Part shown: positions 1 through 24,857 of the stretch, in pieces | Layout of the letters: each line of letters opens with the position of its first letter | Position numbering within the stretch: position 1 is the first letter of the stretch | Virus record (IMG/VR): IMGVR_UViG_3300048672_000349 | Coordinates: 1-24,857 of that record | DNA: 24,857 bases | From: a virus | Reading direction: 5' to 3' (one strand) | The notes under the pieces: model-generated | What the model was told of the DNA's origin: nothing | Database searches by the model: none | The model's input: only the letters and a program-made list of their open reading frames with translations | Made by a program: the position numbers and the translations under genes

Positions 1-412
<412 letters not shown>

Positions 413-457
413 TTAGGATTTTTTACAAGGATGTTTTTAACTTTACTGGAGAATATA

Positions 458-634
458 ATGAAAATGAAGACAAAAGGCATTTTTAACAAAGACCTTGGGT
501 ATGATTCCCGTCACCCTGTAATAAAATACAGCCCTGGAGCTGTTGATATTAATTCGTATCCCAACTGGATGCCGATTGTATTTTGGAGTGCTGTGTGCGC
601 TGTTTTTGGGTTGATCGCGTGGGCTGTGTCATGA
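458..634 (+). CDS. Small single-pass membrane protein
   Basis: The 58-residue protein begins MKMKTKGIFNKDLGYDSRHP. It ends in one hydrophobic helix at about residues 38-57 (MPIVFWSAVCAVFGLIAWAV), so the soluble basic part precedes a C-terminal membrane anchor. I place the start at 458 rather than the in-frame ATG at 431. GGAG at 448-451 lies six bases upstream of 458, whereas AAGG directly abuts 431. The stop overlaps the next start as ATGA. I do not recognise the family; a membrane-anchored accessory or host-takeover peptide is possible, and nothing shows it is a holin. Confidence 0.6.
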   Translation: MKMKTKGIFNKDLGYDSRHPVIKYSPGAVDINSYPNWMPIVFWSAVCAVFGLIAWAVS

Positions 635-735
635 AAAAGTTACTGAAAAAAATAACAGAACTGCTCGACTTGCATTTATGTCCATGCGAGCCAGTTAAAC
701 CTATTTTTTCGCATGGTCAGTTAAAAGGACGTTAG
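631..735 (+). CDS. Small 34-residue basic peptide
   Basis: This ORF encodes MKKLLKKITELLDLHLCPCE and a short tail ending in QLKGR. Its ATG overlaps the TGA of the membrane protein before it (ATGA), and its TAG lies one base before the next ATG. The ribosome binding site of that next gene (AAAAGGA) lies in its last codons. The first 16 residues could form an amphipathic basic helix, and a Cys-Pro-Cys follows. Translational coupling and complete packing between its neighbours are the main reasons to call it a gene. No function can be assigned. Confidence 0.45.
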   Translation: MKKLLKKITELLDLHLCPCEPVKPIFSHGQLKGR

Positions 736-736
736 C

Positions 737-1192
737 ATGTGCAAGTCATGCGAACGGCCACATCCTACCCAAGATGAGTGTTACAAGCTGTTTTATAGAC
801 ATCGTGGAGAGCTGTATCGTCAAGCGTTACCACGCAGTGCATTTGGGACACAGTCAAGCTATGTGCTATATAACAAAGAGTCTAACAAGCCATCTCGAAT
901 ATACAATTCTCAAAGATGCGTTAAGGTAATTGGTTATGGTCAACTGCCAGAAGGTGCTATACAAGTCATTATGGATGGAAAACAAGTGTCAGAGTGGTAT
1001 CATCGTGAACGTGTTAAGCGTAATCAACATGGGCAGTTCGTCACCAGGAATCAACGCAGAGAATCTGGAGAAGTAGAAGATGATGATGAATGGATGGATA
1101 AGCCGATACCTCCACGTTATCCAAAATATGCAACAATACCCGCAAAAATTTACAAAAACGGGTTTTTAACCTTGAGAATGAGGACAAGATAA
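737..1192 (+). CDS. Hypothetical phage protein, 151 residues
   Basis: AAAAGGA lies about seven bases upstream of the ATG. The N-terminus has MCKSCERPHPTQDEC, a Cys-X2-Cys and a third cysteine that could bind metal or be incidental. The middle (about residues 60-90) contains YGQLPEGAIQVIMDGKQVSEW, which looks like a small beta-rich segment. After it come a basic stretch (RERVKRNQHGQFVTRNQRR) and an acidic run (GEVEDDDEWMDK). The stop and the next start share bases as TAATG. I do not recognise a family. Its place beside a dUTPase suggests an early accessory role, but this is inference only. Confidence 0.7.
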   Translation: MCKSCERPHPTQDECYKLFYRHRGELYRQALPRSAFGTQSSYVLYNKESNKPSRIYNSQRCVKVIGYGQLPEGAIQVIMDGKQVSEWYHRERVKRNQHGQFVTRNQRRESGEVEDDDEWMDKPIPPRYPKYATIPAKIYKNGFLTLRMRTR

Positions 1193-1872
1193 TGAAAATT
1201 GAAATAGAACCTCCCAAAGGCTTTGAGTTTGTCGGTAATATGCCAAGATCATTAATGTCAGATGGTAATTATTTTTTGGTTAGTTTTGATATTAACCCAA
1301 TTCAGCATCATGAAATTGACCAACACGCAGAGCTAAAAGCGCAATACGCGATTGACGCTGAGATGTGCAAGGATATTGACGGACTGGAAGCTTGGCAATT
1401 ATGTCAATATCGTAATAATCAATCGCGCAGATGGGAAGATTGCGTTGTAGAACCATATTGGCAAGACATTACTGAATACCGACGTCATCCGCACGCTGAA
1501 AGCATGATACTTTTTCACAAAGGCAGTGCCGCTGATAAAAAACGGTGGCAAAGACGGCATTTAGATGTATCAGTCTGGGTTGATTGTATTCCTGAATGGG
1601 CGGAAGTATGCGAGTACAGAATGAAACCCTCCGTAATCGGCGTAACTCTTGACGATGGAACGCGGTTAGAGTTTCCAGAGCCAGTTCGGGACGCTTTAAA
1701 TTTTAAAGATGCTTATTATATAGATGAGTTTGACGGAGACATTACAGAATATCACTGGACTAATGATGCTCAAGATATGATATGGCTTGAACAAAACAGA
1801 ATTTTCAGAACAGAAGAAGACGCGCAAGCCGCACAAGCAGCAATTCAGGAGATTCTGTCGCAACGGAGCTAG
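1192..1872 (+). CDS. Hypothetical phage protein with repeated W...EYR..P module
   Basis: The 226-residue protein begins at an ATG that overlaps the previous stop and has GAGGA seven bases upstream. It carries two copies of a loose module in which tryptophans precede EYR and a proline: residues about 81-98 (WEDCVVEPYWQDITEYRRHP) and about 130-147 (WVDCIPEWAEVCEYRMKP). Similar short tryptophan/EYR modules occur in many small phage proteins of unknown function. The C-terminus has an alanine/glutamine helix (EEDAQAAQAAIQEILSQ). No catalytic motif is visible. It probably forms one operon with the flanking genes. Confidence 0.7.
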   Translation: MKIEIEPPKGFEFVGNMPRSLMSDGNYFLVSFDINPIQHHEIDQHAELKAQYAIDAEMCKDIDGLEAWQLCQYRNNQSRRWEDCVVEPYWQDITEYRRHPHAESMILFHKGSAADKKRWQRRHLDVSVWVDCIPEWAEVCEYRMKPSVIGVTLDDGTRLEFPEPVRDALNFKDAYYIDEFDGDITEYHWTNDAQDMIWLEQNRIFRTEEDAQAAQAAIQEILSQRS

Positions 1873-1874
1873 TG

Positions 1875-2522
1875 ATGTGCTATTTATTACTGAATGAAAC
1901 CGAAGGAAACGAATGTTTTTATTTTATAGGATGTTTTGAGAATCTTGATGATGCTGTAAATGCCGTTGATAGTATCGACCCTTCGCGTGTTGATCACATT
2001 GATGAAGAGCTGACAGTTAATGTCCTGGAAATTAACGGGATGAAAACGTATGAAGGCGCAGAAACCGTATATTCTGCGACATTTAGAAAAAAATACAACG
2101 AAGAAACAGATGAATATGAATGGCGAAAAGTTGGTGATAACGTTGAGTTAAAACCACTACCTGAACTTTTCAAGCATGGCGTTTCGGTTTACGGTTTTGA
2201 AGCTGAAAAAAAAATGTGGGAATTTAAAGGTGCTGGCGGAGACTGGCAAGATTTACCTGGTCACGCAGATTATTATGCTGTTGTACGCGGCATGAAAAAA
2301 GGATTTTATGATCATAGACGCAAAACCAGCGCATCGCTGCCGTTCGATTTGGATCGGGCAGTGGCTGGTGATGTCGTTGAATGCTCAAACACAGAAACAG
2401 ATTTTAAACAAATAACAACAAATGACTTACAGTCAATCATAAAAAAGGGATGGCTTGAGTTGTATGTTGAAAATGGATTTCTGAGAATGAAATACCCACC
2501 AAAACTGGAGAATAAAAAATGA
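1875..2522 (+). CDS. Hypothetical acidic phage protein, 215 residues
   Basis: Two adjacent starts exist: GTG at 1872, overlapping the previous stop, and ATG at 1875. I prefer 1875 because CGGAG lies six bases before it, whereas the GTG is too close. The protein is acidic in its first half and shows no signal peptide or membrane segment. A stretch at about 114-138 (MWEFKGAGGDWQDL...YYAVVRG) resembles in outline the tryptophan modules of the preceding gene. The stop overlaps the dUTPase start as ATGA, so the two are probably translationally coupled. Function unknown. Confidence 0.7.
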   Translation: MCYLLLNETEGNECFYFIGCFENLDDAVNAVDSIDPSRVDHIDEELTVNVLEINGMKTYEGAETVYSATFRKKYNEETDEYEWRKVGDNVELKPLPELFKHGVSVYGFEAEKKMWEFKGAGGDWQDLPGHADYYAVVRGMKKGFYDHRRKTSASLPFDLDRAVAGDVVECSNTETDFKQITTNDLQSIIKKGWLELYVENGFLRMKYPPKLENKK

Positions 2523-2944
2523 AAGTAAAAATCAAAAAACTGCATGAAAACGCTGTTATACCGAAATACGCCAAAGCTGGTGATGCTGGAATGGATTTGG
2601 TAGCGGTGTCGATGACGCGACATGCTGAAAACAAGATGACGTATGGAACTGGTCTGGCGTTTGAAATTCCACCTGGATACGCTGGATTTATTTTTCCGCG
2701 CTCCTCAATAAGAGACAAAGATTTATCACTTACAAATTGCGTTGGTGTTATTGATTCCGAGTATCGCGGTCAAGTTGCGTTTACTTTTATAGAGCATTAC
2801 TCAGATGCCTCTGAAATTTATAAAATTGGCGACAAGGTTGCTCAAATTATCATCATGCCTTACCCTGAAATCGAGTTTGAAGAAGTTGACGAACTGTCAA
2901 CGACTGAACGCGGATCCGGTGGATTTGGACATACAGGCAATTAA
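2519..2944 (+). CDS. dut: Deoxyuridine 5'-triphosphate nucleotidohydrolase (dUTPase)
   Basis: This enzyme hydrolyses dUTP to dUMP and pyrophosphate, which keeps uracil out of phage DNA and supplies dUMP for thymidylate synthesis. All five trimeric dUTPase motifs are present in order: AGDAGMDL (about 20-27), PRSSIRDKDL (about 60-69), NCVGVIDSEYRG (about 73-84), GDKVAQIIIMP (about 103-113) and the C-terminal lid ERGSGGFGHTG (about 130-140). The catalytic aspartate lies in motif 3 and the P-loop-like glycine arm is complete, so the enzyme should be active. At 141 residues it has the normal length. GGAG lies eight bases before the ATG, and the start overlaps the previous stop. Confidence 0.97.
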   Translation: MKVKIKKLHENAVIPKYAKAGDAGMDLVAVSMTRHAENKMTYGTGLAFEIPPGYAGFIFPRSSIRDKDLSLTNCVGVIDSEYRGQVAFTFIEHYSDASEIYKIGDKVAQIIIMPYPEIEFEEVDELSTTERGSGGFGHTGN

Positions 2945-2945
2945 C

Positions 2946-3209
2946 ATGCACACGACAGTAGCGCATTACGCAAGCATACCGTACCCCATTCCTGGAATGG
3001 GGCGTGGAGTATCATTTTTAGGTGACAAACAAACAAAGCGTGGAGGCATTAGACGCGTTGGAAAATCAGGTGAATGGTCGCCAGCGTGGAAAACATGCCA
3101 GGTTTGCAATGAGCGCAAGCTGTTTGCAAGAGCTAACAATACTGTATGCTCTCGCAAGTGCGCCTCAGTTAAAATGTGGGCTGATCGTAAAGAGGAAATA
3201 AAAAAATGA
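2946..3209 (+). CDS. Small four-cysteine zinc-finger protein
   Basis: The 87-residue protein starts at ATG 2946, one base after the dUTPase stop; the open frame extends further upstream, but that part lies inside dut. Residues 51-72 carry Cys-X2-Cys-X13-Cys-X3-Cys (CQVC, then NNTVCSRKC), a treble-clef or zinc-ribbon type pattern. The N-terminal half is basic and rich in glycine and proline. Exactly the same cysteine spacing is present at the C-terminus of the HNH endonuclease at 22090-22683. A nucleic-acid-binding role is likely from the family pattern, but no catalytic HNH motif is present. The stop overlaps the next ATG. Confidence 0.7.
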   Translation: MHTTVAHYASIPYPIPGMGRGVSFLGDKQTKRGGIRRVGKSGEWSPAWKTCQVCNERKLFARANNTVCSRKCASVKMWADRKEEIKK

Positions 3210-3286
3210 GTATTTTAAAGCAAGACATTATGATGCTAATAATAAGCATCATAATTTATCTGATAATAGAAGCGTTAAGACATTAA
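3206..3286 (+). CDS. 26-residue hydrophobic membrane peptide
   Basis: The peptide MSILKQDIMMLIISIIIYLI plus IEALRH is almost entirely one hydrophobic helix, so a single membrane span is predicted. AGAGGA lies about ten bases before the ATG, and the start overlaps the previous stop as ATGA. It is the last plus-strand gene before the facing late operon. A perfect inverted repeat (3227-3255) lies inside it, so selection on that structure may explain part of its sequence. Function unknown; it may simply be a spacer read by chance. Confidence 0.4.
   Translation: MSILKQDIMMLIISIIIYLIIEALRH
3227..3255. repeat. Perfect 11-bp inverted repeat (hairpin) near convergent junction
   Basis: ATTATGATGCT at 3227-3237 and AGCATCATAAT at 3245-3255 are exact reverse complements around a seven-base loop (AATAATA). 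It lies about 35-65 bases before the point where plus-strand and minus-strand operons meet. A transcriptional stop for either strand is possible. The stem has only three G-C pairs and no clean T-run follows on either strand, so it is not a standard intrinsic terminator. Confidence 0.5.
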
Positions 3287-3291
3287 CGACC

Positions 3292-4848
3292 TTACAACAT
3301 GGGGATTGCTGTTTTTGCTACAGCTTCCCCAAGTTTTCTAGGTGGGTGTATTCCTGACAGTGCCGCACGTCTTGCCAAATCACTAGATAGCAATTCAGTC
3401 GCGCCGCGGCTACCAGCCAGCGATAAAGCCACCGCTGGAACTCCACCTAATCCACCGACCAATCCACCTGCCAAACCACCAAGCGTTACCCTTTGCCCTG
3501 CACTGTGTGCAGATTCCCTTGGTCGCATAAATTGCCCAGCTATGTTGCGCAAGTCTTCAATTTCAGCGTTTCGTGATGGTTTGATATTAGCAAGCCTTGC
3601 TGCTGATAATTCACCCTCAAACCCGCTTTTTACCATCGGCTCAACTGATTTCATCGCTTGGTATTGCTGTCTAACTTTGCTAAATGCTGCCGCGTCTTCT
3701 GCGCCTAGTGACCTATCAAGTGCATCCATCAATGATGACCGCACTTGCTTGGCATAAAAACCAACGTCTTTATTTTGCGATAGTGCGTCAAGTCGTTTTT
3801 TAATGCTGTATGCCGCTTTAGTATCGATCTGTCCGTTATTGTCTACCGCGTTAAAAAGCTGGTTAATGTAATTTTTAATGACTGGTGATTTATCGAGCAA
3901 TTCCTGATTAGCCAAGTTTTCATGGCTCATTAATTCAGAAACAAACTGATTGTCCATCGTTACCGGAGCTTTGGTCAGATATTCGTCAAATTTACTGCCA
4001 AGCTCTTTTTTGGCTTTATCGACTGCATTGCCAAGATTGCTATCTGACTGACCCATAGTTTTTGACAGTGCTGACCTTAACTGTTCATCCATCTGCGCTA
4101 TTTTTTCAGTCCTGCCAGACAGTGGTACATACTCAAGACTAGCCGCCAGCGCGTTAAGTGGTTTCGATTTTAGGATTCTGTCAACTGGCACATCAATACC
4201 GTACTGACCAGCTTTTTGTACCCCAGCCGCGATTTCAGGGCTGACATTGCCGCCAAACGCCGCCTTTGTTGCTCCTGAAACCAGTTTTCCTGCCAATGGA
4301 AAAGCTGCACCCGCACCTGCGCCAATACCCGCGCTATTCGGGTCAATTAGTCCAGCTTGTGCTGCGCCACTAATCGCACCGCCTACCAATTTTGGTATTA
4401 AGTCAGTTTTTGCCATGCCAGCTGATTCAAGAGCAGTCGCTAACTGTGGCGCGTATGAACCAACTTTTAAGCCTTTCGACAATGCGCCACCAGCCGCCCA
4501 CGTTCCAGCCAATTCAGAACCAAGTTCTCCGCCCTTAAACGCCAAACTCTCACGGTCTGCACCCAATGAATCCAAACCAGCCTTAACGCCAGCCCGTCTG
4601 TCGATGTTCATCTGACCGGACTGGTCGCGTAGGTAATCTATCGGTTGCATGATAGTTGAGCCAATATTTGCTGCGCCCTGAATCGCTCCCATGCCAATAT
4701 CACCGGCGGTGTTAAGCACTTTTGATACCATGCTTGGCTCCTGTGGTGTTTTTGATGCTTTCCATTGCTCAAACGATAGCCCGCCGCCTGATTGTGGTTG
4801 CGTGGATGATGAAGCTTTTTTTTGTGCTTGGAACTCTTCAAAAGTCAT
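3292..4848 (-). CDS. Putative internal virion / DNA-ejection protein (518 residues)
   Basis: I choose the ATG at 4848 (MTFEEFQAQKK) because AGGGGG lies six bases upstream and the previous gene ends one base before the intervening A; an upstream in-frame TTG has no such site. The N-terminus has two related short motifs (FEEFQAQK and LSFEQWKAS). A long Gly/Ala-rich, helix-prone region with amphipathic hydrophobic stretches follows, then a charged coiled-coil-like middle. A Gly-rich hydrophobic segment (GGLAGGLVGGLGG) lies near the C-terminus. Large Gly/Ala-rich proteins at the end of a podovirus late operon are commonly ejection proteins that enter the cell envelope with the DNA. That role is inferred from composition and position; no enzyme motif is seen. 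Confidence 0.65.
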   Translation of the reverse strand: MTFEEFQAQKKASSSTQPQSGGGLSFEQWKASKTPQEPSMVSKVLNTAGDIGMGAIQGAANIGSTIMQPIDYLRDQSGQMNIDRRAGVKAGLDSLGADRESLAFKGGELGSELAGTWAAGGALSKGLKVGSYAPQLATALESAGMAKTDLIPKLVGGAISGAAQAGLIDPNSAGIGAGAGAAFPLAGKLVSGATKAAFGGNVSPEIAAGVQKAGQYGIDVPVDRILKSKPLNALAASLEYVPLSGRTEKIAQMDEQLRSALSKTMGQSDSNLGNAVDKAKKELGSKFDEYLTKAPVTMDNQFVSELMSHENLANQELLDKSPVIKNYINQLFNAVDNNGQIDTKAAYSIKKRLDALSQNKDVGFYAKQVRSSLMDALDRSLGAEDAAAFSKVRQQYQAMKSVEPMVKSGFEGELSAARLANIKPSRNAEIEDLRNIAGQFMRPRESAHSAGQRVTLGGLAGGLVGGLGGVPAVALSLAGSRGATELLSSDLARRAALSGIHPPRKLGEAVAKTAIPML

Positions 4849-4849
4849 T

Positions 4850-6136
4850 TTAACCCCCTGTAGCCTGTAAGTATTCCTCCCAGTCAGAATCAGCAACACC
4901 AGCGGGTTTAACTTGTGTGGCGCGTGGCGGTGCTGTCATTTGCCCTGGTTGCTGACCTTGTTTTTCTGTATAGCCGTATTGAGTCGCCAGCGTAGAATAA
5001 AAATCTTTCAGACCCTTGAACGCTGCTTGACGCTCTTCTACAGTTCGAGTGGTGTCCGCAATTGCTCCAGCCATATCAGACGCAATTTTTACATCACGGT
5101 CAGATTGTGCGCCTGGACCTCTTGGCATCATCATGATTAATTGGTTTGCAAATGGTGTTAATTCTGACGCGGCTTTTGCTCCAGACGTTGTGACACCTAA
5201 CGACCTGCCTAGTGCGTCAATGCCTGCCCCGACCGCGCTACCTGTTGACTGACTAATCAAATTGTTAATGTTTTGACCAAACTCGCTTTTATCATCAAGC
5301 ATGTTCAATGTTTTTGAGTATCTATCGCGCTCTGCTCCTCGCTCAATATCGACCTTTGCTTGTTCTTGCTGTGATTTTTTTTCGTACGGTGTCAATGCTT
5401 TTGGTGCAGATGCTAACTTCGCTAATTTAGACTGATCTTTCATCTGCTGCAATGCCACATCCATGCCAAACTTATCTTTAAGCTGCTGACGGCTAAACGC
5501 ATGACCCGCTTCTGACACTGACTGTCTAGCCATTTGCTCAGCCATGTTTTGCTGCTGTTGAGACTGCATTTGCTCTCTGGCGCGTTGCATATCCATAACC
5601 TGCCCTTGTTGCGCTGTCAGATTTTGTTGCTGTTGCGCTTCTTGACCCATGATTGAGTCAAGCATTTTCATGGCGTTTTTCTTTTCCAGACCGCTGCCGT
5701 TGCTGATAGCACTATTAGCCCTGTCAATCATAGACTGAATTTCTTGTGACCGTCCTGCTAGTTGTGGCATAGCAATCTGCTGTATTGGCTGCTGCTGGCT
5801 GAGCATTGCAGCTTGACGCGCTGAATTTTCATTAGCCAAACGTGCAGCAATCCTGTCGTCGACTATTTTCGATTGCTCATCCATACGCGCTTGAAAATCT
5901 GGGTTTGCATTCATGGCAAGTTGATCTGCTATCCGCTGCTGAGCTGCAGGGTCGCTTAGCCTTGCTATACCTGAGCCTGTTCCTGATATGCTGCCATATC
6001 CACCACGCCCATTTTCAAAGTTCATGACAGACTTTTTCCCTTTTAGCGTCGGTACTGTATCAAAACCAACACCAGACTGTGGTTGGCTGTTTGGGTCGCT
6101 GAATGTTTGATAATTTTTTAATCTTTGGATTGCCAT
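4850..6136 (-). CDS. Putative internal virion protein, glutamine-rich (428 residues)
   Basis: The start MAIQRLKNYQTF at 6136 is preceded by AAGGTG six bases upstream; the longer frame to 6181 lies mostly inside the upstream gene. The middle (about residues 100-220) is very rich in Gln, Met and Ala with runs such as QQQQNL and SQQQQN, which suggests long helices or coiled coil. A Pro/Gly-rich N-terminus and a charged C-terminus flank it. It lies between two other large virion-type proteins in the operon. By position it is a candidate second ejection or core protein; the sequence gives no catalytic signature. Confidence 0.6.
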   Translation of the reverse strand: MAIQRLKNYQTFSDPNSQPQSGVGFDTVPTLKGKKSVMNFENGRGGYGSISGTGSGIARLSDPAAQQRIADQLAMNANPDFQARMDEQSKIVDDRIAARLANENSARQAAMLSQQQPIQQIAMPQLAGRSQEIQSMIDRANSAISNGSGLEKKNAMKMLDSIMGQEAQQQQNLTAQQGQVMDMQRAREQMQSQQQQNMAEQMARQSVSEAGHAFSRQQLKDKFGMDVALQQMKDQSKLAKLASAPKALTPYEKKSQQEQAKVDIERGAERDRYSKTLNMLDDKSEFGQNINNLISQSTGSAVGAGIDALGRSLGVTTSGAKAASELTPFANQLIMMMPRGPGAQSDRDVKIASDMAGAIADTTRTVEERQAAFKGLKDFYSTLATQYGYTEKQGQQPGQMTAPPRATQVKPAGVADSDWEEYLQATGG

Positions 6137-6146
6137 AATTTTCACC

Positions 6147-7148
6147 TTATAAACTGACTGAGCCGTTCCAGTCGACCCCATAGCTGAATGATTGCGTATA
6201 GTTCATGGCATTAAAATAGCTTGCCATGATGCTGCTACTTACCGACCCGATAGTTTTAGCTCGCTCCGTGTTCGCATGGGCTTTGCTGATTTCGTAGTCG
6301 CCTATCATTTTGACCTTTTGGATAGCCAGATTAGCAGTCAATTCGTTGTATTTATTTACCGAATCATCTTTGCGATACACAGCATCAGCTAACGCTACAA
6401 ATGCCTGAATCTGTGATCCGTATGTATCGGCTAACGTTTTGTTTTGCTCTGTGATTGTACGAATTTCATTAAATGACTGCTCTAGTTTTGCTTGATACAG
6501 GGCAATTAAATTTCCCTCACCTGCTTTTTCCGCTTCAATCATTGCGCCCAAAATGCTGGAAGCCGAAGCCAAAGCCTCTTTAAACGCACTGACCATAATT
6601 TCGCGGTTAATGTCCGATGATTTAGCTTTTTTCTGAGTTTCAAACGCTGCAAAAATAGCTTGATCCTGACCGCTTGCCGATGCAAAACCCATGCTTGATT
6701 GATTATTCAAATAGTTTTGATAACCTGTAGCCATTGCCGATGTTTCGCGGTCGATGCCTCGGTCAAACAAAGCCTCCTCAATCGCATTAGTAGCCGATGT
6801 AAGAATATTAGTTACTGAAACCTGGGCTGCTGTCGCTAGTGATCCAATCTGCGTATAAGTTACTGCTAAATCAAGCGTTACCGTTGGCGGCGTGATTGCT
6901 GAGTAAGTCGGTACGGTTACATAAGTCGGCACTGTCGGCTGTGACGGCATGGTGACAGTTACGCCAGTTGGATAAACGAAAGTAGGCGTGACACCTGTAA
7001 AATCCAGGTCTGGAACGATTAGCCCCGATAAATCACTAACCGCCGCGTGTGCTGAGTTTGCAGCGTCTTTACCATCGTTTATTAATCCTGTCCAAAATAC
7101 TACATCTGGGCTTACTACAGTATCAAGCGGTTGTTGTCCCCATGTCAT
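6147..7148 (-). CDS. Putative virion protein, helical (333 residues)
   Basis: GAGGAT upstream supports the ATG at 7148. The first ~110 residues are rich in Thr, Val and Pro (repeated TVPTY/TVTMP strings), and the remainder is Ala/Ser-rich and helical. A conserved-looking stretch is FDRGIDRETSAMATGYQNYL (about 140-160). The long helices with few hydrophobic breaks suit a structural or internal protein. It is the first of three consecutive large genes that end the late operon, so an ejection or tail-core role is plausible. I do not recognise a named family. Confidence 0.6.
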   Translation of the reverse strand: MTWGQQPLDTVVSPDVVFWTGLINDGKDAANSAHAAVSDLSGLIVPDLDFTGVTPTFVYPTGVTVTMPSQPTVPTYVTVPTYSAITPPTVTLDLAVTYTQIGSLATAAQVSVTNILTSATNAIEEALFDRGIDRETSAMATGYQNYLNNQSSMGFASASGQDQAIFAAFETQKKAKSSDINREIMVSAFKEALASASSILGAMIEAEKAGEGNLIALYQAKLEQSFNEIRTITEQNKTLADTYGSQIQAFVALADAVYRKDDSVNKYNELTANLAIQKVKMIGDYEISKAHANTERAKTIGSVSSSIMASYFNAMNYTQSFSYGVDWNGSVSL

Positions 7149-7152
7149 GATT

Positions 7153-7653
7153 TTATCCTCGTTCTTTGCGTACTAATTCGACAGGGTTAAAGCTTACTGA
7201 CTCAATATCTAATACTGTCGCGTTGACACATTCTACAGCAATTTGAACTGCATTGTATTTAATACCGCGCCCTATTCGCACCGAGTGGGTTCTAAACTTG
7301 GTAGCAGTTCCAGCGTGGTTGTGAGTGTATGAGTATGTGGAATCATCAGGGTTTACCGTGACTTTAATTTTTCCGTCCGTTTTTGCCTGAACATCAACTC
7401 TCGATTCTTTAATCCGTTTCAAATATCGGCTTCTAACCAGTCCATTTTGCCCAGAAACTTCACTCATGAATCCAGTCTTTAAACTAGGTGCAATTGCTGT
7501 GCCTGCGTCTGTCGTCCCGCCTGACTCAAACAATGCTGTAGCCGTGATAAACAGTGTCTTGCCTTTGAATCGATGCGCCCCTATAAAAGCGTAATTGCTG
7601 TAAGTGGTTACAGCTTTAGTTTGCGGGGAAAATGCAAGTGCTAGCGTACTCAT
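7153..7653 (-). CDS. Putative tail/virion protein, beta-rich (166 residues)
   Basis: The start at 7653 overlaps the stop of the preceding fiber-type gene (ATGA). The protein is rich in Thr, Val and Ser with short alternating strands, for example KIKVTVNPDDSTYSYTHNHA and the C-terminal ATVLDIESVSFNPVELVRK. This is typical of beta-sandwich virion components. It sits directly after a receptor-binding-type protein, so a tail-tip or fiber-associated role is likely. No enzyme motif is seen and no gene name can be given. Confidence 0.55.
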   Translation of the reverse strand: MSTLALAFSPQTKAVTTYSNYAFIGAHRFKGKTLFITATALFESGGTTDAGTAIAPSLKTGFMSEVSGQNGLVRSRYLKRIKESRVDVQAKTDGKIKVTVNPDDSTYSYTHNHAGTATKFRTHSVRIGRGIKYNAVQIAVECVNATVLDIESVSFNPVELVRKERG

Positions 7654-9278
7654 GGCGTTTCCTGTGGTAATTTTGTTACTGACAATAACGATTTTAAATA
7701 ATCAAATATCTTGTGTGCCTTTTTCTTATAATCAAATATACATGAAACGTATAATGCAGAATAATAATTAAATGAACCAATAAATACATTTTTAGTATAG
7801 CTATAATCAAATAGATAATAATTTGATAAATTATTATTATGTATAATTCCACCTTTTTTAGATTTTAACGACGTATCAAAAGAATATGAAGATGAGTTAT
7901 AATGTACTCCACCTGAATAATAACGTATTAAATCATAAGAGCTAGAAGAGCTATAAGTTGAATATATAACGTCTTTTATTTTTTTTAAATATACATAAAT
8001 TTGATCTATACCTGATTGAATATCACTGCTTACTGTTATAATACCATCATCTGTATATGTATTAACAGTATTTATGTTAGTATTTGCATTTCCAAAAAAT
8101 GATCTTGTCAATACATATCCGTCCCATGTTATTAAATAAAAATTATCTATAGTTTCTTTTATTAAAGATGATTCATATTCATATCCTTCATGTAATCCGA
8201 TATTATGAATCTCCTCATCTTTGCTAAGCTCTCTAATTGCAAACGTAATATACTTTCCTCTCACATCAATAATAGATGCTATTGACTCTGTTTTTGTCGT
8301 TAAGCTTATTGTATAGCCACCATCAATGACTGTTGTAGTGTAATAATCCGGGTATCCTGGGATGCTATCATAAATTGCTACATCTTGAACGATATATAAA
8401 AAATCTTCTGATATTTCGGCATAATTAATCCTACTAGCGAGGATTCCGGCGTATGGCGATGTTGGTCTAGGATTAAAATAGTTAAGAAAATAAAGTTTTT
8501 TTGAATCTCCCGATAGACCATAAAAAACAGGCTTATCCCATGCGTATCTTGTCATATCCCTGATTTCATAGTCGAACTCAAAATTTGACAATACCGTAAA
8601 TAATAAAACATGGTTATTAACGTCTATCTCATATCCTATTTTTTCAATAAATACCTTATTATTATCATAGCCTGTATTGTTATTTATATAAACAACTAAT
8701 AAATTTTTATCATCTATCAATGAACAGCATAAAGGTTGAAGAAATTCACCCCAACTATTATTATTTTCAACACCGCTTATAGATATTCTTCCGTAATAAA
8801 TATTTAAATATGTTGGAGTTATTTTCAAATAACTCCAACTAATTGCTTCATTTTCTTTATTATTAACCCAGTAATTATTCCTTGATCGATATTCAGGTTC
8901 AGGAAGCATTAAAAAGCTTGGGTTATCTAAAGCATCAACCAATCCAAGTTCTGTGCGCGGCTTAAAAGGATTTTTATATACCTGTGTGCCTAAATCGCCA
9001 TCGTTAAATGACGTACAGAATAATATTGCGTTTTCTTCGGAGATAACCGGCTGTACAAAAATATCGACTTTACCGTTTATGTCACGGTATCCATTCAAAA
9101 AAATACTGGCTTTGATAACAACGCTTTGACCGATATAATTAAAGCGTTTTTCGCGTGTCAGGCTGGTAGATGCGCCAAGCTGCGAGCAAACAGACTGATA
9201 AAACTGTAATGCCACTCCCTTTAAAGCTGTGGCTTTTTTTGTGTCACCATAATATTTGATCGCAGGTTGTTTAATCAC
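7650..9278 (-). CDS. Putative receptor-binding / tail fiber protein with AT-rich body
   Basis: The start is uncertain. GTG 9278 has GGTG six bases upstream and follows the previous stop closely; TTG 9290 and GTG 9287 are alternatives. About 110 N-terminal residues have ordinary composition, ending near KPRTELGLVDALDNPSFLML. From about 8930 down to 7690 the DNA is strongly AT-rich and the protein is rich in Tyr, Asn, Ser and Ile (for example YSSSSSYDLIRYYSGGVHYN). The regular Tyr/Asp strands suggest beta-propeller or beta-solenoid structure. A conserved virion-attachment N-terminus with a compositionally foreign body is the usual picture for a swapped host-recognition domain, which is my inference. 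Confidence 0.6.
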   Translation of the reverse strand: MIKQPAIKYYGDTKKATALKGVALQFYQSVCSQLGASTSLTREKRFNYIGQSVVIKASIFLNGYRDINGKVDIFVQPVISEENAILFCTSFNDGDLGTQVYKNPFKPRTELGLVDALDNPSFLMLPEPEYRSRNNYWVNNKENEAISWSYLKITPTYLNIYYGRISISGVENNNSWGEFLQPLCCSLIDDKNLLVVYINNNTGYDNNKVFIEKIGYEIDVNNHVLLFTVLSNFEFDYEIRDMTRYAWDKPVFYGLSGDSKKLYFLNYFNPRPTSPYAGILASRINYAEISEDFLYIVQDVAIYDSIPGYPDYYTTTVIDGGYTISLTTKTESIASIIDVRGKYITFAIRELSKDEEIHNIGLHEGYEYESSLIKETIDNFYLITWDGYVLTRSFFGNANTNINTVNTYTDDGIITVSSDIQSGIDQIYVYLKKIKDVIYSTYSSSSSYDLIRYYSGGVHYNSSSYSFDTSLKSKKGGIIHNNNLSNYYLFDYSYTKNVFIGSFNYYSALYVSCIFDYKKKAHKIFDYLKSLLSVTKLPQETP

Positions 9279-9279
9279 A

Positions 9280-10101
9280 TTACACACCAAGCATAAACAG
9301 ATTAAGCGATTTAACCGTTACGTTATTACCTGCGGTTAAATTGCCAATATAAATTTCTACATAGTCATTGGTAGCCAGTTCAATCATGCGATTTAAGGCT
9401 AATACCTGCGTTTCTGACGTTGTTCCAAGCGTCTGAATAACTTTGTGATTAGCAGATACCGTTCCATTTTTTGCAAACCCGATAACGACAGAATCAGCAG
9501 CTGTTGCTGGTAGTATCGACAAACACGCCTGACAGTTAAATGTTTTTGTTGCGCTTCCAGTGTACCGTAATCGTGCGTTATCGCTACCGCCATTGTCAGT
9601 ATTGTAGTAAAAATCGCCTGTAGTTGTTGCCAATACTTTGACAAGATTTGTTGACCCGTCTGACGTGCTGGCAATCGTTATTGCTGCACCAGTAGTGTCA
9701 AAATACGATACTTCGCCCATTGGAACCGATGCAATTTGACCAGCTGTCAATGCCGTTGAACTGCTGTAAAAGTCAGCAAATGATAATGCCGTACCGCCAG
9801 TTGGCAAAGATGCGTAAAACACACTGAATTGGTCGTTATTTACTTTGCATCGGTACATAGTAGCTGACGCGCTAGGTGTCGTTAGTGCGTCATTGCAATA
9901 CAGGGAAATACTGAATATGCCGTTTGCGTCACATGTTGCTGTAGCCGTACCATTCCCGATTCGCTCACCTGTCGCCGACACATAAGCAACGCTGGTATAA
10001 CGATGGTCAGAGTCAACAAGTTTAAACTCAACTACACATCCAGCAATTGGGTTGCCTTTCAGGTCAACAATCGGATCGCCAGTGTTCGATATTGTACGCA
10101 T
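9280..10101 (-). CDS. Putative tail fiber / receptor-binding protein (273 residues)
   Basis: The N-terminus (NTGDPIVDLKGNPIAGCVVEF) and the following strands resemble an immunoglobulin-like or attachment domain with GNPIAG turns. The C-terminal ~110 residues end in ELATNDYVEIYIGNLTAG and VTVKSLNLFMLGV. That alternating hydrophobic pattern is like the beta-sandwich (TNF/C1q-type) heads at the end of many phage fibers. The start at 10101 has only a weak GAGAA upstream. It lies between a tail-hub candidate and the AT-rich fiber gene. Fiber assignment is from pattern and context; receptor unknown. Confidence 0.6.
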   Translation of the reverse strand: MRTISNTGDPIVDLKGNPIAGCVVEFKLVDSDHRYTSVAYVSATGERIGNGTATATCDANGIFSISLYCNDALTTPSASATMYRCKVNNDQFSVFYASLPTGGTALSFADFYSSSTALTAGQIASVPMGEVSYFDTTGAAITIASTSDGSTNLVKVLATTTGDFYYNTDNGGSDNARLRYTGSATKTFNCQACLSILPATAADSVVIGFAKNGTVSANHKVIQTLGTTSETQVLALNRMIELATNDYVEIYIGNLTAGNNVTVKSLNLFMLGV

Positions 10102-10150
10102 TAATTTATTCTCATGTAAAAAAGTGGCTAATTTCTACGCCACCATATCA

Positions 10151-10198
10151 TTAACAGCCGCGTTTACCGCCGCCGCCGCCTTTTTTGCCTTTAGCCAT
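10151..10198 (-). CDS. 15-residue glycine-lysine peptide (MAKGKKGGGGGKRGC)
   Basis: A very short ORF has an excellent ribosome binding site (AAAGGAG, eight bases before the ATG) and fills part of an otherwise empty 123-base gap between two tail genes. It encodes MAKGKKGGGGGKRGC: basic, flexible and ending in cysteine. The strong site and the biased composition argue for real translation. A role in binding DNA or in the virion is possible but not shown. Confidence 0.55.
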   Translation of the reverse strand: MAKGKKGGGGGKRGC

Positions 10199-10206
10199 GC
10201 TAAATA

Positions 10207-10213
10207 CTCCTTT
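10207..10213 (-). promoter_or_regulatory. Strong Shine-Dalgarno site of the 15-residue ORF
   Basis: The minus strand reads AAAGGAG here, eight bases before the ATG at 10198. It is one of the better ribosome binding sites in the window, and no other start codon lies at suitable distance, so it decides in favour of the tiny ORF. Confidence 0.65.
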
Positions 10214-10224
10214 GGTTGAAAAAA

Positions 10225-11451
10225 TCATATTGTCCTCGCCCCAACTGCTATTCCAGTGATAATTCCCAAATATTGCAATGAGTCCCCACCATCCACGACC
10301 GCGCTTATGTTCGACGTGAAAACAGGCATATTTATTGTATCAACTGTTGAATTAACAAACTGACCGCCGTCCGCAAGAATGAAAATTCCCTGGTCAGTCG
10401 TTGCAATGTAACCTTGCGTCCCAGTTCCCAAATATTCAGCCGGTATCTTTTGCTCTGCGCCCTTTTGCATGACTGCATCGCTTTTTTTAGCATTGATAAA
10501 ATCGCTTTGACCGTCAAAACCGTGCTTTGGCGTGCGCCCGCTTATCCAGTATAAGCCATCAAGCGTTCCAATCCATAGCCCTGTCTCGCATGACATTATT
10601 CCTGTTATGGTCGATGGTAATTTATAATGATTGTCAGACTTCCAGTGATGATAACGGAATTTTTCACAGTAAAACAGATATGCACCATTGGCAATGTACA
10701 AATGACTGTAATGATAGCCAATCAATGATCCAAACGGAGCGGGATTAATTCCAATGGTCATCAATGCTGACGTATGCGGTGTAACGCTTGATATTGTTGC
10801 AGTCGTTACGCCATTGTTTATTGTGGTCTGTCTGTACAATTCGCTACCGTTTCGTGCTGATACATAAATGGCTACCGTTGTCACATCAGCATTGGCAGAT
10901 ACAGGGATATTTGATAGTGAAATTTTTTTACCATCGACTGAAATAGTTATTGATGATGGCGCAACGGTGCCTGATTCTAATCCGCTTGAATCAAGGAAAG
11001 TACACGCTACCAGGTAAACGCCTTTTGATAAACTACCTGTATTTGACTCTGTTAGCGTTGGCTGTGTTGCTACGCTTGGCAAACCAAACGACTTGTTTGT
11101 TGATCCTTTTACCACGCCATTGACTGCACTGCCAACATAATAATAATTTCCGTCGCATTCTGCAAAATCCAGGTCTACCGCTCCGATGCTAGATTTTATT
11201 GTTGTAAATAAGTAAGTGCCTGCCGATTCAGTTACCTCGACTAAATTGCTGTTACGAACAGCAAAGCAACGCCTATCATCGCCACCGATACAGTTATAAG
11301 TTGCCGTATCTTTGCTTACACGTCCGGCTCGTTGAGTTAGTATTCCGCTCGCGTTAGCATCAAAATCAACGCATTCGCGCAAATAACCATCTGGTATTTT
11401 GTTAATATCAGAAGCGTTATTAATACCCTTGAAATTACTCAGAGTTATCAT
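10225..11451 (-). CDS. Putative tail hub / head-tail stabilisation protein (gp10/gp12-like)
   Basis: The 408-residue protein begins MITLSNFKGINNASDINKIP, followed by DGYLRECVDFDANASGILTQ and RAGR. This N-terminus, in which a gene product speaks of a start 'GINN', a 'NVDxDxxG' turn and a terminal RxGR, is typical of podovirus tail tubular or DNA-stabilisation proteins. The rest is beta-rich with repeated blades (ETGLWIGTLDGLYWISG, TTDQGIFILADGG), consistent with a propeller. GGGGA in the preceding small gene serves as its binding site, and the ATG directly follows that gene's TGA. Assignment is by pattern and gene order and not by a catalytic motif. Confidence 0.6.
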   Translation of the reverse strand: MITLSNFKGINNASDINKIPDGYLRECVDFDANASGILTQRAGRVSKDTATYNCIGGDDRRCFAVRNSNLVEVTESAGTYLFTTIKSSIGAVDLDFAECDGNYYYVGSAVNGVVKGSTNKSFGLPSVATQPTLTESNTGSLSKGVYLVACTFLDSSGLESGTVAPSSITISVDGKKISLSNIPVSANADVTTVAIYVSARNGSELYRQTTINNGVTTATISSVTPHTSALMTIGINPAPFGSLIGYHYSHLYIANGAYLFYCEKFRYHHWKSDNHYKLPSTITGIMSCETGLWIGTLDGLYWISGRTPKHGFDGQSDFINAKKSDAVMQKGAEQKIPAEYLGTGTQGYIATTDQGIFILADGGQFVNSTVDTINMPVFTSNISAVVDGGDSLQYLGIITGIAVGARTI

Positions 11452-11583
11452 TCAATCCCCGCAAATGTGCATTCTTTTACGCCTGCTGTATGCGCGTTCT
11501 GCACTGTCGAACAGATACCATGCTATACCAAAAAAAACTACGCATAGCGCAATGCTGAAATAAATAAGTTGTTTAATAATCAT
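11452..11583 (-). CDS. 43-residue single-pass membrane protein
   Basis: The ORF starts inside the stop of the long fiber gene (ATGA) and ends directly at the next ATG. It encodes MIIKQLIYFSIALCVVFFGI, continued by AWYLF, then a basic tail (AYSRRKRMHICGD). One N-terminal membrane helix with a positively charged C-terminus is predicted. Tight coupling on both sides supports real translation. Small membrane proteins among tail genes can be lysis-related, but I see no second helix or lysis partner, so no such function is claimed. Confidence 0.6.
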   Translation of the reverse strand: MIIKQLIYFSIALCVVFFGIAWYLFDSAERAYSRRKRMHICGD

Positions 11584-13610
11584 GGTAAAAACTCTGTAAT
11601 CGATATTGAGCTAGCTATTGAACCGCCGAAATATGATGCTCCTGCGGAGCCGTTAAAAGTTGTTGTAGATGCTCCGTTTCCGCCAGCTCTAACTTTGAAC
11701 GTTGTTGAGCTAGTCGTTCCAGAGGTCATAATGTGCGTGAATTTAACTTGGCAACCATAAGCTGCACCTGGAGCGGTTACAAATGAACATGCCAATGCGT
11801 TTGCAGTCGAGTCTTGAAACAATGCTGCAATTATATTATTTGCGCCCACTGAATTAGCACCATTAAAAACAACGTCTATTTTTAATTTTGATGTTGCACT
11901 TTTTGGAGTTATAGCAACGGTCATAAACTCAGTACCCTCGGTGTTTTGAGGAATCGTGTTGTCAAGTGGGATAGTCCCTGTTCCTGTTGCCATCGTCCCA
12001 GTTTCTGTACTGACAAACTGACCGACAATAGTACATGCCGTAACTCCAGTGCCTCCGTTAGCAACTGGCAATGTACCTGTTACAGTTCCACTGACATTAA
12101 TAGCCGATACTGCCCCAGCCGTCAGGTTTGCTGCCGTACCACTGCAATTTGTTAAATTCCCACTTTGTGGAGTTCCTAAAATTGGCGTGACAAGCGTGCA
12201 ATTTGTATTAAAAACATTTGATCCGGTTCCCGTCTCATCAGTTAGTGATGCCGCCAATTGAGCAGAGGTTGTACCGTTAGCCGTTAAAGACGTATATCCG
12301 GTGGAATTTCCAGTGATAACGCCAGATAAATTAGGGATGTTTGTTACATTTCCAGCTGTCAAACTTGGTGCTATGCCGTTACAATTAGTTAAGTTTCCGC
12401 TCGCTGGAGTACCTAAAGCAGCACTGTTATTGCTAAGTATAGTTGTTCCGTTTCCGCTCAACGAATATTCAGCCGCTACGCCTGTAGCATTAAACCCAGC
12501 CAATACGGTATTACTACCTGTATGCCCTGAACTTGTCCATCCCAAGCCAGAATTGCTGGAATGAGTTGTCGTGATGTTTGCAGTTAGGTTTTGGCCGTTT
12601 ACCGTACGTGATGTCTGGACATAACCACTAAGATTTTGATCCCCTGTATTTGTTCCACTTGTCACATTTAAAACAGCCAAGGCAGCGTCCGTGACATAGT
12701 TTTTATTTGTACTGGCTGATACGTTTGCAGTAGTTAGCGTGATATTAGCCGATAAATTAACGCCATTAATCGTGGTAGTTTTCAGAACTAATCCGCTTAA
12801 ATCCTGGTCGCCTGTGTTTGTACCGCTGGTCTGATTTATTACTGCTAAATTTACATCAGTAACATAGTTTTTATTGGTCGATGCTGATACGTCTGCCGTA
12901 GTTGCATTCCCTCTAAGTGCTGTAGTGCTTGTGTTTCCAATGGTTAAATTACTCGTTCCTTTAGATTCCCAGTCGGTATATTTACCAGCAGTTACCTGAC
13001 CTGACTGCGTTGAATTGACGTTTTGCAGCACTAAAGACAAATTATTGTCAACAATTGACCCTGTAAAACCGTTGCCGTTAGTAAATCCAGCAATACCCGT
13101 TGAATTGCCACCAGTGATAACAATATCTCCACTTCCCAATAATGAAATACTGTTAATGGTCTTGATATTTGACCCAGAAACTAACGTATCCTGTTTGCCG
13201 TTTAACGCTGTCTGTGTAGCGTTACTTACAGGCAATTCAAGCGGTGCAACGTCTGTAACATTAGACAACCCGACCTGTGATTTTGTGACATTGTGCGGAT
13301 TTGTGTAGTTTCCAATGTGGCTACCTACATTGCCTTGTAGTATAGTTACATTGCCAACTGCACCATTGAAGCTAGTCCAATCTACAGGGATTAATTGTCC
13401 TGACTGGGTAGCGTTTGCATTTTGCAAAACCAGAGTCAAATTATTGCTGGAAACATTTCCAGTAAATCCATTTGCATTTGTAAATCCAGTTATACCAGTA
13501 GCATTTGCATTGATCCCAGCAATACCCTGAATACCAGACCCAACAATCAAAGAGTTTTGAGGTTGTGCAACGACTAGGACGGTGTCTGACTCGTTTATAA
13601 TTACGGTCAT
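11580..13610 (-). CDS. Long tail fiber protein, Asn/Thr/Gly-rich repeats
   Basis: The 676-residue protein has GAGGTGA about five bases before its ATG, and its start overlaps the previous stop. Its body is built of degenerate repeats: NYVTDVNLAVINQTSGTNTG with DQDLSG, again NYVTDAALAVLNVTSGTNTG with DQNLSG, and several GTPxSGNLTNC units. These tandem beta-motifs with few charged residues are typical of long trimeric phage fibers. The last ~150 residues (from about SKLKIDVVF) form a more ordinary beta-rich tip. It lies between a baseplate/neck-type protein and a tail-hub candidate. Asn-X-Ser/Thr is unusually frequent throughout. Confidence 0.8.
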   Translation of the reverse strand: MTVIINESDTVLVVAQPQNSLIVGSGIQGIAGINANATGITGFTNANGFTGNVSSNNLTLVLQNANATQSGQLIPVDWTSFNGAVGNVTILQGNVGSHIGNYTNPHNVTKSQVGLSNVTDVAPLELPVSNATQTALNGKQDTLVSGSNIKTINSISLLGSGDIVITGGNSTGIAGFTNGNGFTGSIVDNNLSLVLQNVNSTQSGQVTAGKYTDWESKGTSNLTIGNTSTTALRGNATTADVSASTNKNYVTDVNLAVINQTSGTNTGDQDLSGLVLKTTTINGVNLSANITLTTANVSASTNKNYVTDAALAVLNVTSGTNTGDQNLSGYVQTSRTVNGQNLTANITTTHSSNSGLGWTSSGHTGSNTVLAGFNATGVAAEYSLSGNGTTILSNNSAALGTPASGNLTNCNGIAPSLTAGNVTNIPNLSGVITGNSTGYTSLTANGTTSAQLAASLTDETGTGSNVFNTNCTLVTPILGTPQSGNLTNCSGTAANLTAGAVSAINVSGTVTGTLPVANGGTGVTACTIVGQFVSTETGTMATGTGTIPLDNTIPQNTEGTEFMTVAITPKSATSKLKIDVVFNGANSVGANNIIAALFQDSTANALACSFVTAPGAAYGCQVKFTHIMTSGTTSSTTFKVRAGGNGASTTTFNGSAGASYFGGSIASSISITEFLP

Positions 13611-14062
13611 CGTGTCACCTCATACCGAGATTCTAACATCCCCTGTAAAAGCGGAATGACTCTTGTTGACGGGCTTGGCTCTATAAGCTCAATATCAAAA
13701 TACGCGCTTTGCCAGTCAATAGCCGCTGTTACCGATGCTTCAACGTGCATTTGTACGCCATAAGGATTAGTGTAGACAGTCTCTACTTCCAATACTACGC
13801 CATTCGATAGCACAGTTCCGGCGGGCGCGGTAAAGCTCGCAATCGTGACAATCTCAAGTCCGCCGTTTTCGGTAGTCAGGTCAAAGCCAGTTAAAACCGC
13901 CGTGTCTTCGATATCTTCGCGAGCCTGCATTCGTGCAGTGTACCCAGTCAGGTCTGTGACCGTTCCGTTTTCGTTTAAGTACAAAAAAATAGGGTCAAGT
14001 GTTGACCCCTTTTTAAATCTTATCGTTACTTCTGGTGGTGTTAGATCGAGTAATGAGGGCAT
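13607..14062 (-). CDS. Putative fiber-attachment / BppU-like N-terminal domain protein
   Basis: The 151-residue protein contains FKKGSTLDPIFLYLNENGTV followed by TDLTGYTARMQAREDIED. This is the characteristic '...LxLxxxxGxxxDLTGYTARMQxR' strand-turn pattern seen in small phage baseplate or fiber-base proteins. The remainder alternates beta strands (LEIVTIASFTAPAGT) and ends in LLQGMLESRYEVTR. Its stop overlaps the long fiber's start, so the two are likely made together and it may anchor that fiber. Function is inferred from the motif and gene order. Confidence 0.6.
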   Translation of the reverse strand: MPSLLDLTPPEVTIRFKKGSTLDPIFLYLNENGTVTDLTGYTARMQAREDIEDTAVLTGFDLTTENGGLEIVTIASFTAPAGTVLSNGVVLEVETVYTNPYGVQMHVEASVTAAIDWQSAYFDIELIEPSPSTRVIPLLQGMLESRYEVTR

Positions 14063-14066
14063 TGTA

Positions 14067-14429
14067 TTAGTCCATCAAACTGGCTGCTATTGAGTAGGTA
14101 ATACTGTTTGAATTTCCATGTGTAACAGATACACGCCAGTTTACAGGCAACATGTCATTTGCTGAAACGTTAGACGTGACTGCTGAACCTGGAAACACTT
14201 TTAAAATCGTAGTGCCAGTTGTTGAAATAGCTGCACTTGCAAGAATTGTGTAGTATTTTCCGCTTAAATAATCCTTTCCCTGAATTGTAACAGTGATACT
14301 TGGCGTAGATGTTATCGCCGTTACGTCGATTACTAAATGTAGTCCTTTAGCGTCTCTATTTAAAAAATCATCGCTTGTAGTTGTTGCCGCTCTCGCCGCT
14401 GAAGTTAATACTGCTACTGTGCTATTCAT
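14067..14429 (-). CDS. Conserved phage virion protein (120 residues)
   Basis: The sequence has the pattern LVIDVTAITSTPSITVTIQG, then KDYLSGKYYTILASAAIS, and ends with SITYSIAASLMD. Small proteins of this pattern (hydrophobic strands, GKD, TILASAAIS) recur in structural modules of many phages and prophages. The protein is compact and beta-rich with no membrane segment. The ATG overlaps the stop of the adaptor-like gene (ATGA). It is probably a minor neck, fiber-base or capsid-surface component; the exact position in the particle is unknown. Confidence 0.65.
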   Translation of the reverse strand: MNSTVAVLTSAARAATTTSDDFLNRDAKGLHLVIDVTAITSTPSITVTIQGKDYLSGKYYTILASAAISTTGTTILKVFPGSAVTSNVSANDMLPVNWRVSVTHGNSNSITYSIAASLMD

Positions 14430-15073
14430 GCGCTAACGTCCGTAAAATTGAATTGTTGAACCTGTGCATCGATTGGATTGCCGAGCACTTGATTAAATAA
14501 TGCTAAATGAGTTTGTGACCGATCCGTGTCCTTTTTATCCATATATTCTGCGTTTGCCACTTCGCCGCTGTAGGCTTCATAAACAACCCAGTGTATCAAT
14601 GCCTTATGATATTGAACTGGTATTACTGGCTCATCTGACAGTGATATGAAATTTTCAGTAGGGATTGTGTACCCCTCGATAAAAACGTTTGAACCATCGT
14701 CTGTAGCGTCTGGTGTCGGACTGAACGTGATCCGGTTGCCGCGAATAACATAACGCTGTTTATTTGCCGAAGAAAATCCTGAACCTGTGCGCCAATCACG
14801 TGGCAATTGCTCAACGAATGACTTTTCTATTTCGACACCATCAAGCGTGATCGCTAACAGTCTTTTTAAATTTGTGGGTAACAGATAGCTAGACACGCCG
14901 CTTCTAAGCCTAATGCCCAGACTATCTGTAAAAACAAAATCCACACGAGAACAGGCTTGTCGTTGCGCTTCTGAGAATGACCTCAAAAAGAAATCGTTTC
15001 GCCACGTTTGCGGGTCTTCAACATCGTTTAAAAAATCACGTCTAGCGATGTTTATCAAGGCTGATATGTTCAT
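14426..15073 (-). CDS. Putative head-to-tail adaptor protein (gp4-like)
   Basis: The 215-residue protein begins MNISALINIARRDFLNDVED, continues PQTWRNDFFLRSFSEAQRQA and has the SYLLPTNLKRLLAI segment. It follows the capsid genes and precedes the tail genes, the usual place of the ring that seals the portal. The helical N-terminus (INIARRDFLND...W...L.....EAQ) resembles adaptor proteins of P22-like and related phages, in which helices pack against the portal. AAGGTAAC lies upstream of the ATG. No direct homology search was possible, so this rests on pattern and position. Confidence 0.6.
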   Translation of the reverse strand: MNISALINIARRDFLNDVEDPQTWRNDFFLRSFSEAQRQACSRVDFVFTDSLGIRLRSGVSSYLLPTNLKRLLAITLDGVEIEKSFVEQLPRDWRTGSGFSSANKQRYVIRGNRITFSPTPDATDDGSNVFIEGYTIPTENFISLSDEPVIPVQYHKALIHWVVYEAYSGEVANAEYMDKKDTDRSQTHLALFNQVLGNPIDAQVQQFNFTDVSA

Positions 15074-15081
15074 GTGTTACC

Positions 15082-15525
15082 TTAAAAGCAAAAACCGACA
15101 ACTAGATTTTTTTCTAGTGCTTCTTTGTACAAGCAAATCAAATCGGAAACGATAACTTTTAATTCAAGCCTTTCATCTTTCCATACTCTGTAACGATATG
15201 GCTTAATCTCTTTTTCATCAATTAAAGCCTTTGCATTATCATAATCAAACGACAATAGCGCATCAAGCTGAACCTTGATTGATTCAGTATTTGACACGCT
15301 ATAATTTTGAGACAAAGCTGTTTTTATACCGTTTGAAAAGTCTTGACAGTTGAGCATAGCTTGTAATACATCAAAAGATGTACCTAAATCTAACATTAAT
15401 ACTGATCTATCGTCATCATCATAAACAATAAAATCATGATTTTCTTCGTAGAAATAAACATCTTTTGTTTGATAAATAGGAATGTCTGACTTTAAAAAAG
15501 CTTTTACTGTTAGATTCATACTCAT
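15082..15525 (-). CDS. AT-rich acidic protein of unknown function (147 residues)
   Basis: A weakly purine-rich site (AGGAAG) lies before the ATG, and the stop of the previous gene is one base away. The protein is acidic in its first half, with a run of four aspartates near residue 37 (FIVYDDDDRSVLML). It has no recognisable motif, membrane segment or repeats. It is more AT-rich and richer in Lys, Ile, Tyr and Asp than the virion proteins around it, which speaks for a late acquisition into the head-tail junction. Possible roles range from a host-directed accessory protein to a structural part; none can be shown. Confidence 0.6.
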   Translation of the reverse strand: MSMNLTVKAFLKSDIPIYQTKDVYFYEENHDFIVYDDDDRSVLMLDLGTSFDVLQAMLNCQDFSNGIKTALSQNYSVSNTESIKVQLDALLSFDYDNAKALIDEKEIKPYRYRVWKDERLELKVIVSDLICLYKEALEKNLVVGFCF

Positions 15526-15526
15526 G

Positions 15527-16198
15527 TTATCTTCCTACCATTTTAGCGGTTGTACTTGCATCTACCGCCATATAAACCACGATTTCAGAACCGTCTAACG
15601 CATTTGTAAATGCAATAGTGCCTCGGTCGTCTGCGTTTGCCGAAGTCGAACCGACGACGACAGTCAATCCGCCACCGTCCAACGTTGAACCGTGCCACGC
15701 TTGCAATAAATCAGGTCTTGCATTGAGTTTTACAGGCAAGCCCAACTTATTACCTGTTCCGACTGTCAATGCTGTAGCACCTTTACCAGCACCGCCAGCG
15801 GGGGTGATGGATGTGACAGTTTTAAAAGCCTGTGCGGTCTGGACTGCTGTAGCGTTGTTTAAGGTCAATGACTCAGTGATTACGTTACCGTAAATATCAG
15901 TCCCGACAATATTCAAAACCGCATCGCTTGAACTGGCTGCCTGTGCAACTGCTGATATGTTGCGTGGCACATCAAGCGTAGTATGCGCTAACGTTAAAGC
16001 TGTTGTGCTTGCGTCTGCAACATTTACAGTTGTTACTAAATAATCTGCTGACGCAACTGCTGGTGATCCTAAGCTGATTTTACTGATAGGTGTCACGGGA
16101 TAGCCTGCAACACCATAAAGCGAGTCGTTCAGCGGCGCGTAGTACGCGTCGCCAAACATCAGCGTCACCAATCTACCTAAAGATTGATAAAGTGCCAT
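15527..16198 (-). CDS. Putative phage structural protein (223 residues)
   Basis: I start at ATG 16198 (MALYQSLGRLVTLMFGDAYY) because GGAG lies seven bases upstream; the longer frame runs into the capsid gene. The protein is Ala/Thr/Val-rich with many short strands, for example DVPRNISAVAQAA, GTDIYGNVITESLTLNNAT and AFKTVTSITPAGG. That 'GTDxYGNxITExxTL' pattern occurs in conserved structural proteins encoded next to capsid genes in many phages. It directly follows the major capsid gene. It may be a capsid-surface fiber or minor head protein; no enzyme motif is seen. Confidence 0.6.
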   Translation of the reverse strand: MALYQSLGRLVTLMFGDAYYAPLNDSLYGVAGYPVTPISKISLGSPAVASADYLVTTVNVADASTTALTLAHTTLDVPRNISAVAQAASSSDAVLNIVGTDIYGNVITESLTLNNATAVQTAQAFKTVTSITPAGGAGKGATALTVGTGNKLGLPVKLNARPDLLQAWHGSTLDGGGLTVVVGSTSANADDRGTIAFTNALDGSEIVVYMAVDASTTAKMVGR

Positions 16199-16200
16199 TT

Positions 16201-17115
16201 TTACGCTCCAGTTGAACCAACAACACAACGCGGATCTGCATGACCAAAGCCATACCGCTCACGACCAAATCCGTACACACTGCCAGTGTCTTCATCGTTT
16301 TTAGTTTTGAACGAAAAAGCAACGCGTTTGGTATGGATAAAGCCTTTTGGCTGGTCAGTCTGAACAAACCACGCATCAGTATCAACTAAATAACTAAGTA
16401 CAACTGGTGCTTTGCCAATCATTCCCAGTGTTTTAATCGCGTTGATGTCGTTGTTGTTCGTGCCAGGGCGCAAGTCAGACTGCAATAAACGCGCTGCAAT
16501 CCAAGTTGAATCAGGCGGGATAATCAACTGTTTAGGCTTGACCATTACACGCAATCCGCGCTCATCTGGAAGTTTGCGAATGATTTTATCAGCTTGATCT
16601 AAAGCCGATTCGCTCAACTGCATACCTGCCAAATAGTTGCTGAACGTGTCACCGTTTGCCAGCGGGTGTGATGCAGACAGTAACGCCACGCCATCACCGC
16701 CCAAATAAGGACGGCTTGTTGATGTCGCATTATTGAAAGCCGCCGCGCCACGAATTTCTTTAGTGTGTCGGAAAGAACGGTTTAAGTCTTTTGCGGAATC
16801 ACTAGCCAAATCCATGTATTGGTTATCTTCAATGGCTTCCTGTGTGATTTCAAAACCCAGTTTGTATGAGTAGTTGACGATAGTTTGTAACCATTCGTCT
16901 GCTCGCTCATCCATTGGAGTAAATCCACCCTCAGCAACTTGATAAGCCGCACCAAAACCAGAGCGAAGTAAAAATTCCTCTTTGTTTTTGGTTGAGTTTC
17001 GAGTCTCATAAATCTGAGACCACTCCGGCATATAATCACGGTTTTCAACGCCAATAATAGCATTTAAGCCTTCCTGCAAACTGTGTTGCAGATTTCCACT
17101 TCTGTTCATAGCCAT
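16201..17115 (-). CDS. Major capsid protein (HK97-fold, gpT-like)
   Basis: The 304-residue protein should form the icosahedral shell. Diagnostic pieces are GFGAAYQVAEGGFTPMDERA, the helix LGFEITQEAIEDNQYMDLAS, the loop YLGGDGVALLSASHPLANGD and the end RERYGFGHADPRCVVGSTGA. These match the general pattern of Mu gpT-like and related HK97-fold major head proteins ('GxDGxxLLSxSHPLANG', 'RxxxGxxDPRxxxGxxGA'). It has the strongest ribosome binding site of the operon (GGAGGT, positions 17121-17126, five bases before the ATG), as expected for the most abundant product. The start overlaps the previous stop. Confidence 0.9.
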   Translation of the reverse strand: MAMNRSGNLQHSLQEGLNAIIGVENRDYMPEWSQIYETRNSTKNKEEFLLRSGFGAAYQVAEGGFTPMDERADEWLQTIVNYSYKLGFEITQEAIEDNQYMDLASDSAKDLNRSFRHTKEIRGAAAFNNATSTSRPYLGGDGVALLSASHPLANGDTFSNYLAGMQLSESALDQADKIIRKLPDERGLRVMVKPKQLIIPPDSTWIAARLLQSDLRPGTNNNDINAIKTLGMIGKAPVVLSYLVDTDAWFVQTDQPKGFIHTKRVAFSFKTKNDEDTGSVYGFGRERYGFGHADPRCVVGSTGA

Positions 17116-17654
17116 TAGATACCTCCTACTCCTGAAACAACGCCTTTTAGAACATGTTCAGCGAAAACTACCTGAACCACCCTGGCATTGTCTCCGACTC
17201 GATTGCTCAATCGAGTCATTCTGAATGTTTTTGCGGTTGTCGCCAAAGATGAAATATCCAGCGTTACACCAGAAACACCGTTGACCGTGCTACCTGCTGC
17301 ATAACTAATGTCATACAACGCTCCAACATTAGCCGATGTAACGTCTGCATTAGCCAGCACTTCAAAAACAGTGTCAGGATGGTCATAAACCAATGCCTTA
17401 ATACCAGTTTCTCCTGACGGTGCATCGTAATTTGGTGTTGAAACCAATTTACCTTTCGAATCAAAATAAGTGCAACCAGCAAAAACTCCTATAGCAATGT
17501 CACCAGCGGCTGCGACTTCAATGCTGCCATCAGTGACCTGCTTCACAAGGTCGCCTTTGTAAATCGCGGATGCTGTCGCGGTAATGTCGTACTCTGTGAT
17601 TGGGGTAACTTCATCTGATGAAGTCATGCCAATCGGTCTTAGTCCAAATGCCAT
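17115..17654 (-). CDS. Putative capsid decoration / cement protein (179 residues)
   Basis: I choose ATG 17654 (MAFGLRPIGMTSSDE) because AGGAG lies eight bases upstream; the GTG at 17663 would overlap that site. The protein is Gly/Ala/Val/Thr-rich with short beta strands (IYKGDLVKQVTDGSIEVAAA, GDIAIGVFAGCTYFDSKGKL). This is typical of small proteins that bind the outside of the capsid and stiffen it. It lies immediately before the major capsid gene, a common place for such proteins. The name rests on composition and position; it could be another minor head protein. Confidence 0.6.
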   Translation of the reverse strand: MAFGLRPIGMTSSDEVTPITEYDITATASAIYKGDLVKQVTDGSIEVAAAGDIAIGVFAGCTYFDSKGKLVSTPNYDAPSGETGIKALVYDHPDTVFEVLANADVTSANVGALYDISYAAGSTVNGVSGVTLDISSLATTAKTFRMTRLSNRVGDNARVVQVVFAEHVLKGVVSGVGGI

Positions 17655-17675
17655 GATAGGCACTCCTATATAAAA

Positions 17676-18146
17676 TTAATCGTCAATCATTGGCACTTTG
17701 TTGCCTGGCATTCGTTTAATGCCCTGCGGTAAAGAGCCAGTGAATTTATTATCGACCGCCATTTCCTGTCCGTCGATTTGTTGTCTTAAGTAGCTTCTCT
17801 GTGCGTCGTCAATATCTTTTGGACGCATCATCAAAACCATGTCATGAGAGCCAACGTAGCCATCTTTCCCGTTCAGTTCACGCGCCATCAAGAATGAAAC
17901 GTCCTTGGATGTATTTTCCGCTGCTGTCTGAATGTCGGCTAATAAAACAGGTCTCCAGTGTTGCATTAACGCCTTTTGGTAGCCCTGCATATTTGACTTG
18001 CCCAATACATCTACTGTCACCCATTTGTACGCCATGCCTGGTATTTGTGGCAATGCTTCCAAGTCAAAAGGATTGGTTTCAAACATGGCTGAAAAATCTA
18101 CGCGCTTTTCTTCATGTGGGATTCGTTGTCCGCGTTTATCGTTCAT
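17676..18146 (-). CDS. Conserved head-assembly-region protein (156 residues)
   Basis: The start is ATG 18146, inside the TAA of the scaffold gene (TAATG) and preceded by AAAGGTGG; a longer frame to 18173 lies within scaffold. The sequence has GMAYKWVTVDVLGKSNMQGY, HWRPVLLADI and HDMVLMMRPKDIDDAQRSYL. Proteins with a 'W...GxV...LMxRP' arrangement are found between scaffold and capsid genes of other podovirus-like phages without a known role. It is charged and soluble with no membrane helix. It is probably a minor head component or assembly helper. Confidence 0.6.
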   Translation of the reverse strand: MNDKRGQRIPHEEKRVDFSAMFETNPFDLEALPQIPGMAYKWVTVDVLGKSNMQGYQKALMQHWRPVLLADIQTAAENTSKDVSFLMARELNGKDGYVGSHDMVLMMRPKDIDDAQRSYLRQQIDGQEMAVDNKFTGSLPQGIKRMPGNKVPMIDD

Positions 18147-19066
18147 TATTTTCCACCTTTGGCTTTTAGCCACTCTTCGACGTGTATTGGATTGTCTGGA
18201 TTTAAGTTGTACTGCTTCATGGTTTCTTTATCCGTATCAGTGATACGATTATTGCTAGGTTTTCCGCTAACCGACCCTCCTGTTGCTGGGCTTGGTTGCG
18301 CCGTCATTTTCTTAAGGTTTTTCTTAAGCAAATCCTTAATTTTTGGATCATCGTTACTGAATCCTGCTTGATTAAGTCGCGTAAGGATTGCATCTGCTTG
18401 CTTGGTTAAGCCCTTATCAAACAGCTTATCCTCTGTTTCTAGGTTGACGTCAAGCAAAACCCACATTTTAGGGTCGTCTGTTTTGTAGCCAGCATTATAC
18501 AGTTGAGATAAAATGCCGTCCGCTTTTTGCGTTTTGTCCACATCAACATCAATCCAGTCGTTACGCTCCATATATTCACGCTGCAAATCATTGATTGCTG
18601 GTAATGACTGTGCTGCTGGTTGTTGCTGTTGTGCTGGCTCTTCAATCGTGCGCTTTGGTACGTCAACTGGCTTGGATGCTGATATTTCCGCCATCTTAGC
18701 TGTGATGGCTGACACCTTTCCAAAATCACCAGCCGCTAATGCTTGAGTCATAGCGGTTTCGAGTAGTGCAATGTCTGATTCTACGCGGGTTTTCTGAGTT
18801 GCCGCCAGCTCAGCGCGTAAAGATTCCAGCTCTTTGTCTTTTGCTGCTTGCGCAATTCTTGCCGCTTCCGCTGCTTCCTGCGCCTCCTTTTTTTCACGGG
18901 TTAGCTGATTAATGCGTTTGTCGAATCTAGTCTGTTTAACCTGTTCTTGCTTTTGCCGCTCCGATGCCTGATTTTCACTATCCCCGCTGGTTTGTTCGTC
19001 CGATGATTCTGTTTCATCGTCTAGCGTGGTAATGAGGTCGTCATCGTATTGATCTTGGTCGCTCAT
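18146..19066 (-). CDS. Capsid scaffolding protein
   Basis: The 306-residue protein should form the internal core on which the major capsid protein assembles. The first ~45 residues are acidic (SDQDQYDDDLITTLDDETES). A long Arg/Lys/Glu/Ala-rich coiled coil follows (about 45-105, for example INQLTREKKEAQEAAEAARI), then a Gln/Pro linker. The C-terminal part is built of two similar motifs: LYNAGYKTDDPKMWVLLDVN and LNQAGFSNDDPKIKDLLKKN. The high charge, coiled coil and place between portal and capsid are the classical scaffold picture. The ATG overlaps the GroES-like stop as ATGA. Confidence 0.8.
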   Translation of the reverse strand: MSDQDQYDDDLITTLDDETESSDEQTSGDSENQASERQKQEQVKQTRFDKRINQLTREKKEAQEAAEAARIAQAAKDKELESLRAELAATQKTRVESDIALLETAMTQALAAGDFGKVSAITAKMAEISASKPVDVPKRTIEEPAQQQQPAAQSLPAINDLQREYMERNDWIDVDVDKTQKADGILSQLYNAGYKTDDPKMWVLLDVNLETEDKLFDKGLTKQADAILTRLNQAGFSNDDPKIKDLLKKNLKKMTAQPSPATGGSVSGKPSNNRITDTDKETMKQYNLNPDNPIHVEEWLKAKGGK

Positions 19067-19458
19067 AATAATGGCTCAATGGTTGATAAATCATTAATAA
19101 CACTGACTACGTTTGAATCTTTAATAACCCGCAGGCTGTGTTTTTTGCTTTCATGGCTGATAGTTATGCGCTCTCCGTCATGACACCCGAAAACAATAAT
19201 ATCTCCAGGTTTACACCAAGGCTGTTTATTACCCTCAGTTTTCCCACCCCTGAATGACGGATCATCATAAGCGCATGATCCAACTGCTAACACTTTGGCA
19301 ATATTTCTAAAGTTTTCCGCAATTTCAAGGCTTGCTTGAGGCAATGCGATACCTCCATCTGTCTCGCTTCTTAGCTTAACGGGCGCAATCAACACGCGCC
19401 ATCCGCTAGGAATTGGTAGTTTCTCAGACGGTACGCCGTCTGCTTCAAATTCAATCAT
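19063..19458 (-). CDS. GroES-like co-chaperonin
   Basis: The 131-residue protein resembles Cpn10/GroES, the lid that binds GroEL to fold client proteins; phages such as T4 (gp31) encode their own to fold the capsid protein. The GroES-type features are IPSGWRVLIAPVKLRSETDG (strand and start of the mobile loop), GIALPQASLEIAENF (mobile loop with a hydrophobic tripeptide) and KPGDIIVFGCHDGERITI (core strand) near the C-terminus. An extra stretch (SCAYDDPSFRGGKTEGNKQP) makes it longer than bacterial GroES (about 97 residues). The start is fixed by AGGAG five bases before ATG 19458. Its place beside scaffold suits a capsid-folding role. Confidence 0.75.
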   Translation of the reverse strand: MIEFEADGVPSEKLPIPSGWRVLIAPVKLRSETDGGIALPQASLEIAENFRNIAKVLAVGSCAYDDPSFRGGKTEGNKQPWCKPGDIIVFGCHDGERITISHESKKHSLRVIKDSNVVSVINDLSTIEPLL

Positions 19459-19481
19459 TTTAACTCCTATATTTATAGTAG

Positions 19482-19600
19482 TGGCATGGCGAATGGGATT
19501 CGAACCCATGTATTTATATATGCGTATAAAAACGCTGATTAACTCGATTATGCAGCTATGGTCTCTGCACTCTTACCTTAGTCCACTCAGTCATCGCCAT
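19482..19600 (-). tRNA. tRNA-like gene, abnormally long, anticodon unresolved (Ser-like D-arm)
   Basis: On the minus strand a perfect 7-bp acceptor stem (ATGGCGA with TCGCCAT), a discriminator G and an encoded CCA are present. A perfect T-arm (ATGGG, loop TTCGAAT, CCCAT) and a canonical D-arm beginning TGACTGAGTGGACTAAGGT also occur. That D-arm is like those of type II serine tRNAs. Between D-arm and T-arm lie about 65 bases, far more than normal. I see two possible anticodon arms. One is TGCAG/CTGCA with a nine-base loop lacking T33. The other is a mismatched stem at 19534-19556 with loop ATCGAGT and anticodon CGA (Ser). A GCGT/ACGC hairpin could be a variable arm. It may be a decayed, inserted or unusual tRNA. 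Confidence 0.7.
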
Positions 19601-19607
19601 TTTGTTA

Positions 19608-19799
19608 CTACTCCGATTGTTTTAATAAATCGCTTATTATGCTTTCGCATTCCGAAAAAGCCTTTATTCTGCCTACAAGAAAATTGTACTTTTCCAACGT
19701 TTGAGCGTCCCCCCTGATTAGTTTATTACTGTCTGCCGTTTTCAACTCTGCAACTTGAGATAAAAACGAATTAACCAGGATTTCCTCTTCGTTATCCAT
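19608..19799 (-). CDS. Small protein after the portal (63 residues)
   Basis: The ORF starts in the stop of the portal gene (TAATG) and ends eight bases before the tRNA-like gene. It is MDNEEEILVNSFLSQVAELK, then a short helical acidic stretch, and ends in ISDLLKQSE. Tight coupling to the portal and helical character point to a real small protein that may help portal or scaffold assembly. I do not recognise the family. No metal-binding or membrane motif is visible. Confidence 0.6.
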   Translation of the reverse strand: MDNEEEILVNSFLSQVAELKTADSNKLIRGDAQTLEKYNFLVGRIKAFSECESIISDLLKQSE

Positions 19800-21943
19800 T
19801 ATACACCTTCATTTTCCATAGTGTTAATTCCTGCACTTGGATTCATTGGCTGCTCTGCATTTGGTGCAAATTGTGGATGTGTGTTTTGATCTGGCAATGG
19901 TGCTTCTACTATCCCCTGCATATTTGGGATGGTCGTTATTTCCCCTGCATTTTCATCTATAAAGCCAGCCGATTTATTAAGCTCCCCTGCTATCGGTATC
20001 AGCTCAGAATTTGCCGCTACTTGTGCAGATGCCTGGACACTGCTAAAAAGTGTATCCATATTTTTGTTTGCTGTATCTGCTTGAGTGTTCTTTGCTTCGA
20101 TTTGTTTGTTTTCGTTATCGATTGATTTGCCTTGTGTCTCAACCTGCATTTTTTCAAGTTCTGCCTGTTGCATTGGGTCAGGTTGCGGAGCTTGCGCCCA
20201 GGCTTCTTCTGGAGCTTCAATGTTCATTGCTTCGAGTGCTTGAGTCATAACCCACTTTGGCTCAAGCAATCCCTGAAACTTTCCTGACATTTCAGTCAAC
20301 GCATTTGCTTTCATAATGCGGTGTGATTTGCTTGCTGTCTCTGGGTTGCTGACTGGAATAATGTCGATGCGCTCATCAAAATCAGACGCCATTATGTAAT
20401 TATCTCCGTCTTTAGTTGAGTACGGATAGCCTTCTTCTGGAATATTTTCCAAAATAACATCAGACAACATGGAAAACTCTTGTGTTTGTGCCGAGTGCAA
20501 CCGCTGAAACACTGCACTAAATTGTGTCGAACCTTGCTCAATCAATGCCAACACTGTACCAACTGGCATATTAACTGCTTTAGAATCACCACTCAGTACC
20601 CCGTTGATGCCCGAAAAGTCGCTAACTCCGCCATCAACATACTGCATAGCACTTAACAGCATTGGTGTAGGTTCTTTCGATGGCGGGACAAAAAATGCTC
20701 TCGACAAATCCTCTGGGCTTGCACGTATTTTTCTGAATGTGCGTGGTGGCGGTCTCTTGCCGTCTTTACCTTTTGTCACCTGCCCACGAACTAAATCTAT
20801 TTTAGCTTCGTCGGACATAAAACCACCGCCAAAACTAGCTTCCATTGAGCCATCGATGATTAAGCGCAGCATATCGGTCAACGCATCAATGCTACCCCCC
20901 ATTAAATGATAGAATCCTAGCCCATAAAATCCAAGACCTGAAAAACATTTGTAATGGGCATAACGGACAACGCGCTGCTGAGTTTCATCTGTTGGCTTCC
21001 AGTTACGCTGAACCCTGATAACCTCCTGACTTTGTTTCTCAACCCACACAATATACTCCATTGGGTAATCGTAGCCGTCTTCGATTTCAAGTGCACAATG
21101 ACATTTTAAAATTTCGTGCTGGTTTACATCGGCTATCGCATTAGGTGTCGTACCTTGGCTCTTAAGCTCAACTGCTCTAACCTCATTCACATCCTCGCTT
21201 GACGGCTTGACAATGTCTGATCCTGAATAATACCCGCTCGTTTTATTGCGTTTAAATGTTGCGTTTGATTCAAAATATCGGTGTGTAAACCGCTCAGTTG
21301 ATGCCATACAGGACGCGTTCCAAGGAACTATCATATCCTCTGGCTTAACAAAAACAGCCTTGAATTTTTCCGTGCGCTTGCAGTAATAGACGTGCTTAAA
21401 ACATGATCCGCTTATTCCAATCCTGAACAGCAACATGTCCTGTTCGTTGAACTCGTTGTCCATTCCTTTTGTGTAAAGGTAATTCATAAAATCAGCAACA
21501 CGATTCGATTGCATGACTATGTTTTCATCTTTTAAGCCAACAATGTCAGTCTTGACTATGTTTCCGCTTGCAGGTCTAAGCTCGACTAATGCTCTGGAGC
21601 GCAATTGCTCAACGGCTTTAATAAGTGCTGTGTGGACTGCCGAAGTGCCACCCTCATAATCAGGCTTTGACGCTTCACGGTCTAGTCCACAAGCTTTCAT
21701 TGCCGATTTTTCTTGTTCAATCCACGTTGCCCGTGATGATTCGTCATCTCGAACCCATGTAATAACATCAAGTCCTAGACCGCGTATTTTGCTTGTGTCG
21801 ATTGCATCTGAATCTAGCAAGTTTTGATAGTGACCATCATCCCTGCCAGACTCCATCATTATCTGACTTAGAATGTCATCGCTTAATATGCCATCTTCCA
21901 TCATTGCTGGCTCTGGCTGGTCTAACATTTCGCTATCAATCAT
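19799..21943 (-). CDS. Portal protein
   Basis: The 714-residue protein should form the twelve-fold ring at one vertex through which DNA enters and leaves. Its length is close to that of P22-type portals (about 725). Recognisable parts are LDVITWVRDDESSRATWIEQ and DYEGGTSAVHTALIKAVEQL near the N-terminus. The core runs through RVVRYAHYKCFSGLGFYGLG and FYHLMGGSIDALTDMLRLII, and the wing through INGVLSGDSKAVNMPVGTVL. From about residue 585 it becomes a Gln/Glu-rich coiled coil (QAELEKMQVETQGKSIDNEN), like the barrel of long portals. It overlaps the large terminase stop by 8 bases and directly follows it, as usual. Confidence 0.9.
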   Translation of the reverse strand: MIDSEMLDQPEPAMMEDGILSDDILSQIMMESGRDDGHYQNLLDSDAIDTSKIRGLGLDVITWVRDDESSRATWIEQEKSAMKACGLDREASKPDYEGGTSAVHTALIKAVEQLRSRALVELRPASGNIVKTDIVGLKDENIVMQSNRVADFMNYLYTKGMDNEFNEQDMLLFRIGISGSCFKHVYYCKRTEKFKAVFVKPEDMIVPWNASCMASTERFTHRYFESNATFKRNKTSGYYSGSDIVKPSSEDVNEVRAVELKSQGTTPNAIADVNQHEILKCHCALEIEDGYDYPMEYIVWVEKQSQEVIRVQRNWKPTDETQQRVVRYAHYKCFSGLGFYGLGFYHLMGGSIDALTDMLRLIIDGSMEASFGGGFMSDEAKIDLVRGQVTKGKDGKRPPPRTFRKIRASPEDLSRAFFVPPSKEPTPMLLSAMQYVDGGVSDFSGINGVLSGDSKAVNMPVGTVLALIEQGSTQFSAVFQRLHSAQTQEFSMLSDVILENIPEEGYPYSTKDGDNYIMASDFDERIDIIPVSNPETASKSHRIMKANALTEMSGKFQGLLEPKWVMTQALEAMNIEAPEEAWAQAPQPDPMQQAELEKMQVETQGKSIDNENKQIEAKNTQADTANKNMDTLFSSVQASAQVAANSELIPIAGELNKSAGFIDENAGEITTIPNMQGIVEAPLPDQNTHPQFAPNAEQPMNPSAGINTMENEGV

Positions 21944-24350
21944 CGTCTATAATCTCGTCTTGCTGTAAGTTTTCATCGGCTGTATTTTCAAACCAGCGGG
22001 ATTTTCTCAAGTATATCAAAGCCTGGGTAACTGTGTCGCAATTATGAACAAGTATCCCATTTGCAAAATAACAGTGCGGATATTCTACGCTAAGATTGAA
22101 TACTGGCTGCATAGTATGGATGGATAAATTTGTATTTACCTCTTCTATATCCACTTTCTTGAATTTGGCATTTTGAAGAGCAGAATGTATTTCTGATATT
22201 CTTGTACTCAAACTCTGTACCGCACCAAAAACATAATTTAACGCCTTTGACCGTAGCCCTTGACTTAGCAAGTGCTTGTTTTGCTTTTTCTGCTCTAAGA
22301 CTTGTGATTGCATTATTCCTGTGCCATTCTCTTCCTGCTTCTGACCTATGCCACTCGACTGTAAGCGGTCTGATTTTTTGCATGTGAATGGCACGCGCTT
22401 CTGAATCAATTCTTTTAGGCATTGCCCTATGCACGCTACGCGGTAAGCATTCAAGATTTGAATAATCGTTATTAAACGTATTGCCATCAATATGGTTGAT
22501 TTCGTGGTTTTCAGGAACTTCTTTGCCGCTATAGAATCTCCAAATATCAACATGTAAACCCTTTGGCTTATCAAGCCTGTTTTTCCTTTCTGACAAATAG
22601 TATTTACTATGCTCGGCAATTCTTCTGTATATCCTTCCGTTAAACTCAACTTTCCTAGGAAAGCAATTCGGATTAGGCTGCATATTTTTATCTCCAATAG
22701 TTTAGATGCTTGAGTTACTGTATCAAGTCTAACATAGCCATTGTCGAATGTAAAAATAGGATGGTCTTTAGTTCCTGTTAATGACTTAAAGTTCATTACG
22801 TCCCTAATCCCAGTACACCCATGAGCCAATACTTTTTTAAATCCCATTGGAGTCAATACTTCATCATTATCCGTAATATTTTCTATACGAATATTGCCTC
22901 TTTTTGTTGCAATCATTGTACCTGCAATAAAACAGTAATCAGCACATGGCGGTTGACCGTGTGGAAACGCGGACACAATACCTATAAATTCGTCTACCCA
23001 ATCGCGGCTAGGCGTGTACACTAACCCCATTTCAAAAATAGGCGTGATAGAGTGCGCCCTGCTTATTTTGTCTTCTCCTTTCCCTGGCGAGTAAGATTTT
23101 ATCGTACCCTGCACAGCGTCTTTTAAATCTTGTATGAGGCTCAAACCTGTGGCTTTTGCTTCAATCAAATTCAAATCAGGCTTAAACTTTTTGTCTAAAT
23201 CAATCATCTTTTGTCTCAACTCTGGATAACCGACTTTATCAGCCCACCTGCCAAGAAGCATTATACAGTACCGCTTGCGCTGCGGATGCCAGAATATCCC
23301 CCACCGTGTACAAGCTGAATATGCCGCTGTCTTTGAATCTTTTTCGCTGAATGCTGTATCATAACTATGAAATACCCACTGACAAACAGGCAATGATTCA
23401 TCAGACGCCCACTTGCGCCAGTAGTGAGTTTTGATAATACCTCCTCCCTCAGGAACTGGTCGCTGTTGTAGCTGTGCAGATGTTCCGTGAGTACCTAAAT
23501 CTTCCTTGAGCGATTTAACAGACTTTGCTGAAAACTTTGCTGGGAATAACAGCTCTCCTTTTTTTGTTCGCGGGTCGTTTAGCTCTGGTCTTCCAATATC
23601 TTTGCCAGCGTCAAAAGACGGTGTCCCTTCGTATTCCATCGGAATCGATAACACTGTCCAGTGCGAATTTACTTTTTTTAGCAAATGCCCTGCCAAATCG
23701 TCTTCATGAACACGCTGCATAATCAGCAATACACCAGACTTTTCAAGGTCGTTTAGCCGTGATGATAGAGACCTGTCCCATGTATCATTAACACCAGACC
23801 TGATAACATCAGAGTATGATTTTTTAGCATCAATCGGATCGTCGATCAAAAGACAATCTCCACGTTTGCCAGTATTTGATGCTGTTATCCCCTGCGATTG
23901 CCTAAATCCGCCTTGCTCATTAACAAAAAGCGTTTTTTCGTTTTGTGCGCGTCTAAGATTATTGCCCCATTTCGACTGATACCATTCGCTTGTAACAATG
24001 TCCTTCATCCTCAACGCGTCGCGTATTGCTAACCCTTGTTCGTTAGTAATCGATAAATAACGCGTATCGCCATTATGTATCCAAGTCCAAGCTGGGTACA
24101 TAACAGCTACCAAGATACTTTTTAGTGTTCCTGGCGGAATGTTAATAATCAGCCTCTTATCTGGCAATTCATTGTTATGAAACGCCATCAAATAACCGCA
24201 AATCGTGTCTAAATGCCAATTCCAAATCAACGAAGTTGACTTTTCAATGATATGCCACGCTGATTTTACAAACTGAGATAACGACTGTTCACAAGCTATT
24301 TTTTCAGCCTGTCTTAGTGTTTCCAGCTCTTTAAGCGTTACATCAGACAT
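21936..24350 (-). CDS. terL: Terminase large subunit interrupted by an intein
   Basis: The precursor has 804 residues; removal of the intein (473-770) would leave 506. The ATPase domain has a Walker A-like loop IPPGTLKS (71-78) and Walker B CLLIDD (166-171). The nuclease domain has D331 (HSYDTAF), E397 (LNLIEAKA) and the third motif split by the intein between ADY (470-472) and CDTVTQAL (771-778). The mature enzyme pumps DNA into the prohead and cuts it, so packaging should depend on splicing. The start overlaps the small terminase stop, with AAGGT upstream. The C-terminus EIIDDD precedes the portal start. A complete HNH gene lies inside the intein in another frame (22090-22683). Confidence 0.93.
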   Translation of the reverse strand: MSDVTLKELETLRQAEKIACEQSLSQFVKSAWHIIEKSTSLIWNWHLDTICGYLMAFHNNELPDKRLIINIPPGTLKSILVAVMYPAWTWIHNGDTRYLSITNEQGLAIRDALRMKDIVTSEWYQSKWGNNLRRAQNEKTLFVNEQGGFRQSQGITASNTGKRGDCLLIDDPIDAKKSYSDVIRSGVNDTWDRSLSSRLNDLEKSGVLLIMQRVHEDDLAGHLLKKVNSHWTVLSIPMEYEGTPSFDAGKDIGRPELNDPRTKKGELLFPAKFSAKSVKSLKEDLGTHGTSAQLQQRPVPEGGGIIKTHYWRKWASDESLPVCQWVFHSYDTAFSEKDSKTAAYSACTRWGIFWHPQRKRYCIMLLGRWADKVGYPELRQKMIDLDKKFKPDLNLIEAKATGLSLIQDLKDAVQGTIKSYSPGKGEDKISRAHSITPIFEMGLVYTPSRDWVDEFIGIVSAFPHGQPPCADYCFIAGTMIATKRGNIRIENITDNDEVLTPMGFKKVLAHGCTGIRDVMNFKSLTGTKDHPIFTFDNGYVRLDTVTQASKLLEIKICSLIRIAFLGKLSLTEGYTEELPSIVNTICQKGKTGLISQRVYMLIFGDSIAAKKFLKTTKSTILMAIRLITIIQILNAYRVACIGQCLKELIQKRVPFTCKKSDRLQSSGIGQKQEENGTGIMQSQVLEQKKQNKHLLSQGLRSKALNYVFGAVQSLSTRISEIHSALQNAKFKKVDIEEVNTNLSIHTMQPVFNLSVEYPHCYFANGILVHNCDTVTQALIYLRKSRWFENTADENLQQDEIIDDD
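22090..22683 (-). CDS. HNH homing endonuclease nested in the intein in another frame
   Basis: The 197-residue protein has an HNH core at about 60-85: HEINHIDGNTFNNDYSNLEC, then PRSVHRAM. The probable metal and catalytic residues are H64, N76 and H85. A conserved phage-HNH helix pair (SEAGREWHRNN) lies at about 114-124. A zinc finger Cys-X2-Cys-X13-Cys-X3-Cys (C151, C154, C168, C172) closes the domain. The gene has its own start and ribosome binding site (GGAG eight bases before ATG 22683) and an upstream stop seven codons before the ATG, so it is not an in-frame extension. It lies wholly inside the intein, in a frame shifted from the terminase frame. The last ~22 residues overlap the intein's C-terminal splicing domain. 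It probably cuts unoccupied terminase genes to spread the intein (inference). Confidence 0.9.
   Translation of the reverse strand: MQPNPNCFPRKVEFNGRIYRRIAEHSKYYLSERKNRLDKPKGLHVDIWRFYSGKEVPENHEINHIDGNTFNNDYSNLECLPRSVHRAMPKRIDSEARAIHMQKIRPLTVEWHRSEAGREWHRNNAITSLRAEKAKQALAKSRATVKGVKLCFWCGTEFEYKNIRNTFCSSKCQIQESGYRRGKYKFIHPYYAASIQS
22691..22696 (-). promoter_or_regulatory. Ribosome binding site of the nested HNH gene
   Basis: The minus strand reads TGGAGA here with GGAG ending eight bases before the ATG at 22683. Because the terminase frame runs through the same DNA, this site also encodes Leu-Glu-Ile of the intein. Its quality argues that the endonuclease is translated on its own from within the terminase message. 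Confidence 0.65.
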
Positions 24351-24756
24351 TTAACCTTGCTGCAATTTCTTTTGCTTCGCGTGTTATTTCTTCGTTTGAA
24401 GATTCGATTGATCCGCTGTGTTCGATTTCAATCTTTTGCGGCTGATTGTCGCCTATCATGTCACTAAAAACCTTAATAGCGTTGATTCTGTCACTGTCCT
24501 TTTCGCCACCTTTCCCAATATCTTTTAACACCTGTAGCCGCTCAATACGTGGAAATAATAGCAGTTCAGCGAGTTGATCGCGCATCTGTTGTATTCTGCG
24601 GGCAACTTTAGGGTTATTCATAAGCTTGTAAGCTTCACCGCTTGCCGCGCCATCACTCATATTTTCTGCATCATAAGCACGTCTATATGATTCTAACTGA
24701 GTGCACCCATCAACAATATTCTGACAAAAATCCTCTTGTTTTTTTGTTAGTGCCAT
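24343..24756 (-). CDS. terS: Terminase small subunit
   Basis: The 137-residue protein should bind the packaging site and load the large subunit. The N-terminal region (LTKKQEDFCQNIVDGCTQLE, then SYRRAYDAENMSDGAASGEA and PKVARRIQQMR) is the usual helix-turn-helix pattern of this family. The middle helices (EKDSDRINAIKVFSDMIGDN) would form the oligomer core, and the acidic C-terminus is common for such subunits. GGTGGTG lies just before the ATG and is also coding for the end of the preceding gene. The stop overlaps the large subunit start. The order terS-terL-portal supports the call. Confidence 0.85.
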   Translation of the reverse strand: MALTKKQEDFCQNIVDGCTQLESYRRAYDAENMSDGAASGEAYKLMNNPKVARRIQQMRDQLAELLLFPRIERLQVLKDIGKGGEKDSDRINAIKVFSDMIGDNQPQKIEIEHSGSIESSNEEITREAKEIAARLNV

Positions 24757-24757
24757 A

Positions 24758-24857
24758 TCACCACCACATCCACCACTGAAAAAACCTGCATGACTTTAGC
24801 ATATCAGGAATATTAATTAGCTTTTCATCCACGTCTATAGACTCCGTTGATTTTGCT
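24758..24857 (-). CDS. Partial gene at right edge, C-terminal end
   Basis: A frame open from the right edge ends at TGA 24758-24760, giving 32 visible residues that end with KSCRFFQWWMWW. The unusual Trp-rich end comes from TGGTGG repeats that also serve as the ribosome binding site of the small terminase. The stop lies one base before the terminase ATG, so the genes are probably coupled. An internal GTG with a distant GGAG could instead give a small peptide. No family can be named from this fragment. Confidence 0.45.
   Translation of the reverse strand, partial: AKSTESIDVDEKLINIPDMLKSCRFFQWWMWW

What the first reader, a model, noticed from the sequence alone, without database searches (positions are those of the whole stretch)
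22090..22683. Complete HNH endonuclease gene nested out of frame inside an intein
Seen directly: the terminase precursor has intact intein ends (CFIAGTMIAT ... HN|C), while the endonuclease is a separate 197-codon ORF in a different frame with its own GGAG site, start, upstream stop and complete HNH plus zinc finger. The terminase/intein frame stays open across all 594 bases. Under equal codon use, the chance of 197 codons without a stop is about (61/64)^197, near 0.00008, so selection for terminase continuity is likely. Known mobile inteins carry the endonuclease fused in frame between the splicing blocks, while freestanding ORFs are typical for group I introns. Here a mini-intein seems to have been invaded by a freestanding HNH gene, making dual-coding DNA and a composite mobile element. 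I am not aware of this as a standard arrangement; its novelty must be checked.
Basis: partly seen in the sequence, partly recalled or inferred. Interest (0 to 1): 0.92.

Follow-up and report, generated by a model that had tools for sequence, protein, structure and literature searches.

The report
Nuclease gene hidden in phage intein
A phage DNA-packaging gene carries a self-removing protein insert, and inside that insert, in another reading frame, sits a complete DNA-cutting gene; the same two-in-one element turns up in about 160 distinct copies across very different phages and prophages, and it may explain how such inserts come to be split into two genes.

Summary
TerL (minus strand 24350..21936, 804 aa) carries an intein (22934..22041) with all class 1 splicing residues. 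A 197-aa HNH gene (22683..22090), with its own Shine-Dalgarno site, ATG and stop, lies inside it out of frame, while the TerL/intein frame stays open.

It is not a one-off. Among 184 distinct HNH relatives, 159 are nested with the same frame offset, 2 with the other offset, 7 lie in a split intein, 16 are free-standing and none is in frame. The intein frame keeps no stops (0 seen, about 210 expected, 70 non-redundant loci). Its amino acids over the overlap are no more constrained than in free-standing controls. The HNH frame is conserved and the splicing blocks are intact.

Best reading: a mini-intein invaded by an HNH homing gene, giving a composite element whose linker is a meaningless but stop-free read of the nuclease gene. 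Mini, nested and 'fractured' split forms share one TerL motif, so nesting may be a step towards split inteins.

The arrangement was noted in one sentence for brucellaphage TerL (2015); an intein-less analogue was published in 2025. It is a new variant of a known kind. Splicing, HNH translation and homing remain untested.

The parts
21936..24350 (-). terL ORF (large terminase), 804 aa precursor with intein
   Evidence: phrog_38 terminase large subunit, 1.3e-67
22041..22934 (-). intein, TerL residues 473-770 (298 aa), C1 to terminal N; +1 Cys at 22040..22038
   Evidence: Hint fold; empty site in L001
22684..22934 (-). N-terminal splicing block (C1, TxxH = TKDH), outside the overlap
   Evidence: pLDDT about 87
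22041..22118 (-). C-terminal splicing block (PVFNLSVEYPHCYFANGILVHN)
   Evidence: pLDDT about 88; its first codons overlap the HNH 3' end
22119..22683 (-). overlap: unconstrained linker in the intein frame, HNH coding sequence in the other frame
   Evidence: linker pLDDT mostly < 50
22090..22683 (-). nested HNH endonuclease ORF, 197 aa, TAG stop
22426..22560 (-). HNH_3 core of the nested ORF (residues 42-86)
   Evidence: PF13392, 1e-12
22168..22233 (-). C-terminal zinc-finger cysteines C151, C154, C168, C172, invariant in the family
22692..22695 (-). GGAG Shine-Dalgarno-like site 8 nt before the HNH ATG
   Evidence: family enrichment

Best explanation
A composite selfish element. A class 1 mini-intein, inserted in the TerL nuclease motif, carries an independent HNH homing endonuclease gene in its linker, out of frame. 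Ribosomes from the terL start read the whole precursor. The HNH region is then read in the wrong frame as a meaningless linker of about 190 aa, which leaves with the intein when the N and C blocks splice and restore TerL. Other ribosomes start at the nested gene's own site and make the HNH, which is inferred to cut intein-less terL alleles so that repair copies in intein and HNH together. Selection holds the HNH protein and the two splice blocks; in the linker frame it only removes stop codons. Shown here: the anatomy, the conservation, the lack of stops and the neutrality of the linker. Inferred: splicing, HNH translation and homing.
For: Intact splice residues in all 87 contiguous loci examined. 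Hint fold for the two blocks and no confident fold for the linker. Best sequence match gp41-1 intein. HNH frame conserved (non-synonymous rate about 0.25 of doubly silent sites), while linker-changing, HNH-silent changes run at 0.63 in nested and 0.65 in free-standing controls. 0 of about 210 expected stops. 161 of 184 distinct HNHs nested out of frame, 0 in frame. HNH nearest I-HmuI. SD enrichment 57% against 36% of control ATGs, p = 0.0003. Intein missing from a 78%-identical TerL (L001) but present in a TerL only 35% identical (L003); L081/L083 have HNH 69% and extein 31%.
Against: No splicing, translation or cleavage data. The window HNH has N where relatives have H at position 63, so this copy may be weakened. 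SD evidence is modest: 43% of starts lack a match of 4 or more bases.
Confidence: 0.84

Rival explanations
1. The HNH is a packaging-associated nuclease that works with the terminase (as in HK97 gp74) rather than a homing enzyme; nesting secures co-expression with TerL.
For: HNH relatives sit next to terS/terL in several phages; PMC4422536 suggested such a link for brucellaphages.
Against: Patchy presence: L001, with 78% identical TerL, lacks it. HNH and extein divergences disagree. The closest structure is the intron homing enzyme I-HmuI.
Confidence: 0.1
2. The HNH is made as an N-intein-HNH fusion by programmed -1 frameshifting, not from its own start.
For: The offset is the one that a -1 shift would reach; not every homologue has a clear SD.
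Against: The HNH frame has a stop 7 codons before the ATG, a GGAG at the right distance and SD enrichment across the family. By eye no X XXY YYZ heptamer lies between that stop and the ATG. Two loci use the other offset.
Confidence: 0.04
3. An RNA-level intron (group I) holds the HNH and the intein resemblance is incidental.
For: Such HNH genes are typical of phage group I introns.
Against: No Rfam match on the region; splice residues C1, TxxH, N and +1 C/S/T conserved and Hint-like.
Confidence: 0.01
4. Assembly or sequencing frameshift that separates an in-frame HNH from the intein.
For: The window is one metagenomic contig.
Against: Same offset in 159 distinct HNH sequences, including isolate phages TJE1 and Highwayman and the sequenced strains Rhizobium lusitanum P1-7 and Bacteroides mediterraneensis Marseille-P2644.
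Confidence: 0.005

Closest known systems
[quoted passage not shown]
   Same: As described there, the same host gene and layout: HNH overlapping the middle of terL, out of frame, called intein-encoded.
   Different: One sentence in one phage group, with no splicing blocks, survey or selection analysis given in the passages read. Sequence not held here, so homology is untested.
ShiLan domain and Pacc40 gp60 (PMC11855218, 2025)
   Same: About 200-codon insertion carrying an HNH gene out of frame while the host frame stays open; mobile distribution.
   Different: DNA methylase host, no intein motifs, thought not to be removed from the protein, no SD found; here complete splicing blocks would remove the linker.
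Fractured genes with split inteins (Dassa et al. 2009; from memory, the paper itself not held)
   Same: Endonuclease gene between N- and C-intein parts; the gp41-1 intein, which I recall as coming from that work, is the best sequence match.
   Different: There the intein is split and, from memory, the endonuclease is a Vsr-like family; here the frame is unbroken and the enzyme is HNH. True split forms occur among the relatives at this TerL motif.
Inteins with in-frame endonuclease (e.g. PI-SceI, phage NrdA inteins)
   Same: Splicing domain plus homing endonuclease in one mobile unit.
   Different: Endonuclease is a separate ORF in another frame, not a domain of the intein.
I-HmuI (HNH homing endonuclease of a phage group I intron)
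   Same: HNH core; only PDB sequence match and best fold match.
   Different: Carried by an RNA intron; here by an intein.

Membership tests
Class 1 intein | Nucleophile Cys/Ser at position 1, block B TxxH, terminal Asn, +1 Cys/Ser/Thr | tested here: met
   C473, TKDH, H769-N770, C771; conserved in 87 loci
Class 1 intein | Hint fold formed by N and C blocks | tested here: met
   blocks pLDDT about 87; matches to a bacterial intein-like domain, gp41-1, NrdJ-1 and DnaB inteins. Moderate TM (about 0.5 of target).
Class 1 intein | Actual protein splicing | not testable with these tools
   needs expression
Canonical mobile intein | Endonuclease in frame between splicing blocks | tested here: not met
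   0 of 184 distinct HNHs in frame
HNH homing endonuclease | HNH catalytic motif and zinc-binding cysteines | tested here: met
   PF13392 1e-12, invariant H64, D66, N76, H85 and four Cys; but N63 where relatives have H
HNH homing endonuclease | Cleaves and copies into empty allele | not testable with these tools
   empty alleles exist (L001); cleavage untested
Fractured gene / split intein | Intein halves in separate ORFs around the endonuclease gene | tested here: not met
   Window frame is continuous; met in relatives L169, L179, L182, L183, L185
ShiLan-type out-of-frame HNH insertion | HNH out of frame in an uninterrupted host ORF | tested here: met
ShiLan-type out-of-frame HNH insertion | No intein splicing motifs | tested here: not met
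   splicing blocks complete
Group I intron | Conserved intron RNA core | tested here: not met
   no Rfam hit at E <= 1

The most novel reading that the evidence does not exclude
Out-of-frame nesting is the general route by which natural split inteins arise. The nuclease gene turns the intein linker into an unconstrained stop-free read; a stop plus a start for the C part fractures the gene around the nuclease; loss of the nuclease then leaves a bare split intein. Mini, nested, fractured and nuclease-remnant forms all occur at one TerL motif.
Probability: 0.4. Interest if true: 0.82.

Novelty: new variant of a known kind. Interest (0 to 1): 0.68.

Why it matters
It shows a widespread third way of joining an endonuclease to an intein, between the in-frame fusion and the fractured gene. 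It gives a clear case of overlapping genes in which one frame is kept open but its sequence is free, because splicing would discard it. It offers a testable origin for split inteins, which are widely used protein-engineering tools, and a new source of gp41-1-like splicing domains. It also means some phage terL annotations are wrong: the C-terminus is cut off, or the HNH or C-part is missed.

Tried and rejected
In-frame homologues: none found in either survey. RNA intron: no Rfam hit. Assembly error: refuted by isolates and independent contigs. Constraint on the linker sequence: not supported; the nested 0.63 and free-standing 0.65 rates agree, though the free-standing set is only 4 pairs from 5 loci and the nested pairs share loci. 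Brucellaphage genomes (NC_019446, KJ133688) were not in the collection, so that claim rests on the paper; JF939047, tried from memory, was another phage. First classification flagged stops in the HNH of L147, L148, L152 and L165; L147 and L165 read intact, L148 and L152 were not re-read. The HNH tree is weakly resolved (69 of 151 branches open), so the count of free/nested switches (up to 11) is only indicative.

Full report
OBSERVATION. On the minus strand the window holds an 804-aa TerL ORF (24350..21936) and, inside it, a 197-aa ORF (22683..22090) in another frame. TerL has the intein start CFIAGTMIAT at residue 473 and HN|C at 769-771. The small ORF has GGAG 8 nt before its ATG, an in-frame TAA 7 codons upstream and its own TAG. 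It matches Pfam HNH_3 at 1e-12; the TerL frame gives only sub-threshold Hint and intein-splicing hits. TerL identity is clear from PHROGs (1.3e-67).

EMPTY SITE AND MOBILITY. The nearest viral contig L001 has a 78% identical TerL without the intein: window PPCAD-Y|intein|C-DTVTQ, L001 PPSAD-LT-DTVTQ. L002 (63%) also lacks it. L003, with only 35% TerL identity, has the same intein and the same nested HNH at the same offset. Within nested pairs the HNH can be far more alike than the exteins: L081/L083 have HNH 69%, N-intein 62%, extein 31%; 26 of 96 such pairs differ by more than 0.1. This suggests horizontal spread, but differing rates could contribute.

A FAMILY. Searches by HNH and, independently, by the intein C-block were classified by script. 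Of 184 distinct HNH sequences, 159 are nested in an open TerL/intein frame at the window's offset, 2 at the other offset (L162/L163 share one; L171), 7 lie in split inteins, 16 have no intein around them, and none is in frame. Hosts include named phages (Tetrasphaera TJE1, Acinetobacter Highwayman, Rhodobacteraceae LS06-2018-MD07) and genome contigs of Rhizobium lusitanum P1-7, Bacteroides mediterraneensis and Frankia sp. AgB32, plus an Archaeoglobales MAG with a partial HNH match. All 87 contiguous cases from the HNH search keep the splicing residues.

SELECTION. With each HNH protein fixed and its synonymous codons shuffled, the intein frame is expected to hold about 3 stops per gene and the third frame many more (means about 8-37). 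Over 70 non-redundant nested loci about 210 stops are expected and none occurs, while all 16 free-standing relatives have 1 to 15. The low stop load of this one frame explains why it is the usual offset. In pairs under 30% diverged, HNH-changing, linker-silent changes run at 0.25 of the doubly silent rate. HNH-silent, linker-changing ones run at 0.63, the same as 0.65 in free-standing genes where that frame means nothing. So the linker is kept open but its sequence is free. The pairs are not independent and doubly silent sites are few.

STRUCTURE. AlphaFold on the intein frame gives confident N and C blocks and pLDDT mostly below 50 for the linker. Foldseek matches are inteins, gp41-1 among the best; the sequence profile also finds gp41-1 first. 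The HNH frame folds well (mean pLDDT 84), and its only PDB sequence match is I-HmuI, also the best fold match (E 0.016, weak).

EXPRESSION. 57% of nested HNH starts have a Shine-Dalgarno match of at least 4 bases against 36% of other ATGs in the same ORFs (p = 0.0003). No Rfam intron is present.

STATES AT ONE SITE. Around the TerL motif HDD..DALRY (insertion points differ by a few residues between lineages) I found four states. Mini-inteins without HNH: L292, L294. Nested forms as here. Fractured forms, with N-part, HNH and C-part as separate overlapping ORFs: Lactobacillus phage CL2, Vibrio phage 1.245.O, L169, L179. A split intein with only an HNH remnant: Brochothrix phage BL3. L089 has an intein-less TerL followed by a free-standing HNH that groups with nested ones at 99 SH-aLRT. 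The order of states is not shown; nested to fractured to nuclease-free is a proposal.

PRIOR ART. PMC4422536 (2015) states that an intein-encoded HNH lies out of frame in brucellaphage TerL. PMC11855218 (2025) describes an out-of-frame HNH in a phage methylase without intein motifs. In the held library I found no survey of nested TerL inteins; subscription papers, including the fractured-gene paper, were not available.

VERDICT. The architecture is not new in kind, but its extent, the one-sided constraint and the link to fractured forms appear to be new.

Noticed in passing
L185 506-2771 (Lactobacillus phage CL2): Annotated terL stops at the N-intein; the C-intein plus TerL C-terminus is an unannotated ORF (2487-2771) behind and overlapping the HNH: a fractured terL.
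   Followed up: partly
L182 709-2604 (Brochothrix phage BL3): terL and gp3 look like two halves of a split-intein TerL with only an HNH zinc-finger remnant (2196-2417) between them.
   Followed up: partly
L183 (Vibrio phage 1.245.O, NC_055736): terL ends in an N-intein; the separate 'hedgehog/hint domain protein' is the C-intein plus C-extein; a divergent HNH lies between.
   Followed up: partly
L090/L091, L088, L108: Single terL ORFs that appear to hold two inteins: one elsewhere in TerL, plus the nested-HNH intein at the nuclease motif.
   Followed up: no
L089 1374-3642: Intein-less TerL directly followed by a free-standing HNH that groups with nested ones: the HNH seems to move in and out of inteins.
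   Followed up: partly
L188 2408-2960 (Brevundimonas phage Poludnitsa): Unannotated HNH gene in the gap between terL and portal.
   Followed up: no
L301 3001-3936: Nested intein/HNH element at what looks like a different TerL site (IDFGYE|C ... HN|CDPTAIVEV).
   Followed up: no
window HNH residue 63 (22497..22495): Asn replaces the nearly invariant His next to the conserved H64; this copy may be weakened or altered.
   Followed up: no
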